Part shown: positions 1-64,000 of the stretch, piece by piece | How the letters are laid out: every line of letters begins with the position of its first letter | How positions within the stretch are numbered: position 1 is the first letter of the stretch | DNA from: Actinoallomurus bryophytorum | GTDB taxonomy: Bacteria; Actinomycetota; Actinomycetes; Streptosporangiales; Streptosporangiaceae | Length of the DNA: 64,000 bases | Direction of reading: 5' to 3' | NCBI RefSeq assembly: GCF_006716425.1 | Contig: NZ_VFOZ01000001.1 | Coordinates: forward strand, 5,146,001 to 5,210,000 | The notes under the pieces: model-generated | What the model was told of the DNA's origin: nothing | The model's database searches: none | The model's input: the letters and a program-made list of their open reading frames with translations, nothing else | Position numbers and translations under genes: made by a program

Positions 1-314
1 GACGGTGCGTTCGTCATCGCGCGCTCCGCGAATCGCATAACCGGCGTTTTCCGCTGCTCCATGTGCCATCACCCGTGATATCGCTCGATTCGAGACGGGA
101 CCGGCCGCCCGTAGGATGGGGATCTTAGACCCGGATCCGTCATGTCGGCCATGCTGTCCCGCGCTGACCGTCGTTCTGACGAAATGTCCGGGTGGTTGCT
201 AATCGCGCCGCCGCACCACGAGCGCGCCCTGCGGCACACGGGCGGGCACGCCGGCGGCCGGAGTTGAGCACTATTGCTCATGTGCGGATGGCCGTAGGAG
301 GTGACGATGACGGC
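1..314. other. Leading region without a recognised gene
   Basis: I see no convincing coding sequence here. Open frames on both strands are short and have no recognisable domain. The right end carries AGGAGG at 296-301, the ribosome binding site of the next gene. The window may start inside an intergenic region. Confidence 0.5.
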
Positions 315-602
315 ATGAGCACAACGGTCAAGTCAAGCACCACCCCCGCATTCCTCGTCCAGGCGGCCATCTCGTTCGGCGTGTCATTGGCGGCCTGCGT
401 GATCGGCATCGCCTATCTGCCGGTCGGCGGATGGATACGTGCCTTTCTCGGGCTCGCCCTGCTGTACGCGGTGACCTCCACGTTCACGCTTGCCAAATGC
501 GTGCGAGACCGGCAGGAAGAGGCCACCGTCTCCGGGCGTGTGGACCAGGCGCGCCTGGACAAGCTGCTGGCCGAACACGATCCGTTCAGGGTCGACACGT
601 GA
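315..602 (+). CDS. YiaA/YiaB-type two-helix membrane protein
   Basis: A 95-residue predicted inner-membrane protein. Two hydrophobic helices are visible, at about residues 12-33 and 38-58, separated by a loop containing LPVGGW. The second helix ends in the family-typical TSTFTLAK, and a charged tail rich in Arg, Asp and Glu follows. Length and pattern fit the YiaA/YiaB (YiaAB two-helix) family, whose biochemical role is not established. ATG 315 was chosen because AGGAGG at 296-301 precedes it; the in-frame ATG at 288 would lie upstream of that site. The gene ends 66 bp before a sensor kinase gene on the same strand and may be transcribed with it. Confidence 0.78.
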   Translation: MSTTVKSSTTPAFLVQAAISFGVSLAACVIGIAYLPVGGWIRAFLGLALLYAVTSTFTLAKCVRDRQEEATVSGRVDQARLDKLLAEHDPFRVDT

Positions 603-668
603 TTCGCGGCCGCCCGGGCGAGTGCCGGACCGCGACGGGGGAATCAACGCTCTCGCGCGTGGTGGGCA

Positions 669-1787
669 ATGGCCTTTACTGTCACAACCGTGGTGGAGCA
701 GATGTGGCGGGCGGTCGGGGTATTCCGCCTTGTGACCCTCGTCTACGCCGGAGTACTGATCTTCGGGAACTACGGGCGGTACGCACATCCCGCGGGCGGG
801 ATTCTTGTTCTCGGAATCATGGCCGGCTGGTCCGCGACGACGACGGTCGCCTACGCGCGGTCCCCGGAGCGAAGAGCCTGGCTCGCCGCCGCCGATGTGG
901 TGGTCGCGGTCTTAATCGTCATCGGCACCCGCTGGGTCGAGACGGCCGCGCGGATCGACCACGGTGCGGCCACTCTGCCGGTCTCCTGGGCGGCGGCCTC
1001 GGTGCTGGCATGCGCCGTCGCGGGCGGACCGTGGGCAGGGCTGGCCGGAGCGGCCGCGGTCTCGGCCGCGGACGTGCTCGAGCGCCGGGCACTGCCGCAG
1101 AACACGTTCAACGGGATCGTGCTGCTCCTGATCGCCGGGATCGTCGGCGGCCATGTCGTACGCCTCGTGCTCCGCGCGGAGACCGCCGCGGATCGCGCCG
1201 TCCGGCTGGAGGCGGCAACGGCGGAACGGGAGCGGCTCGCCCGCGACATCCACGACTCGGTCCTGCAGGTTCTGGCGTTGGTCGGCATGCGGGGCCGGGA
1301 ACTCGGCGGTGAGGCCGCCGACCTCGCCAGGCTGGCCGCCGAACAGGAGAAGGCGCTCCGATCGCTGGTGACGGGGGCGCCGTCGCCCGGTCGCGACGGG
1401 CAGGTGGACCTGCGGACGTTGCTGGAGCCCCTTGCCGGCGGGCGGATCACGGTCTCCTGTCCGGGGGACGCGGTGTGGCTCCCGTACGCCACCGCGGAGG
1501 CACTGGCGGCCGCGGCCGGCGAGGCGCTCGGCAACGCGCGCCGCCACGCGGGCGTGGACGCCCGGGCCTGGGTGCTGCTGGAGGACGAGGGCGGAGCGGT
1601 CACCGTGACCGTACGCGACGACGGCACGGGGTTCGCGGCGAGCAGGCTCGCGCAGGCGGTCGAGGCCGGCCGCATCGGGGTCGCCCAGTCGATCGTCGGC
1701 CGGATCCATGAGGTGGGCGGGGAGGCCGATGTGATCTCCACGCCGGGAAAAGGGACCGAGGTGGGGCTTCGTGTGCCGCGCGACTGA
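669..1787 (+). CDS. Sensor histidine kinase (HisKA_3 type, MacS-like)
   Basis: A 372-residue membrane sensor kinase that should autophosphorylate on His and pass phosphate to the regulator encoded next. The N-terminal half has about five hydrophobic segments (roughly residues 16-34, 44-62, 72-88, 106-130 and 145-165). A short coiled linker leads to the H-box RLARDIHDSVLQ with phospho-acceptor His195. The ATPase domain shows an N-box (EALGNARRHA), a G1 box (DDGTGF) and a terminal GKGTEVGL. A rare TTA leucine codon occurs at 912-914 (residue 82), which could make translation bldA-dependent in a streptomycete-type host. Its 3' end overlaps the start of the response regulator by 17 bp, indicating coupled translation. 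The signal sensed is unknown. Confidence 0.9.
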   Translation: MAFTVTTVVEQMWRAVGVFRLVTLVYAGVLIFGNYGRYAHPAGGILVLGIMAGWSATTTVAYARSPERRAWLAAADVVVAVLIVIGTRWVETAARIDHGAATLPVSWAAASVLACAVAGGPWAGLAGAAAVSAADVLERRALPQNTFNGIVLLLIAGIVGGHVVRLVLRAETAADRAVRLEAATAERERLARDIHDSVLQVLALVGMRGRELGGEAADLARLAAEQEKALRSLVTGAPSPGRDGQVDLRTLLEPLAGGRITVSCPGDAVWLPYATAEALAAAAGEALGNARRHAGVDARAWVLLEDEGGAVTVTVRDDGTGFAASRLAQAVEAGRIGVAQSIVGRIHEVGGEADVISTPGKGTEVGLRVPRD

Positions 1788-2424
1788 CGAGCCGCCGCGG
1801 GTGCTCGTCGTCGACGACCATCCGATCTGGCGCGATGGCCTCGCCGAGAAACTGGCGGAGCGGGGCTTCACCCTTGCGGGCACCGCCGCCGATGGAGCGC
1901 AGGCGCTGCGGCTCGTCCGCGCGACCCGTCCGGACGTCGTACTGCTCGACCTCCAGCTGCCCGACATGCCCGGCGCCGAGGTCACCCGCCGGCTGCTGGC
2001 CGCCGACGCTTCGATCCACGTGCTCATCCTGTCCGCGAGTGGCGAGCAGCGAAATGTTCTGGAGGCCATGACCGCGGGCGCCACCGGATATCTCGTGAAG
2101 TCCGCGCGGCTCGACGAGGTGATGACGGCGATACGGGCGGCGGCGGCCGGCGAGACGGTCTTCACGCCCGGCCTGGCCGGCCTCGTCCTGGGTGAGTACC
2201 ACCGCCTCGGCGGTTCACCGGAGCGGGGCACCCCCCGGCTGACCGGCCGCGAGACGGAGGTCCTGCGCCTCGTCGCGACGGGCCTGACGTACCGGGAGAT
2301 CGCCGAGCGTCTCGTACTCTCGCACCGGACCGTCCAGAACCACGTGCAGAACACGCTCGGCAAGCTGCGGCTGCACAACAAGGCACAGCTGGTGCGCTAC
2401 GCCCTCGAGCAAGGCATCGAATAG
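1771..2424 (+). CDS. NarL/FixJ-family response regulator
   Basis: A 217-residue two-domain regulator and the evident partner of the overlapping kinase gene. The receiver domain begins VLVVDDHPIWRDGL, with acidic residues near 15-16 and the phosphorylated Asp60 in VVLLDLQLPDMPG; the conserved Lys lies in YLVKSAR. The C-terminal LuxR-type helix-turn-helix starts with LTGRETEVLRLVATGLTYRE and ends in NTLGKLRLHNKAQLVRYALE. Translation probably starts at GTG 1771, inside the kinase reading frame. The DNA target is not visible. The downstream convergent gene ends 17 bp after this stop, so the operon ends here. Confidence 0.93.
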   Translation: MCRATDEPPRVLVVDDHPIWRDGLAEKLAERGFTLAGTAADGAQALRLVRATRPDVVLLDLQLPDMPGAEVTRRLLAADASIHVLILSASGEQRNVLEAMTAGATGYLVKSARLDEVMTAIRAAAAGETVFTPGLAGLVLGEYHRLGGSPERGTPRLTGRETEVLRLVATGLTYREIAERLVLSHRTVQNHVQNTLGKLRLHNKAQLVRYALEQGIE

Positions 2425-2441
2425 TCGCCGGACGCGGCGTT

Positions 2442-3392
2442 CTACTCCGGCCAGTCGGTGTACAGGGCCTTGACGGCGCCGACGGTCGCGAAGACGAACG
2501 CGGCCCCCAGCCAAACGATGCCCCGCAGGACCGCTCCGGCGAACATGAAGTTGAACCCGACCATGGCCATCAACACCGAGAGCACCATGAACGCCCAGCC
2601 GAGGATGATCACCATGCGGTCGTGGAACCGCCGCTGCGCATCCTGGCTCTGCAGGTCCTTGTAGGCCAGGTTCTGGGCATGGTCCTGCAAGGCGGCCAGG
2701 GGTGGCTGGTAGGTGTTCAGCGTCGCGTCCCGGTGCGCGTCGTGGGCCTGTCCCGTCCAGTCGGCGGCGAGCAGGTCGAGTCCCGCGGGGACGTCCGCGT
2801 GGAGCCGGCTCGCCGACGCCTGGGCCTGGTCGAGCCGGCGGGCCGCGTCGCCGAACGGCTGTGGGTCGCGGACGTTCGCGGTGAGCAGGGCGCCGGCCGG
2901 CCGGATGGCGTTCGCCAGCCCGAGGGCGCCGCACAGCTTCTCCAGCCGCCCGTACAGGGCGAGGACGGCGTCCGGTCCGGCGCCGGCCGGCGACGTCGTG
3001 TCCGCCGGGATGGTGGACGGCACACTCCCGTTCGGGTCCTTGGCGGAGGGCCGGTCGGCCCCCGGCGCGGGGTCCCGGCCCGCGACCGTGGCGAGCGCGG
3101 CGTCCTCGGCCCCGTCGTAGCCGGCGGCCGCACGGGTCAGGTCGTCGATGTGGCCGTCGGCGGTGCTGGTCAGGCCGCGTACCGTCCGCAGCATCGTGTC
3201 GAGGGTCGCGTCGCGTTTGCGGCCGGCACCGGCGACCACGGACGGGAAGGCGTCGGGCGTCAGTCCGGCCGCCGCGATCATCTGCCCCAGGTCCGGAAGC
3301 CCGCCGGCCACGTTCGCCAACGTCCCGTCACGGAAGCCGCGCAGCCCCGCGGTGGTGTCGACCGTGTACCCGTCCGCACGCTGTTCGGCCAT
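2442..3392 (-). CDS. WXG100-like helical protein with two C-terminal membrane helices
   Basis: A 316-residue protein that I recognise only by architecture. The first 180 residues are helical and rich in Ala and Asp, with a Pro-rich linker near residue 130. A WTG tripeptide in a helical hairpin context (LLAADWTGQAHDAHRDATLN, about residues 207-226) resembles the WXG turn of type VII secretion substrates. Two membrane helices follow near residues 263-285 and 290-308. This layout is common in actinobacterial ESX-associated proteins whose WXG100-like part is tethered to the membrane. No secretion ATPase lies nearby, so a secretion role is inference. It is convergent with the two-component pair and divergent from the GH2 gene. 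Confidence 0.6.
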   Translation of the reverse strand: MAEQRADGYTVDTTAGLRGFRDGTLANVAGGLPDLGQMIAAAGLTPDAFPSVVAGAGRKRDATLDTMLRTVRGLTSTADGHIDDLTRAAAGYDGAEDAALATVAGRDPAPGADRPSAKDPNGSVPSTIPADTTSPAGAGPDAVLALYGRLEKLCGALGLANAIRPAGALLTANVRDPQPFGDAARRLDQAQASASRLHADVPAGLDLLAADWTGQAHDAHRDATLNTYQPPLAALQDHAQNLAYKDLQSQDAQRRFHDRMVIILGWAFMVLSVLMAMVGFNFMFAGAVLRGIVWLGAAFVFATVGAVKALYTDWPE

Positions 3393-3616
3393 CGTCCCTG
3401 CCTCCGAAGCGACTCGAAAAGACCAACGACCCCCGGAACGAGGACCGGATAGATCCTCGGTTACCGGCCATTATCGGTCACCGGCGCCCCGCCGTGTGCG
3501 CCATTCGGGCGAAGCGCGTCGCATCGGGATGCCGGTCACACGCGAGACCGTGCGGCGCACTTTCCTCGGAAACGGACATAGTCGTAAGTCTTGACAGAAG
3601 CGGACACCAAGCCGTA

Positions 3617-3638
3617 CCTATGACAACGTTGTCATAGG
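3617..3638. promoter_or_regulatory. Perfect 22-bp LacI-type operator palindrome
   Basis: A perfect inverted repeat with core TGACAACGTTGTCA, flanked by CCTA/TAGG. It lies 37 bp upstream of the GH2 start. Shape and central CG are typical of LacI/GalR-family operators, so the glycosidase is probably repressed until its sugar inducer appears. No LacI gene is in the window. Confidence 0.75.
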
Positions 3639-3674
3639 CCCCCCGCTGGGCTCGTACTTGGATTGGACCGGTTC

Positions 3675-6600
3675 ATGACAGATCAGCCGAATCAGTTGCG
3701 TCACCCCTCTCGACGATCCGTCCTCGCCACCGGCTCCACTCTCCTGGCCGGCTTCGGCCTCGCCGCCGTGATCCCGGGGACGAGCTCCGCCGCCGAGCGG
3801 AGGAGCGCACCCGCCCAACCCGGCGAGCTCGCCGCGTACCGCCCCATCAGGGTCTCCTCGACCGACTACGCGCCCACGCCCGGCGAGTTCGTCGTGGACA
3901 GGATCACCTCGCCCGGAGTGAGAGGGACCGGATGGCGTGCCGCGGACGGCGACCCGCAGTGGATCTCGGTCGACCTGCAGGCGGACTGTCAGGTCACGTC
4001 GATCCGCCTCACCTTCGAGGCCGACGAGAAGGACCCGGTGTTCGTGCCGCCCGCCACGGGCAACCCCGCCGACGGCACCACCGGTAAGGAGATCCTGTCG
4101 AGCTACGCGCTCGACTTCGCCGTGGAGACGTCACGGGACAACCACTCGTGGACGAGCGTCCACAGCACCACCGCCGGCACCGGCGGTGTCGTGAACATCG
4201 ACCTGGACAGGCCGGTCGCCGCCCGGTGGGTGCGAATGACGGCCCGTAAGCGCTCCAACCCCAACCCCCTGGGCCTCAACGGCTTCGAGGTGTACGGCAC
4301 CGCGCCGGGCCACCGGCCTTCCGCCACCGGCTGGACCGACTGGGGGACGCACGACCACAAGGCCCCTGAGCTGAAGGTCGCCTCGGACGGCACGGTGCCG
4401 CTGGAGTCGGGCTGGACGCTGACCATGGACGACTGGGCCGGCGGCGAGGGCGCGGACCTGTCCCGTACCTCGGTGGACACCAGCCGGTGGCTGCCCGCGA
4501 CCGTCCCCGGCACGGTCCTCGCCTCGCTGGTCGAGCAGGGCCACCTGCCGGATCCGGTCGCCGGCCTGAACAACCTGCACATCCCCGAGGCTCTGTCGCG
4601 CCACTCCTGGTGGTACAAGCGCGACTTCGACCTGCCGCGCGGCCTGGCCACCGGGCCGGGACGTCACGTCTGGCTGGAGTTCGACGGCGTCAACCACCAG
4701 GCCGACATCTGGCTCAACGGACAGCACGTCGGCGGGCTGACGTATCCGTTCGCCCGCGCGGCCCACGACGTGACGTCGTTGCTCGCCGCGAAAGAACAGG
4801 CGCTGGCGGTGAAGATCACACCGATGCCCGTCCCCGGCAGCCCCGGTGACAAGGGCCCGGCCGGCGAGTCCTGGGTGGACGCCGGAGCCCAGCAGATGAA
4901 CCTCAACTCGCCGACGTACCTCGCCTCGTCCGGCTGGGACTGGATGCCCGCCGTACGCGACCGCGTGTCCGGAATCTGGAACCACGTACGGCTGCGGTCC
5001 ACCGGCCACGTCGTGATCGGCGACGCACGGGTGGACACCGCGCTCCCGGGCCTGCCCGACACCTCCACCGCCGAACTCACCATCGTCGTCCCGGTCCGCA
5101 ACGCCGGCTCGTCCGACCACAAGACGACCGTCACCGCCTCCTTCGACGACGTACGGATCTCCCAGGCCGTCACGGTCCCGGCCGGTAAGAGCGTCGACGT
5201 CACCTTCACCCCGGACGCCTTCGACCGGCTGCGGCTGCGCGACCCGAAGCTGTGGTGGCCCAACGGCCTCGGCAGCCCCGACCTGCACGACCTCACGATG
5301 ACCGCCTCGGTCGACGGCAAGGAGAGCGACCGGCGCACCACCCGTTTCGGCATCCGCCAGTTCGGCTACGAGTCCAAGGTGCCGCTGCCGTTCACCAGCA
5401 CCGGTGACGCGTACACCCAGTCCGTCGCGCTCGGCCGGCAGAACGCCCAGTACGTGCGGATCAGGTGCCTGACACGCGCCACCGGGTGGGGATCGTCACT
5501 GTGGACGCTCTCGGTCCTCGACAGCTCACGGCCGGGGACGGACCTGGCCCAGCACGCGAAGGCCACCTCCTCCACCGTGGACGAGGACGACCACCAGCCC
5601 GGCAACGTCACCGACGGCGACCCGGGCACCCGCTGGTCCTCGGTGTTCGAGGACGACCAGTGGATCCAGGTGGACCTGGGCTCCGTGCAGTCGTTCGACC
5701 AGGTCGACCTGGTGTGGGAGCAGGCGTACGCCCAGACGTACGTGGTGCAGGTGTCGGCCGACGGCTCGGCCTGGACCGACGCCGAGTCGGTCGACAACAC
5801 CGCGGTGCCGCTGCCCTTCAACAGCGGCGACGCCAGCCTGCAGACCGAGGACTTCGCCGCGCGGACCGCACGCTACCTGCGGATCCAGTGCGGCCTGCGG
5901 AACACCAGCTGGGGCAACTCACTGTGGTCGCTGTCCGTGGTCGACAGCGCCGATCCGGGCACCGACCTCGCGTTGCACAAGTCGGTCAAGGCCTCGACCG
6001 AGGACTCGTCGAACCCGGCGAAGAACGCCACCGACGGCAATCCGGGCAGCCGCTGGTCGTCGGAGTACGAGGACGACCAGTGGATCCAGGTGGACCTGGA
6101 CTCCTCGCGCCGGTTCGACCGGGTGACGATCGTCTGGGAGCAGGCGTACCCGAAGACGTACGTGATCCAGGTGTCCGACGACGGTGACAAGTGGACGGAC
6201 GTGAAGTCCGTGACCAACACCCCGGAGCCGCTGAAGATCAGTGTCAACGGAACGCGCGTCCTCGCCCGCGGAGGCAACTGGGGGTGGGACGAACTCCTGC
6301 GCCGGATGGACCCGGCCCGGATGGACGCGGCGGTGCGGATGCACCGCGACATGAACTTCACCATGATCCGCAACTGGGTCGGTTCGAGTGACCGGGAGGA
6401 GTTCTTCGCCAGTTGCGACGAGCACGGCATCCTGGTGTGGAACGACTTCCCCAACGCTTGGGGGATGGACCCGCCGGACCACCAGGCGTACAACGACCTG
6501 GCCGCCGACACCGTGCTCCGCTACCGCAGCCACCCCTGTGTCGTGGTGTGGTGCGGCGCCAACGAGGGCAACCCGCCGGACGCGATCGACAAGGGCATGC

Positions 6601-7748
6601 GTGACGCGGTGCAGTCGCAGGCCCCCGGCATCCTGTACCAGAACAACTCGGCCGGGGGCATCATCACCGGCGGCGGCCCGTACAACTGGGTCGAGCCGGA
6701 GAAGTACTACGACCCCTCGTCGTACGGCAGCCACAGCTTCGGCTTCCACACCGAGATCGGCATGCCCGTCGTCTCCACCGCCGAGAGCCTGCGCCGGATG
6801 GTCGGCGACGAGCCTGAGTGGCCGATCGGCGGAGCGTGGTTCTACCACGACTGGAGCGAGCACGGGAACCAGGCACCGCAGAACTACAAGGCCGCCATCG
6901 AGGCCCGCCTCGACACGGCGAAGGGGCTCGACGACTTCGCCCGCAAGGCGCAGTTCGTCAACTACGAGAACACGCGCAACATGTTCGAGGCATGGAACGC
7001 CAACCTGTGGAACGACGCCAGCGGCCTCATGCTGTGGATGTCGCACCCGGCCTGGCACAGCACGGTGTGGCAGACCTACGACTACGACTTCGACGTCAAC
7101 GGCACCTACTACGGGGCGCGCACGGCCTGCGAGCCTCTGCACGTCCAGGCCGACCCGCTGAAGTGGCAGGTCATCGCGGTCAACCACACCGCGCGTGCGC
7201 TCAAGGGCGCGACCGTACGGGCTCGCGCGTACGACCTGTCCGGCCGGGAGCTCGGCGGCGCCCGCAGCGCGAAGGTCGACGTCGCGTCCTCGGCCACGGC
7301 GCAGGCGTTCACCGCCGGCTGGACGGACGACCTGCCCGACCTGCATCTCCTGCGGCTGACCCTGGAGGACGGTTCGGGGCGGCAGCTGTCGGAGAACACC
7401 TACTGGCGCTACCGCACCCCCGCCGCGATGAAGGCGCTGAACGGGGCCGGGCAGGTCAAGGTCTCGGCCTCCGCCGGGCAGCTGACCCGCTCCGGCTCGC
7501 GCCAGGGGCTGACCGCGACGATCAAGAACCGGGGCTCGGCGGTCGCGGCGATGGTCCGGCTGTCACTGCTGGACGACAGGAGCGGCAAGCGCGTCCTGCC
7601 GACCCTGTACAGCCACAATTACGTGTGGCTGCTGCCCGGCGAGTCACGGACCGTCACGCTCTCGTGGCCCGCCGGCGCGCTGTCCTCGGGCCGCCCGCTG
7701 CTACAGGTGGAGGGGTACAACAGCCCGCGGACCGTGGCCCGCGTGTAG
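3675..7748 (+). CDS. Tat-exported GH2 exo-beta-glucosaminidase-like enzyme with discoidin modules
   Basis: A secreted multidomain glycosidase of about 1357 residues. A Tat signal (SRRSVLATG, then a hydrophobic stretch ending SSAAE) is followed by an F5/8 type C (discoidin) module at about residues 45-205. Next come the GH2 sugar-binding domain (WYKRDFDLP...WLEFDGVNHQADIWLNG), a GH2 sandwich, two further discoidin-type repeats (about residues 588-855), and the TIM barrel beginning LARGGNWGWDELL. The probable acid/base is Glu964 in CGANEGN and the nucleophile Glu1027 in FHTEIG. The closest known architecture is the CsxA-type exo-beta-D-glucosaminidase that trims chitosan, but mannosidase or galactosidase activity is possible. 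ATG 3675 is preferred over an in-frame TTG at 3663. A LacI-type operator lies upstream. Confidence 0.85.
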   Translation: MTDQPNQLRHPSRRSVLATGSTLLAGFGLAAVIPGTSSAAERRSAPAQPGELAAYRPIRVSSTDYAPTPGEFVVDRITSPGVRGTGWRAADGDPQWISVDLQADCQVTSIRLTFEADEKDPVFVPPATGNPADGTTGKEILSSYALDFAVETSRDNHSWTSVHSTTAGTGGVVNIDLDRPVAARWVRMTARKRSNPNPLGLNGFEVYGTAPGHRPSATGWTDWGTHDHKAPELKVASDGTVPLESGWTLTMDDWAGGEGADLSRTSVDTSRWLPATVPGTVLASLVEQGHLPDPVAGLNNLHIPEALSRHSWWYKRDFDLPRGLATGPGRHVWLEFDGVNHQADIWLNGQHVGGLTYPFARAAHDVTSLLAAKEQALAVKITPMPVPGSPGDKGPAGESWVDAGAQQMNLNSPTYLASSGWDWMPAVRDRVSGIWNHVRLRSTGHVVIGDARVDTALPGLPDTSTAELTIVVPVRNAGSSDHKTTVTASFDDVRISQAVTVPAGKSVDVTFTPDAFDRLRLRDPKLWWPNGLGSPDLHDLTMTASVDGKESDRRTTRFGIRQFGYESKVPLPFTSTGDAYTQSVALGRQNAQYVRIRCLTRATGWGSSLWTLSVLDSSRPGTDLAQHAKATSSTVDEDDHQPGNVTDGDPGTRWSSVFEDDQWIQVDLGSVQSFDQVDLVWEQAYAQTYVVQVSADGSAWTDAESVDNTAVPLPFNSGDASLQTEDFAARTARYLRIQCGLRNTSWGNSLWSLSVVDSADPGTDLALHKSVKASTEDSSNPAKNATDGNPGSRWSSEYEDDQWIQVDLDSSRRFDRVTIVWEQAYPKTYVIQVSDDGDKWTDVKSVTNTPEPLKISVNGTRVLARGGNWGWDELLRRMDPARMDAAVRMHRDMNFTMIRNWVGSSDREEFFASCDEHGILVWNDFPNAWGMDPPDHQAYNDLAADTVLRYRSHPCVVVWCGANEGNPPDAIDKGMRDAVQSQAPGILYQNNSAGGIITGGGPYNWVEPEKYYDPSSYGSHSFGFHTEIGMPVVSTAESLRRMVGDEPEWPIGGAWFYHDWSEHGNQAPQNYKAAIEARLDTAKGLDDFARKAQFVNYENTRNMFEAWNANLWNDASGLMLWMSHPAWHSTVWQTYDYDFDVNGTYYGARTACEPLHVQADPLKWQVIAVNHTARALKGATVRARAYDLSGRELGGARSAKVDVASSATAQAFTAGWTDDLPDLHLLRLTLEDGSGRQLSENTYWRYRTPAAMKALNGAGQVKVSASAGQLTRSGSRQGLTATIKNRGSAVAAMVRLSLLDDRSGKRVLPTLYSHNYVWLLPGESRTVTLSWPAGALSSGRPLLQVEGYNSPRTVARV
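5437..6235 (+). repeat. Tandem discoidin-type repeat inside the GH2 gene
   Basis: Two copies of a segment of roughly 400 bp lie in tandem (about 5437-5830 and 5863-6235). Both encode a strand with RIRC or RIQC, a SLW..SV.DS motif, a DG.PG.RWSS motif and the identical block DDQWIQVDL. The DNA encoding that block is nearly identical in both copies, so the duplication is fairly recent or maintained by conversion. Confidence 0.75.
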
Positions 7749-7757
7749 CGACGTTCC

Positions 7758-8210
7758 TCAGGCACCGGCGTGCTGTGCTTCGATGATTCGCTTGAGCGCG
7801 CGCAGGTTGGTCTTCATCCCACGGGAGAAGAGCCGTTCGGCGAGGCCGCCGAGGTGGGCGGCGGGTCCGGTCAGGCCCTCCGCGCTGATCTGCCCGTCGA
7901 GCGTCAGCCGGGTGCCGCCGGAGATCGCTTCGAGCCGGTAGCGGTACTGGAAGGGCGTCGGGCCCTCGATCGAGGTGAAGGTGATCTCTTCCTCCGGCTG
8001 GAACGAGGTCACCTCGACCTCGTTGATCGCGTGACCGTCGGGGAGCGACCGGAACATCTGGAACCGCGCGCCCTGCCCGGCGGAGCCCGCGGTCGTCGCC
8101 GTGACGCGCTCCACGGCCTCGTACCACCGAGGCATGTTCCGGAAGTCGGCGACGAAGGCGAACACGTCCGAGGGCGAGCGTTGGATGTCGATCGAGATCC
8201 GGAAGCTCAT
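7758..8210 (-). CDS. SRPBCC-family (polyketide cyclase/START-like) protein
   Basis: A 150-residue single-domain protein of the SRPBCC superfamily, which binds hydrophobic ligands in a helix-grip cavity. It opens with an amphipathic strand (FRISIDIQRSPSDVFAFVAD), then the typical WYEAVERV, and ends with a long C-terminal helix (LAERLFSRGMKTNLRALKRI). ATG 8210 is chosen because AGGAGAACCAAG precedes it directly; the longer upstream frame lacks such a site. It lies downstream of an epoxide hydrolase on the same strand, across a hairpin terminator and an array of direct repeats, so it probably has its own promoter. Ligand and role are unknown. Confidence 0.85.
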   Translation of the reverse strand: MSFRISIDIQRSPSDVFAFVADFRNMPRWYEAVERVTATTAGSAGQGARFQMFRSLPDGHAINEVEVTSFQPEEEITFTSIEGPTPFQYRYRLEAISGGTRLTLDGQISAEGLTGPAAHLGGLAERLFSRGMKTNLRALKRIIEAQHAGA

Positions 8211-8275
8211 CTTGGTTCTCCTGTCATGACACAAGGCTGTTTCAGCCGGACGGGCGATTGCGCCCGTCTCGATGT

Positions 8276-8311
8276 ATGACACGACATTAGATGACACGAC
8301 ACTTAATGACA
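8276..8311. promoter_or_regulatory. Direct-repeat operator array before the SRPBCC gene
   Basis: ATGACACGACA occurs at 8276-8286 and again at 8291-8301, with a third half-copy ATGACA at 8306-8311; the period is 15 bp. A separate perfect palindrome TGTCATGACA lies at 8222-8231, just before the start codon. The array looks like a multi-site operator; the regulator is not in the window. Confidence 0.45.
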
Positions 8312-8312
8312 A

Positions 8313-8338
8313 CCCCCGCGGCGCGGTGGCCGCGGGGG
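8313..8338 (-). terminator. Hairpin terminator after the epoxide hydrolase
   Basis: A 10-bp GC-only stem (CCCCCGCGGC / GCCGCGGGGG) with a 6-base loop lies just after the epoxide hydrolase stop at 8346. There is no strong U-tract, as is usual in actinomycetes. Confidence 0.6.
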
Positions 8339-8345
8339 CCGCGCG

Positions 8346-9500
8346 TCAGCCTTCGGACCTCAGGGGCCGGAAGAAGGTCAGCAGCTCGCCTGCGACCTGG
8401 CCGGGCTCCTCGTGCGCCATGAAGTGACCTCCACGTTCCGGTGTGCGCCAGTGACGCAGGTCGGCGAAGAGGCGTTCGGCGAGGCTCCTCGGGTAGCCGA
8501 TGTACGCCGGTTCATTGGTCAGGGTGACCGCCGCGGGCACGGTGATCGCCGGGACCGGTCTGTTCCGGGGATAGTCGTAGTACTGCCGGAATGACGAGCC
8601 GATGGTTCCGGTCGCCCAGAAGAGCGTCGCGACCGTCAGCAGAGTGTCCTTGTCCCAGCGGGTCTCCAGGTCGCCGCCGCAGTCGCTCCAGTCGCGGTAC
8701 TTGTCGATGATCCACACGGCGAGACCCGCAGGGGAGTCCATGAGGGCGGCGGCGACCGTGTCCGGCCGGGTGCTCATGATCGCCCCATAACCCTGGTCGT
8801 TCGCGCTGTACGCGTCGAGAGCGTCGAGAAACGACCGCTCGTCGGCGGTCGGCGGGCCGTTCTGGAAGTTGGTCGTGATCACCGCGGAGGTGACATGGAC
8901 GCCGGCGACCGATTCGGGGTACAGGGCGCCCAGCCACTGCGTCACCCCGCTCCCGATGTCACCGCCGAAGGCCCCGAAGCGCCGGTAGCCGAGGGTGTGG
9001 GTCATGAGCGTGTGCCAGATCTCGGCGACGCGCCTGCGGGTGAACGGCTCCTGCGGTGCTTCGGAGTAGAGGAAGCCCGGCAGCGAGGGGATGACCACGT
9101 CGAACGCGTCGGCGGGGTCACCGCCGTGGCTCGCCGGGTCGGCCAGCCGCTCGGCGACGCGCAGCATCTCGACGAAGCTGCTCGGCCAGCCGTGCGTGAG
9201 GATCAGCGGCAACGGCTCGGGCGCGCCCTCGACGCGCTCGGCGCGTATGTGCACGAAATGCACCTGCCGGCCGGCGATCTCGGCGAGATGATGCGGATAC
9301 GCGTTGAGCGCCGACTCGGCCGCCCGCCAGTCGAACCCGTCCGACCAGTAGGTGACCAGCTCACGCAGGTAGCCCGGATCGACTCCGGCCGCCCAGTACG
9401 CGGGGTCGGACACTGCCGTGAACCGGGTACGTGCGAGCCGCGTCCGCAGGTCGTGCAGGACGTCGTCGGGTACGGCGATGTGGAAAGGCTTGGCTGTCAT
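8346..9500 (-). CDS. Epoxide hydrolase-like alpha/beta hydrolase (EHN domain)
   Basis: A 384-residue alpha/beta hydrolase with the N-terminal EHN extension (FHIAVPDDVLHDLRTRLART) typical of microsomal-type epoxide hydrolases. It contains the oxyanion motif HGWP, the nucleophile Asp181 in GGDIGSG, and a C-terminal GGHF segment that supplies the catalytic His. The family opens epoxides to diols, but many members are annotated from sequence only. ATG 9500 is chosen because GAAGGAAC precedes it; an in-frame ATG at 9515 is possible. A second, shorter relative is at 30586-31638. A LysR relic lies just upstream, consistent with a former regulator. Confidence 0.88.
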   Translation of the reverse strand: MTAKPFHIAVPDDVLHDLRTRLARTRFTAVSDPAYWAAGVDPGYLRELVTYWSDGFDWRAAESALNAYPHHLAEIAGRQVHFVHIRAERVEGAPEPLPLILTHGWPSSFVEMLRVAERLADPASHGGDPADAFDVVIPSLPGFLYSEAPQEPFTRRRVAEIWHTLMTHTLGYRRFGAFGGDIGSGVTQWLGALYPESVAGVHVTSAVITTNFQNGPPTADERSFLDALDAYSANDQGYGAIMSTRPDTVAAALMDSPAGLAVWIIDKYRDWSDCGGDLETRWDKDTLLTVATLFWATGTIGSSFRQYYDYPRNRPVPAITVPAAVTLTNEPAYIGYPRSLAERLFADLRHWRTPERGGHFMAHEEPGQVAGELLTFFRPLRSEG

Positions 9501-9657
9501 TGTTCCTTCGCTCATGGATGCTCGACGGACGAGCTCCTGAGCGTGGGGTCAGACAGACGCCGCGATCAGGAGTGCCCGGACAGGACGGTTCGTGTGCATC
9601 GGGCTCACCTCCTCGAATCGCGTGACAGGGGCGACTATACACAGCCGGACGTCCTGC

Positions 9658-10182
9658 CTAGCCGGCGTCGGTGGCATGAGGTTCCACGCTGATCGCGCGT
9701 ACGGCGTCGATCACCGCGGCCATGCGGGGGGAGAGGTGTTCGCCGTCGCGGACGATCACGACGTTGTGCCGGACGGTGTCCAGCCCGTCGACCGGGATCC
9801 GGGCGAGCTTCGCCTCCGACCCGGCGGGCGTGAGTTCCGGCGCGATCGTGATGCCCCAGCCGATGCCGGCCAGGCCGATCGCGGTGCCGATGTCGTTGAC
9901 GCTCGCGGCCATCCTCGGCTCGAAACCCGCCGTGACGCACAGACTCATCGTGAGCCGGCCCAGCGTGCTGTCCGGGCAGAGGACCCACGCCTCGTTCCAG
10001 AGCTGAGCCATGGTGCAGCGGGAGGCGCCCGCCAGGGGATGATCCGCCGGTACGTGCTTCAGGGTGCCGGACACGGTGACGTCGCCTTCCTCGGCCACCA
10101 GGAATCGGGACTGCCGTGGTCGAGCCGGGAGACGATGGGCCACCTGATCGCCTTCCTCCGCGAGCACCTGCGGCCACGCCCC
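9658..10182 (-). pseudogene. Truncated LysR-family regulator (C-terminal half only)
   Basis: The reading frame encodes the co-inducer-binding half of a LysR regulator: VPADHPLAG, then GFEPRMAASVNDIGTAIGLAGIG and a VIVRDG segment. The N-terminal winged helix is missing. Homology fades near 10085, and the 77 bp beyond the neighbouring IS630 element cannot hold the lost part, so a deletion preceded or accompanied the insertion. On the plus strand, 10100-10185 reads like an alpha/beta-hydrolase C-terminus (RETMGHLIAFLREHLRP), possibly a second fragment at the same scar. It probably once regulated the adjacent epoxide hydrolase. Confidence 0.65.
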
Positions 10183-11374
10183 TAGTGCGGTGTTCACGAA
10201 CGTTTACGGGGTTTGGTGACACGCCGGTCGGCGTCCGTGATGGCGGGGCTTGTTGGCCTCAGGGTCGGTAGCGACCTGTTCGCTGTTGAGAGTGAGGCCA
10301 TCGGGTGGCAGAACCGGTTCGGGCACGTCGGTTGAGTGATCAGGAAGGTCAGCGGCTGACCCAGATCGTGCGGCGGGGCAAACACGAGTCGATCCGGGTG
10401 CGCCGGGCGATGATGATCATGGCCTCGGCGTCGGGGACGCCGGTGCCGGCGATCGCGCGGCTGGTCGCCGCGGATGAGGACACCGTCCGGGAGGTGATCC
10501 ATGCGTTCAACGAGTCGGGGCTGGCAGCCCTGGACCCTAAGTGGGCGGGAGGCCGTCCCCGCCTGATCAGTGATGATGATGTTGAGTTCATCGCCACGAC
10601 GGCCACCACACGCCCGGCGAAGCCGGGGCGTTCGTTCACGCACTGGAGCATCCGCAAACTCGCCGCCTACCTGGCCGACAACCCCATCCGAACAATCGAT
10701 GTCGGACGCGAGCGGCTACGGCAGATCCTGCATTCCCGCCGGATCTCCTTCCAGCGCACCCGGACGTGGAAGTCGACCAGTTCGGACCGCTCTCGATCCG
10801 TCCCTGCCACGGATCGGCGTGGGCACCGCAGACACGGCCGGACCGGCTGCCCGCCACCTACCGCCGCACCCACGGCATCCGCTACTTCCACGGCTGTTAC
10901 TCCCTGGGCGATGACCAAGGCGTGGGGCGTGACCCGCAGACACAAAGGCGGCGACCACTCCCTGGCCGCGCTCAAATCCATCCAGGCAGCCCGCCCCGAC
11001 GGCGCCAAGATCTACGTGATCATGGACAACCTGTCGGCGAACAAGACACCAGCAATCCGCACCTGGGCCAAGAAGAACAAGGTCGAGCTGTGCCTCACCC
11101 CGACCTACGCCTCCTGGGCCAACCCCATCGAAGCCCAGTTCGGCTCTGCGGACCTTCACGATGGGCAACTCCGACCACCCCAACCACACCGTCCTGGCCC
11201 GCCGGCTACACGCCTACCTGCGCTGGCGCAACACCAACGCCCGCCACCCCGACATCCTGGCCGCACAACGCCGCGAACGCGCCCGCATCCGCAGCGAACG
11301 CGGGCAACGCTGGGGCCGCCCCCGCCCCAAAGCCGCATGATCACACCCGGCGAACGTATGTGGACACCCCACTA
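10183..11374 (+). mobile_element. Decayed IS630-family element
   Basis: Both ends share an imperfect inverted repeat. The left end reads TAGTGCGGTGTTCACGAACG and the right end, reverse-complemented, reads TAGTGGGGTGTCCACATACG. Each is bounded by TA within CTAG, the target typical of IS630. The transposase inside is frameshifted, so the element is not autonomous. It interrupts the region between the LysR relic and the GH76 gene. Confidence 0.82.
10305..11340 (+). pseudogene. IS630-family transposase, frameshifted
   Basis: The product can be followed through three frames. An N-terminal helix-turn-helix (about 10305-10765) is followed, one frame over, by a DDE strand beginning FGPLSIRP (10778-10905). 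The first frame then returns with KIYVIMDNLSANKT and TPTYASWANPIEAQF, and a final shift near 11140 gives FTMGNSDHPNHT and a tail ending at 11340. The DDE catalytic blocks are still readable, so decay is recent. At least three frameshifts prevent a full-length protein. Confidence 0.85.
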
Positions 11375-11452
11375 GCCGGTTCGGCGCGCCGGAGGCACGG
11401 TCCCGTACGGCCGCACCCGGCCCCCGCGTCGCCGGCGCCCCTCGTCCGTCGA

Positions 11453-12883
11453 TCAGCCGGCCGCGTTGAGGAGGTCGAGCACGCTCTGCTGGCAGCCGTA
11501 GTCGCTCGTGCCGCTGCCGCCCGCCCAGTGCGGCCCGTACTGGTCGAGCGGGTCGCGGTCGTGGGTGTACGCGCTGTTGGCCCAGCCGGCGAGGGTCGCG
11601 GCGTACGGATGGCCGGACAGCCTGCCGTTGAGCGCGCCCAGGCCGCGTACGTAGGCGCCCTTGAACGAGGGGCCGTCGCCGGTGCAGCCGTCGCCCTCCC
11701 CGGGCTCGCGGAGCACGCCGCCGCTCGTCAGCCTGGTGCTGGAGGCGTCGGCCAGCGTGCGCGCGGTGGTCAGCAGCCCGGCGTCGCCGGTGGCCCGGTT
11801 GAGCTCGCTCAGCCCGCCGAGGACGACGCCCTGGTTGTACGTCCAGGTCTGCTGGCCGTTGTTCGCACAGCCACTGGTCAGGCCGTCGTTGACCAGATGG
11901 TCGCCGTTGATCATGCCGCTGCGCTGGAACCACGACCACTCGTTCTGGGCCCGGCTCAGGTACGTCGTGTCTCCGGCGATGCGGTTGTGTAGCGCGGCGG
12001 TGAGCTGGAGGAACAGCTCGTTGGTGATGGCGTTCTTGTACGTCTTCGCCTGGCTCCACCAGACGCCGCCGCCGCAGGTGCCGTCCCAGTAGGCGAACAT
12101 GTGGTCCGCGTCCGTACGCGCGGTGGCGAGGTAGCGGCCGTCACCGGTCAGGTCGTACGCGTCGACCCAGGCGAGGCCCCACCAGCCGGTGTCGTCGAGG
12201 TAGTCGTTGGTGAAGTTGCCGCCCTGCGCGCCGAGGTTCCTGTCGTAGGTGTCGGCGATGGCGTACCGGTAGCTGCCCATCCCGGTGACGCGGACGTTGT
12301 CGATGACGGCGGTGAGCGCGTTGGCGGCGGTCCACCAGCCGTTGCCGCCGAAGAGCTTGGTGCCCCGGTCGTAGGACATCATCAGGGCGGTGGCCGCGGC
12401 GGTGCGCCGGTCACCCGCGTTCCAGGTCGTACGGGCCCAGGGGGTGCACGCGATGGCGCCCGCCACCTGGCCGCACGCGCGCAGCGCGCCGACGCCCTGG
12501 GTGTTCCAGTCGTCCACGTTGTACATCAGAGTGCGCCAGCCGCCCTGCCCGGACGGCACGGTCGTCGCACCCAGGCGGCTGCCGTCGCTCCAGGTCCGGC
12601 CGCCGTCCATCGAGCGGTCCAGCCACACCTGGTCACCGGCGCCGCCGTTGCCGACCGATCCCCAGCCCATCGCGTCGGTGTCGTCGAAGTGCAGCTGGAT
12701 CTGGCGGCCGGAAAGCGTGGCGGTCACCGGCACCCGGTCCTGCGGACTCTGCGCGGGGTCGCGTGCGTCGCAGTACTTGTTGCAGATCGCGGCGGCCGAT
12801 GCCGTGCCCTCGGTGAGAAGGATGGAGGACAACGTTGTCACCATGAGCAGGAGAACGGCAGGGAGAATTGATCGTGCGTGCAT
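11453..12883 (-). CDS. Secreted GH76 endo-alpha-1,6-mannanase
   Basis: A 476-residue exported glycoside hydrolase. The signal peptide (about residues 1-31, hydrophobic core LPAVLLLMVTTLSSILL, cleavage near TASAA) precedes a small beta-rich domain (residues 35-130) and an all-alpha (alpha/alpha)6 barrel. The hallmark GH76 aspartate pair is Asp230-Asp231 in NDYLDDTGWWGLAW; further family motifs are GVWWS, KNAITNELFL and WTYNQGVVLGGL. GH76 enzymes cut alpha-1,6-mannan backbones such as fungal cell-wall mannan. GGAG sits upstream of ATG 12883. A GAGAGCGCTCTC palindrome upstream and a GACAACGTTGTC core inside the signal-peptide codons suggest LacI-family control shared with the GH2 gene. Confidence 0.9.
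   Translation of the reverse strand: MHARSILPAVLLLMVTTLSSILLTEGTASAAAICNKYCDARDPAQSPQDRVPVTATLSGRQIQLHFDDTDAMGWGSVGNGGAGDQVWLDRSMDGGRTWSDGSRLGATTVPSGQGGWRTLMYNVDDWNTQGVGALRACGQVAGAIACTPWARTTWNAGDRRTAAATALMMSYDRGTKLFGGNGWWTAANALTAVIDNVRVTGMGSYRYAIADTYDRNLGAQGGNFTNDYLDDTGWWGLAWVDAYDLTGDGRYLATARTDADHMFAYWDGTCGGGVWWSQAKTYKNAITNELFLQLTAALHNRIAGDTTYLSRAQNEWSWFQRSGMINGDHLVNDGLTSGCANNGQQTWTYNQGVVLGGLSELNRATGDAGLLTTARTLADASSTRLTSGGVLREPGEGDGCTGDGPSFKGAYVRGLGALNGRLSGHPYAATLAGWANSAYTHDRDPLDQYGPHWAGGSGTSDYGCQQSVLDLLNAAG
12828..12839. promoter_or_regulatory. Internal LacI-type operator core
   Basis: GACAACGTTGTC lies within codons about 15-19 of the GH76 gene. With its flanking A it matches 13 of the 14 core bases of the operator at 3617-3638. 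An operator just inside a gene can act as a roadblock; chance is the alternative. Confidence 0.4.
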
Positions 12884-12940
12884 GGCGGGATGCTCCTGAA
12901 CCCTTGCCGGGCGCTGGCGGGGCGCACGTGTCGACGAGCA

Positions 12941-12952
12941 GAGAGCGCTCTC
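12941..12952. promoter_or_regulatory. Palindrome upstream of GH76, LacI/CebR-like
   Basis: GAGAGCGCTCTC is a perfect 12-bp palindrome 58 bp upstream of the GH76 start. Central GCGC flanked by GA/TC resembles the actinomycete CebR-type operator (GGGAGCGCTCCC) of sugar-responsive LacI regulators. Confidence 0.5.
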
Positions 12953-13240
12953 CTGGAAGTTAACCAGCAGTCAAGGGTCCGTCAATGCCCGAGCCGGGCA
13001 ATCCGGGAGAACATCCCGCGCCCCGATGACGCGAACTTCGGGCGGTTGCGGTTGATTTTGGCGGTAAAGGCGGGTCGCGCCCGGACGCGTCACGTGGCGG
13101 CGCTGGGACGGAAAAGCCCGAGCAAATATCTGCGCTTTGACCGCTGTGGTGTGGCTAACAGTACTTGCCGGGGCATGTATGTCGTCGTACGCGATGTAGG
13201 GGATTCATAGGGGTTGATTCGTGCGCCGGGAGGCAATGAC

Positions 13241-13606
13241 ATGTTCCGTCGCCACGCGAGTGGCCTGTTCTCCACGGCAGTGGTGGATATGTCGTCTGTA
13301 GCGGCGATGGCCGTTGCGGTCGTGGTGTTCGGAGGTGGGGTGTCGTCGCACGTCAAGGCCGATGCGGCGCTGATCCCGAGGTCTCCGGCCGTGGCGTTCG
13401 ATCACCATTGGGGTGGTGGCGACCAACGCGACGGCAATGGCGGCTACAACAGGATCTCGGCCCCCTTCAACAGTCCCAACTTCATGCGTGGAGTTCAGCA
13501 TGTCATCAATGCGAACTCCGGCGGCCGGACGATCAATCAGTCCGGTATCTGCAAGAGAAGATCTCATTGCAACCTGTCACAGAGGGCGTACATGGGCGGC
13601 TGGTGA
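13241..13606 (+). CDS. Small secreted protein of unknown function
   Basis: A 121-residue protein with an N-terminal signal or anchor segment (about residues 15-38, SVAAMAVAVVVFGGGVSSHV). The mature part is polar, with HHWGGGDQRDGNGGYNR and two Cys near the C-terminus (ICKRRSHCN) that could form a disulfide. I do not recognise the family. ATG 13241 follows GGGAGG at 13228-13233. It is flanked by a long promoter-like gap on the left and a convergent MarR gene on the right. Confidence 0.5.
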   Translation: MFRRHASGLFSTAVVDMSSVAAMAVAVVVFGGGVSSHVKADAALIPRSPAVAFDHHWGGGDQRDGNGGYNRISAPFNSPNFMRGVQHVINANSGGRTINQSGICKRRSHCNLSQRAYMGGW

Positions 13607-13645
13607 CGACGGTGCCCGGCCCCCGCCGGCGCCCGTACTCGGAGG

Positions 13646-14167
13646 TCAGTCCCAGCCGATGGACAGCGCGTCGCGGGCCGTCAGCGAGAAGAAGGGTTCC
13701 CCGCCGGCATCGGTGAACGCGCGCAGCGCGGTGACCAGGCCGGTGCGCTGGTCGGCCGGCATGCGGGTGACGATGGCGGCGATCTCTTCACGGCGGTGCG
13801 CGGTGACGTCTTCGACGATCCGGTGCCCGTACTCGGTCAGGCGTAGCGCGATCTCGCGCCGGTTGGCCGGGTTGACCCGGCGGTCGATCAGGCCGGCGAC
13901 GCTGAGCCGGTCGGCCATGCGCATCGCGGTCGAGGAGTTGACGGCCAGCCGTCCGGCGAGGCCGACGAGTTTCATCTCGCCGTGAGTGGCGAGGACGACG
14001 AGCATCCGGAACTGCGGCAGGGTCACCTGTTCCTCGACGGCCGTCAGTGACCGGGCCGAGATCGCCACCAGCAGCCGGGACGCCGTGAGCACCGCCGAGG
14101 TGACCGCGTTGACGTCGTCCTCGGGCGGCTCGGCGCTCAGTGCCGGCTCGGCGGCGTGCTGTGCCAT
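13646..14167 (-). CDS. MarR-family transcriptional regulator
   Basis: A 173-residue winged-helix repressor. The DNA-binding region reads LPQFRMLVVLATHGEMKLVG, then LAVNSSTAMRMADRLSVAGL and the wing NRREIALRLT. N- and C-terminal helices form the dimer interface. It is divergent from an MscS-family channel gene across about 156 bp. That gap contains two similar dyads (TTGCACAGTGCAC and TTGCATTATGCAA), one near each gene, so it probably regulates itself and the channel. The ligand is unknown. Confidence 0.9.
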   Translation of the reverse strand: MAQHAAEPALSAEPPEDDVNAVTSAVLTASRLLVAISARSLTAVEEQVTLPQFRMLVVLATHGEMKLVGLAGRLAVNSSTAMRMADRLSVAGLIDRRVNPANRREIALRLTEYGHRIVEDVTAHRREEIAAIVTRMPADQRTGLVTALRAFTDAGGEPFFSLTARDALSIGWD

Positions 14168-14208
14168 AGACCTGTTCTACCTGGTGTACCGGGCAGGTGA
14201 GTAACCAT

Positions 14209-14311
14209 TGCACAGTGCACCGGTCCGCCACGTGAAGTGTTCTCGCATCCGGTTCGCCCGCCCGGACTGGGAGCTTCATCCGGATTCACGCATAATCGTT
14301 GCATTATGCAA
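14209..14311. promoter_or_regulatory. Pair of MarR-type operator dyads
   Basis: TTGCACAGTGCAC at 14209-14221 lies 42 bp before the MarR start. TTGCATTATGCAA at 14299-14311 lies 13 bp before the MscS start. Both fit TTGCANNNTGCAM. The arrangement suggests one MarR dimer per promoter. Confidence 0.55.
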
Positions 14312-14323
14312 TGATAAGTCTCG

Positions 14324-15403
14324 ATGATCCAATTTACTCCTGAAATGACCCTGGAAGCACCTGTGGCGGACCCGACGGACTGGGAGCGCCTGGCAGTGGC
14401 CGCGGCCGTCGCCGTCGCCGCGGTGGTGATCGGACTCGGCCTTCGCATGGTGCTCGGCTGGTTGACCCGGCGTGCCGGCCGTACGCGCTGGGCGTGGGAC
14501 GACCTGCTGTTCACGCTGCTGCGCGACCTTGCTCTGGTGTCAGTGTCGGTGCTGGGCTTCTGGGTGTCGGTGTCGGTCGTGCACCTGCGACCAGGATCCC
14601 GGCATGACGCGGACCGGCTCCTGGTGGCGGTTCTCATCCTGACCGTCTCCATCGCGGTGGCGCGGTTCGCGGCCGGTGCCGTGTCCTCGATCGTGCTCGC
14701 CCGCGCGGGTGTCGCGCAGTCGGCGACGATCTTCGTGAACATCGTCCGCGTGGTGGTCGTCGGGATCGGGCTCCTGGTACTGCTGCAGAGCCTCGGCGTG
14801 TCGATCACGCCGCTGCTGACGGCTCTCGGCGTCGGCGGCCTCGCTGTCGCACTGGCCCTGCAGGACACGCTGGCCAACCTCTTCGCGGGGGTGCACATCC
14901 TGGCCTCGCGCAAGGTGCAGCCGGGGGACTACGTGCGGCTGGACAGCGACCAGGAGGGCTACATCGTCGACATCAACTGGCGGAACACCACCATCCGCCA
15001 GCTCGCCGGCAACCTGGTGATCGTCCCGAACGCGCGTTTCGCCGACGCGATCCTGACGAACTACCACCGGCCGGCGCAGGACCTGTCCGTGACGGTGCAG
15101 GTGGGCGTCGGCTACGGAAGCGATCTGGAGCAGGTGGAGAAGGTCACCGTCGACGTGGCCCAGGAGGTGATGGCCGGCGTGGACGGCGGTGTCGATGACC
15201 ATGTGCCCTCGGTGCGCTTCCACACGTTCGCCGAGTCGGGCATCAACTTCTCGGTGACACTGCGGACGCGTGAGTTCACCGACCAGTACGTAGTCGTGCA
15301 CGAGTTCATCAAGCGGCTTCACCGGCGTTACCAGCTGGAGGAAATCGAGATCCCGTTCCCCACCCGCACCCTCGTCATGTCGGGTGGATCCACCGACTCG
15401 TGA
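14324..15403 (+). CDS. MscS-family mechanosensitive channel
   Basis: A 359-residue small-conductance mechanosensitive channel homologue. About four hydrophobic segments precede the pore helix (TALGVGGLAVALALQDTLAN, near residues 166-185), which shows the Gly/Ala packing of the MscS TM3. The soluble beta domain follows (VQPGDYVRLDSDQEGYIVDI, RNTTIRQLAGNLVIVPN), then a C-terminal alpha/beta part ending in a typical MscS FPTRTLVM. It should open under membrane tension to release solutes during hypo-osmotic shock. There is no clear Shine-Dalgarno site before ATG 14324. Control by the divergent MarR gene is inferred from the operator pair. Confidence 0.9.
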   Translation: MIQFTPEMTLEAPVADPTDWERLAVAAAVAVAAVVIGLGLRMVLGWLTRRAGRTRWAWDDLLFTLLRDLALVSVSVLGFWVSVSVVHLRPGSRHDADRLLVAVLILTVSIAVARFAAGAVSSIVLARAGVAQSATIFVNIVRVVVVGIGLLVLLQSLGVSITPLLTALGVGGLAVALALQDTLANLFAGVHILASRKVQPGDYVRLDSDQEGYIVDINWRNTTIRQLAGNLVIVPNARFADAILTNYHRPAQDLSVTVQVGVGYGSDLEQVEKVTVDVAQEVMAGVDGGVDDHVPSVRFHTFAESGINFSVTLRTREFTDQYVVVHEFIKRLHRRYQLEEIEIPFPTRTLVMSGGSTDS

Positions 15404-15413
15404 CGGCTCGCGG

Positions 15414-16088
15414 CTATCCGGCGTCGGCAGCGATGATCTGGTCGACGACTTCGGAGATGTCCGCGCCGACGATGTCGGGCCGGGCACCGAGTGGGCTCAG
15501 GACCATGCCGGGGCGGGCGACGAAGGCGGCCTTACAGCCGGCTGAGAGCGCTCCCGACACGTCCCATGAGTGTGCGGCGACGAGGCGTACGTCGGCGATA
15601 CCGACACCGAAGGTCCGCGCGACCGCGAGGTAGGGCTCCGGGGCGGGCTTGAGCCGTTTCACGGTGTCGGCGGAGACGACGCCGTCGAAGTATTCGCGGA
15701 TTCCGGCGTTGGTCAGCTGCGCCTCGGCGACCGACTCGAGCGAGTTGACCAGGGCCACGACGGTGAGCGCGGTCGAGCGCAGCCGCCGGAGGGCGCCGTC
15801 GACCTCCGCGTGGGCCGGCAACGCGCTCATCCGGCTCACCACCGCGGTGGCCTCGTCCGTGGTGACGGCACGGCCGTGCCGCTCGGCCAGCATGCGCAGT
15901 GCCGCGTGCTGGGCGGAGCTGAAGTCCACATACTCCCCGGTCAGTCCGCCGACGAACGACAGCTGGAGCATCTGCGCGAACCACTGGCCACGCAGCGCGG
16001 CCGAGCCCAGCAGATCTTCGAAGACGGTGTCGAGGGGGCGGAGATCCAGCAGGGTCTCGTTGACGTCGAACGCGATCACTGCGGTCAT
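15414..16088 (-). CDS. Type II haloacid dehalogenase-like HAD hydrolase
   Basis: A 224-residue HAD-superfamily enzyme resembling L-2-haloacid dehalogenases. The nucleophile is Asp8 in FDVNETLLDL; motif II is VALVNSLES, the conserved Lys lies in KRLKPAPEPY, and motif III contains AAHSWDVSGA, a signature of the type II dehalogenase branch. That branch removes halide from 2-haloalkanoates, though many members act on unknown substrates. ATG 16088 is preceded by GAAGAGG; the longer upstream frame overlaps the SDR gene and has no site. It lies 51 bp downstream of the SDR gene on the same strand and may be co-transcribed with it. Confidence 0.87.
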   Translation of the reverse strand: MTAVIAFDVNETLLDLRPLDTVFEDLLGSAALRGQWFAQMLQLSFVGGLTGEYVDFSSAQHAALRMLAERHGRAVTTDEATAVVSRMSALPAHAEVDGALRRLRSTALTVVALVNSLESVAEAQLTNAGIREYFDGVVSADTVKRLKPAPEPYLAVARTFGVGIADVRLVAAHSWDVSGALSAGCKAAFVARPGMVLSPLGARPDIVGADISEVVDQIIAADAG

Positions 16089-16138
16089 GAATACCTCTTC
16101 GTACGGGTCGGTGTCGTTGCCTCGGGAGCGAGTATGGG

Positions 16139-16903
16139 TCAGCCGGGCTCCCTGACGTCCCAGATCTGTCCGGTGGCCTCGTGCGGGAGCCGGTCGAGCA
16201 GCGATTTCGCCGACCGTTCCGGGGTTATGAGAGTGCCCTCGTCGTACGAGCGGGTGAATCGCCGGTGCAGGCCGGTGCCGATCCGGTCGGGGTCCTGGCC
16301 GCGGATCCATGCCTGCATCGCGGTGTCGACCGATCCGGGACGGTAGACGTTCACGGTGACGCCACTGCCGGCCAGTTCGGCGGCGAGGTTGACGGTGTGC
16401 GCCTCGAGCGCCGTCTTGCCGGTGACGTAGGCGTTGCCGCCGATCATCGAAGCCGGGCGGGCGACGACACCGCTGGAGACGTTCACGACACGCCCCCACT
16501 TCCGCTCCAGCATCCCGGGCAGCAACGCGAAGGTCAGCGAGGCGACGGCGACGACGTTGAGGCCGATCGCGGCCGCCCAGTCGGCGGGGTCGACCCTCAC
16601 GCTCGGCCCGAGCGGGGACACGGTGGCGGCGTTGTTGATGAGGATGTCCACGACGCCGAGTTCGTCGCGGGCGCGTGTCACGCTCCGGGTGAGCTGGTCC
16701 GGATCGGCGATGTCGGCCTGTATCACCACTGCCGAGCCACCGAGGTCACGGACGGACGTGGCGCTGTCGGTGAGCTCGTCGCGTGAACGTGCGACCAGTG
16801 CCACGCTTACCCCTCGTTCGGCCAGTTCCCGTGCGATCGCCCGTCCGATGCCCCGTCCGGCGCCGGTCACCAGCGCGGTGCGGCCCTTGAGTGAACTCGT
16901 CAT
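16139..16903 (-). CDS. Short-chain dehydrogenase/reductase
   Basis: A 254-residue classical SDR. The NAD(P)-binding motif is TGAGRGIG (residues 13-20), followed by NNAAT. The catalytic Ser is in NVSSG and the Tyr/Lys pair in NAYVTGKTALEA. A terminal PGSVDT helps close the cofactor site. The Arg after the glycine-rich motif favours NADP(H). ATG 16903 gives normal SDR length; the frame extends 18 codons further but lacks SDR features there. The substrate is unknown. A HAD dehalogenase follows on the same strand. Confidence 0.88.
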   Translation of the reverse strand: MTSSLKGRTALVTGAGRGIGRAIARELAERGVSVALVARSRDELTDSATSVRDLGGSAVVIQADIADPDQLTRSVTRARDELGVVDILINNAATVSPLGPSVRVDPADWAAAIGLNVVAVASLTFALLPGMLERKWGRVVNVSSGVVARPASMIGGNAYVTGKTALEAHTVNLAAELAGSGVTVNVYRPGSVDTAMQAWIRGQDPDRIGTGLHRRFTRSYDEGTLITPERSAKSLLDRLPHEATGQIWDVREPG

Positions 16904-17041
16904 ACAGGGTTGGCGACGGTACCGCTCACCCGTCTTACGTCCGGTCCTCCGAGTCACCGGCCCGCCGGGGCGTGACGGCGGGCGCGGGCACGGATGCGGG
17001 CGGAACGTCCCATCACGTCCCGCCCGGCACCCGGTGAGCGG

Positions 17042-17524
17042 CTAGCCGGCCGCGTGCTGTCGCAGGTAGCGGACCAGGCCGGTGACGTCGTCGGGCAGAA
17101 GCCGTCCGATCGCCCCGCTGGAGTACACGCTCACGATGATCCTGCCCTCGCCGTCGAGGACGAAGCCCGTCGACTGGACGTACTCCGGGTCCTCGTTGAC
17201 GAACGCGCCGGTCGCCGCCGCGAGCGCGTCCGCGTCCGCGCTGTGCCCAAGGGGGAACGTCAGGCCGTGCTTGTCCGCGAGGGCCCGCGTGGTGGCCTCG
17301 TTCTCGACGCTGAGGGCGACGACCTTGGTGTCGAGTTCGGCGAGCCCGTCCAGCCCGCGCTGGAAGGCGCGCAGTTGCGCGTTGCAGTACGGGCACCAGT
17401 GCCCGCGGTAGAACAGGACGACGCCGAAATGGCCGTGCAGCGCGTCGGGCAGGACGAGTGAACCGCCGCCGAGACGCGGGACGGTCAGCGACGGGAACCG
17501 GTCGCCGGGGTTAAGGAGCGGCAT
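17042..17524 (-). CDS. Peroxiredoxin-like (AhpC/TSA) thiol protein
   Basis: A 160-residue thioredoxin-fold protein. The peroxidatic Cys44 lies in YRGHWCPYCNAQL with a second Cys47, a CxxC pair typical of the peroxiredoxin-like branch often found in actinobacteria. Later elements include VVALSVENE and a STGFVLDGEGRII strand. It should reduce peroxides using thiols. ATG 17524 is preceded by AAGGACAG. It is followed at its 3' side by an SDR on the same strand and preceded by a terminator hairpin, so it starts its own transcript. Confidence 0.85.
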   Translation of the reverse strand: MPLLNPGDRFPSLTVPRLGGGSLVLPDALHGHFGVVLFYRGHWCPYCNAQLRAFQRGLDGLAELDTKVVALSVENEATTRALADKHGLTFPLGHSADADALAAATGAFVNEDPEYVQSTGFVLDGEGRIIVSVYSSGAIGRLLPDDVTGLVRYLRQHAAG

Positions 17525-17562
17525 GAGGCTGTCCTTGGTAGGAGTGGTCTGAGTCGTCAGCG

Positions 17563-17593
17563 GGTGGTGCCCGCGGGGCACGCGGGCACCACC
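17563..17593 (-). terminator. Hairpin terminator after the lactonase-like gene
   Basis: A 13-bp perfect stem (GGTGGTGCCCGCG / CGCGGGCACCACC) with a 5-base loop lies just after the stop at 17599 and before the peroxiredoxin start. Confidence 0.65.
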
Positions 17594-17598
17594 ACGGG

Positions 17599-18732
17599 TC
17601 AGGCGGCGGCGATGCCCTCTCCGCCGACGGCGCCCGGCACGGTCACCGAGCCGATCCGGGTGAGCGAGCCGTCGGCGCTCGTACGGAACTCGTCGACGAC
17701 GCCGTTCGCGCCGGTCTGGACGTAGAGGTCGCGTCCATCGGACGAGACGGCCGCGTCGACGGTGCCGGCGTCGGTGGCGGTCTCGCCGAGAGCCGTCAGC
17801 GAGCCGGTGCCACCGACCTTGTACCGCGACAGGTTGGCGCTTCCCGCGTTCGAGGCATAAACGTGGTCACCGTTCCGTACGACCCAGCAGGTCGCCGCCT
17901 GCCCGGTGGCGACCTCGTCGAGCCGGGTGAGCCTGCCGTCACGGGCGATGGCGAAGGTCGCGACGTCGTTCAGCCCGGACTCGGTCACGACGAGGTGACC
18001 CCGCGCGTCGAAGGTGAAGCCGAATGGCGCGGAACCCGCCTTCGTGTACACGACGGGCTTGGCCGCCGGGCCGAGCAGGCCGACGGAGAAGACCTCGACG
18101 CTGTCGGCGTTGCCCCGCGTGGTGACCACCAGCTTCGATCCGTCGGGGGTGAAGGCGACCTCGGCAGGGGTGCCGCCGTTCTCGGACAGGCCGAGGCCGC
18201 GCTTCCAGCCGGGTACCCGGACCAGACGGTCCCCGACGCGTGTGAAGCCCTGGATGGACCCGCCTTTCAGCCCGTTGAGGACGTACACGAGGCCGCCACG
18301 TGCGGCGATGCTGTTGGGGAAGCTTCCGCCGGTGGAGATGATCTGGGTGCGCTGGAGCCGGTCGCCGTGGACCGCGAACACGGTGATGGTGTCGCTGCCG
18401 GCGTTGACCGCGTACAGCAGGCCGCTGCTCCGGTCGTAGGCCAGGGAACCCTGCGAGGTGAGGTGGTCGACGACCGAACCCGCCGCCACCCCGCCGAGGC
18501 CCCCGGTGGGGTAGACGGCGGTACGCGTGAGGGTGCCGTCGGCGGCACGGTGGTAGGCGACGACGGTGTTGCCACTCGGATCGTCGGTCTGGACGAAGAC
18601 CGGGGCGGTCTGACCGGTGTTCGCGGCGGAGGCGGGCAGGGCGGCGGATGCGGCCGCCGCTGCTGCGGCGGCTCCGATGATCGCGATACGGGCGATGGTC
18701 TTCACGATGCTCCTTGCCGTTCGGTTGCTCAT
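17599..18732 (-). CDS. Secreted lactonase-like beta-propeller protein
   Basis: A 377-residue exported protein. The signal peptide (residues 1-36, very Ala-rich, ending ALPASAA) precedes repeated beta-propeller blades with SQGSLAYDRSSGLLYAVNAGS, PNSIAARGGLVYVLN, TPAEVAFTPDGSKLVVTTRG and GHLVVTESGLNDVATF. This is the YbhE/lactonase_2 seven-bladed fold; whether it has 6-phosphogluconolactonase activity is doubtful for a secreted protein. It is divergent from a sigma factor gene. CTTACGGA in the shared 152-bp gap also occurs upstream of the GT2 and oxidoreductase operons, so it may belong to that sigma regulon. Confidence 0.78.
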   Translation of the reverse strand: MSNRTARSIVKTIARIAIIGAAAAAAAASAALPASAANTGQTAPVFVQTDDPSGNTVVAYHRAADGTLTRTAVYPTGGLGGVAAGSVVDHLTSQGSLAYDRSSGLLYAVNAGSDTITVFAVHGDRLQRTQIISTGGSFPNSIAARGGLVYVLNGLKGGSIQGFTRVGDRLVRVPGWKRGLGLSENGGTPAEVAFTPDGSKLVVTTRGNADSVEVFSVGLLGPAAKPVVYTKAGSAPFGFTFDARGHLVVTESGLNDVATFAIARDGRLTRLDEVATGQAATCWVVRNGDHVYASNAGSANLSRYKVGGTGSLTALGETATDAGTVDAAVSSDGRDLYVQTGANGVVDEFRTSADGSLTRIGSVTVPGAVGGEGIAAA

Positions 18733-18884
18733 GGGGGAACGCGTTCAACGACTGTTGGCACCGGCGGTACAGGCGGGGCTTACGGAGAATCGCCCCGCGT
18801 ACGCACTTCGTAAGATCCACAGGGCGCCCGTCACCAGGGGACCTGTGCGGCTCGTACGGATCAGCGGCACCGTAGGCTCGACCC

Positions 18885-19562
18885 ATGTCGCCATCGGAGC
18901 CGGCCGGTAAGGCGGAACCTGATCTCGCGCACCGGCGCGTCGCGTACGGGGACTCCTTCGACTGGGTGAGTGCGCTGACCGGCTCGGGGCCGGCGCGTGA
19001 ACAGGCGGTCGCGAGCCTTCATGAGCTGCTGTTGCGGGTCGCGCGGGGTGAGGTGTCCCGGCGCCGGGCGGCCATCGGCGTCGAGGGGCCCGAACTCGAC
19101 GATCTCGCACACCAGGCCGCGGCGGACGCGGTGATCGCGATCATCGCGAAGATCGGCCGGTTCCGGGGGGAGAGCCGGTTCACGACGTGGGCCTACAAGT
19201 TCGTCGTGCTCGAGGTGGCCAACAAGATCGGACGCCATTTCTGGCAGCGGCGGACGTGGCCGTTGGAGCAGGAGGAGTGGGATCGGCTGCCCGACCGGTT
19301 CGGTGTCCGCCCTGCGGACCAGGCCGAGGGGCGTGATCTGGTCTCGGCGGTGCGCCGGGCGGTCGACGAAGAGTTGACCGAGCGTCAGCGCACGATCTTC
19401 GCGGCCCTCGTCCTGGGCGGCATGCCGGTGGACGCGCTCGCCATCGAGCTGGGCACCACGCGCAACGCTCTGTACAAGACTCTTTTCGACGCCCGGCGTA
19501 AGCTGCGCGCGAACTTGGTCGCCAATGGATATCTGACACGCGACGAGGTGGGGCGATCATGA
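18885..19562 (+). CDS. RNA polymerase sigma factor, ECF-like
   Basis: A 225-residue sigma-70-family factor. Region 2 reads ELDDLAHQAAADAVIAII, then RFRGESRFTTWAYKFVVLEV. Region 4 reads ELTERQRTIFAALVLGGMPV with the recognition helix AIELGTTRNALYKTLFDARR. A long N-terminal extension (about 60 residues) precedes region 2. No clear ribosome binding site lies before ATG 18885. Its stop overlaps the next gene in ATGA, and that gene encodes a short zinc-binding protein that is a probable anti-sigma factor. It is divergent from the lactonase-like gene. Confidence 0.85.
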   Translation: MSPSEPAGKAEPDLAHRRVAYGDSFDWVSALTGSGPAREQAVASLHELLLRVARGEVSRRRAAIGVEGPELDDLAHQAAADAVIAIIAKIGRFRGESRFTTWAYKFVVLEVANKIGRHFWQRRTWPLEQEEWDRLPDRFGVRPADQAEGRDLVSAVRRAVDEELTERQRTIFAALVLGGMPVDALAIELGTTRNALYKTLFDARRKLRANLVANGYLTRDEVGRS

Positions 19563-19771
19563 ACGGCCGGTCAGCTCTGGACCGCTTCCTGCGGACGGAC
19601 CCCCTCGACGTGGGCTGCGCCGAGACCTTCGACCTGCTCGACCTCTACGTGGAGGAACGGCTCGCAGGCGGCAGCCCCGAAGAACGATTCCCCGGTGTCG
19701 CCGCGCACCTGCGAGTCTGCGATCCCTGTCTGGACGACTACGAAGGCGTCCTCGCCGCCGCCGGAGCCTGA
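19559..19771 (+). CDS. Short zinc-finger anti-sigma-like protein
   Basis: A 70-residue protein with the pattern H-x3-C-x2-C (AAHLRVCDPCLDDYEGVL) near its C-terminus, and an acidic helix before it (CAETFDLLDLYVEERL). This resembles the ZAS domain of anti-sigma factors without a membrane anchor. It starts within the sigma gene stop (ATGA), so the two are coupled and probably made in equal amounts. It is expected to bind and inhibit the sigma factor; redox or metal sensing through the Cys pair is inference. Confidence 0.75.
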   Translation: MNGRSALDRFLRTDPLDVGCAETFDLLDLYVEERLAGGSPEERFPGVAAHLRVCDPCLDDYEGVLAAAGA

Positions 19772-19808
19772 CCGCGGCGGATCATAGGCAGCCCCGTCGC
19801 CGCGCGCG

Positions 19809-20417
19809 TCAGCGGGTCAGTTCCGCGAACGTTCGTGACGCGTCCGTCCAGATCTCCCGTACCCGCAGTTCGGCCGCGCGGGCGTACGCGTCGATCGCGT
19901 CGAGGCCGACGTAGGACCAGCGGAACCACTCGCTCACCCGCCCGCCGTCGCGCAGGCGCAGCAGTTCGGTGTGCGTCGAGTCGCCCAGCTCGACGATGGC
20001 ACGGCCGTCCACGTCCAGGAGGGTGGCGACGCGCGTCAGGAGGGCTTTCGGATCGCCGCCGATGCCGATGTTCCCGTCGGCCAGCAGTGCGGTCTGCCAG
20101 CGTCCGGCGCCCGGTACGCGGTCGAAAACGTCGCGCAGGAGCGCCAGCCCGCCGGCCGCGCGGGTCATCTCGACCGCGTACGGCGTGACGTCGATGCCCA
20201 GGGCGGGCAGGCCGCGCTCGGCGAGAGCGACGGTGAGCCGGCCCGGCCCCGAGCCGATGTCGAGCGTCGGCCCGGCGCAGCGGTCCAGCAGTGCGTCGTC
20301 GCCAGGCCGTCCGGCACACCAGTCGTCCACCGGCAGCCGTTCGGTCCGCCCGTCCGCGTGCTCGATCTCGGCCTGGCACCGGCCCGCGAGCGAACCCTCG
20401 TACAGCCCGCCCATCAT
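19809..20417 (-). CDS. Class I SAM-dependent methyltransferase
   Basis: A 202-residue Rossmann-fold methyltransferase. The SAM motif I is LDIGSGPGRLTVALAERG, followed by the acidic loop LGIDV; a later motif is ALLADGNIGIGGDPKALL. The substrate is unknown. ATG 20417 overlaps the upstream DUF2064 gene, completing a three-gene overlapping operon with the GT2 gene. Adjacent Met codons leave the start ambiguous by one residue. The combination with GT2 and DUF2064 proteins recurs in actinobacteria and suggests modification of a small glycosylated or lipid molecule, but no product is established from sequence. Confidence 0.85.
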   Translation of the reverse strand: MMGGLYEGSLAGRCQAEIEHADGRTERLPVDDWCAGRPGDDALLDRCAGPTLDIGSGPGRLTVALAERGLPALGIDVTPYAVEMTRAAGGLALLRDVFDRVPGAGRWQTALLADGNIGIGGDPKALLTRVATLLDVDGRAIVELGDSTHTELLRLRDGGRVSEWFRWSYVGLDAIDAYARAAELRVREIWTDASRTFAELTR

Positions 20418-21019
20418 GGCGCGTTCACCGCCGCGGCGAACCGGGTGCCGGGTGCCTGCGCCGCGACACGTACGGCGTCGGCGGCCGTGTCGACGTCGAC
20501 CAGGGTCTCCAGCATCGCGACACGGAGCCCGTCGAGACGGCGAAGCTGGCACGCGCCGGTGTCCGGCCGTGACATCGGCACGCCGAGCAGCATGCTCGGG
20601 TCCGGCGCGCGCAGGCCGAGCAGCCAGAACCCGCCGTCGGCCGCCGGTCCGAAGACCGCGTCGCAGTCCTCCAGCCGCCGGGCGGCGTCCGTGAGCATCG
20701 CCGGGGTGATCTGCGGGGTGTCCATGCCGACGAGCACGGCGGGTCCGCCGGCGGCGGCGAACGCGTTCGCGAGCCGCTCGTCGAGCCCGTCCCCTCGCTG
20801 CGGCACCACCTCGAAGCAGGGCGGCAGCCAAGGTCCGGGGTTTCCGGCAAGGGCGAGAATCCGGCGGCGCGCGGGCGTACGTGCGACGGTCTCGAGCGTG
20901 TCGGCCAGCGCGGAGGCGGCGATCGTGGCGGCCTGTGCCGGCGTGTACGGAGGAGTGAGCCGGGTCTTGACCCGGCCGGGGACCGGCTCCTTGGCGATGA
21001 CGAGCAACGTGGCGTTCAT
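20414..21019 (-). CDS. DUF2064 / TIGR04282-type glycosyltransferase-like protein
   Basis: A 201-residue GT-A-fold protein. It begins with LLVIAKEPVPGRVKTRL, the defining motif of DUF2064. It also contains VGMDTPQI in the position of the nucleotide-sugar metal-binding motif, and FGPAADGGFWLLGL. The family is annotated as an arsenosugar-type or general glycosyltransferase/nucleotidyltransferase; substrates are uncertain. It overlaps the GT2 gene upstream and the methyltransferase downstream by four bases each. Confidence 0.85.
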   Translation of the reverse strand: MNATLLVIAKEPVPGRVKTRLTPPYTPAQAATIAASALADTLETVARTPARRRILALAGNPGPWLPPCFEVVPQRGDGLDERLANAFAAAGGPAVLVGMDTPQITPAMLTDAARRLEDCDAVFGPAADGGFWLLGLRAPDPSMLLGVPMSRPDTGACQLRRLDGLRVAMLETLVDVDTAADAVRVAAQAPGTRFAAAVNAP

Positions 21020-21645
21020 CGGACGGTCTCGAGCACCCGGCGCATGTCGCGTACGGCCTGGAACGTCCCGCGGACCGTCCCGGTGACCTTGGACCGGCCC
21101 GTACGCGGGTGGTAGGCGACGTCGGTCTCGGCGACCCGCCAGCCGCGCCCTACGGCGCGGACCACCATCTCGAGCGGGTAGCCCGAGCGGCGGTCGGCCA
21201 GGCCGAGATCGAGCAACGGCTCGCGGCGCGCGGCGCGCATCGGCCCGATGTCGCGGAGCCCGACCCGCCGGGCCACGAGCGCGTTGCCGAGGCGGGCGTG
21301 CGGCGGCCATGCGCCACGCTTCACCGGACGGCGGCGGCCGAGCGCGAGGTCGGCATCGCGGAGCAGGGCAAGCACTTCGGGCAGCTCGGCGGGGTCGAGA
21401 GACGCGTCGGCGTCCATGAAGCAGACGACGTCGCTCGTGGCGGCGAGCAGCCCGGCATGGCAGGCCGCACCGAACCCGCGCCGGGGTTCGTGCACGACCT
21501 GGGCTCCGTGCGCGGCGGCGACGTCCGCCGACCCGTCAGTGGAGCCGTTGTCGACCACGATCGCGCGGTAGCCATCCGGCATGCGGCCCAGCACCCAGGG
21601 CAGGGCGGCGGCTTCGTCGAGACAGGGCAGTACGACATCGATCAT
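21016..21645 (-). CDS. Family 2 glycosyltransferase
   Basis: A 209-residue GT2 enzyme. It starts with the nucleotide-sugar binding strand MIDVVLPCLDEAAALPWVL, then VVDNGSTDGSADVAA and the metal-binding FMDADASLDP, followed by GRRRP and a basic, amphipathic C-terminus (HPRTGRSKVTGTVRGTFQAV). This resembles dolichyl-phosphate-glucose/mannose synthases that transfer sugar to a polyprenyl carrier. ATG 21645 gives the canonical N-terminus; the longer frame adds no GT2 features. It is the first gene of the overlapping trio and is divergent from a molybdopterin oxidoreductase. Confidence 0.87.
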   Translation of the reverse strand: MIDVVLPCLDEAAALPWVLGRMPDGYRAIVVDNGSTDGSADVAAAHGAQVVHEPRRGFGAACHAGLLAATSDVVCFMDADASLDPAELPEVLALLRDADLALGRRRPVKRGAWPPHARLGNALVARRVGLRDIGPMRAARREPLLDLGLADRRSGYPLEMVVRAVGRGWRVAETDVAYHPRTGRSKVTGTVRGTFQAVRDMRRVLETVR

Positions 21646-21681
21646 GCGGCGGACGCTATGCCCCTGCGGCGCCCGGTGACC

Positions 21682-21817
21682 CTTACGGAGTGATGACGGC
21701 GCTTTACTTTCCGTCATCATGATGGCAGCGGGAGTGACGCTTGGCAGTTCACCTCCCGTGCCCTTACGAACCGGTGACGGCGGCCAGGTCTCGCAGGCCT
21801 GACGAACCCCTTACGGA
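21682..21817. promoter_or_regulatory. Repeated CTTACGGA promoter-like motifs
   Basis: CTTACGGA occurs at 21682-21689 and 21810-21817, with CTTACGAA at 21763-21770, in the 292-bp gap between divergent operons. CTTACGGA is also at 18779-18786, upstream of the lactonase-like gene. A shared -10-like element of the nearby sigma factor would explain the pattern. On the minus strand the motif reads CGTAAGG next to CCGTCA-like elements. Confidence 0.4.
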
Positions 21818-21937
21818 TCGTCCCGGGGGGACCCTCGGTGAGCGTGACGACACCTACGGTGAGTCGTATGACCACAGACCACCAGGTGAGCGCGGCGGTC
21901 GCGACCTCACCGCCGCGTTGATCGGCGGCGACCGACG

Positions 21938-23254
21938 ATGCCCTCTACGCACAAGACCGAGTACGGCTACCCGGCGAAACTGTGGCGCGCCCTGGAACGG
22001 CGCCGTCCACCCGGACTCGACAGAATCCAGGCCTGGCGGAGCCCGCTGCGCGGACCGTGGCTGACCTCGGTGCTGGGCCTGGTCCTGCTGGTGGCGCTGC
22101 CCGTGGTGATCATCACTGGGCTGTTGTCGTACGCCGCGTACGCGCCGAGGTTCGGTCAGGCGTTCCCGGCTCACGTCGGCTGGCTGCGGCTGCCGTTCTT
22201 CGACTGGCCGACCCGTCCGGTCTGGCTGTACCGGCTCAACCAAGGGGCGCACGTCACGCTGGGGCTGGTCCTGGTGCCGATCGTTTTGGCGAAGCTGTGG
22301 TCGGTGGTGCCGAAGCTGTTCGCGTGGCCGCCGGCGCGTTCACTCGCCCAGGTCATCGAACGGCTGTCGCTGTTGTTGCTGGTCGGCGGCATCCTGTTCG
22401 AGATCGCCACCGGCGTGCTCAACATCCAGTACGACTACCTGTTCGGGTTCAACTTCTACACCGCCCACTTCTACGGCGCGTGGGTGTTCCTCGCCGCGTT
22501 CGCCGTGCACGCCACGATCAAGTTTCCGCACCTGGTGCGCGCGCTGCGGTCCCGTTCGTTCCGCGAGGAGATGCGGACCTCCCGCGCCGACACGCGACCC
22601 GAACCCCTCGATGACGAAGGGCTGGTCGCCGCCGACCCCGCCCCTGCGACGATCAGCCGGCGCGGCGTCCTGACCGTCGTGGGCGGCGGCAGCGTTCTCG
22701 TCGCCGTCCTGACCGTCGGGCAGAGCCTCGGCGGAGCCGCTCGCCGGGTGGCGCTGCTGGCGCCGCGCGGCGGTTACCGGGAGACGGCGGCCGACTTCCC
22801 GGTCAACCGCACCGCGGCCTCGGCGTCGATCAGGCCTGCCGACGTCGGCGAGGGCTGGCGGCTGGTGCTGGTCGCGGGCGCGCGCGTGATCCAGCTCGAC
22901 CGGGCACGGCTGCTGGCCATGCCCCAGCACACGGCCCGGCTGCCGATCGCCTGCGTCGAAGGCTGGTCGACCGTACAGACCTGGAGCGGCGTACGGCTGC
23001 GTGACCTCGCCGCACTCGCCGGCGTGCCACGCCCGGCCTCGGCGCACGTACGGTCGCTCGAACGTGGCGGGACCTTCAGCCAGGCCGTGCTGCAGGCCAA
23101 CCAGGTCACCGACCCCGACGCGCTCCTGGCCCTGCGGGTGAACGGCGCCGACCTGCCCGCCGACCACGGTTACCCCGCGCGCGTCATCGTCCCCGCGCTG
23201 CCGGGTGTGCACAACACCAAGTGGGTGCGGTCCATCGAGTTCCGGAGCGGCTGA
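21938..23254 (+). CDS. Molybdopterin oxidoreductase with N-terminal membrane domain
   Basis: A 438-residue fusion. The N-terminal 200 residues form about four membrane helices with several His (HVGW, GAHVTLG, TAHFYGAW, FAVHATIKF), like a diheme cytochrome b561-type domain. A twin-arginine segment (ISRRGVLTVVGGGS) leads into a sulfite-oxidase-like molybdopterin domain. The probable Mo-ligating Cys339 lies in LPIACVEGWST, and a later HGYPARVIVPALPG matches the SuOx cofactor site. The protein probably passes electrons from an extracytoplasmic oxidation into the membrane. The next gene starts 1 bp after its stop. It is divergent from the GT2 operon, with shared CTTACGGA motifs. Confidence 0.85.
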   Translation: MPSTHKTEYGYPAKLWRALERRRPPGLDRIQAWRSPLRGPWLTSVLGLVLLVALPVVIITGLLSYAAYAPRFGQAFPAHVGWLRLPFFDWPTRPVWLYRLNQGAHVTLGLVLVPIVLAKLWSVVPKLFAWPPARSLAQVIERLSLLLLVGGILFEIATGVLNIQYDYLFGFNFYTAHFYGAWVFLAAFAVHATIKFPHLVRALRSRSFREEMRTSRADTRPEPLDDEGLVAADPAPATISRRGVLTVVGGGSVLVAVLTVGQSLGGAARRVALLAPRGGYRETAADFPVNRTAASASIRPADVGEGWRLVLVAGARVIQLDRARLLAMPQHTARLPIACVEGWSTVQTWSGVRLRDLAALAGVPRPASAHVRSLERGGTFSQAVLQANQVTDPDALLALRVNGADLPADHGYPARVIVPALPGVHNTKWVRSIEFRSG

Positions 23255-23255
23255 C

Positions 23256-25145
23256 ATGCGCGACACGCTGAAGAGCGTCAAGGACTTTTACGGCGCCAAC
23301 CCGTTGCACCTGCTCGCCCTGATCGGATGCTTCGCCCTGGCGGGCTACGCGGCGTCGCGGACCCTCGCGAACCCGGCCTGGCCGGTGATGCTCGCCTGGT
23401 TCGCCGGCGCCGTCATCGGTCACGACCTGGTCGTCTTTCCGCTGTACGCGCTGGCCGACCGTTCGCTCACCCGGGCACTGCCGAAGCTGTGGCCTCGCCG
23501 CGGGGCCGCCGCACCGCCGCTCGTGCCGGCGGTGAACCACATCCGCGTGCCGGCTCTGGGTGCCGGGCTGCTGTTCCTGCTCTTCTTTCCCGGCATCATC
23601 CGGCAGGGCCGGCAGACCTACATGGCCGCCACCGGGCACTCACAGCAGCCCTATCTCGGCCGCTGGCTGGTCCTGGTCGCCGCGATGTTCGCCGTGAGCG
23701 CCGTCGTCTACGCCGTACGGATCGGCCGTGCCCGGTACCGCGCGGTGACCCGCGAAAGGGTGACCCCCACTACGCGGCCCCATGCTCCGAAGAGCGCGCG
23801 CCCCGCACCGGCCACCCGTGCGCGGGGATGGTACGCGGTCGCGGCGTGGGCGCTGCTGATCGCCGGAGTCTTCACCTGGGGGTACGTCCTGCGGCGGTCC
23901 GGGCACTCACCAGAGGACGCGCTGCCGCCGCTGCACGCGACGGCACGGCTGCTGACCTGGCAGCTCCTGCCGGCCGTCGGCGCCGCCCTGCTGATCATCG
24001 TCGTCGCCCCCGTGCTCACCCGCCGTCTGCGATGGACGCTGCTGGTCCCGGTGGGATGGGTCGCGGCGGCCGGGTGGGCGTCGGCGCTGGCCGTCTCCGA
24101 AGGCACGGCGGGACTCGTCGGCCCGATCACCACCCCAGGTGAGTACTTCGGCGGCCTGGCCGCGATGGGTGATCATCCGCTGCGGTGGCTCGCCACCTTC
24201 ACCGAGAAGGCCCAGCAGTACCCGATCCACGTCAAGGGACACCCGCCCGGCCCGATGCTGATCCTCTGGGGACTGGACGCGGTCGGTCTCCACGGACCAG
24301 GCTGGGCCGCCGCCCTGATCATCGCGGTCGGCAGCTCGGCGTCCGTGGCCATCGCCATCACCGTACGGACCCTGGCCGGCGAGGAGCTCGCCCGCCGGAC
24401 GCTGCCGTTCCTCGTCCTCACGCCGATGGCCCTGTGGATCGCGACCACCATGGACGCCCTGTTCCTGGGAGTCGGAGCCTGGGCGACCGCGCTGCTCGCG
24501 CTGGCCGCCACCGCACCGGACCATCGGCGGGGGAAGGGCCTCGCCCGCGCCGTCGCGGCCGGGTCGCTGTTCGGCGTACTTCCCTACCTGAGCTACGGGT
24601 TGCTCCCGCTGTTCGCGGTGCCGCTGGCCGTCCTGATCGTGGCCCGGCCGCGATGGCGGGTGGTGGCCGCGGCGCTCGCCGCGATGCTCGTCGTGCCGGC
24701 GGCATTCACCCTCGCGGGCTTCTGGTGGCCCGACGGAGTGGCCGCCACCCACCAGGCCTACCTGACCACCGGCGGGTCGAGCCGCCGCCCGTACCTGTTC
24801 TTCCTCATCGGCGACTTCGCCGTGCTCGGCCTGCTCACGGGCCCGGCCGTGGCCTACAGCGTCCCGGCGCTTGCCGGTGCGCTACGCCGCGGCATCGGCC
24901 GTGCCCTCCCCGAGACCGAGCGCGCCCACGCGGTCATCGCCCTGCTCGCCGCCGCCGCACTGGCCGGCACGATCGCGCTCGACCTGGCCGGCCTCACCCG
25001 GGGCGAGGTAGAGCGGATCTGGGTGCCGTACGCGGCCTGGCTGACCGTCGCCACCGCACTACGGCCGGCACCCGGCCGTCGATGGCTCGCCGCCCAGGCG
25101 GTGACCGCCATCGTCGTACAGGCCGTCGTCCACTCACCCTGGTGA
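23256..25145 (+). CDS. Large polytopic membrane protein, possibly two fused domains
   Basis: A 629-residue multi-helix membrane protein. The first 170 residues contain about five helices (LALIGCFALAGYAASR, VMLAWFAGAVIGHDLVVFPL and others). A hydrophilic linker rich in Pro, Thr and Arg follows (about residues 168-195). The C-terminal 430 residues hold about ten helices and loops with HVKGHPPGPM and WWPDGV. The second part resembles integral-membrane GT-C-like glycosyltransferases, but no catalytic motif is certain. It starts 1 bp after the oxidoreductase stop, so it is in the same operon. The linker suggests a fusion of two genes that may be separate in relatives. Confidence 0.7.
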   Translation: MRDTLKSVKDFYGANPLHLLALIGCFALAGYAASRTLANPAWPVMLAWFAGAVIGHDLVVFPLYALADRSLTRALPKLWPRRGAAAPPLVPAVNHIRVPALGAGLLFLLFFPGIIRQGRQTYMAATGHSQQPYLGRWLVLVAAMFAVSAVVYAVRIGRARYRAVTRERVTPTTRPHAPKSARPAPATRARGWYAVAAWALLIAGVFTWGYVLRRSGHSPEDALPPLHATARLLTWQLLPAVGAALLIIVVAPVLTRRLRWTLLVPVGWVAAAGWASALAVSEGTAGLVGPITTPGEYFGGLAAMGDHPLRWLATFTEKAQQYPIHVKGHPPGPMLILWGLDAVGLHGPGWAAALIIAVGSSASVAIAITVRTLAGEELARRTLPFLVLTPMALWIATTMDALFLGVGAWATALLALAATAPDHRRGKGLARAVAAGSLFGVLPYLSYGLLPLFAVPLAVLIVARPRWRVVAAALAAMLVVPAAFTLAGFWWPDGVAATHQAYLTTGGSSRRPYLFFLIGDFAVLGLLTGPAVAYSVPALAGALRRGIGRALPETERAHAVIALLAAAALAGTIALDLAGLTRGEVERIWVPYAAWLTVATALRPAPGRRWLAAQAVTAIVVQAVVHSPW

Positions 25146-25544
25146 GCCGGTACGGGCCCGGCTTGCGCGGATCCCTGATCGTCAGGTGGGGCGGCCCGCA
25201 GTGTCAGATGTCTTGGTCACGCACGGAAGCGGCGTGAGTAGGAAGCCTCCTGATTGAGTCATTTGCCGGATTCACTTCTGTGGCGTCCTGCGGAATGTTG
25301 GGTCACTGATGCCTGACCCGTTCCGCCGGGAGCGGGAGGCGTCGTGATCAGAGGGGGCAGGCAGATGCGCATACGCACGGGTGCCGTAAGCGCCGTGATC
25401 GCCGTCCTGGCGGATCGCCTGAGCCGGCGCCGAGTGACCACTTCCTCAGGGTGACTCGCATCTTGGGATCTTAGGCGTCTGTACAAAGACAATCTTTTTC
25501 CTGCCGTGCGGTGAGCGGCGGGTCAATGGAGGAGGAATTCGATC
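25146..25544. other. Gap with a relic of a signal-peptide gene
   Basis: No intact gene is seen. An ATG at 25365 after AGAGGGGGCAGG starts MRIRTGAVSAVIAVLA, which resembles the signal peptide start (MRIRT) of the gene at 25973, but the frame ends after 29 codons in an unrelated tail. This looks like the remains of a small secreted-protein gene. GGAGGAGGA at 25528-25536 serves the next gene. Confidence 0.4.
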
Positions 25545-25907
25545 GTGCACCTCAATACATTCATGCGCGCCTCGGTCGTCGCCGGCGGCCTCGCCACAAC
25601 GGCACTGCTCGGCGGCGGGACCGCATTCGCCGCCACATCCACTCCGGTCACTTCGGTTAAGCCGCTTTCAAGCCTCTGCCATGTCAAGGCCCGCTACAGC
25701 AACACTCCCATCAACCAGTCCCCTTCGACCGGAAGCAAAGTAGTCGGCAGCCTCACCAAGGGCGTGTGGTACGCCTCGGGATGCGATCCCATCGCCGGCG
25801 GCACCTACACGGCCTGCTACGGCACTTCCAACGCCTGGTATCTCGTAACCTCCCCGACCAGGGGCTACGTCAAGTACTACTGCGTCGCGGCCGAGATATC
25901 GGCATAA
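25545..25907 (+). CDS. Small secreted SH3-like protein
   Basis: A 120-residue exported protein. The signal peptide (to about residue 29, ALLGGGTAFAA) precedes a beta-rich mature part with four Cys (LCHVKARYS, SGCDPI, YTACYGT, KYYCVAA). The strand pattern with SNTPINQSPSTGSKVVGSLT and a GVWY segment looks like a bacterial SH3 domain. Such domains bind peptidoglycan or serve as extracellular adhesion or inhibitor modules. GTG 25545 follows a strong GGAGGAGGA site. It lies 65 bp upstream of another small secreted protein and is less GC-rich than its neighbours, which hints at transfer. Confidence 0.7.
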   Translation: MHLNTFMRASVVAGGLATTALLGGGTAFAATSTPVTSVKPLSSLCHVKARYSNTPINQSPSTGSKVVGSLTKGVWYASGCDPIAGGTYTACYGTSNAWYLVTSPTRGYVKYYCVAAEISA

Positions 25908-25972
25908 CGACGCCTAGCCACGGCCTGGCTCGCGAAACAGCGAACATCGACTTCGTCAAAGAAGGAATTGGA

Positions 25973-26209
25973 ATGCGCATACGTACACTTCTAGCGAGTG
26001 TCGGACTCGCTTCAATAGCGGCCGTTGGAATAAGCGCTCCAGACGCGCATGCGGCTGCATGGCAGTTCACCGGGAATCTTTACGCTCAAAAGTCATCCTG
26101 TGTGGATGATGGTCAGCAGTATGAGCGTGAAGGTTACCCGTACAAATGCACGTATGCTTATTTCTCATTCACCAAGCAGTACCTATACTGGCTTTATATC
26201 TACAATTAA
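25973..26209 (+). CDS. Small secreted protein of unknown function
   Basis: A 78-residue exported protein. The signal peptide (residues 1-27, MRIRTLLASVGLASIAAVG, cleavage after DAHA) leaves a mature peptide of about 50 residues with two Cys and many Tyr (YEREGYPYKCTYAYFSF, QYLYWLYIYN). I do not recognise the family. GAAGGA at 25961-25966 precedes ATG 25973. Codon use is clearly less GC-rich than in neighbouring genes. A 14-bp hairpin follows. It may act with the SH3-like protein upstream. Confidence 0.65.
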   Translation: MRIRTLLASVGLASIAAVGISAPDAHAAAWQFTGNLYAQKSSCVDDGQQYEREGYPYKCTYAYFSFTKQYLYWLYIYN

Positions 26210-26224
26210 TCATCTTCCAGGCAC

Positions 26225-26264
26225 CCAACCGCGCCGAGACCGAGCGACCGCTCGGCGCGGTTGG
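26225..26264 (+). terminator. Hairpin terminator after the small secreted genes
   Basis: A 14-bp perfect stem (CCAACCGCGCCGAG / CTCGGCGCGGTTGG) with a 12-base loop, 15 bp after the stop of the preceding gene. There is no U-tract. Confidence 0.65.
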
Positions 26265-26500
26265 CCGCGGCCCGAGATGCCTTGCCCAAAAACCTGTCCG
26301 ACCTGGTGAGCGGGCTCGGGGAGTAGTAGGCAACGACGCGCGAGACTACGCCGGTTCGGCTGTCGGGTCGTATGCCGTGACACCGGTTCAGGCCTACGGT
26401 CTCAGTCTGCCCATGTACGTCCGTCCGCCGACACGGCGGACGTGAACGCGGGCGTTCGTTCCGCTCGATGGTGACCTGCTGCTCGGCGGTACGTAGGCAG

Positions 26501-26628
26501 GAAGCCGGCGATGCGTAGGACGACGTATCGCCAGGCGCATCGGCCGGCCGTGATGCTGAGTTGATGAATGCTCCTCCGAATGAACTGTTTTCCCAAGCCG
26601 CAGCCGCACCCACGTTTTCCCGCACCAT
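26501..26628 (+). repeat. Dispersed repeat, copy A, behind a LuxR-tail relic
   Basis: About 128 bp align with 42925-43049, including identical blocks CGTATCGCCAGG, TGATGCTGAGTT and CCGAATGAACTGTTT. Just upstream (about 26442-26492) a few codons (GVRS, then DGDLLLGGT and a stop after a frameshift) match the C-terminal tail of a LuxR-type regulator, as at copy B. The repeat covers the start of the lipoprotein gene at 26564. Confidence 0.65.
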
Positions 26629-27316
26629 ACGAAGCCTCGCGATCGGCTTGGTGACCATCCTGCTGTCCTCGCTGCTGCTCACCGGGTGCGGTGGCAAGAG
26701 CGACCCGACCGCGGACCCGCTGCCGTCCGGCGTCGCGAGCGCGGAGTCGCAGCCGCCTCTGGAGCCCTCCGGCCCCGACGATCCGGCACCCAAGGTGGAC
26801 CGGCCCTACGCCCGGTTACCGACGTTGCCGACCGGCAGCAACGACAACAGCACCGACACGGTGAACCAGACGCACTGTGTGAAGATCAGCCTGCTGGGTG
26901 ACGTGCCGGACGGCATTTCGGCCAAGGTGACTGCGATCCGAGTGGATCGAACCGACGTGTTCAAAGTATCGGGAGGCTCCTGCGCCGGCCCGTCCTGCTG
27001 GGGCTTCACGTTCACGGCGGATGACGTGCCCTGCTACGTCGGGGTGGTTCCCCTGGTCTTCGACGACGATACGGGCCGGCAGGACACCAGTCTGTCGCTC
27101 TCCGGTGACGTGCGATGCAAGCCGGGAGCCGAGCAGGCATGCGCCGCGTTCGTCGCGGACGTGAAGGGCCGGGGCGGCAGGACGATCCCGCTGTTCCCCC
27201 CGCCGAAACCGGATCCCGGCGAATCCGGCGGGGTAGGCGGCCCGCGCCCGGACGGAGACAAACGGTCGCCGGAGGCAATGGCCACCCAGGGCGAGCGGCC
27301 ACCGCTCAATGGATGA
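26564..27316 (+). CDS. Putative lipoprotein
   Basis: A protein of about 250 residues. After a 22-residue polar start comes a hydrophobic stretch (SLAIGLVTILLSSLL) ending in the lipobox LLTGC, so it is probably lipid-anchored on the outer face of the membrane. A Pro/Ser/Asp-rich linker follows, then a beta-rich domain with six Cys (THCVKIS, GGSCAGPSCWGFTF, DVPCYVG, VRCKPGAEQACAAF). A Pro/Gly-rich tail ends the protein. A rare TTA codon is at 26816-26818. The start lies in a dispersed repeat and has no strong ribosome site. Its end overlaps the next gene by 8 bp. Function unknown. Confidence 0.65.
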   Translation: MNAPPNELFSQAAAAPTFSRTIRSLAIGLVTILLSSLLLTGCGGKSDPTADPLPSGVASAESQPPLEPSGPDDPAPKVDRPYARLPTLPTGSNDNSTDTVNQTHCVKISLLGDVPDGISAKVTAIRVDRTDVFKVSGGSCAGPSCWGFTFTADDVPCYVGVVPLVFDDDTGRQDTSLSLSGDVRCKPGAEQACAAFVADVKGRGGRTIPLFPPPKPDPGESGGVGGPRPDGDKRSPEAMATQGERPPLNG

Positions 27317-28244
27317 CGGTGGTGGCGGCGAGCGGGAGGACAGCGGGCTGTCGCAACGGCTCCGATCATGGGCCCCCGCGATAGCACCGGTCACCATCCT
27401 GAGCGCCCTGCTCTTCTACTTCGGGTACGTATCATCCCGAGCGCTGTACGAGTACTTCGGCATCGACGTGGACACGATCGGCCTGGGCACCCAGGACTAC
27501 ATCATGCGCAGCCCACAACCCCTGCTGGTGCCGGTCCTGCTGCTGACGCTGCTCGGTGCCGGCGGGCTCCTGCTGCACGCGGCGATCCACCGCAGGATCA
27601 CGAACGTGGGTTTGCCGCCGCGCCGGATCCGGCGACTCATCGGCGCCGCGAAAGTGACGGGAGCGGTGGTGCTCGCGGCCGCCATCGTGTTGCTGTTCGC
27701 GTACGGACTGGTGCGCGAGTGGGCCGCGTACAGCCTGGTGACGCCGCTACTCGTGATCACCGGCGGCGGACTCGCCACGTACGCGTGGCGGCTGTCCGAC
27801 CTCATCGGCGAGGCGCCTTGGGACGGCCCGGCGACCCGTACGCCCGCCCACGCCGACCCCGGCGCGATGCTACGACGGACCGGCCGTTTCATGATCTACG
27901 TGCTGATCGTGACTGCCGTGTTCTGGGTCACCGCGACGGTCGCGCAGTGGTCCGGACGGGGCCAGGCACGGGACACGGCGGTGTATCTCGGCCGCCTACC
28001 GCGCGTCATCCTCGACACGAAGGAGAGGTTGTATCTGCGGAGCCTGGTCGTCGAGGAGTCACGGCTACCCGACGCCGAGGGCCAAACGTTCCGGTATCGC
28101 TACCGAAGGCTGCGGCTCCTCGTGATCGGCCAGGACCGGATGTTCCTTGTGCCAGAGGTGTGGTCGGCGGGGAACTCGACGCTGATCATCCCGATCGACG
28201 GTTCCGTGCGGATCCAGTTCCAGTTCCAGAACGACGCTCCCTGA
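27309..28244 (+). CDS. Membrane protein of unknown function
   Basis: A 311-residue protein with about five membrane helices, at roughly residues 23-40, 60-82, 105-128, 137-152 and 195-213. A basic cytoplasmic loop (RRITNVGLPPRRIRRLIGAA) lies between the second and third helices. A soluble C-terminal domain of about 90 residues (TKERLYLRSLVVEES ... FQFQNDAP) follows. It overlaps the lipoprotein gene by 8 bp, so the two are coupled and probably form a membrane complex. No family is recognised. Confidence 0.65.
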   Translation: MDDGGGGEREDSGLSQRLRSWAPAIAPVTILSALLFYFGYVSSRALYEYFGIDVDTIGLGTQDYIMRSPQPLLVPVLLLTLLGAGGLLLHAAIHRRITNVGLPPRRIRRLIGAAKVTGAVVLAAAIVLLFAYGLVREWAAYSLVTPLLVITGGGLATYAWRLSDLIGEAPWDGPATRTPAHADPGAMLRRTGRFMIYVLIVTAVFWVTATVAQWSGRGQARDTAVYLGRLPRVILDTKERLYLRSLVVEESRLPDAEGQTFRYRYRRLRLLVIGQDRMFLVPEVWSAGNSTLIIPIDGSVRIQFQFQNDAP

Positions 28245-28367
28245 ATCGCACCAGCGCAATCGACCGCAACGTCACCGGCGATACCCGTCGCACAGACCAG
28301 CGAGTAACGTTTTCATTCTTTTGCGGACAGCCTCAACGGGCGATTACGTTCGGGTTACTCTGTCGCG

Positions 28368-29789
28368 ATGATCTTGCATCGAATTCGCAAACGCGGTCGA
28401 GGCCTGGTCGCGCTCGGCGGCGCGGCAGTGTTAGCGGCCACCCTCATTCAACCGGCCGACGCGGCCACGCACCGGTCCGGTGACCTCGCCGAGCGGCTCC
28501 AGCAGACCATGGCCGGGCTGAACTTCGGCGACGTCCTGGACACGACCCCGCCGGGATCGGCCCAGGCGCGCGCCCTCCGTGCTCAGCAGCAGGCCGAACC
28601 GGCGCGCCCGGAACACGCGCCCGCGGTGAGCGCCGCCGCCGCCACGACGATCCATCAGCAACCGCAGGTCGACGTGGCCGTCATCGAGCTCGACAAGAAG
28701 GGGCGTGCCCTCTCCTCCGGCAACGTCCTGATGAGCCCGAAGTACAAGGACGGCGTCACCGTCCCGGTGGACAAGAACCTCCACACCACCGCGGTCCGGT
28801 ACCGCCTGTGGGACACCGACCAGTGGGACGCCGCCAACGGGCAGGGAACGACCGATACCGTCCCCGGCCGCGAGAACGCGCCTCTCGATTTCATGGAGCC
28901 CTACCCGGCGTCGATCATCAAACTGATGGTCGGCTTCGGAATCATGCAGTTGGTGGACAAAGGCGCCATCAAGCTGAGCGACACCTATGCCTACACGCCG
29001 ACGAAGCCCTCCGACCGGTGTGAGGGCGCCACGACCCGGACGATCGGCGAGTACTTCGACCGGATGATCACCGTCTCGGACAACGGCGCGGCGTGCACGC
29101 TCATCAAGGTGATGCACGAGCACGGCGGGGTCGACTGGCTCAACCAGGAGTTCCAGGACATGGGCCTGGAGATGCTGCAGCTGAAGGGCACCGACCCGGC
29201 CAACGGCGACTGGTCCCCGTACGTCACGATGTCGTCGCTCGACACCGCCAAGCTGCTGATGCTCATCAACGGCGTGTCGGGCCGGGCATGGACCGCCCCG
29301 AACGGCAAGCCGGTCACCAGCGACGTCCTGAGCGCCTCGTCCCGCGCGTTCTTCATGAAGGAACTCGGCGAACAGGGGTGGAACAACGTCCTGTCGACGA
29401 CGAACTACTGCGGTTACTCCTACCCGACCCAGGGCATGCCGCAGCGCATCGCGCAGCGGTGGATCGGCGCCGACGGGACCGTGACGGTCAACGACGACCC
29501 GACCGACGGGAAGTACGTCTATCCCGCGCAGCCCTGCCAGGACGCCGCCGAGGTGACGTTCGCCCACAAGACCGGGCTGACGGCGTTCGCGGCCGGAGAC
29601 GCGGGCATCGTGCATTCGCTGCCCGGCAAGGCGAAGCGTGACTACATCATCGTCGCCTTCAGCAACCTCGGCTGGCGCTACATCGACACGAACCGGCCCA
29701 TGAACCCGCCCGTCCAGCCTGCGGTGAACCGCACCGAGAAGTTCGCGAAGCTCGGCCGCGCGATGGACGATTACGAGGCCCGGCGGTAG
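28368..29789 (+). CDS. Secreted beta-lactamase-like serine hydrolase
   Basis: A 473-residue exported protein of the class A beta-lactamase/PBP-like fold. The signal peptide (to about residue 32, PADAA) precedes an Ala/Gln-rich region and the catalytic domain. Active-site motifs are Ser182-x-x-Lys185 (PASIIKL), Ser237-Asp-Asn239 and Lys401-Thr-Gly403 (AHKTGL). The enzyme is much longer than a typical beta-lactamase (about 290), and the extra N-terminal strand region suggests an actinobacterial serine hydrolase, possibly acting on peptidoglycan, rather than an antibiotic resistance enzyme. A TTA codon occurs at 28431-28433. A strong terminator follows. Confidence 0.85.
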   Translation: MILHRIRKRGRGLVALGGAAVLAATLIQPADAATHRSGDLAERLQQTMAGLNFGDVLDTTPPGSAQARALRAQQQAEPARPEHAPAVSAAAATTIHQQPQVDVAVIELDKKGRALSSGNVLMSPKYKDGVTVPVDKNLHTTAVRYRLWDTDQWDAANGQGTTDTVPGRENAPLDFMEPYPASIIKLMVGFGIMQLVDKGAIKLSDTYAYTPTKPSDRCEGATTRTIGEYFDRMITVSDNGAACTLIKVMHEHGGVDWLNQEFQDMGLEMLQLKGTDPANGDWSPYVTMSSLDTAKLLMLINGVSGRAWTAPNGKPVTSDVLSASSRAFFMKELGEQGWNNVLSTTNYCGYSYPTQGMPQRIAQRWIGADGTVTVNDDPTDGKYVYPAQPCQDAAEVTFAHKTGLTAFAAGDAGIVHSLPGKAKRDYIIVAFSNLGWRYIDTNRPMNPPVQPAVNRTEKFAKLGRAMDDYEARR

Positions 29790-29804
29790 CCGACGCCTGA
29801 TCAC

Positions 29805-29834
29805 GAAAGGGGCCGGGTCACTCCGGCCCCTTTC
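29805..29834 (+). terminator. Intrinsic terminator after the serine hydrolase
   Basis: A 12-bp perfect stem (GAAAGGGGCCGG / CCGGCCCCTTTC) with a 6-base loop, 15 bp after the stop codon, followed by a short pyrimidine tract. Confidence 0.8.
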
Positions 29835-29986
29835 CTCATATGCGAGAACGACGGCCGAGTCCCCACTGAGCTCCGCGGCGTCGGCCGATAAGCAGGCCTC
29901 GCAGGCCACGCAGCACTCTGGCGCAGCGTCCCCGCACCGGCCGGCATGTCGTTGTTCTGCCGGAGAACCAGCCCTGGTGCCGGGTA

Positions 29987-30547
29987 TCAGCCGTCGGCGA
30001 GGCGTTGGATCGTCGTGCCGAGCCACTCCTCGAGCTCGGCACGGTCGCCCAGGTCGGACCGCAGCAGTCGGCGGCGGGTCAGCACGCCGACGACGAAGGC
30101 ATCGATCGCGGCGGCCCGGTCGCGGGCGCTCGCGTCGTCCAGGCCGGTGTCGCGCAAGTAGCGGTGCAGCGGCTCCATCGCGTTGGTGTCGTAGAAGGCG
30201 GCCAGCGCCTCCGCCGCCTCGGGGCGTTCCCCCGCTGCGCGCAGCAGCGCGAGCAGCGGATCCTCGCCGGGCAGGTCGAACCAGCGCGTGACGATGCTCG
30301 CGGCGAGCCGCGCACCGAGCGAGGACCGGTCGCCTTCGATCGAGATCGAGACCGGGATCTCCACCCGCGTCGCCGCGAGGAAAAGGCCGTCCTTGCCACC
30401 GAAGTAGCGCGTGATCAGGTTGGGCGACACCCCTGCGGCGGCGGCCACCCCGGTGACGGTGACCCCCGCGAACCCTCGCTGGGCGAACTGGCGCTGCGCC
30501 TGCTCGAGGATCCGTTGCCGGGTGGCGGCGGCATCGCGGGTTCTCAT
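29987..30547 (-). CDS. TetR-family repressor of the divergent epoxide hydrolase
   Basis: A 186-residue TetR regulator. The N-terminal helix-turn-helix reads RQRILEQAQRQFAQRGFAGV, then VTGVAAAAGVSPNLITRYFG. The C-terminal helices form the ligand and dimer domain. ATG 30547 lies inside the 44-bp palindrome that also contains the start of the divergent epoxide hydrolase. An upstream in-frame start at 30565 would add six residues encoded by the palindrome. Either way there is no room for a Shine-Dalgarno site, so the message may be leaderless. It very likely binds the palindrome and represses both genes. Confidence 0.9.
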   Translation of the reverse strand: MRTRDAAATRQRILEQAQRQFAQRGFAGVTVTGVAAAAGVSPNLITRYFGGKDGLFLAATRVEIPVSISIEGDRSSLGARLAASIVTRWFDLPGEDPLLALLRAAGERPEAAEALAAFYDTNAMEPLHRYLRDTGLDDASARDRAAAIDAFVVGVLTRRRLLRSDLGDRAELEEWLGTTIQRLADG

Positions 30548-30588
30548 GTGTATGAGCATACACATCGATGTGTATGCTCATACACATG
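30545..30588. promoter_or_regulatory. Perfect 44-bp palindromic double operator
   Basis: The whole segment equals its own reverse complement. It contains two sites, TGTGTATGAGCATACACA (30547-30564) and TGTGTATGCTCATACACA (30569-30586), each with 8-bp arms around a 2-bp centre and set 22 bp apart centre to centre. Both divergent start codons lie at its edges. It is a clear TetR-type operator pair. Confidence 0.85.
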
Positions 30589-31638
30589 AACGACGAACTC
30601 CGAGAACGTCTCCGGCACCGGCGTCGCGTCACCGTCCCGTGGAGCGACGACCCCACCCGCGGCGTCGGCGGCGCCACCTTCGACGCCCTGCTCGACCGGT
30701 GGGCGAACGATTTCGACTGGAGCGTGCACGAGCGCCGCATCGACGGGCTGCCTTGGCGGTCGGTGAGGTCGGGCGACACCGAGCTGCGCCTGATTCACCA
30801 GCGGTCGGCCTATCCGGACGCGCCGGTGGTGGTCCTTCTGCACGGCTGGCCCGACTCGGTGCTGCGTTTCGAGCGCGTCCTGCCCCTGCTCACCGACTTT
30901 CATCTGGTGGTGCCGGCGCTGCCGGGCTTCCCGTTCGCGCCGCCGCTCACCACCCCCGGCATGTCGGCCAACCGCATCGCCGGCATCGTCGCCGACGCCC
31001 TCGACCAGCTCGGCTACGGCCGCTATACGCTGTCCGCCGGCGACGTCGGCGGCATCGTTGCCGAGATCCTCGCGGCCGAGCACCCCGACCGGGTGGCGTC
31101 ACTGCACCTCACCAACGTCGCGTTGCGCCGTGCCGCCACCGCGGACCCGGCCAGGCTCGCCCCCGACGCGGCCGGCTATCCCGCCCAGGCTGGGCAGTGG
31201 TCCCGGGCCAACGGCGGATTCGTCGCCGAGCAGTCGACCCGGCCCAACACGCTCGCCGTGGCCCTCGGTGACTCTCCCGCCGGGCTCGCCGCGTGGATCA
31301 CCGAGAAGCTGCAGGCGTGGTCGGGCGAGGGAGCCTTCACCCCGGACGACATCCTCACCTGGGTCAGCGCCTACTGGACCACCGGCGCGATCGCCACGTC
31401 GTTCGCCACCTACGTCGAACCGCCGGCCCTTGCCCCTCGCGTCGACACGCCGACCGTACTCTCCGTGTTCGCAGACGACTTCCTCCCGGCGCCGCGCGGC
31501 TATGCCGAGGCATTCCTCAACGTCCGCGAATACGTGGAGCACCCAGCCGGCGGACACTTCGCGGCCTGGGAACAGCCCGAGGCATATGCCGCCGACGTCC
31601 GCCGCGCGATCGAGCTGGGCGGCGGTGTCGGTTCTTGA
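30586..31638 (+). CDS. Epoxide hydrolase-like alpha/beta hydrolase
   Basis: A 350-residue alpha/beta hydrolase of the epoxide hydrolase branch. A shortened EHN-like start (FDALLDRWANDFDW) is followed by the oxyanion motif LHGWPDS, the nucleophile Asp153 in SAGDVGGIV, and a C-terminal HPAGGHFAAWEQP carrying the catalytic His. It should hydrolyse epoxides or related electrophiles, though the substrate is unknown. ATG 30586 lies on the edge of a palindromic double operator; an upstream in-frame ATG at 30568 exists inside it. Induction by TetR release in response to the substrate is the simplest reading. It is distantly related to the gene at 8346-9500. Confidence 0.87.
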   Translation: MNDELRERLRHRRRVTVPWSDDPTRGVGGATFDALLDRWANDFDWSVHERRIDGLPWRSVRSGDTELRLIHQRSAYPDAPVVVLLHGWPDSVLRFERVLPLLTDFHLVVPALPGFPFAPPLTTPGMSANRIAGIVADALDQLGYGRYTLSAGDVGGIVAEILAAEHPDRVASLHLTNVALRRAATADPARLAPDAAGYPAQAGQWSRANGGFVAEQSTRPNTLAVALGDSPAGLAAWITEKLQAWSGEGAFTPDDILTWVSAYWTTGAIATSFATYVEPPALAPRVDTPTVLSVFADDFLPAPRGYAEAFLNVREYVEHPAGGHFAAWEQPEAYAADVRRAIELGGGVGS

Positions 31639-31889
31639 CCGCGCATCGATGCGGCAGGAGCCGGCCATGCTTGGATCAACTGTTCGAAGGTCCTATCCGA
31701 ATGGATAGATGTAGCGCACTTGGACCGTCCAAGTTCCGCTCGGAGCAGGGCCAACTCCGGTGCCGTCCGAAAACGCGTTCCGCGATCGGTTCTTGATCAA
31801 CTGGCGGCCCCGATCACCGACGGTGAGGTCGTGGCCCGTCCGTATCGGCCCGCCCATTCCTGGACGGTCATGCCGCCAGGAGTCCCCTC

Positions 31890-32556
31890 CATGGCCGGCG
31901 TGATGCTCGGGGCATGGCGTGGCGAACAGATCGCCTCACTGATCGAGCCCTGGACCGGCATGTTGCGTAAAAGGGGGTGTGGGCCGCGTTCTGTCCGTGA
32001 TCGACCACGCGAACGCGGTGCTGCACAACGGCATCGGCCGCTACGACGTCGCGCTGGAGGCCGCGAGCGCGGCGTGCCGGCACGACGAACTGGGATCCGC
32101 CGCCACTTTGCCGGAGCTGGTGGAGGCGGCTACGCGCAGCGGGCAGCCCCGGCTCGCCGAATCGGCGCTGGAGCGCCTGGTGGAACGCACCCAGGCATGC
32201 GGTACCGACTGGGCGATCGGCGTCCAGCTCTCCTCGCGCGCGCTCCTCAGCGATGGTTCTGGGGCCGAGGAGGTCCACCAGGATGCGATCTACCGGTTGG
32301 AGCACACCCAGGGTGTCGTCGACCTGGCCCGCACACACCTGACCCATGGGGAGTGGTTGCGCCGTGAGTCCAGGCGCGGCGACGCCCGGACCCATCTGCG
32401 TCTCGCGCACGACATGCTGGCCGCGATCGGTGCGGCGGGCTTCGCGGCGCGGGCCGCATCTTCAAGAAGCTTGACCTCACCTCTCGTCGGCAGCTCCGGG
32501 ACCTGCGAGCGAACCGGCCGGCCGACTTCCTCGAAATAGGCGACGGAGGGAACTAG
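31890..32556 (+). pseudogene. LAL-type LuxR regulator relic
   Basis: Pieces of a large ATP-binding LuxR (LAL) regulator remain. The first is LGAWRGEQIASLIEPW; then, after a frameshift near 31975, come the TPR-like part (DHANAVLHNGIGRYDVALEA ... ELVEAATRSGQPRLAESALE ... THLTHGEWLRRESRR) and FAARA. After another shift near 32455 the frame reads IFKKLDLTSRRQLRDLRAN, the last helix of the LuxR DNA-binding domain. The ATPase domain and most of the helix-turn-helix are gone. It directly precedes the peptide/P450 cassette and may be its lost regulator. Confidence 0.75.
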
Positions 32557-32783
32557 GTGGGTCTCGCCGCTACGCCTGGGCTACCTCGACTAATGCCCTT
32601 TACAGTTAATCGACACCCGGCCAATGTCAAGACAATTAACATATTTTCGAAGCATCTCTAGTGAAGGGCCCACCGTGCCATGCGAAAGCGATGTAGAGGC
32701 CTTGGATATTGACGGCCGCCTTGGTACGGTGCGGGTGTATTGTTCGAAACATCATCGATTTCGTGTCGAAGGAGGCTCAGGTT
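32557..32783. promoter_or_regulatory. AT-richer leader before the small peptide gene
   Basis: A 227-bp non-coding stretch with local AT-rich blocks (around 32595-32650). A TTGACG at 32709-32714 could be a -35 element with a weak -10 near TATTGT (32738). AAGGAGG at 32769-32775 is an ideal ribosome binding site for ATG 32784. Confidence 0.4.
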
Positions 32784-32933
32784 ATGGCTAATTCTGGGGA
32801 CGTTATGGTTCATCCTGGGGAGCTGCAGGACCTGCTCACCACCATGGCCGAGTCCGAGCCCTCGCCCGAGCAGGGAACGGGCGAGCAGCGGATGGAATTC
32901 GGGATGATTGCGTGGTACCTCGAAACTCGATGA
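32784..32933 (+). CDS. Candidate ribosomal-peptide (RiPP) precursor, 49 residues
   Basis: A short gene with AAGGAGG placed 8 bp before ATG 32784. The product has a leader-like N-terminal part with an amphipathic helix (VHPGELQDLLTTMAES, residues 9-24) and an acidic Pro/Gly/Gln linker (residues 25-36). Its C-terminus is rich in aromatic residues (MEFGMIAWYLETR, residues 37-49). Trp44-Tyr45 in an AWYL context is the kind of site a P450 can cross-link, and the core of tryptorubin starts AWYI. It is followed by an M29 peptidase, a P450 and an MFS exporter on the same strand. I have not matched it to any known precursor. The alternative is a small regulatory or unrelated protein. Confidence 0.55.
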   Translation: MANSGDVMVHPGELQDLLTTMAESEPSPEQGTGEQRMEFGMIAWYLETR

Positions 32934-33178
32934 GCATCGAGTCATGGCTGACGCCCGCAAGGTAAGTGCTCACGCAATATCAACTGCCGCGCGTTCGGGC
33001 GTGTCCTGGTTTCGGTAGGTCCGATTGGTCGGGTCTCAGGCCAACTCTGTCGGGGTGGGGTTCGCCCGCTGCGTTGTCTTGTACCGGCATAAGTGCGCGG
33101 CCTACCACAGGTCCGGAGATTTCGAAACCGGCGGTTATTGCGCGGGAGCACTAAGGGAAAGGTAAGGCGCCGGTCGGG

Positions 33179-34456
33179 TTGCTCGCGAGCAGTGGTGACT
33201 CCTCCGGCATGACGCCGGAGGAGTCACGACGCCTTGGGCGGAAGATCGTCACTTTGGATCCGCAATTTTGGGGAGCGACAATGACTGGGCAGATGGTCGA
33301 TGAGCGTGTCTTCGAGGGTGTTGACGCGTTGCTGGATGACTTCGTGGCGATCACGGGTGGGGACACACTCGTGATCACTTACACGCCTGACAGCCGCGAG
33401 CCCGCTGCCTGGGTCGCGCTCGGTCTCAAGCATCGCGGCTTCAACGCTGCCATCGTTCCCATGCTTCCGTTGGAGGACGAGAGCTTCGCCGGACGGCTCG
33501 CCGAGGCGCTGCCAGATCGGTCCGCGCTGCAGGGCCGGTTGGTCATCATCACCCTGGAGCGGGACACGATGTCGCACTTCGACGTGTTCCAGCCCATCCT
33601 GGGCCACTACGGGCCGGACAAGACCATGATTCTGCGAATCATCAGCGCGTCCACTGATTTCTTCACCAAGGCGCTCAATGTCAGTCCTAGGGAGTTGTCG
33701 AGGCTCAATGCCACGTTGCTCCACCGGGTCAACAGCGCCAGGCGGGTACGTGTGACGACGTCGGGCGGAACTGACATCACCGTCGAACTCGACAGTGAGA
33801 AGTACCAGTGGCTCAGCAACCGAGGTGTGTGGCGCCCTGGTGGCTTCACCATCCTCCCCGCGGGGGAGATCGCCACTTACCCGGTCAGTGTCGAAGGAGT
33901 CCTGGTCGCCGACGGCGCGTACAACGCTAATATCATCAGCGACCTGAACGCGAAACTGGCCGACAACCCGGTCCGAGTCGAGATCGAGGCCGGAAAGGCT
34001 CGTGATCTCACCTGTGACAACGCGAAGCTCCAAGAGATGTTCCAGCTCTGCTTGGACAGCCCGAATGGTCGTAATGTCGGCGAGTTCGGGCTCGGTACGA
34101 ATCATGGTATCGATGAGTACATCACCGCGAACTCTCATATCAACGAGCGCCGTTGCGGTCTTCATCTAGGTTTCGGACAACACAACCAGAGCTTGTCCCG
34201 CGTTCCCTACATGGCCTATGCGCATCTGGATCTGATCACCGACGGTGGTCTGATGTGGATAGACGATGAGGTCGACCCCATTGATCTGTCACGTCTCGAG
34301 CCCATCGACGTTCCTCATCCAGTCGACGCGCTCGACGAGGACATCACGGGCGACTGTTGTGGCATGGGGTACCGCCAGCTGAAGGGGCTCTCGGACCCGT
34401 CCTGCGCGATTCCCGAAGCCTCCCCGGAGCGGGGCAGTGACACCGTGCGTATTTAG
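33179..34456 (+). CDS. M29-family (AmpT/PepS-like) metallo-aminopeptidase
   Basis: A protein of about 425 residues, the usual M29 size. The N-terminal domain contains LVITYTPDSREPAAWVALGL. The C-terminal metal site is complete: Glu230 (PAGEIATYP), Glu302 (GEFGLGTN), His329 (HLGFGQ), and His349 with Asp351 (AHLDLI). M29 enzymes are two-metal exo-aminopeptidases that act processively on peptide N-termini, which would suit removal of a leader. The start is uncertain: TTG 33179 follows AAGGGAAAGGTAAGG, while ATG 33209 lies in the loop of a strong hairpin. Codons are less GC-biased than in housekeeping neighbours. A C-terminal Cys pair (DCCGMGY) and tail extend beyond the peptidase fold. Confidence 0.82.
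   Translation: MLASSGDSSGMTPEESRRLGRKIVTLDPQFWGATMTGQMVDERVFEGVDALLDDFVAITGGDTLVITYTPDSREPAAWVALGLKHRGFNAAIVPMLPLEDESFAGRLAEALPDRSALQGRLVIITLERDTMSHFDVFQPILGHYGPDKTMILRIISASTDFFTKALNVSPRELSRLNATLLHRVNSARRVRVTTSGGTDITVELDSEKYQWLSNRGVWRPGGFTILPAGEIATYPVSVEGVLVADGAYNANIISDLNAKLADNPVRVEIEAGKARDLTCDNAKLQEMFQLCLDSPNGRNVGEFGLGTNHGIDEYITANSHINERRCGLHLGFGQHNQSLSRVPYMAYAHLDLITDGGLMWIDDEVDPIDLSRLEPIDVPHPVDALDEDITGDCCGMGYRQLKGLSDPSCAIPEASPERGSDTVRI
33197..33225 (+). promoter_or_regulatory. Strong hairpin at the start of the M29 gene
   Basis: A perfect 12-bp stem (GACTCCTCCGGC / GCCGGAGGAGTC) encloses a 5-base loop that contains the alternative start ATG 33209. It could lower translation of the enzymes relative to the upstream peptide, act as partial terminator, or mark an RNA processing site. 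Confidence 0.5.
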
Positions 34457-34642
34457 CACGTTCGTTGAGATTGACTCTGATGTCGACGTAGCCGACGGAT
34501 CGGCCGGCGACATGTGCGCCCGGTAGCAGAGGGCGTCGACTGGGACCGTTGGCCAGAAACCTGCAAAACCAGCTCACGTCCCGCGGGCCTGCGCAGCGGC
34601 CGAGCGGCCGTTCGTTCCACCTCCGAGGGGAGAGTCCCGAAA

Positions 34643-35881
34643 ATGGTCAACCCGCCCACGGACGACGCCCGTCCGCGATCATTCCCCATGCCACGGTCCT
34701 GCCCGATGCGTCCGCCGGACCAGTACGCTGAGCTGCGAGCCGGGGCACCGCTCGCAAAGATCACTCTGCCTAGCGGGCGGACCGCCTGGCTGATCACGCG
34801 CTATGAGCACGTCCGCCGATTCCTCGCCAACGGGAATGTCACTACGAACCGGCTACACCCTAATTTTCCTTTCTTCCTCCCGCTATCCCGAAAATTGAGG
34901 GAAGACGTCAATGCGTCCCTCATGAGCCTGGACCCGCCGGAGCACACCGCGCTGAGCCGGATGGTGATCCCCGAGTTCACCCACAAACGCACGCAGGAAC
35001 TGCGGCCCCGCGTGCAGAAAATCGTGGACGATCACATCACGGTCATGCTGGACGGCGACCGGCCGGCAGACCTGGTGGAAGCTCTCTGTCGCCCGGTCGC
35101 CTCGCAGGTCATCTGTGAACTCATCGGCGTCCCCTACGACGATCGCGAGCTCTTCCAATCGGCCAGCAAGGTGATGGCCAGCCGGAACAGCAGCTGGGAC
35201 GAACGCTGGGAGTCGGGCGCCAAGCTTCGGGGCTACCTCAGCGATTTCGTGGCGACGAAGGCGAAGGAGGCCGAGGAGTCGGGTGCCGCGCCGGGCGACC
35301 ACCTGATCGGCCGGGTCATCGCCAAGAACCAGGAGAAGCGCGTCCTCCAAGAGGAGGACATCGCCGCGTTGTGTCTGTCGCTCCTGAGCGCCGGGCACGA
35401 GACCACGGCCAACGTGATCTCACTCGGCACCGTGCTGTTGCTCGAGAACCCCGAGCAGCTTGCCACGATCCGGGCCGATCCGGGCCGCACCCCGGGCGCG
35501 GTGGAGGAGATCCTGCGCCACACCAGCATCACCGATCCGAGTGGGCTGCGAGTGGCGCAAGCCGACATCGAGGTCGGCGACATGGTGGTCAAGAAGGGCG
35601 ACGCTGTTGTCGTGTCCACCGCGGCGGCGAACTGGGATGACAGTGTCTTCGCCCAGCCAGAGAAACTCGACTTCGACCGCGACGCGCGGCATCAGCTGGC
35701 CTTCGGCCACGGCATCCACCGGTGCGTCGCCCAGAACCTGGCCCGTGTCGAACTCGAGATCGTGTTCAACACTCTGTTCGCCCGGATTCCCGGCCTCCGG
35801 CTCGCGGCCCCCGTCGAGGAACTGTCCTTCAAGGATGGCGCGCTCCTCTACGGCATCCACACATTGCCCGTCACCTGGTGA
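34643..35881 (+). CDS. Cytochrome P450
   Basis: A 412-residue soluble bacterial P450, close to the CYP105-like group. The I-helix oxygen-activation motif is AGHETT (residues 250-255), the ExxR pair is Glu289/Arg292, and the heme-ligating Cys361 sits in FGHGIHRCVAQNLAR. An early RCPMRPPDQYAEL matches the P450 N-terminus. ATG 34643 follows GAGGGGAGAG; the longer frame upstream is not P450-like. It lies 186 bp after the M29 gene on the same strand. In this setting it is the most likely tailoring enzyme for the upstream peptide, for example by aromatic cross-linking or hydroxylation. Redox partners are not encoded nearby. Confidence 0.92.
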   Translation: MVNPPTDDARPRSFPMPRSCPMRPPDQYAELRAGAPLAKITLPSGRTAWLITRYEHVRRFLANGNVTTNRLHPNFPFFLPLSRKLREDVNASLMSLDPPEHTALSRMVIPEFTHKRTQELRPRVQKIVDDHITVMLDGDRPADLVEALCRPVASQVICELIGVPYDDRELFQSASKVMASRNSSWDERWESGAKLRGYLSDFVATKAKEAEESGAAPGDHLIGRVIAKNQEKRVLQEEDIAALCLSLLSAGHETTANVISLGTVLLLENPEQLATIRADPGRTPGAVEEILRHTSITDPSGLRVAQADIEVGDMVVKKGDAVVVSTAAANWDDSVFAQPEKLDFDRDARHQLAFGHGIHRCVAQNLARVELEIVFNTLFARIPGLRLAAPVEELSFKDGALLYGIHTLPVTW

Positions 35882-35919
35882 GAAGGTGCCGCCACTGTCC
35901 GGACATTTCGCGCAACCTT

Positions 35920-36198
35920 ATGAGCGTGTGGTCGCCGCGCTTGCCGCCCGGCCCGCTGCCTCGCGGCCTGCCTCGATCATTTCGAGGCTGTCCTGGACCG
36001 ACATGCGACCACGGAGCCTCCGTAAGCGCGTGCGGCGGCAGGCCGAACCTGATCCTGGTCATGCGGGCTGACCAGGAAGGGTATCGCCTGGCCGCTCAGC
36101 GGTCGGCGCGCCGAATCAGTCGCCGCCGCTCGCGCGCCGAGGCAGGCGAATACGCAGATACCTCCTGGACGGCCGCCTCCGAGGGTAGGCGCGCGTGA
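35920..36198 (+). CDS. Doubtful 92-codon open frame overlapping the MFS start
   Basis: An open frame from ATG 35920 whose stop overlaps the MFS start in GTGA, the usual sign of coupling. The product is basic, with NLILVMRADQEGYRLAAQ and an Arg-rich segment (RRISRRRSRAEAGE), but it has no recognisable domain and the first 45 residues look like a chance GC frame. There is no clear ribosome site. It may be a decayed gene or only the leader of the exporter. Confidence 0.22.
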   Translation: MSVWSPRLPPGPLPRGLPRSFRGCPGPTCDHGASVSACGGRPNLILVMRADQEGYRLAAQRSARRISRRRSRAEAGEYADTSWTAASEGRRA

Positions 36199-37496
36199 CG
36201 GCGAGCCCACCCCGTGTCGCGGGCACGGCCGTGACCTCCGGAGAGCCTGCCGTCCGCTTGCTGGCTCCGCTGCGGGAACGACGCTTCGCGCTGTACCTCA
36301 TCGGCCAGCTGCTCTCCCAGGTTGGCGACGGCATCTATCTCGTCACACTGCCATTCGTCATGCTCAACCAGGGTGGCGGCCCCGCGAACCTCGGCGTGGT
36401 GCTGGCCTGCTACGGAGCGGCCAGGCTGGCCCTCTTCCCGGTCGGCGGAGCGCTTGCCGACCGCGTGGGCGCCCGGCCGGTGATGCTTGCCGCGGACGCG
36501 CTCCGTGCCCTCGTCGTGCTCGGTTTCGTCGCGCTCGCCGCCGATGGTCACATCCCCCTGTGGGCCATGATCACGGTTGCGGTCCCGTTCGGCATCCTCG
36601 GCGGAATTTTCATGCCGGCCTCGTTCGCCGTACTGCCGCAAATCGTACGTCCCGAGTCGCTCGCTCCAGGCAACTCCCTGATCCAGATCATGCAGAGCAC
36701 GTCGAGGATCGCCGGACCCGGGCTAGGTGGAACGCTCGTCGGGTCGCTCAAGAGCGGTGTGGGGCTGCTGATCGACGCGATTACCTTCCTGGTATCCAGC
36801 CTGACCCTGATGGCGATCCGCCCGTCCAGGCCGGCGGTCGAAACAGCCGATGAAACGGCGGCGCAGCACGCCAACGACGGCGTCCAAGACAGCGACCGAC
36901 TGCGGACTTGGCGATCGGTGCTGCGGTATGCGTCCAGCTCGCCCCTGGTAAGGATGACCCTGCTGACCACGCTCGTGTTCAACCTCGCCGCTGTCGGCTT
37001 GATCGAGGTCGCGCTGCCGAGCTTCGCCCAGGGTCCGCTGGGCCGCGGAGCCCCCGGGTTCGGGATCATGATGACCGGCCTCGGTGGCGGCTCGGTCATC
37101 GGAGCACTGCTGGGCCCGACACTCCTTCGCCTGCGCCGTCGCGGGCTTATCGCACTCTGCCTCGGCATCGCCGAGGGACTTGCTCTGATGGGTATCCCGG
37201 TGGGCTCTTCGCTGGTGGTGGCGACCGCGGCGCTGTTCACCGCCGCGTCCTTGCAAGCGATGGTGAACGTCTTCTACATGACGATGCTCCAGCAGACAGT
37301 GCCTGCCCGAGCGCTGGGTAGAGTCATGAGCCTGCTGGTCACCTGTGCCGGTCTCGCCTACCCTGCCTCCGCGCTACTCGCTGGGAACGTCCTGGGCGGC
37401 ACGGCCGACCCGGAGGCCGTGATCATCGTCGCCGGACTGGGCGTGTCGGTGTCCTTCTCGGTCGGATTCTTCAGCAGGCCGTACCGAAACCTCTGA
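36195..37496 (+). CDS. MFS exporter
   Basis: A 433-residue major facilitator with twelve predicted helices of the MFS_3 (macrolide/enterobactin exporter-like) group. The first helix starts RRFALYLIGQLLSQVGDGIY. The A-motif-like loop is GGALADRVGARPV, and the mirrored second half begins MTLLTTLVFNLAAVGLIEVA. A cytoplasmic linker of about 40 residues (ETADETAAQHANDGVQDSDR) joins the halves. GTG 36195 follows GAGGGTAGG. As the last gene on this strand after the peptide, peptidase and P450 genes, it probably exports the finished compound or confers self-protection. Confidence 0.88.
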   Translation: MTASPPRVAGTAVTSGEPAVRLLAPLRERRFALYLIGQLLSQVGDGIYLVTLPFVMLNQGGGPANLGVVLACYGAARLALFPVGGALADRVGARPVMLAADALRALVVLGFVALAADGHIPLWAMITVAVPFGILGGIFMPASFAVLPQIVRPESLAPGNSLIQIMQSTSRIAGPGLGGTLVGSLKSGVGLLIDAITFLVSSLTLMAIRPSRPAVETADETAAQHANDGVQDSDRLRTWRSVLRYASSSPLVRMTLLTTLVFNLAAVGLIEVALPSFAQGPLGRGAPGFGIMMTGLGGGSVIGALLGPTLLRLRRRGLIALCLGIAEGLALMGIPVGSSLVVATAALFTAASLQAMVNVFYMTMLQQTVPARALGRVMSLLVTCAGLAYPASALLAGNVLGGTADPEAVIIVAGLGVSVSFSVGFFSRPYRNL

Positions 37497-37884
37497 ACCC
37501 CAATCGCGCCCGGCGCGGTCCTGGCGGTCGACGCTGAGAACTGTGGGCGCCGAATACTGCGTCACCCCATGTGACCTGGGCGTATTCGCTACGCGATCGA
37601 TGGCGCGATCCTCACCGGCTACCGGCTGCGGCACTCGTACGAGCGTTACGCCCCGCACGGTCGTCTGCCTGCCTCGTCGGCTCTGCCTCGCGGACGCTGA
37701 GCTCCCAACTCGTGTATCCGGTCACGGTGGATGGCGAGCGTGTTGAGCTGGATGAGCACCGAGTCCTTGCTCGCGTGCCCCCCTCTCCCGGGTGAGCCGG
37801 ATCGTCTCAGCGAGGGAGGACAGCCCCGCGGGCATGCGTGATGGTCCTTGGAGATCATTTCTCCGACGGCCGCGGGAGGCCACG
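37497..37884. other. Gap with an IS-end relic
   Basis: No intact gene is visible. Bases 37549-37587 match the outer end of the IS relic at 50290-50328 in about 30 of 39 positions, in the same orientation. The rest holds short frames only. GGGAGG at 37874-37879 serves the next gene. Confidence 0.45.
37549..37587. repeat. IS-end-like repeat, matches 50290-50328
   Basis: Starts GCCGAATACTG and ends CTGGGCGTATTC; the other copy starts GCCGAATATTC and ends CTGGGCATATTC. In the other copy the segment covers the last codons and outer end of an rve-type transposase, so this is probably a solo remnant of the same element. Confidence 0.5.
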
Positions 37885-38918
37885 GTGCCGAACTCCTCGA
37901 AGGCGCTCGGGCGGCGGTGGGCGTGGCGGTCGTGGCGAGATCGGCCCGAGGCCGTGAATCACGCGGCGACCGTGCTCGCCATCGGATTCGGGTGCCTGGC
38001 GTTGATGAGCGCACTCCTGGGCCGCCGGACATTCATCGGAATCCAGAACGGTGCTCTTCCCGGTGCCGCGGTGATGTTCATGGGCGCCTCCGCCGTACGG
38101 GCGACCGGACGCCCCTGGGGCGCTCGTATCCGCGTCCGGTGCTCTGGACGCTGGGGAGCGTGGCGGGCCTGTCACTCGCGGGAAGCTGCTTCGTGCTCCT
38201 CGATCTGATCCAGTTGGTGTTGACCGGGACGGTGAGCGACCGCGATGGAAACAGTGACTGGACGGCCTTCACCGAACGCCTTGTCGCGGTGGCCCTCGGA
38301 GCTTTGTTCGCCGTGAGTGCGACATCGTGGCGGCGCCGCACGGAGGGCACCTGCCCGCGGTGCGGCCGTGAGCATGCTCCCGACATGGCGCGGGTCGCGT
38401 ATCCCGCCCCGAGTGCGGCTCCCCAGCGGGTACGCCGCTTCGCCTATGCGGGCTGTCTGGCGTTCCTGCCCTATCTCGGGCTGCACGGCCTGCACGCGGC
38501 CGGCCTGACCCACTGGTACGACAAGCTGTACTCCGACCAGGGCATTCTGCCCGGCCCCCGGTTGTTCGTTTTCGCTCTCCTGGCTCTCGTTCTGGTAGGC
38601 CCCGCGGTCTTCCTGTTGCTGGGTCTGGTCCGCCCGTGGGGGATGAGGTTCCCGCGATGGTGCATGGGGTTGGCGGGCAGACGGGTGCCACGTTTCCTGC
38701 CTCTGGTGCCGGCCTGGATCGTCGCTCCCACCCTTGCTCTGTACGGGACGTGCAGCATGGTCTACGCCCCCATGGCCGGGTACACGCTCATCGGGCTCGG
38801 GGGCGCCGCCTCACTCGCCTTCGGCGTCTACGGCTGGGCGCTCACCGCGGCCGCGGTGTCGTACCAGCGCCGGTCGCTACCAGTCTGCGTACCGGGAGAT
38901 CCCCCTTCCCGGCGGTGA
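37885..38918 (+). pseudogene. Membrane protein gene with a frameshift
   Basis: The first part, from GTG 37885 (after GGGAGG), encodes two helices (NHAATVLAIGFGCLALMSAL and GALPGAAVMFMGASAV). Near 38110-38130 coding shifts one frame and continues with LWTLGSVAGLSLAGSCFVLL, a CPRCGREH zinc-ribbon-like loop, and four or more further helices up to 38918. Joined, they make a plausible polytopic protein of about 345 residues. The frameshift is either real decay or a sequencing error. I do not recognise the family. Confidence 0.6.
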
Positions 38919-38946
38919 CGAGTCGTCCGGCGGCGGCCGCCAGCCG

Positions 38947-39246
38947 CTACCGCTGCCGAGCCCGGTCCGGCCTGCGCCAAGACGGCCGGATCCTGTGCGT
39001 GCCGAAAACCTCGTCCGCGTTGTACGACATGCATTGATGTGATCTGTGCGGGGGAGAGGCGCTGTCCGCTGCGGGTGAGCATGATGGGTGGTCATGTGCC
39101 TGCGGAAACGGGTGCCGCGGCAGGCGGTGGACCATCGCCACAGTGTGAGTGCCGGTGCACGCCCCGGCCGTCGTCGCCGTCAGGCCGATCAGGCCGGCCG
39201 AGACCAACGCCCCGGCCGCCACCCGGCCGAAGTAGGTCTTCGACAT
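38947..39246 (-). CDS. Small secreted protein, possibly decayed
   Basis: A 99-residue frame with a good signal peptide (SKTYFGRVAAGALVSAGLIG, ending ATTAGA) behind GGAAGGA. The predicted mature part is rich in His, Pro, Ser and Arg without visible fold, and the C-terminal 40 residues look like chance coding. The 5' end may be real and the 3' end frameshifted. It is convergent with the membrane pseudogene. Confidence 0.4.
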   Translation of the reverse strand: MSKTYFGRVAAGALVSAGLIGLTATTAGACTGTHTVAMVHRLPRHPFPQAHDHPSCSPAADSASPPHRSHQCMSYNADEVFGTHRIRPSWRRPDRARQR

Positions 39247-39620
39247 GGCACATCCTTCCCGTTCAAGCCTTGGTGAGCCGACACCGGCGACCATGGAGCC
39301 GCTGCGGCAAGGGTCGTGGCCCTTGGTTCGCATCAGGAGATGGCCTCGTTGCCACGCCGCGTGGGTCGTTTGGCGCCGACAACGCGATCGCGAAATCCAC
39401 CAGACCCTTTACCGCCGCCCGTGTCCGTATTGAACCGATTTCGCACCAACGTCGGTCATCTTCGTCCTGCCACGAGGATGACGGGCCGATCTCGGAGCGT
39501 GCGTCACCACAAGCCGCCGTGACGGCCTCCGTCGGCGCCTCGTTGATCCTGACGTTGGTGCCCAGCGGAGGCAGCATCGCGGGGGCTTCGTGCATCTAAC
39601 GAATATGAAGGATGCGGGAT

Positions 39621-40142
39621 ATGAGTGGTGAAGCCCCGACGCGGGTGCGGCGAGCCGCCGACGGGTCATTGCTGAAGTTGTATTGCGAGCAGCAGGTCGG
39701 GTTGATCCGGCTCGGCGTCGTAATGCTCGGAGATGAGGCGAGCGCGGAAGACGTTGTACAGGACGTATTCGCGCGGATGTTCAAGACGGCGCCTGATCTG
39801 CGGGATGAGGCGAAACTGCTCGCGTACGCCCGGAGCGCCGTGCTCAACGGCTGCCGTCAGGTGCTTCGTCGGCGCAAGCTGGCATGGCGCCATGTGCACT
39901 TTTATGAGCGCCCGGTGTGGTCGGCGGAGTCTGCGGTTCTGTTGCGCGAAGACCAGCGAGACGTGATGGGAGCGTTGCGGCGGCTGCCAAGACGCAAGCG
40001 CGAGGTTCTGATACTCCGCTTTTACCTTGAGCTATCCGATGCCGAGATTTCCCGCACGCTGGGGATCCGGCCAGGAACAGTCCGATCCACGATGTCCCGG
40101 GCGTTGAGTTCTCTGGCAAGGGAACTGGGGGAAGAATCATGA
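39621..40142 (+). CDS. ECF-type RNA polymerase sigma factor
   Basis: A 173-residue sigma factor of the SigE-like ECF class. Region 2 reads LKLYCEQQVGLIRLGVVMLG with DEASAEDVVQDVFARMF. Region 4 reads LRRLPRRKREVLILRFYLEL, then SDAEISRTLGIRPGTVRSTM. ATG 39621 follows AAGGATG; an in-frame ATG lies at 39612. Its stop overlaps the next gene in ATGA, and that gene encodes a membrane-anchored propeller likely to control it. A third gene for a lipoprotein follows. The set resembles a cell-envelope stress or surface-sensing unit. Confidence 0.9.
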   Translation: MSGEAPTRVRRAADGSLLKLYCEQQVGLIRLGVVMLGDEASAEDVVQDVFARMFKTAPDLRDEAKLLAYARSAVLNGCRQVLRRRKLAWRHVHFYERPVWSAESAVLLREDQRDVMGALRRLPRRKREVLILRFYLELSDAEISRTLGIRPGTVRSTMSRALSSLARELGEES

Positions 40143-41284
40143 CCAGTATCGAGGAGCGGCTTCGGGATGCCATCCGCGCGACCGCCGCGACCGTCGATGA
40201 GCACAAGCACCGGCCGCCGCCCGTCATCACGGATCGCCGGTCCCGAGCGTGGCTGACACCGGTGGCGGTCGCGGTCGCGGTCGTGACGGCGATCACCGGG
40301 GCTTCGGCGATCGCAAGGAGATACGTTGCTGCGGGACCGGCCACGGGATCGGGAATGCCGCGATTCCTTGTCACCACGGACACCGAGTCGAGCCCGGGCC
40401 ATCTTTCGCGTTTGCTGGTCGAGGACACGGCGACGGGCAGAGTAAGTGACGTCCGAACGATGCCGATGCCTGTTTCGTTTCGGTACGTCGCTGCTGGCCC
40501 TGACCAGACCTTCTATGTCCTCACCGAAGCAACCGGTGGCAATGACTGCGCGATTGATACCTTTCAGCTGAAGGTCTCCGCGGTCGGACGAATAATTCGT
40601 TTCGCGAAGCTTTCCGGCGGGGACATTCCACATGTCACGGTGACTCCGATCGGCGGTATCGCGATCTCACCGGACGGTCACCGGATCGCGTACGCCTATC
40701 GTGCGTGCAGTTCTGAACGGGGAACGCCTGGGATCGGGGTTCTCGACATTCGCTCCGGGACTTGGCAGAGGTGGCGAGATGGAGGTTCCGCTGGAATCAG
40801 CAGCCTCTCGTGGACTGCTGACGGTCGCTATCTCGCCTATCTCTTCCGTGATTCCGCTGACGGCCAGAACGATGGACCGCCGGTGAACGGCACGGCCCAG
40901 ATGAGGCTGCTGGATACCAAGGGAGCGCATCGCGTCCTGCCCGCCGGTGCCGTATTGCTGCGCGAGTCGAAGCGACTGCCGTACATCTGGGGGGCGCTCG
41001 TCAGCCCGGACGGGAAGCGAATCATCGTGGCGGCCCAGGACCGTCCGGTGACCTCAAGCGCCTACGACGGAGTGTTCTCGGTGCAGCAGGTCCGAGTGGG
41101 GGACGGGAGCCCGGTGGGCCCCCTCTACCGATCCCGCCTCGGTCCCGCAGGCACCAATCCGGTGTTGGCTGGTGACATCTCCGGCCTTCATCTGCTGTTG
41201 TGCACGGACCGGATGGGCTGGATCGACACCCGCGGTTTCCATCGAATCCCCGGCGACGGTCCATGCAATGGCCTGGCGTGGTGA
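40139..41284 (+). CDS. Membrane-anchored propeller protein, probable sigma-factor regulator
   Basis: A 381-residue protein. A cytoplasmic N-terminus (SIEERLRDAIRATAATVDEH) is followed by one membrane helix (residues 38-60, WLTPVAVAVAVVTAITGASA) and a long extracytoplasmic domain of WD40/TolB-like blades (IAISPDGHRIAYAY, GISSLSWTADGRYLAYLF, WGALVSPDGKRIIVAAQ). This layout fits anti-sigma-like proteins of actinobacterial ECF factors whose outer part senses a signal. It overlaps the sigma gene by four bases. No zinc motif is seen in the N-terminal part, so the inhibition mechanism is unclear. Confidence 0.75.
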   Translation: MTSIEERLRDAIRATAATVDEHKHRPPPVITDRRSRAWLTPVAVAVAVVTAITGASAIARRYVAAGPATGSGMPRFLVTTDTESSPGHLSRLLVEDTATGRVSDVRTMPMPVSFRYVAAGPDQTFYVLTEATGGNDCAIDTFQLKVSAVGRIIRFAKLSGGDIPHVTVTPIGGIAISPDGHRIAYAYRACSSERGTPGIGVLDIRSGTWQRWRDGGSAGISSLSWTADGRYLAYLFRDSADGQNDGPPVNGTAQMRLLDTKGAHRVLPAGAVLLRESKRLPYIWGALVSPDGKRIIVAAQDRPVTSSAYDGVFSVQQVRVGDGSPVGPLYRSRLGPAGTNPVLAGDISGLHLLLCTDRMGWIDTRGFHRIPGDGPCNGLAW

Positions 41285-41322
41285 AGCTTGTCCGCGCAGA
41301 CACGACGGAACGGAAATGCGCG

Positions 41323-41877
41323 ATGGACAATTCAAGTACTAATGGCCTGATCGACAAGATTTCCCAGCTGGTGATTTCCGGTGCGGTGATCGGATTGGCG
41401 TCGGCGTGTACGAGTGAGACCGCGGTGATGTCAAGTACGCTCAGCCCCCCGGCCGAATCGGCGCGGCCGAGTACGCCGAGCCATCCGGTCGTCGGATCTG
41501 TCGGCGGAGGTGCCTGCGAAAAGACCGATGGTAAGACCCGCGGTGAGGTCATCAAGTTGTTTCCGGTCGCCGGCGGGGAGAACGGAAAGATCTACGCGCG
41601 TGGGGGCACGCTACAGGTCTGGCGCTCGACGCGGTGCCGTACGGTCTGGGTGAAGCTCGTGAAGCTTCCCAAATACACCCGGAAAGCCTTGGAAGGCAGT
41701 GTGAGCCTCGACGTTCCGACGATGGCGAGCCCCGCAGTCCATAAATTTGTCGACACCACCACGCGCGGGAGCATCGAGACACCAGCGGTCGGCCTGGGCG
41801 CCCATGCGACCTTCGAGGTACATGGGGGATTCCTCGGGCTCTATCAATTCGGAGGCGGTGGCAAAGTACGGCTTTGA
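41323..41877 (+). CDS. Putative lipoprotein with DUF2690-like domain
   Basis: A 184-residue exported protein. The hydrophobic segment LVISGAVIGLASAC ends in a lipobox-like LASAC, so lipid anchoring is likely. A Ser/Pro linker leads to a domain with ACEKTDGKTRGEVI, LQVWRSTRCRTVWVKL and a C-terminal beta region. The RSTRC..VW block resembles DUF2690, a small extracellular domain of unknown role in actinomycetes. It lies 38 bp after the propeller gene and probably belongs to the same sigma operon. ATG 41323 follows a weak GGAACGGAAA. Confidence 0.65.
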   Translation: MDNSSTNGLIDKISQLVISGAVIGLASACTSETAVMSSTLSPPAESARPSTPSHPVVGSVGGGACEKTDGKTRGEVIKLFPVAGGENGKIYARGGTLQVWRSTRCRTVWVKLVKLPKYTRKALEGSVSLDVPTMASPAVHKFVDTTTRGSIETPAVGLGAHATFEVHGGFLGLYQFGGGGKVRL

Positions 41878-41880
41878 ACG

Positions 41881-42225
41881 TCATGATGAGTGCCGCCCAC
41901 GCGCTGCGGGTGAGGTGGACGAGACCGCGGCCGCTCTTGGGGCATGGGCGGCGGCGACGGCGAGATAGGCGTGGGCGAGTATGGCCAAGGTGATGTGGCG
42001 GTGCCAGCCTTCATAGCGTCTGACCTGGGTATTCGTCCATGCCTACCTCGTTCTTGGCGCCTTGGAAGCATTCCTCGATCGCCCAGCGGGCGTCGGCGAC
42101 GCGGACCAAATCGGTCATGGTCGTGCCCGCAGGAACGAAGCACAGGGAGAACGCCGGCTCCGGCTCGCCTCGGTCGTTCGGGGCGAGGCCGCGGCGGACC
42201 AGCAGCCACCGCGGGAGAACCCGAC
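41881..42225 (-). pseudogene. IS701-family transposase relic, C-terminal part
   Basis: The minus strand reads SLCFVPAGTTMTDLVRVADA, then RWAIEECFQGAKNEVGMDEY. After a frameshift near 42020 it gives RRYEGWHRHITLAILAHAYL and a short tail ending at 41881. These are the signature C-terminal blocks of IS701 transposases. The first two thirds are missing, replaced by another IS relic on the other strand. Confidence 0.75.
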
Positions 42226-42760
42226 CTGGGGCCATAGGCGGATCCAGGGCGAGCTGGCACGGCTGGGATATCCGATCGCCGCGTCCACGGTGTGGGAGAT
42301 CCTGCACGCCGCCGGCATCGATCCGGCACCGCGCCGGGTTGGGCCGAGCCGGCGGCAGTTGGTGGCCGCCCAGTCACACGCGATCCTCGCGTGTGACTTC
42401 CTGGTAGTAGAGACGGTGCTGCTCAAGCGGTTGTACGTGCTGGTGTTCATCGAGCACGGCACCCGAAGACCGCACCTCGGCGGAGTGACCGCGCACCCGA
42501 CCGGTGCGTGGGCGGCGCGGCAGGCCCGGAATCTCGCCACGGACCTGGGTGACCGCCTCGGCACGCTGCGCTTCCTGATTCATGACCGCGATCCGATCTT
42601 CACCACCGCGTTCGCCGAGGTGGTCAAAGCCGAAGAGCCATAGATCATCAAAACCCTGCCGAAGACGCCACGGATGAACGCCATCTGCGAACGCGTCACC
42701 GGAACCCTCCGCCGCGAACTCCTGGACCGGATCCCGATCCTCGGCGAAATTCGAGCGGCG
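42205..42760 (+). pseudogene. rve-type (IS481/IS3-like) transposase relic
   Basis: The frame encodes the HTH_21 block ENPTWGHRRIQGELARLGYP, then the integrase core: AILACDFLVVETVLLKRLYV, HLGGVTAHPTGAWAARQARN and FLIHDRDPIFTTAF. A premature TAG at 42642-42644 is followed by IIKTLPKTPRMNAICERV and TLRRELLDRI. Homology ends near 42755. Several other fragments of the same family are scattered in the window. Confidence 0.8.
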
Positions 42761-42799
42761 CACGATATCCGGCACCCACGCGCCCGCCGATTGGTGATC

Positions 42800-42942
42800 A
42801 GCCCACGCAGGCAACCGCTCACCTGCAGCACGTCTATGCCCGGCTGGGTGTCGAATCTCGGATCGCGTTGGTCCGTTACGCGATGGACCACGATCTGCTC
42901 AGCGAGTCAACGATACGCACGCGGGAAGCCAGCGATACGTAG
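42800..42942 (+). pseudogene. LuxR-type regulator C-terminal relic
   Basis: The frame reads TAHLQHVYARLGVESRIALV, then RYAMDHDLLSES and a stop at 42942. This is the second half of a LuxR/NarL DNA-binding domain. It is joined on the left to a transposase relic. The sequence following the stop is a copy of the repeat at 26501-26628, where another LuxR tail also precedes it. Confidence 0.7.
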
Positions 42943-43049
42943 GACATCGTATCGCCAGGGACATCAGCCAAACCTGATGCTGAGTTTGTGAATGACCCCC
43001 GAATGAACTGTTTCCCGGGGCCGCCGCAACCTCGGCCACGCCGCACCAT
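42925..43049 (+). repeat. Dispersed repeat, copy B
   Basis: About 125 bp similar to 26501-26628 (roughly three quarters identical by eye). It follows a LuxR tail and would cover the start of a gene corresponding to the lipoprotein at copy A, but the coding frame is not kept here. Confidence 0.65.
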
Positions 43050-43204
43050 GCCGACACCTCATCCCCAACAACATCTGTCGTCCGCTGTCGAATTTTCCAT
43101 GGCGGTGAAGCGCCAGTACCACCATGTGCCGGCCGACGCGGCGCTGGCATCTGAACGCAGTCGGGTTGGCGCCGCCAGCCCAGTTGTTCCGAAGGAGACC
43201 CACT

Positions 43205-43774
43205 GTGCGAAGACCAACTCGAAACCACAAGCCTGAGATGCGTCGCGCCTCGTTCCTCGTGCTGGCGACCCTCACCGTCGGCTTGCTTCCGGTGAGTGCC
43301 GGCGCCGCCGGCGTCAACGTCGCCGCCACTCCGACCACGACGGTGGTCTCGCCCGCCAAGGCCACCGGCTGGTCGCTGGTCGGCACCCTCGACCCGCAGC
43401 ACGTCTACGCACCCAACACCCAGTTGGTCCTCTATGGCGTCCAGGCCTTCAACTCGACCTATGCGGGCTTCGACCCGAAGGTAATACCGGCCTCGGTCCA
43501 GCAGGTCGTCGTTCCCTACGTCCGGATACCCGACGGCGAGAGCCACATCTACAAGCTGGTCTTCCACCTGGTCACGGCTGGCACTACGACCACCCGATAC
43601 CAACTCGACGCCCAGACACCCGTCACCGTCGCCACCGGCGACACAACCCTGGAATTCACCTACACCACCCCCACGTACTCCAAGGGTGCTCATTGGTTCA
43701 CCTGGAGCCTCGGCAACGTCAACAACGACATCTGGCATTTTCACTCCTGCGCAATCTTCGAACAGACCAGTTGA
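43205..43774 (+). CDS. Secreted protein of unknown function
   Basis: A 189-residue exported protein. A basic n-region (RRPTRNHKPEMRRAS) and hydrophobic core (FLVLATLTVGLLPVSAGAAG) form a signal peptide. The mature part is beta-rich with many Thr and Val (AATPTTTVVSPAKATGWSLV, YVRIPDGESHIYKLVFHLV, TTLEFTYTTPTYSKG) and a single Cys near the end. The fold looks like an immunoglobulin-like sandwich; no family is recognised. GTG 43205 follows AAGGAGACC. A strong hairpin follows the stop. Confidence 0.65.
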   Translation: MRRPTRNHKPEMRRASFLVLATLTVGLLPVSAGAAGVNVAATPTTTVVSPAKATGWSLVGTLDPQHVYAPNTQLVLYGVQAFNSTYAGFDPKVIPASVQQVVVPYVRIPDGESHIYKLVFHLVTAGTTTTRYQLDAQTPVTVATGDTTLEFTYTTPTYSKGAHWFTWSLGNVNNDIWHFHSCAIFEQTS

Positions 43775-43779
43775 GCATC

Positions 43780-43824
43780 GACCAGGCGCCGCATGAGTCA
43801 CGACCTGACGCGCGGCGCCTGGTC
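43780..43824 (+). terminator. Hairpin terminator after the secreted protein gene
   Basis: A perfect 13-bp stem (GACCAGGCGCCGC / GCGGCGCCTGGTC) with a 19-base loop, starting 5 bp after the stop codon. Confidence 0.65.
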
Positions 43825-43834
43825 GTGGCGTCAA

Positions 43835-44110
43835 CCGGGTCTGGAAGAGCCTGAAGCGGGCCGGCCTGGTTCAGTGCCCGATGGGGGTACGCGGACCTCG
43901 GATCCGAACACCCCATCAAACATGGCGGTGAACTCGAGGTCCCTATCCCTGATCAAGAACTTGATGTCGATGACGCATTCGCCCGGTTCCTGCATGAGGC
44001 AGCGGGCTTGCTAGGTGACCCATGGCCTGGTCGGGTTGGCCGTTACACCCAGGATATGGGCGCGGCGGGTGGCGTGCTCGATCACGGTGTGAACGTACCG
44101 ATCCTATAGT
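43835..44110 (-). pseudogene. rve-type transposase relic with internal deletion
   Basis: The minus strand encodes HTVIEHATRRAHILGVTANP, then FLIRDRDLEFTAMFDGVFGS, and finally PHRALNQAGPLQALPDPVDA. The middle of the catalytic domain is deleted and stop codons interrupt. The blocks match those at 42205-42760 and 50290-50570, so it belongs to the same element family. Confidence 0.7.
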
Positions 44111-44284
44111 CGTGCGATACAAGCCGCCCATGGCGACAAATAACGGTGGTGGCCGAGTATTGATGTCCAACGCGAAGATCATATAGCTTTTGTTCATTCT
44201 TTATTTGCTCCGATGGCCGGCCGTTCCCGGCCGAGGCAGAACTCGATGCGAACCAACCATCGGCGATTGCCGATACGGCCGGAT

Positions 44285-45049
44285 TCACAGATTGAGGGTG
44301 GAAATCAGTCCGCCGTCGATCAGGATGTCCGTGCCCGTCACGAATGTCGACAGGTCGCTCGCCAAGTAGAGAATCGCGTGGGCGACGTCCTCCGGCGCAC
44401 CTACCGTGCGTAGCGGAGTGCGTCCGGTGATGTGATCGCGCTGGTCGCCGCTGGAGAGACTGTCCTCCGTCATTCCGGTCCGGATCATTCCGGGGCTCAC
44501 CGAGTTGACCCGGATTCCGGCCGGGCCGAACTCGCCCGCGAGCTGCCGGGAAAGGGACAGAATTGCTCCCTTGCTGGCCGTGTAGGCGGGAAACGCGAGG
44601 CCGATGTGGCCCATCATCGACGATATCTGGATCACGCTTCCGGGACGGTTCATGCGGGGAACGGCGGACTTGAGCACGTTGAAGTACCCCGTCAGGTTCA
44701 CCCCCAGCACACGATCCCAGTCCTTGCCGCTGGTCGTCGCCAGCGATTCCGGCGCCATGATCCCGGCCGAGTTGACGACTATATCGAGGCCTTCCCCGCT
44801 AAGGACGCTGTCGACTGCGGCAGGGTCCGAAACGTCGACTGTTGCGGCGTCGAATTCCGCGTCCGGCACCTGCAACGCGATGGCCTTTGTTTCCGAAAGA
44901 GCCTTTTCGCTGATGTCGAGAGCGAGAACCGAAGCGCCGGCTTTCGTGAGCACCACGGCAGCCGCCCGCCCGATGCCGGACCCCGCCCCGGTCACCACCG
45001 CGCGGCGACCGCCGAGACTGATGACGTCGACAAGAGATGCATGGACCAT
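44285..45049 (-). CDS. Short-chain dehydrogenase/reductase under MarR control
   Basis: A 254-residue classical SDR. The cofactor motif is TGAGSGIG, followed by LALDIS whose Asp favours NAD(H), and NSAGIM. The catalytic Ser is in ISSMMG and the Tyr/Lys pair in YTASKGA. PGMIRTGM closes the cofactor site, and the family tail FVTGTDILIDGG is present. The start is at ATG 45049 behind AAGGAGCG; a GTG directly before it is possible. It lies downstream of a MarR gene on the same strand, with a 34-bp double operator in between, so expression is probably induced by a MarR ligand. The substrate is unknown. Confidence 0.9.
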   Translation of the reverse strand: MVHASLVDVISLGGRRAVVTGAGSGIGRAAAVVLTKAGASVLALDISEKALSETKAIALQVPDAEFDAATVDVSDPAAVDSVLSGEGLDIVVNSAGIMAPESLATTSGKDWDRVLGVNLTGYFNVLKSAVPRMNRPGSVIQISSMMGHIGLAFPAYTASKGAILSLSRQLAGEFGPAGIRVNSVSPGMIRTGMTEDSLSSGDQRDHITGRTPLRTVGAPEDVAHAILYLASDLSTFVTGTDILIDGGLISTLNL

Positions 45050-45195
45050 CACAACGCTCCTTAGCTACGTGCGCCACGGCCGTCGGCGACGAGACAACTC
45101 GCGCTCAAGTCGTGGTCGAAGGTGCTCCCGCAGACCACAACCGGCGTCAGGATCTCCGGCGGCCAGGCGCTCCGGCCTGGCTCTGCCAGCACTTT

Positions 45196-45229
45196 AACAC
45201 AAGATCTTGTTACAACAAGGTCTTGTGTT
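45196..45229. promoter_or_regulatory. 34-bp near-perfect MarR-type double operator
   Basis: Two 16-bp arms around a 2-bp centre with one mismatch. Each arm carries its own dyad, ACAAGATCTTGT (45199-45210, perfect) and ACAAGGTCTTGT (45215-45226). It lies 147 bp before the SDR start and just after the MarR gene. Confidence 0.75.
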
Positions 45230-45324
45230 GGGGATGCCGCCGAGCTGTTCCAGTGGCGGAGGTCCATGGCATCGTCCAGGCCCGGGAGGATGGTCATCGG
45301 CTGTCTGCCGGGCCCAGCGGGTGT

Positions 45325-45792
45325 CTACCGTTCAGGGCGGAGCAGGTTGCGCGCTTCAATGAGCAGCTTGCGCAGGGCGTCGTGGGTTTCCTCGCCGAGG
45401 ATCCCGAGTAGCTGTTCGTCAGCCGAGCGTTCGCGGTCGAAGGCTTGTTCGGCCATGCTCCGGCCGTCGTCCGTGAGGTGCAAGCCGACGCCACGGCCCG
45501 CTTTCAGGCGGCGCTCGATCAGCCCCAGTTTCTCGAGGCGGGCGACGGTTTGACTGATGGCCTGCTGGGTTCTCGGTTTACGGCGGGACATCTCGGCGAC
45601 GGTGATGCCGGGTTCGGCGTAGACGGTCATGAGCATCCCGCTCGAAGCCGTGCTGATCGGCAGATCGGCGAGCATGGCCTCGCCCAGCAGTTCGACGTAT
45701 GCCGAAACCTCCCACAACAGGTCACTGAGCAGCGCGCCGGCGGTCCCTGGGGTAGGCAGCGACGTGCCTGCTGTCTCTTCCTCGCGGGTCAT
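45325..45792 (-). CDS. MarR-family transcriptional regulator
   Basis: A 155-residue winged-helix regulator. The DNA-binding helices read EPGITVAEMSRRKPRTQQAI, then SQTVARLEKLGLIERRL and the wing GRGVGLHLTDDGR. ATG 45792 gives standard MarR length; the longer upstream frame is relic sequence. The SDR gene follows on the same strand with a double dyad between them, which is the likely binding site. Binding of a small phenolic or electrophilic ligand would release it, by analogy with the family. Confidence 0.88.
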   Translation of the reverse strand: MTREEETAGTSLPTPGTAGALLSDLLWEVSAYVELLGEAMLADLPISTASSGMLMTVYAEPGITVAEMSRRKPRTQQAISQTVARLEKLGLIERRLKAGRGVGLHLTDDGRSMAEQAFDRERSADEQLLGILGEETHDALRKLLIEARNLLRPER

Positions 45793-45984
45793 GCGTTGAC
45801 GGTACCCGTGCGAGGCAGAGCGCGTGCCGCGCTCGGCGGGGCCGGCGGCGGGTTCGACCCAGCACCCCCACAACCCCCGTTCCCCGAATTCGCAGACCCC
45901 GACCCGCGTCCGCGTGCGTCTGGCTTCTTGCACGCGGAGAGGGTCGGCCTGACTCGGGGAACGCATATTTAAGCACAGCCCGGT

Positions 45985-46065
45985 CGGCCGGTTCTGACCT
46001 TGCCGACCTGCCGGCGCAACACCGCCAGTTGATCAAGAAGAACCAGGATCTCCACCTCTTTGCCG
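45985..46065 (-). pseudogene. rve-type transposase N-terminal fragment
   Basis: The minus strand reads EILVLLDQLAVLRRQVGKVR, which matches the N-terminal helix of IS481/IS3-like transposases (EILVLRHQLAVLRRQ). Nothing else of the element remains here. Confidence 0.5.
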
Positions 46066-46490
46066 GCGCCGGCGCGGAGCCGCAAGATCACGACTGGGCG
46101 AGCCGGGTGATCGACTTGTACGGGAATGAGGCCAGCACAAGCGCTGATCCAGCCGTGCTGGCCGCAGTGATCGTATGGTAACGGCGCAGGTCACCGACCC
46201 CCTGACCGAGGTCTTCGGGCTCCACGGGCCGCGCGGATCTAGCGCGACAAGATCACGACATCCGAGCACCCAACGAGCACCCACGATCCCGCTGGCACGG
46301 TCATCGTCGAGCGCAGGCATGGCGCACGGCCCCTGTCCGAAACCTCCGACTCGCTCACCGGTGATCCTTTTCCTCGGTTGCCTTTCGCGCTGGTCTGTGA
46401 CGGCTCACGATGAATTCCCTTACCCTCGCCAGTGGAGAGGACCTTTCCGGGTCGTTCATCTGGCTCTGACGGCGATACTGAAAGGCATTT
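46066..46490. other. Non-coding gap with a dispersed repeat
   Basis: No gene is recognised. It includes a 98-bp repeat (46247-46344) that recurs at 56526-56624. The right end provides the promoter region of the CHAT operon, with GAAAGGC just before ATG 46491. Confidence 0.45.
46247..46344 (+). repeat. Dispersed 98-bp repeat, copy 1
   Basis: Shares ACATCCGAGCACCCA, CGAGCACCCA, CATCGTCG and CCTGTCCGAAACC in the same order and spacing with 56526-56624. No coding potential is shared in a convincing frame. Confidence 0.65.
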
Positions 46491-47153
46491 ATGGAGGTTC
46501 CACAATTACCCGAGGTCGCCTGCGCGGACGTGGATCTCGTTCGGCGGCATGTTCTGGGTGGGCCCGGTGATCGTCGGGTTAGCGGGCAGGTCAGCATTGG
46601 GCGGTCCGAGGCGGTTCTGCTCCGGCCGGGGAGTCCCTGGCTGGAAGCCGAGCCGGCGAAGACACTGATCCGGGACGAGGACAAGTACCTTTACCACCTG
46701 GTCATGATCACCTGCACTTTTCGCACCGGTCCCGAGCCAGTGATCGGTGCTCGGCTGTCGGTGATGCTCAGCCCGGAGCCCGACGACGGCTCCGTGGAGC
46801 CCGTGATCTGGGCGATGGACCCGCTGCGCACCTCAGCTCCGGCCACCGCGCGCCTTACGGTGCGGATCGGGTTGAACCTCAAGTTCTTCACGGCCGAGAT
46901 GACGCGCGAGACCCCTGGCCCGGACCACGTGATCGCCGAAGGCGAGGGCGAGAAGCAGGCCGAGTGGGCATTCGTGGCGCGCGCCCTCGCAGGTGTATAC
47001 CGCCTGAGTCTGGTGGCGCGGACGCCGGTCGGTTCCGCCTGCCGTGCCGACCTCGCGCTGGCCGCCACCCGGCAGGAGACGCGGTTCGGGATGGTGCCCT
47101 ATCGCGCCGAGATACCGCCGCGCGTCGCCACGATCCTGTTGACCGGGCCATGA
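46491..47153 (+). CDS. CHAT-linked protein of unknown fold
   Basis: A 220-residue protein I do not recognise. It is soluble, beta-rich by pattern (LYHLVMITCTFRTGPEPVIG, ARLSVMLSPEPDDGSVEPVI, TARLTVRIGLNLKFFTAEMT) and ends with ATRQETRFGMVPYRAEIPP. It has no signal peptide or membrane helix. Its stop overlaps the start of the CHAT protease gene in ATGA, so the two are made together. By analogy with other CHAT systems it could be a substrate, an adaptor or a regulator of the protease, for instance of the conflict-system type with small CHAT-associated proteins. ATG 46491 follows GAAAGGC. Confidence 0.7.
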   Translation: MEVPQLPEVACADVDLVRRHVLGGPGDRRVSGQVSIGRSEAVLLRPGSPWLEAEPAKTLIRDEDKYLYHLVMITCTFRTGPEPVIGARLSVMLSPEPDDGSVEPVIWAMDPLRTSAPATARLTVRIGLNLKFFTAEMTRETPGPDHVIAEGEGEKQAEWAFVARALAGVYRLSLVARTPVGSACRADLALAATRQETRFGMVPYRAEIPPRVATILLTGP

Positions 47154-50100
47154 CGGAGCCGGACGCCGCGGCCATGGCCGCCCTCGTGGAACTGTCCGGC
47201 ATGATCCTAGACGGCGTGATCACCACCCGCGAGGCGCTGAGCCGGATCAGGCGAGACCCGGCGCTGCTCGCAGGCGTTTCCGTGCCCGTCCTGGCCGAAG
47301 CGAGCTGGGTGGCAGCGAAGGAGTCGCGGACCGTCGGCTGCTCGATCGCGGGCCTGTTACACGAGTGGACCGTGAGGCACGCTTACGGCGATCCGGCCGC
47401 AGTGTTCGCGAGCGGCCGGGCGTTCGTGCAAGCGGCCACCGAAGTCCTCATGGTCGCGGATGACCACGACCTGTACCGGCGGGCGCACGAGGCCGCCGAC
47501 CGGATGATCGATGCCGCCAGGCCCGCGGCAGCCGCCACCGGGCACCTCGTCGCCGGGATGCTGCACCTGGCGCCGTACGCGCTCGAATCGGCCCTCGACC
47601 CTCGCGAATACACCCTGGGCCGGGAGCTCCGTCGCCTGCGTGAGATCTGGTCCCTGCCGAGAGGCTGGGCGACCGGCCAGCCGGCGGACACGGAAATCGA
47701 GGAGCTGATGCCCGAGCCAGGCGTCGGGCTCGGCCGTGCTGTGCGTCACCTCGCGACGGCCGCCGAGGGCACCGCCGGTGTGGCCAAGGGCGAGGCGCTG
47801 ACGCACCTGGCGTTCGCCGCGTACTCCCGGCACCTCGCCGACGGCGGCGGCAGCCTCGCCGACGTGGACCGATGGTGTGACAAGGCGGTGACGCTACTCC
47901 CGCCCGACGGCGAACCGCTGGCCTGCGGCCGGCTGCTGTGGCTGTACGTCATTCGCGGACGTGCCCGGTCCGTGGCGTTGCTGCGCTCGGCAGCCGAGCC
48001 CCTACGGCTGGTGCTCCTGCCCTCTGGCCGACGTGTCGACCGCCCGATACTCCTGCCCCGGCTGGACCCAGCCGCCGACGGCCGGATCCGCACGGTGCTG
48101 ACCGGCGTCACCTTCCTCCGGCTGCTGGCCGAGGTTGGGCTGGCGGACGCGGCCCGCGAGATCGTCCAGACGGTGTGGCTACTTACGGCCCTCGATCCCG
48201 ACCTGCAAGCACAGCGGATGTTCCTCGACCGTGCGGCGGCGCACTGCCTGCCCGATGATCCGGCCGGGTGCCGCGAGCGGCTGCTCGGCGCCGTGCCGAC
48301 GCCGGTGAGCGAACGGGGCCTGTCCCTCGCGGCCGTGGCAGCCGACCGGATACACGCGCTCGTGTGCGGGTCCGGCGCGGAGAGCCCGCACCCCGCCTCT
48401 CTGGAGGCCGCCGCGGAGGCGGCGCGGTGGTCGGGCGAGCCTGCGTTGTCGCGCATCGTGGTCATGGTCACCAACCACCGGATCCGGGCGATGCTCACCG
48501 AAGCGGACGGCGAGCAGGACGAATGGACGATCCTGCTGCTCGTCCGGGCGGTCACGACGCTGACGCAGAGCGGCAACCATGACCTGGCGATGCTCGCACT
48601 CGACCGGCTGGTGAGCGCCGTCGCCGACTTGTCCATCGACTGGATCGCCGGTATCGACGCGTCGTCGATGTTCCCCGCGCTGGTGGCGATGGTCCGTACG
48701 GCGCTCGCGAGCCTGCCCGAGGCCGGCGGCCGAGCCGCCGTGTACTCCCTGAAGATGCTGCTGGGACGCTGGTCCGCCCTGAGGACGGCCTCCGGAGCCG
48801 TGAGCGTAGCCCAGTTCATTATCCTCCTCAAGGGTCAGGCGCTGGCCGGGGCGCTGGCCCGGCCGGGGCCGACGCGGCCGGACCGGGAGATGCTCCGCGT
48901 CCTCGCCCGGCTCGTCCCGAGGAAGGACATCGTCCTCGACGGCCCTCACTACCCGTGGGACATACGGTCGCTCCTGCACTTAGACCCCGAGGCGGTCATC
49001 GGCACCTTCCTCCACGACGCCGAGCAGGAACGTGGATCAACCGAGACCCAGCGGCTGGCAAATCTCAAGCGGCAGGCGCAGAGGATGGACAACGCCCGGC
49101 TTATGGCCCACGCCGCCGCGGCCCCGTTCCGCCCCTTGCCCGAGGTGCAGAAGGCGCTGCCCGCTGACGCGGTGCTCCTGAACCTGCTCTGCGGTGCGTT
49201 CGGGACGTCAGTGGCCGCTGTCCACGTGACGATGATGGACAAGGACCGGATGGCGGAGCTGCCCGTAGCCGGCCCAGACGCGACCCGGTTCAACGAGTCC
49301 CGTACCCAGACGATCTGGTCCACCCCGGCGGAGACCGGCTTCGAGAGCACGAGGATCATCGGCTCCTGGCTCGGGCCCACCATCGCGCGGATGCGGCGAG
49401 AACTCCTCCAAGACCCGCTGCACCGGGACATCACCCGGGCCGGTGAGTACGAGCTGGCCGAGTTCGTGAGGTTCCTGTCCGGCAAGGTGCTCGCCCTGCT
49501 GGCCGAGTTCGCCGACGCGGGCCGGACCCGGCTGGTCGTCTGGCCGAACGAAGCACTGTACTTCCTTCCACTGCACCTGCTGCCGTTCCGCGGCGGCGTC
49601 CTCGCCGACCACTTCATCGTGACCGTCCTGCCGTCGGTGGAGTGCCTGTTCCGGATGCCTCCCGCCGCGTCCGCCAGCCAGTCCATGTGCGCGATCGCCA
49701 GCGCCGCGGGCGGTCTGCCGGACGGATTGCCCGAAGAACCGTCCTTGCACGAGCAAGCCGAACGCGTCGCCGGGCTGTTCGGCGGCCGAGCGCTGACCGG
49801 GCCGGACGCCACCCCAGCCGCCGCGCTGGAAGCACTCGGCACCTCCCGGTACCTGCACCTGGCCGCGCATGGGACACAGGACGTTGACGCGCCACTATTC
49901 GCCCGCCTCTACCTGGCCGGCGGCTCGCTGCACGCCCATCAGATCCTGGAACGTGACCTGCGGAGGACCGAGCTGGTGACGCTGAGCGCCTGCGAATCCG
50001 CGTTGCTGAGGTACGACTTCTTCGACAACCTGCACGGCCTGGCGCCGGCGTTCCTCCGCGCCGGAGCCGCAGCCGTCGTAGGGGCGCTGTGGCCCGTGGC

Positions 50101-50254
50101 GCCGGAGGTGGCCGCCACCTTCTTCACCGAGCTCTACGCCCGCCTCGCCGACGGCGCCACCAGGGTGGACGCCTTCCGGCACGCGCAGGTCCATGCCCGT
50201 GCACGGCACTCTAACCACCGGGACTGGGGCGCGTTCACCTACTTCGGTGCCTGA
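47150..50254 (+). CDS. CHAT-domain (caspase-like) protease with long helical N-terminus
   Basis: A 1034-residue protein. The N-terminal 700 residues are helical and Ala/Leu-rich, probably TPR-like repeats (LTHLAFAAYSRHLADGGGSL, LLRLVLLPSGRR and others). The C-terminal 330 residues form a CHAT domain: LVVWPNEALYFLPLHLLPF, the catalytic His907 in YLHLAAHGTQD and Cys948 in LVTLSACESAL, then GLAPAFLRAGAAAVVGALWP. Both catalytic residues are present, so an active cysteine protease related to caspases and separases is expected. CHAT proteases act in bacterial immune and cell-death systems with partner proteins. It is coupled to the 220-residue gene upstream and surrounded by IS relics, a typical setting for defence modules. 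Confidence 0.88.
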   Translation: MTEPDAAAMAALVELSGMILDGVITTREALSRIRRDPALLAGVSVPVLAEASWVAAKESRTVGCSIAGLLHEWTVRHAYGDPAAVFASGRAFVQAATEVLMVADDHDLYRRAHEAADRMIDAARPAAAATGHLVAGMLHLAPYALESALDPREYTLGRELRRLREIWSLPRGWATGQPADTEIEELMPEPGVGLGRAVRHLATAAEGTAGVAKGEALTHLAFAAYSRHLADGGGSLADVDRWCDKAVTLLPPDGEPLACGRLLWLYVIRGRARSVALLRSAAEPLRLVLLPSGRRVDRPILLPRLDPAADGRIRTVLTGVTFLRLLAEVGLADAAREIVQTVWLLTALDPDLQAQRMFLDRAAAHCLPDDPAGCRERLLGAVPTPVSERGLSLAAVAADRIHALVCGSGAESPHPASLEAAAEAARWSGEPALSRIVVMVTNHRIRAMLTEADGEQDEWTILLLVRAVTTLTQSGNHDLAMLALDRLVSAVADLSIDWIAGIDASSMFPALVAMVRTALASLPEAGGRAAVYSLKMLLGRWSALRTASGAVSVAQFIILLKGQALAGALARPGPTRPDREMLRVLARLVPRKDIVLDGPHYPWDIRSLLHLDPEAVIGTFLHDAEQERGSTETQRLANLKRQAQRMDNARLMAHAAAAPFRPLPEVQKALPADAVLLNLLCGAFGTSVAAVHVTMMDKDRMAELPVAGPDATRFNESRTQTIWSTPAETGFESTRIIGSWLGPTIARMRRELLQDPLHRDITRAGEYELAEFVRFLSGKVLALLAEFADAGRTRLVVWPNEALYFLPLHLLPFRGGVLADHFIVTVLPSVECLFRMPPAASASQSMCAIASAAGGLPDGLPEEPSLHEQAERVAGLFGGRALTGPDATPAAALEALGTSRYLHLAAHGTQDVDAPLFARLYLAGGSLHAHQILERDLRRTELVTLSACESALLRYDFFDNLHGLAPAFLRAGAAAVVGALWPVAPEVAATFFTELYARLADGATRVDAFRHAQVHARARHSNHRDWGAFTYFGA

Positions 50255-50695
50255 TGTCCTCGCGCTGGCGCCCTGATCACCGTGTCGGTGCCGAATATTC
50301 AGCCACCTCATGCAAACTGGGCATATTCATGGATGAGCCCTCTGAGTCGATCTCGTCGGATGACCTTGATGTCCGCATCCGTAGGATCGGGTAACGGTCT
50401 GGGCGCCCCGGCCTGGTTCAAGGCACGGTGTGGCCGGCGGGTGTTGAAGTGGTCCTCGTATTCCGTGAGGACCTTGCGTAGATGCGCGCCGTTGACGATG
50501 AGGATCCGATCGAGGAGTTCGCGGCAGCGTTCCATGATCGCGTTCATACGGGGTGCCTGAGCAGCGGTGCGTACGATCCGGATACCCAGTACTCAGATCT
50601 AATGGCGGTACAGGATCACCCGCGTGGCCCACTTCGAGCAGCCCGTCTTCGCCCTGGAAGTGACACGCTTGGCCGGGAGGTCACGGCCGGACGCG
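50255..50695. other. Gap with an IS relic
   Basis: No intact gene. Bases 50290-50570 are a transposase relic on the minus strand, and the remaining 125 bp up to the carboxylase stop hold nothing recognisable. Confidence 0.5.
50290..50570 (-). pseudogene. rve-type transposase relic, C-terminal part
   Basis: The minus strand encodes MNAIMERCRELLDRILIVNG, then DHFNTRRPHRALNQAG and PLPDPTDADIKVIRRDRL, ending LIHEYAQFA and a stop at 50308. This is the C-terminal end of an IS481/IS3-like integrase. The outer 39 bp recur at 37549-37587. Confidence 0.8.
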
Positions 50696-56191
<5,496 letters not shown>

Positions 56192-56324
56192 CGGCTGAGC
56201 CTCCCACGTACCAGCGCCTTCGGCGACGTCCGGGTCCGGGGCCCCGCCTGGAGCTGCCTAAACCCTCCTCGATTACCACCGGGTACAACAATGTCCCGCA
56301 TGACGCACACCGGAGCCGCCGCGT

Positions 56325-56465
56325 TGTAGGGACCCCACAAAAGCGGTTCCTGCGGTCTCAGGCCGGAGCGATCATCGTCGCCGACTTCTCTACCGTCGAC
56401 CTGCTGAACGAAGCGCAGGTGTACTGCCTGGCCGTCACTGAACATGCCAGCCACGCACAATGCCG
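56325..56465 (+). pseudogene. rve-type transposase fragment
   Basis: The plus strand reads KRFLRSQAGAIIVADFSTVD, then LLNEAQVYCLAVTEHASH. These are the first catalytic strand and following segment of IS481-like integrases (AIIAVDFFTVD). Both ends are lost. Confidence 0.65.
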
Positions 56466-56525
56466 CCTGACGTGCATGGATGGAATTTCGGCAAGCGCAC
56501 CGCTAGCGATCCACTACGACGGACA

Positions 56526-56624
56526 ACAAGATCGCAACATCCGAGCACCCACCGAGCACCCAGCGTTCCGCCAGCACGGCCATCGTCGGGCGCAGGTCAT
56601 GGCGAAGGGCTCCTGTCCGAAACC
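56526..56624 (+). repeat. Dispersed 98-bp repeat, copy 2
   Basis: Matches 46247-46344 in order and spacing (ACATCCGAGCACCCA, CATCGTCG, CCTGTCCGAAACC). It lies close to an IS relic, as copy 1 does, so it may be part of a mobile element end. Confidence 0.65.
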
Positions 56625-56786
56625 CCACAGGCCTGGGGGAAGGCCGCCCCGGTCGACGGCCGCCGACCGCACGTGCGATGACCTCGACGTGTCAAGGTCT
56701 TACTAATTATGTTCTGACCTGCGGTTTTTCGAGGTTTCGCAGGTCAGCGCTGTACGTCGATGTTCGGTGACGCTTGTTCGGGACGG

Positions 56787-56990
56787 TCACACACCGGTTC
56801 CACCCGGCCCGGCGCCCTTGCCCACGATCAGCTCCAGCCTGCCGCCGGAGAGATGGTCGACGGTCGCGTTGTCCTCGGCGACGCGCACCGGGTCGAGCAT
56901 CGACAGCACGGTCACGCCGGTGAACAACCGGATCCTGCTGGTCAGCGCCGCGACGTGTGCCAGCACAACCGGTGGCGCACTCGGCAGGGA
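56787..56990 (-). pseudogene. Luciferase-like monooxygenase fragment
   Basis: The minus strand encodes AALTSRIRLFTGVTVLSMLD, then PVRVAEDNATVDHLSGGRLE and LIVGKGAG before a stop at 56787. This is the conserved early part of LLM-class flavin-dependent oxidoreductases. The remaining three quarters of the gene are absent. Confidence 0.7.
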
Positions 56991-57133
56991 CGGTGCTCAA
57001 CTGGAGATTGCCGTCCGGGACCTGAGCGCAGCGGGCTTACCGGGTCAGCGGTCTCGCGGGTGACCGGGCGTGGGACACCGGACGGGCCAAGTCGGACCGG
57101 AGCCGGTGTAGCGATCAGCCGAGCCAGGTGAGG

Positions 57134-58396
57134 TCAACTGACGGTGACGGGGTGCCGGACGACGGCGTCGAACAGGTAGCCCAGGGTGTTGTAGCGGGCG
57201 GTGTCGGGCTGGGCGTGGCCGGTCTCGTCGACGGCGCGGGCGAGCAGTTCGTAGGGGCCCTGGTGCGCGGGGCGCCATGGGAAGGTCCAGCGCAGCCAGG
57301 CACGGTGGCCCTCTTGCTCTTGGCGATGCGCTTGGTGCCAGGTCGTACCGCCGTCGGTGCTGATCTCCACTCGGAGAATCCGGCCGTTGCCGGACCACGA
57401 GCGGCCGTGCAGCATGTGGGTCCGGCCCGCGCTGAGCTGGGCCTGCCGGGGCAGCTCGAAGGCGCTCTTGGTGACCTGGCGGGTGATCGGCGGGCTGCCC
57501 TCGGCCGGGTAACCGGGGCCGAACAACCGGTAGTACTGGGTGTCCCACGGCGATGACAGTTGGTGGTCGGAGACCTGGATGTCGCCGACCCACTTGATGG
57601 AGGCGATGCCGATCCAGTTGGGGACCACCAGCCGTACGGGGAAGCCGTGGTCGGGTGGCAGCGGTTCGCCGTTCATCTCATAGGCCAGTAGGACGTCCCG
57701 CGACGCCTTGGTGACCGGCAGCGGACGGCGGACGTGGCCATGGTTCACGCCGGCGTCGGTCCACTCGTCGTCGAGCCCACGCGGCATGACGTCCACGGCA
57801 TGGTGGCTCAGGCCGGCCAGCTCCAGTACTGTCCGCAACGGTACGCCGCGCCAGCGGGCGACGCCGACCGCGCCCAGGCCCCATGCGGTTCCGGTGACCG
57901 TCTGCTGCTGCTGGCTGGTGTAGAAGCTGCGGCCGTTGCCGGTGCACTCGATGAACGCCGTGACCGTCTCGGCCGGGAGCCTGCGCAGCTGGTCGTAGTC
58001 GAACTCGATCGGGGCCGCCTCCGTGGGGGCGCCGCGCAGCCCGGTGCCCCACAGCTTCAACCGCCAGGTCGCGGCCTCGATGAGGGGGGTACGAGTGTGG
58101 TCGCGCACGAAGAATCGGTCGATGGGGGTGGTGTATCCCTGTCCCTGCATCGCCTCCCACTTCATCTCTGCGTTGCTGCCGAACACCGTGAACAGCTCCG
58201 GTGGCAACGGCTTCACGATCGGCTCCGACGTGTCGTCCGCCGACGCCGAGCCCGCCATTCCCCCCACCAGACCCAGACCGGCTCCCGCCCCGGCCATGGC
58301 CGTATAGCGCAGCAGACTGCGCCGTGATATCCCTCCGGCACCACGTGGAGCACGGTCTCGCTCGTACGACGACCCGTCGATGAGATCAACACCCAT
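57134..58396 (-). CDS. Tat-exported sulfite oxidase-like molybdopterin enzyme
   Basis: A 420-residue exported oxidoreductase. A Tat signal (GGISRRSLLRYTAMAGAGAG, cleavage near SASAD) is followed by the SuOx molybdopterin domain with the Mo ligand Cys151 in FIECTGNGR and HGFPVRLVVPNWIG. A C-terminal Mo-co dimerisation domain follows (GNGRILRVEISTDGGTTW, WRWTF-like strand, ARAVDETGHAQPD). It lacks a heme domain, so electrons must go to another carrier, as in bacterial sulfite dehydrogenases. The substrate could be sulfite or another oxoanion. ATG 58396 has GAGGG upstream; a longer start at 58435 is less likely. Confidence 0.9.
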   Translation of the reverse strand: MGVDLIDGSSYERDRAPRGAGGISRRSLLRYTAMAGAGAGLGLVGGMAGSASADDTSEPIVKPLPPELFTVFGSNAEMKWEAMQGQGYTTPIDRFFVRDHTRTPLIEAATWRLKLWGTGLRGAPTEAAPIEFDYDQLRRLPAETVTAFIECTGNGRSFYTSQQQQTVTGTAWGLGAVGVARWRGVPLRTVLELAGLSHHAVDVMPRGLDDEWTDAGVNHGHVRRPLPVTKASRDVLLAYEMNGEPLPPDHGFPVRLVVPNWIGIASIKWVGDIQVSDHQLSSPWDTQYYRLFGPGYPAEGSPPITRQVTKSAFELPRQAQLSAGRTHMLHGRSWSGNGRILRVEISTDGGTTWHQAHRQEQEGHRAWLRWTFPWRPAHQGPYELLARAVDETGHAQPDTARYNTLGYLFDAVVRHPVTVS

Positions 58397-58614
58397 GAGC
58401 CGATATTCCCTCACAATCCCTATAAATGGAACCAATTTAGTAGAGAATGTCTGGCCGGCTGGCGGGCGGCGCCTGGCAGCGGAAGTGCGCCTGTCCGTGT
58501 TCTGGCGTGGACCATCGGTGATGTGTCCACTTGCGTTGATTCCTTGCGGCCAGGCGACACGTTCGGTGCGGTAGGTCGCACGGCCTCGGCTGTCGTGGGC
58601 CGATCGCGCGATGA

Positions 58615-59422
<808 letters not shown>

Positions 59423-60274
59423 ATGCGACATAACCGCACGATCATCCAGGCCCTTGTGGGAGCCACCGCTGTCACTGGGGGAATGATCACGCTCGTGCCC
59501 GCGGCGTGGGCCACAACCATTCCCGTGGCGTGCAGCGAAAGCGCTCTCGTCTCCGCCGTCAACCTCGCCAACTCCACCCCGGCCAAGGACACCCTCGCCC
59601 TGGCGTCGGGCTGTACGTACAGGATGACCTCCAGCCATGGCGGCCTCGCCGACGCACTGCCGGTCATCACCACCCCGATCGAAATGATCGGCCCCGCGAC
59701 CATCAGCCGCGCCTCGCTGCTGCCCTTCCGTATCGCCGAGGTCAGCTCGACCGGTGACCTCACCCTCACCACAGCGGTCGCACTCACCAACGGCAGCGCC
59801 CTTGGTGACGGTGGCGCCATCCTGAACCACGGCGCGGTGACCCTCACCGGCAGCAGGCTGAGTGGCAACCACGCCACGGGCAACGGCGGTGGCCTGGCCA
59901 ACGCCGACACCCCCTCTGGCACCGCGCCCGCCGCGACGTTCACCAACAGCCCGGTGTCCACCAACAGCGCATTGCTGAGCGGCGGCGGCATCTACAACGG
60001 CCGGAGGGGGACGCTGACGACCACCGGCGTCTCCGGCAGTCCGATGTTCATGACCGGTAACACCGCAACGCTCCGGGGCGGCGGCATAGCCGCGGTCAGC
60101 TCCACCGCGACCACCCTCACCCAGACCGCCGTGACCGCCAACAACGCCGCCCTGAACGCCGGTGGCGTCTATCGCCAAGGCGGCACCATGACCACCACCA
60201 GCTCGCCGATCAGTGCCAATACCACGAACAACTGCGTCGGCAGCTCCCCGGCGGTACCTACCTGCACCGGATAA
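59423..60274 (+). CDS. Secreted right-handed beta-helix (Pmp-like) protein
   Basis: A 283-residue exported protein. The signal peptide (ALVGATAVTGGMITLVPAAW, cleavage near ATT) precedes repeated strands with GNGGGLAN, LSGGGIYN and RGGGIAAV. These short Gly-rich turns followed by N, V and T ladders are typical of chlamydial Pmp-like or pectate-lyase-type parallel beta-helices. Such proteins serve as adhesins or sugar-binding surface proteins. No catalytic residues are evident. ATG 59423 is chosen for the signal peptide; the longer frame upstream lies in AT-rich DNA. A 37-residue hydrophobic peptide gene follows 61 bp later on the same strand. Confidence 0.75.
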   Translation: MRHNRTIIQALVGATAVTGGMITLVPAAWATTIPVACSESALVSAVNLANSTPAKDTLALASGCTYRMTSSHGGLADALPVITTPIEMIGPATISRASLLPFRIAEVSSTGDLTLTTAVALTNGSALGDGGAILNHGAVTLTGSRLSGNHATGNGGGLANADTPSGTAPAATFTNSPVSTNSALLSGGGIYNGRRGTLTTTGVSGSPMFMTGNTATLRGGGIAAVSSTATTLTQTAVTANNAALNAGGVYRQGGTMTTTSSPISANTTNNCVGSSPAVPTCTG

Positions 60275-60335
60275 CCGCCCGCCTTCCACCCTCACTCAAT
60301 CGATGCAACGCCCCCTCCAAGAAGGAGTATCTGAC

Positions 60336-60449
60336 ATGGGAATACCCATCCTCGGTGGCCTCGTCGACTCTGTCGTCGGCATCCTCACCGGCACCGCCCA
60401 CGGAATCATCGGCGCCGCCGGCGCCGTCATCTCCTCCCTCATCGGCTAG
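60336..60449 (+). CDS. 37-residue hydrophobic peptide
   Basis: A very short gene with AAGGAG at 60322-60327 set 8 bp before ATG 60336. The product is almost entirely Gly, Ile, Val, Leu, Ala, Ser and Thr, with one Asp and one His. It begins MGIPILGGLVDSVVGIL and ends ISSLIG. The spacing of the polar residues suggests a membrane-seeking amphipathic helix. Such peptides include leaderless bacteriocins, type I toxins and small membrane regulators; it has no leader, no Cys and no basic residues, which is unusual for a bacteriocin. It follows the secreted beta-helix gene on the same strand. Confidence 0.6.
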   Translation: MGIPILGGLVDSVVGILTGTAHGIIGAAGAVISSLIG

Positions 60450-60949
60450 ATCCGAACCTGCCAGGCATCGTTCATACCTGGCGGCTCCTACCTAGATGAA
60501 GGCCTCTGAGCCTCCAGTGCCTCAACAGCGATCCGACCGCCAAGCGCAGCGACGCCTGGCGGTCGTTCGCCGCACGGAGGAGGTCACGAGGAACGTCTCA
60601 GGAAACTACCGGCGAGCAAATCGCGCTCAAGCGAACGGGCACGGTTCATGCGCGAAGTCGCATCGCCCGAGCGCCGCACCATCGGACCATCGTGAACTCC
60701 CATGGCGCGCACCTCCCCGCAGGAGCATTCTGATTTACCTCCTGTGCGTGCGGCAGCCTCGGGCAGCTACTGGACCGCAGCGGCGGGCGGAGCTTGCTGG
60801 GCTCGATTGGAGGCGGAGATGATCGCATTGATGGCGTCGAGGCCGGGCATTGGCGATAGCGAGCTGCGGGGCGCGGAGATGGCGCCAACCACGGTCGGGA
60901 TGCGCCGGCTGAGAAGTTCTTGGCCGACACCATGAACGAGTCGCCCCGT
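60450..60949. other. Gap with a decayed gene fragment
   Basis: No intact gene. Bases 60790-60935 hold a degraded copy of the small-protein family at 62456-62920. The rest has only short chance frames. Confidence 0.45.
60790..60935 (-). pseudogene. Fragment of the 62456 gene family
   Basis: The minus strand reads SPMPGLDAINAIISASNRAQ, which matches HPLPDLDAIDAVLAASDRAQ of the gene at 62456-62920. The remaining family sequence is lost. The two copies flank the MerR-like gene region. Confidence 0.6.
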
Positions 60950-61270
60950 TCAGTGATCTTGGAGTGACCGAGTGTTGTTGGGTCGTTGGGCTTCGGCGAG
61001 TTGGTCTTCGAGGATGATGATGCGGCAGGCGGCGTCCAGCGGGGTGCCATCGTCGAGGAGTTCGCGGGCGCGGGCGGCCAGGCGGAGCTGGTAGCGGGAG
61101 TAGCGCCGGTGGCCGCCCGGCGAGCGCTGCGGGGTGATCAGCTTCGCCTCGTCCAGGCTGCGCAGGAATCCCGGGGTGGTGCCGAGCATCTCCGCGGCGC
61201 GGCCCATGGTGTAGGCGGGGTAGTCGTCATCGTCGAACTTGTCGGCCATGCTCTGCTCGGCTTGATCCAT
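60950..61270 (-). CDS. MerR-type helix-turn-helix regulator
   Basis: A 106-residue protein with a MerR DNA-binding domain: YTMGRAAEMLGTTPGFLRSL, then DEAKLITPQRSPGGHRRYSR, typical of the HspR-like or excisionase-like MerR subgroup. A short helix (residues 80-100) could form a dimer. There is no effector domain. GGAGG is placed 8 bp before ATG 61270. An acidic N-terminus (ADKFDDDDYPAY) is unusual. The neighbours are small proteins of unknown role; a heat-shock or morphogenesis function is only an analogy. Confidence 0.85.
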   Translation of the reverse strand: MDQAEQSMADKFDDDDYPAYTMGRAAEMLGTTPGFLRSLDEAKLITPQRSPGGHRRYSRYQLRLAARARELLDDGTPLDAACRIIILEDQLAEAQRPNNTRSLQDH

Positions 61271-61288
61271 TGAACCTCCACATCATGA

Positions 61289-61316
61289 GGGCCCCGGTGC
61301 CGTAGCACCGGGGCCC
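61289..61316. terminator. Bidirectional-looking hairpin terminator
   Basis: A perfect 12-bp stem (GGGCCCCGGTGC / GCACCGGGGCCC) with loop CGTA, followed on the plus strand by AGGGTTTT. It sits between the 61323-61604 frame and the MerR gene, both on the minus strand. Confidence 0.7.
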
Positions 61317-61322
61317 AGGGTT

Positions 61323-61604
61323 TTAGGTATCAACACCATCTACCGACGAGGACGTCGGCTTGTCGTATCCGCACCGGCCATCTGAGACGGCGCGGAGTGC
61401 GGGGATCGCGTAAGCGTGACCGAAGACCACCTTTCGTTCCGATGGGACTGCGGTACCCGCGCGGCGGAACACAACCGGCAGCGGGCGATCCGACGGCGTA
61501 TGACCCTCCCCTTCTCCTCTGATCTTCCTCAAAACCTTTCCGTACCGGCCCGGACCTTCTGGAACACGAACCTCGTCCCAGCGCGTCCGACGGCCGCTTG
61601 CCAC
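61323..61604 (-). CDS. Hypothetical protein, possible
   Basis: A 93-residue frame whose stop lies 6 bp before a strong hairpin, which is the main support. The product contains DEVRVPEGPGRYGKVLRKIR, a middle part LPVVFRRAGTAVPSERKVVF and an acidic tail. It has no recognisable domain. Its N-terminal codons overlap a non-coding-looking direct repeat (61551-61650), and a similar peptide (LDALGRGWQVPEGPEISG) can be read from the second copy. It may be a fragment of a duplicated gene. Confidence 0.35.
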   Translation of the reverse strand: MASGRRTRWDEVRVPEGPGRYGKVLRKIRGEGEGHTPSDRPLPVVFRRAGTAVPSERKVVFGHAYAIPALRAVSDGRCGYDKPTSSSVDGVDT

Positions 61605-61786
61605 CGCCCGGAGCCACTTCCCTCAACTTGGCCCCGGCGCACCTGACGTCTAACTTCCCACTTCACTGCGACCCGGAGATTTCCGGACCTTCTGGGACCT
61701 GCCAACCTCGCCCCAGCGCGTCCAACGGGCCATCCGTCACTGCCCGGAGCCACCTACCGTTACCAAGCCCCAGCGCACCTGACGTC
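61551..61786. repeat. Imperfect direct repeat, about 100 bp twice
   Basis: Copies at 61551-61650 and 61684-61786. Shared blocks in order are CGGACCTTCTGG, CCAGCGCGTCC, GCCCGGAGCCAC and GCGCACCTGACGTC. The period is about 134 bp. No gene explains both copies. Confidence 0.7.
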
Positions 61787-62455
61787 GTGCTCACCATGTC
61801 CACGGGTAGTTCGTTGTCTCCCGTGCCTCTTTGATGTTCTCTTCTCTCGCGACATCGGGAACACTACCCAGCACGACAGCGAATGTCTACTCCGGCCACA
61901 TAAGATTTTCTTTGGCTCTTCGTCACCGCGGTCCCCTCACCGGTGAGCGTCCTCAGCCCACGGTGTCCTCGCCCGGGGGTCTGACCAGCCCCGCGCGATC
62001 AGCGGTCGATGGTCAGCCGGCGTAGGGTGCCCTGTTCGTCCTCGTTGGTGAGGTGAGGTGGGTGGCTGTACACCTTCAGCATCCCCAGGCGAGTAGGCCG
62101 GCGAGCGCGGCCACGGTGACGAGGTCCTCCCCGCCACGGATCAGCAAGATGGGGTTCGCTCGTCTGCTCGCCGCGCATCCGGATGCGCGTGGCGCTAGTG
62201 ATGACGCCGTACGGTACGCGTCCCGATCTCCCCGCGGTCAAGCGTGTCTGCCACGATCGAGGCCTGCCGCTGACAGTGGACGAGGCGTGGGGACCACATC
62301 TGCCGTTCCATCGATGAGCGGCTCACGGCCCAACCTAACGATGGTGGTGGTTGGCGGTGGAGGATGGACAGGCTCCGGAATATCCGATGCTCCAGGACCG
62401 TGCGCCGACTACTCGGCCGGAGTCGGTCTTGCCGGGTCGCAGGGAGCGCAGACGT
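61787..62455. other. Gap without a recognised gene
   Basis: Several short frames exist on both strands, one of them on the minus strand (61999-62241) ending LTNEDEQGTLRRLTIDR, but none has a ribosome site or a recognisable motif. I see nothing I can name. Confidence 0.4.
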
Positions 62456-62920
62456 TCAGCGGTCGCCGGTTCGAGTGACGGCTCTGGGCCGGTGCGTCTG
62501 GCCGTGAGGGCGTGGTGGGAGAACGTGGGCGACGGGTTCGTCCAGGCGGGGTTTGAGCTGCTGGTGCCGTTCCTTGGCTTCTTCGACGGTGAGGCCGAGG
62601 ATCGCGGCGATCTGTTCCCATCCCATGGCTGATGCTTGCGCGGCATCGAGCAGACGCGCTTCGGTCTGGTCCATGTCCAGGCGGGCCGCCTCCAGGACCA
62701 CCAGTGCGGCGGCCACCTCCATCGGCTGGGGTTGGTCGCCGGGGCCTCGTTGGGCTCGATCAGAGGCGGCGAGGACCGCGTCGATGGCATCCAGGTCGGG
62801 CAGGGGATGCTCTATGAGGTCCCACAGGACCTGATCCGCACCGGTGGCGTAGCGCGGTGTCAGGTAGGCGCGGGCGGCGCGCACCATCTCCGGCGACGGT
62901 GCAGGCAGCCACGTCCTCAT
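62456..62920 (-). CDS. Small helical protein of unknown function
   Basis: A 154-residue soluble protein. The N-terminus (WLPAPSPEMVRAARAYLTPR) is followed by an Asp/Ala-rich helix (LPDLDAIDAVLAASDRAQRG), a long helix (VAAALVVLEAARLDMDQTEA) and a short helix-turn-helix-like part (ASAMGWEQIAAILGLTVEEA). The last 30 residues are Pro/Arg-rich. The HTH-like block suggests nucleic-acid binding, but I cannot assign a family. ATG 62920 has GTGAGGAC upstream; ATG 62932 is possible. A fragment of a paralogue is at 60790-60935. Confidence 0.6.
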   Translation of the reverse strand: MRTWLPAPSPEMVRAARAYLTPRYATGADQVLWDLIEHPLPDLDAIDAVLAASDRAQRGPGDQPQPMEVAAALVVLEAARLDMDQTEARLLDAAQASAMGWEQIAAILGLTVEEAKERHQQLKPRLDEPVAHVLPPRPHGQTHRPRAVTRTGDR

Positions 62921-62924
62921 GTCC

Positions 62925-63122
62925 TCACCCATGGCGAAGCCGGCCCGATGACGGTTCAGGGCCGCTGGTCATGAGCGCGCTCGTCTCGCCCAGCGAGATA
63001 GACGGTCCGCACGGGAGCCTGTCGCAGGGTGGCCGGTTATCGGTCTGCGGGCTCGGAGGGTGGAGGCAAGGGCGATCATCTCGGTGACCAGTCCGGGAAT
63101 GTTCCCAGGCGATGGTGCCCAT
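62925..63122 (-). CDS. Doubtful small open frame
   Basis: A 65-codon frame that starts at ATG 63122 behind a good AAGGAG. The first residues are MGTIAWEHSRTGHRDDR; the remainder is Pro/Ser-rich and looks like chance. In the next frame the same DNA reads GLVTEMIALASTLRARRPIT, which is more protein-like, so the gene may be frameshifted. It lies just upstream of the 62456 gene. Confidence 0.3.
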   Translation of the reverse strand: MGTIAWEHSRTGHRDDRPCLHPPSPQTDNRPPCDRLPCGPSISLGETSALMTSGPEPSSGRLRHG

Positions 63123-63402
63123 GACCGACTCCTTCGGAGTAATGAGTCGAGGCTTGCAAGGGGAAGGTCTTCCGGGCCGGTCCATGGCAGGCGCCCGATC
63201 GCCCGTGGGAGGGGGCGCTGCTCTGGTGTCCGCTCACCCCTGAGCCAACCTCAGCGGAGCCATGCGGGAAACAGCCGATTCCGGAAAGGGCCATCACCAC
63301 AATCGATCACGATGCGTTCTGCATCAGGGGCGACGGCGGCTCTGGGCAGCCAAGCGTGGGCTGAGCATGAACCCGGTTCTTGCGGGCCGGGGAACGGACC
63401 GG
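63123..63402. other. Intergenic stretch with an upstream module
   Basis: No gene is recognised. Bases 63259-63310 resemble 63786-63837, a 52-bp segment that lies upstream of the UBP zinc-finger gene. Each copy sits 70-190 bp before a minus-strand start, so they may be related promoter modules. Confidence 0.4.
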
Positions 63403-63837
63403 TCAGACCAGACGCTGGTGCACGTAGCACCATCTCCACCGCGGGCCCGGCGCTACGGCCGCGGCGATCGGATGGTGGGTCTTTTCGTAGTGGGCCTTGG
63501 CGTGCTGGTTGGGTGAACCGTCCGAACACCCGACCCGGCCACAGGTCAGGCAGATCAACAGGATCGCCCGGCGGTCCTCGTCGGCCCGGCAGTCCGGGCA
63601 GAAGCTGGTCTGAGGGGTGACCGGTGTTAGGCCGTCGAGGTGCTCACAGTGTGGCGCCTGGCCGTTCGCGCTGACCGCGGCGGCGTCCAGGGCCTCGGTC
63701 TGGTTGGGGACCATCACAGGTTCCTTCGTCATACTGGGGAGACCGGGCACGGGCCCGGCTGGTCCTCTCAGTCAAGCCCGCCGGTGTCATGTCGGAAACA
63801 CCTGACCCGGCCAAAGCCCATCACCACAGCCGATCAC
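63259..63837. repeat. Two related 52-bp upstream modules
   Basis: Copies at 63259-63310 and 63786-63837, direct orientation, sharing GGAAACA and CCATCACCACA followed by CGATCAC. They flank the UBP zinc-finger gene and lie upstream of minus-strand starts. Confidence 0.45.
63403..63714 (-). CDS. UBP-type zinc-finger protein
   Basis: A 103-residue protein made almost entirely of a UBP (ZnF-UBP) zinc finger. Ligands visible are Cys23 and His25 (HCEHLDG), Cys39 and Cys42 (FCPDCRA), the CLTCGRVGC block, and several His in NQHAKAHYEKTHHP. In eukaryotes this domain binds the ubiquitin C-terminus; the bacterial versions are common in actinobacteria and their partner is unknown. ATG 63714 is preferred because AAGGAA precedes it; ATG 63732 is an alternative. 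The final residues (WRWCYVHQRLV) match the typical end of the domain. Confidence 0.88.
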   Translation of the reverse strand: MVPNQTEALDAAAVSANGQAPHCEHLDGLTPVTPQTSFCPDCRADEDRRAILLICLTCGRVGCSDGSPNQHAKAHYEKTHHPIAAAVAPGPRWRWCYVHQRLV

Positions 63838-64000
63838 CCGCCAATGCCGGTGAGGAGACTGCCTGCACGGACCTAAGTGGAGGTCCAAGGGGCTTGATCT
63901 CTCCCCAAACCATGGTGCTGTGATGCAGAATTCAATTCACCTGTCACATCGGCACCGGCCGCGTCCATGGTGTGGTTCCTGCTAGGCAGCAAAGCGCCTG

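Follow-up and report, generated by a model that had tools for sequence, protein, structure and literature searches.

A mobile cassette, very probably a RiPP system, that joins an M29-like protein to a cytochrome P450 in Actinoallomurus bryophytorum

Layout and spread of the cassette

The window analyzed here, a 64,000-nucleotide stretch of Actinoallomurus bryophytorum DNA, carries four genes in a row on the plus strand at 32784-37496, encoding a 49-codon peptide, an M29-like protein, a complete cytochrome P450 and an MFS exporter. The features of the locus are:

31979-32536, plus strand: LAL-regulator relic, a neighbor outside the conserved cassette
32625-37507, plus strand: DNA common to Actinoallomurus iriomotensis (L003), by blastn, in four pieces, within window positions 30000-41000
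32784-32933, plus strand: precursor peptide gene, 49 amino acids, ATG at 32784, stop ending at 32933, perfect Shine-Dalgarno sequence
33193-33229, plus strand: stem-loop between the precursor and M29-like genes, -38.5 kcal/mol, z -6.3, both values from a 61-nt stretch chosen by eye
33281-34456, plus strand: M29-like protein, dinuclear-site residues kept, aminopeptidase Tyr lost, C-terminal EDxxGDCC
34643-35881, plus strand: cytochrome P450, likely start ATG 34643, Pfam p450 match at 1.8e-24
36195-37496, plus strand: MFS exporter, predicted from sequence

Two other start codons, TTG 33179 for the M29-like gene (the automatic ORF call) and GTG 34514 for the P450, were rejected because relatives and spacing favor ATG 33281 and ATG 34643, respectively.

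All four genes are present in each of the seven P450-type loci found with this peptide type (the window, L003-L007 and L096), whose hosts belong to Actinoallomurus and the Pseudonocardiaceae; L003 and G135, which match in sequence, were counted as one genome. An earlier note had read the locus as a RiPP-type cassette of small precursor, P450 and exporter on one strand, with synteny to be looked for in relatives, and this conservation as a unit bears it out. The sequence in common with A. iriomotensis stops a little beyond the cassette limits, and the cassette is 91% identical to that of Actinokineospora at the DNA level versus 62% for dnaN, indicating that it moves horizontally. Three of the seven loci (L006, L007 and L096) carry in addition an aKG-HExxH peptide beta-hydroxylase, recognized by a model match in L006 and by identity to the L006 protein in L096 (89% over 322 residues) and L007 (82% over the first 60 residues).

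The LAL-regulator relic that had been noted ahead of the cassette is real: it shows 58% identity to a portion of another frame of this genome, 1013 codons long, whose end reads by eye as a LuxR-type helix-turn-helix. The helix-turn-helix region is missing from the relic and its tail lies in another frame. It was rejected as a component of the system, as it is not conserved across loci and lies outside the DNA shared with A. iriomotensis.

The precursor-like peptide

The small gene is preceded by AGGAGG, a 6/6 match to the Shine-Dalgarno sequence, as the earlier description of an ideal ribosome site had it, and related peptides occupy the same position in the six other P450-type loci. Values of pN/pS were below 1 in 15/15 pairs (0.25 to 0.94; six of the seven P450-type loci), which, together with the relatives in the same place, indicates that the gene is more than a chance frame; insertions and deletions among the P450-type loci compared are whole codons. 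The peptide has a conserved acidic leader containing ELQDLLTTMAESEPSPEQ and a core region ending in AWYLETR, with a short C-terminal core motif around A-W-Y-L. The cassette combines a small precursor, having a conserved leader and a distinct core, with adjoining modifying enzymes, as is general in RiPP biosynthesis, and from its sequence it is very probably such a system.

A strong hairpin follows the small gene, found in all eight loci that were folded, with compensatory changes at 7 of 16 pairs in seven loci. This, and the pN/pS pairs closest to 1 (0.94 and 0.86), would be consistent with a regulatory leader or chance frame that is no substrate. Such a role is very improbable given that all 15 pairs fall below 1 and the C-terminus is conserved; moreover, the L048 precursor combines a related leader with a different core, and that of L069 contains two core repeats.

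The M29-like protein and its relatives

The five M29 metal ligands reported previously have equivalents in the window protein (E196, E268, H295, H315 and D317), and E289 is also kept, though the protein has no match to Pfam M29 (PF02073) at E<=1. Seven of the 13 members of A2 do match Pfam M29 (best 1.1e-5), and homology to M29 aminopeptidases is detectable through distant relatives. Genome G000 contains one M29-like match at E<=1e-10. A PDB profile search with A2 (E<=1) returned nothing and L058 found no related chain there; AlphaFold2 on alignment A1 (6 close sequences) gave a pLDDT of 43. NicX (7cn3, 9.1e-12) was among the matches when distant relatives were searched by profile, raising the prospect that the M29 fold here serves a NicX-type oxygenase with mononuclear iron. 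This reading was rejected as improbable in the extreme because the alignment shows Phe in NicX (P-S-G-F) at the position of the first Glu, which 18/18 clade members keep.

The window protein belongs to a clade of 20 genes in 19 genomes, 17 of which lie behind a gene for a small precursor whose core includes Trp. A tree of 17 M29-like rows split 14 clade rows from three outgroup rows (100/100) and was mostly unresolved inside. Leaving aside two broken genes, L069 (truncated) and L100 (three frames), the six metal-site residues are kept in 18/18 members, and the Tyr essential to a characterized M29 aminopeptidase in 0/18, being Asn in 14 and Gly in four; five of the six residues of the EEHYHD active site are present with Tyr replaced. 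Further residues are conserved clade-wide, including the clade-specific motifs NSHxNER and EDxxGDCC. Mutation of this Tyr abolished activity in the M29 aminopeptidase LmAmpII (PMC7023490). The Tyr is also missing from 6/11 ordinary distant relatives, as read from their sequences, so its loss alone proves little. A plasmid search yielded four records, with distant matches only.

An automatic test for the core motif upstream was positive for 13/18 clade genes versus 1/27 other M29-like genes, the motif having been picked after the data were seen and the control comprising those 27 of the 29 loci L019-L047 that satisfied the test's filter. Precursors in L048, L061, L069 and L098, beside the same clade, have cores resembling A/S-W-x-I/V-x-Y-S/T-T, and a W motif is shared despite differing leaders; the L060 and L068 candidates contain no Trp. 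The partners vary: P450, HExxH hydroxylase, PhyH dioxygenase (L048 only, among neighbors scanned), B12 radical SAM (the C-methyltransferase TIGR03975 of L062) or YcaO (L097). Among the scanned subset of neighbors no modifying enzyme was found in L060, L061 or L098, which would suit a peptidase or a self-sufficient role for the M29-like protein. The earlier note would have counted M29 and P450 genes found apart with unrelated neighbors against the system. Half of this applies: at 12/19 M29-like loci no relative of the window P450 lies in the stretch analyzed, yet a small gene still adjoins the M29-like gene, making the P450 the swappable part. One tentative generalization, for which we would give rather less than even odds, is that the clade serves as a RiPP hub irrespective of class: a maturase of peptidase origin, dependent on metal, which would recognize or modify an (A/S)-W core and partner any oxidase or cyclase at hand (P450, PhyH, HExxH, B12 radical SAM or YcaO), sometimes acting alone.

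The earlier note assigned the M29 protein as an ordinary processing aminopeptidase, which would trim the leader while the P450 cross-links core Trp and Tyr in the style of atropopeptides and biarylitides. All M29 metal ligands and the neighboring Glu are present, the seven P450-type cassettes contain no peptidase-like gene besides the M29-like one, and the three L098 neighbors scanned yielded just an MFS gene, none coding for a modifying enzyme. Evidence against trimming comes from the replaced Tyr in 18/18 members and the clade-specific motifs, and by L048, which holds two M29-like copies (the second without its own precursor) plus three other peptidase-like genes, two with M16-type matches below model cut-offs and one M1-type read by eye. 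The precedent of CgnB and CgnE, which showed no activity as aminopeptidases (PMC10070186), also argues against it. On balance, the M29-like protein is unlikely to be a trimming peptidase of the ordinary kind.

The P450, complete as stated earlier, displays AGHETT, EEILR and FGHGIHRC motifs (read by eye). OxyB-type cross-linking enzymes occur in its match list, and the start of the core, A-W-Y-L, is close to the tryptorubin core motif AWYIWY, in keeping with cross-linking. Against this, its best solved-structure match is a hydroxylase (compactin 3'',4''-hydroxylase), with named CYP105 enzymes also listed and the OxyB types lower down. The P450 may cross-link or hydroxylate the core. The trimming and cross-linking scheme as a whole is rather unlikely.

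Another view holds the M29-like protein to be the main modifying enzyme, performing a metal-dependent, backbone or Trp-centered reaction clade-wide, with P450, PhyH, HExxH, radical SAM and YcaO as later decoration. No other enzyme occurs in every locus (the loci having been located by means of the M29-like protein), none of the three L098 neighbors scanned was recognized as another modifying enzyme, the W motif is shared despite differing leaders, and extra residues are conserved clade-wide. Yet we know of no such reaction by an M29 fold acting alone. In crocagin biosynthesis, CgnA with CgnB or CgnE gave no product unless CgnC was present (PMC10070186), and we regard this view as quite unlikely.

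Crocagin and other known systems

By published description, the closest described proteins to the clade are CgnB and CgnE from Chondromyces crocatus. These are M29-derived RiPP proteins that showed no aminopeptidase activity, and CgnB works together with an oxygenase on a core containing Tyr-Trp (PMC10070186). They have about 100 homologues, and identities of 21-42% are reported for homology to CgnB or CgnE. No chain under the name CgnB or CgnE came up in PDB profile searches with A3 or A5 (E<=10) or with A2 (E<=1). The likeness comprises M29 descent with little or no Pfam similarity, a dinuclear site whose ligands (three Glu, two His, one Asp) follow an identical order with a Glu-His spacing of 6, an oxygenase partner, and a core with adjacent aromatic residues. 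As in that family when one copy is present, the dinuclear site is intact. The differences are that the cassette has a P450 (and HExxH in some loci) in place of the aKG dioxygenase CgnC; that there is one M29-like copy and no broken second one; that the core is A-W-Y-L-x-x-x (W-Y then LETR) rather than a C-terminal I-Y-W; that the His-to-His spacing is 20 rather than 11; that EDxxGDCC sets the clade apart from the crocagin proteins; and that nothing like CgnD, CgnL or a carbamoyltransferase is encoded by the four cassette genes.

Our preferred reading, to which we assign a probability of about 0.5, is of a mobile RiPP cassette in which the M29-like protein, a relative of peptidases recruited to RiPP biosynthesis and working in the manner of CgnB/CgnE, would bind the 49-residue precursor and offer Trp (and Tyr) of its core to the P450. 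The latter would oxidize Trp/Tyr, most simply by hydroxylation and possibly by Trp-Tyr coupling, and the retained dinuclear site may, following a proposal made for CgnB, bring about elimination or ring closure. Leader removal would fall either to a protease encoded elsewhere than in the cassette or to the M29-like protein, and the product would leave through the MFS protein. The crocagin order of Tyr-Trp with an aKG oxygenase versus Trp-Tyr with a P450 here counts against this route. If correct, the reading adds to the worked-out M29-derived case, crocagin, an actinobacterial system that is compact and mobile and uses a P450; it makes an EDxxGDCC M29-like protein adjoining a W-core precursor a mining handle for RiPPs whose cassettes lack a familiar class marker, and the role of the dinuclear metal site in CgnB-like proteins becomes a testable question.

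Among the matches listed in openly licensed literature (titles and starts of abstracts), no RiPP combining M29 and P450 was found. The cassette resembles the P450-dependent RiPPs (atropopeptides, biarylitides and aminopyruvatide) in having a P450 beside a tiny precursor with a Trp/Tyr core. To our knowledge, the minimal atropopeptide and biarylitide systems contain no M29-like protein, and the window P450 matches the ApyO model of aminopyruvatide weakly (2.3e-12, 46 bits versus a 525-bit cut-off). Bottromycin clusters likewise combine a peptidase, a P450 and an MFS protein. They differ in having a YcaO, and in that their peptidase BotP is M17 rather than M29-like (PMC10885120); neither a YcaO enzyme, whose absence had been noted earlier, nor an M17 BotP was found among the four cassette genes and six neighbors scanned. 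The M29 aminopeptidases AmpT, PepS, AmpS and AmpII have metal ligands in common with the clade, which is distinguished by loss of the catalytic Tyr, low similarity, extra motifs and, in the loci seen, a RiPP-like context.

The four-gene cassette and its conservation

The positions that the earlier note gave for the peptide, M29-like, P450 and MFS genes were confirmed in the window, as were the ideal ribosome site ahead of the peptide gene and the completeness of the P450, whose motifs AGHETT, EEILR and FGHGIHRC were read by eye.

32784-37496, + strand: whole cassette, including the MFS exporter gene
32784, + strand: ATG start of the 49-codon precursor peptide gene, with a perfect AGGAGG ribosome site
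33281, + strand: most likely ATG start of the M29-like gene
34643, + strand: most likely ATG start of the P450 gene

The top solved-structure match of the window P450 is compactin 3'',4''-hydroxylase (2z36, 2.4e-114); among the best 60 of 212 matches it is followed by P450-SU1 and named CYP105 enzymes, with OxyB cross-linkers ranking lower. A single scan of genome contigs with the window M29-like protein yielded five further loci, in Actinoallomurus iriomotensis, Actinokineospora inagensis, A. terrae, A. auranticolor and Amycolatopsis xylanica. The synteny that had been proposed as a check holds in them, peptide, M29-like, P450 and MFS genes standing together in 5/5, and their P450s are 82-92% identical to that of the window. 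A seventh locus, L096, was found by searching 390 genomes of A. terrae's family. Three P450-type loci (L006, L007 and L096) add an aKG-HExxH peptide beta-hydroxylase, assigned in L006, the one scanned, by a TIGR04267 match (72.6 bits, cut-off 40); the L096 protein is 89% identical to it over 322 residues and that of L007 82% over the first 60. A regulator gene also lies inside these three cassettes, and in L007 it gives weak helix-turn-helix and LuxR-type matches.

Within window positions 30000-41000, DNA common to the congeneric A. iriomotensis runs from 32625 to 37507 and then ends. The LAL-regulator relic described upstream is genuine and lies outside the conserved unit. The M29-like DNA of the window and Actinokineospora inagensis is 91.0% identical, as against 62.0% for dnaN, the sole yardstick gene for their divergence, and the peptide and M29-like genes together have a G+C content of 60.8% vs 68.2% for the window. 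These comparisons point to horizontal mobility of the cassette. At 30544-30590, divergent TetR and epoxide-hydrolase frames each begin MCMLIHM, so that a palindrome seems to span their starts; the true starts may lie downstream.

Precursor and hairpin in the P450-type loci

In six of the seven P450-type loci (15 pairs), precursor pN/pS ranged from 0.25 to 0.94, below 1 in every pair; indels comprise whole codons and the leader is near-invariant (ELQxLLTxMAESEPxP). A-W-Y-L lies close to the C-terminal end in all six, and also in the seventh. The window precursor starts with an imperfect 21-nt repeat (32784-32825; 15/21 by eye), the first unit of which is missing in Pseudonocardiaceae orthologues.

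A strong stem-loop separates precursor and M29-like gene in all eight loci folded, on stretches chosen by eye (-36 to -57 kcal/mol, z -2.7 to -9.5), and across the seven P450-type loci 7 of the 16 stem pairs have undergone compensatory change. The spot between precursor and enzyme genes is a common site of elements raising precursor over enzyme output, and we infer that the hairpin acts likewise.

Spread and partners of the M29-like clade

The M29-like clade comprises 20 genes in 19 genomes and is sparsely spread. Matches to the M29-like protein were found in 10/341 genomes of the window's own family (E<=1e-10; two, G061 and G166, encode distant M29-like proteins), 9/390 of A. terrae's family, 3/394 class-wide, including the window's genome, and 1/35 in the family of genome G1004, namely G1004 itself. 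Across the phylum 37/396 matched at 1e-5, all but the window's own genome weakly (best 3.1e-19, 28% identity). In a tree, 14 clade rows split from three outgroup rows (100/100), with little resolution within the clade.

Precursors and partners in clade loci other than the P450-type loci

L048: precursor MPAPEEMNELLTKMAAVEP..AIAWSISYTTFRS; PhyH, second M29-like gene, MFS
L061: precursor ending SWSVSYTTSRPEDVDY
L062-L064: precursor ending ERDWGIG/A; TIGR03975 B12 radical-SAM RiPP C-methyltransferase (L062 scanned, 597 bits; L063 and L064 assigned by sequence appearance)
L069:9459-9890: precursor with two AWSISYSTS repeats, ahead of a truncated M29-like gene
L097: precursor ending APWTINCSA; YcaO, nitroreductase-type protein
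L098: precursor ending AAWEITYSTHHNPDVAGPC; MFS gene, and no modifying enzyme among three neighbours scanned
L099: precursor ending SAWETEE; methyltransferase
L100: precursor ending SPWQLWEISTPTAS; M29-like gene broken

The proposed pairing of M29 and P450 stands in part. No protein clearly related to the window P450 turned up in any of these 12 other loci when the fetched stretches, some on contigs that end nearby, were searched by tblastn. Of the 20 clade genes, 17 come after a small gene that has Trp either close to its end or within core repeats. The exceptions are L060 and L068, whose small upstream genes lack Trp, and the second M29-like copy of L048. An automatic test for [ASPD]W.[ILVE], a motif picked post hoc from the data, near the end of an upstream small ORF with a ribosome site was positive for 13/18 unbroken clade genes, 1/2 broken ones and 1/27 other M29-like genes. 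Any small ORF was present upstream of 18/18, 2/2 and 20/27, respectively, so a small ORF by itself means little.

In L097:9129-14530 the YcaO gene directly follows the M29-like gene, with the nitroreductase-type gene farther along; this locus is possibly an azole-type relative. At L060:5915-6100 a Cys-rich 61-aa ORF precedes genes for thioredoxin-like, ABC transporter and signal-peptidase proteins; it may mark a separate bacteriocin system adjoining the M29-like locus.

Proposed role of the M29-like protein

The crocagin study showed that CgnB and CgnE are similar to M29 aminopeptidases both by sequence and by structure. Neither acts as an aminopeptidase; they bind the precursor and, together with the dioxygenase CgnC, convert Ile-Tyr-Trp into a tetracycle (Adam et al. 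2023, PMC10070186). The window residues E196, E268, E289, H295, H315 and D317 follow the order of the CgnB dinuclear site (Glu161, Glu252, Glu274, His280, His291, Asp293; PMC10070186). In the 18 unbroken clade proteins the six metal-site residues and a C-terminal DCC are constant, and 17 of them retain H301. Where the M29 motif EEHYHD has its Tyr, the 18 carry Asn (14) or Gly (4). Compared by profile with 11 ordinary relatives, the clade gives a probability of 99.9, and these relatives match AmpT, PepS and AmpS in PDB; the Tyr is missing also in 6 of the 11. In LmAmpII all six EEHYHD residues, including Tyr352, are essential (PMC7023490).

Because of the missing activity of CgnB and CgnE, the matching metal-site order and the essential Tyr of LmAmpII, we prefer a CgnB-like role, with CgnB compared by its published description, to the trimming aminopeptidase of the earlier note. 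The M29-like protein would bind the precursor and perhaps carry out metal-assisted chemistry, and the P450 would serve as the oxygenase. Since PMC10070186 reports some 100 genomes with CgnB/CgnE homologues, Actinobacteria among them, some loci of the present clade may already figure there.

At L048:786-9128, unlike in crocagin, both M29-like copies keep the metal site, including the second. Close to the first copy lie two genes matching M16-type models below cut-offs and an M1-type peptidase-like gene recognized by eye.
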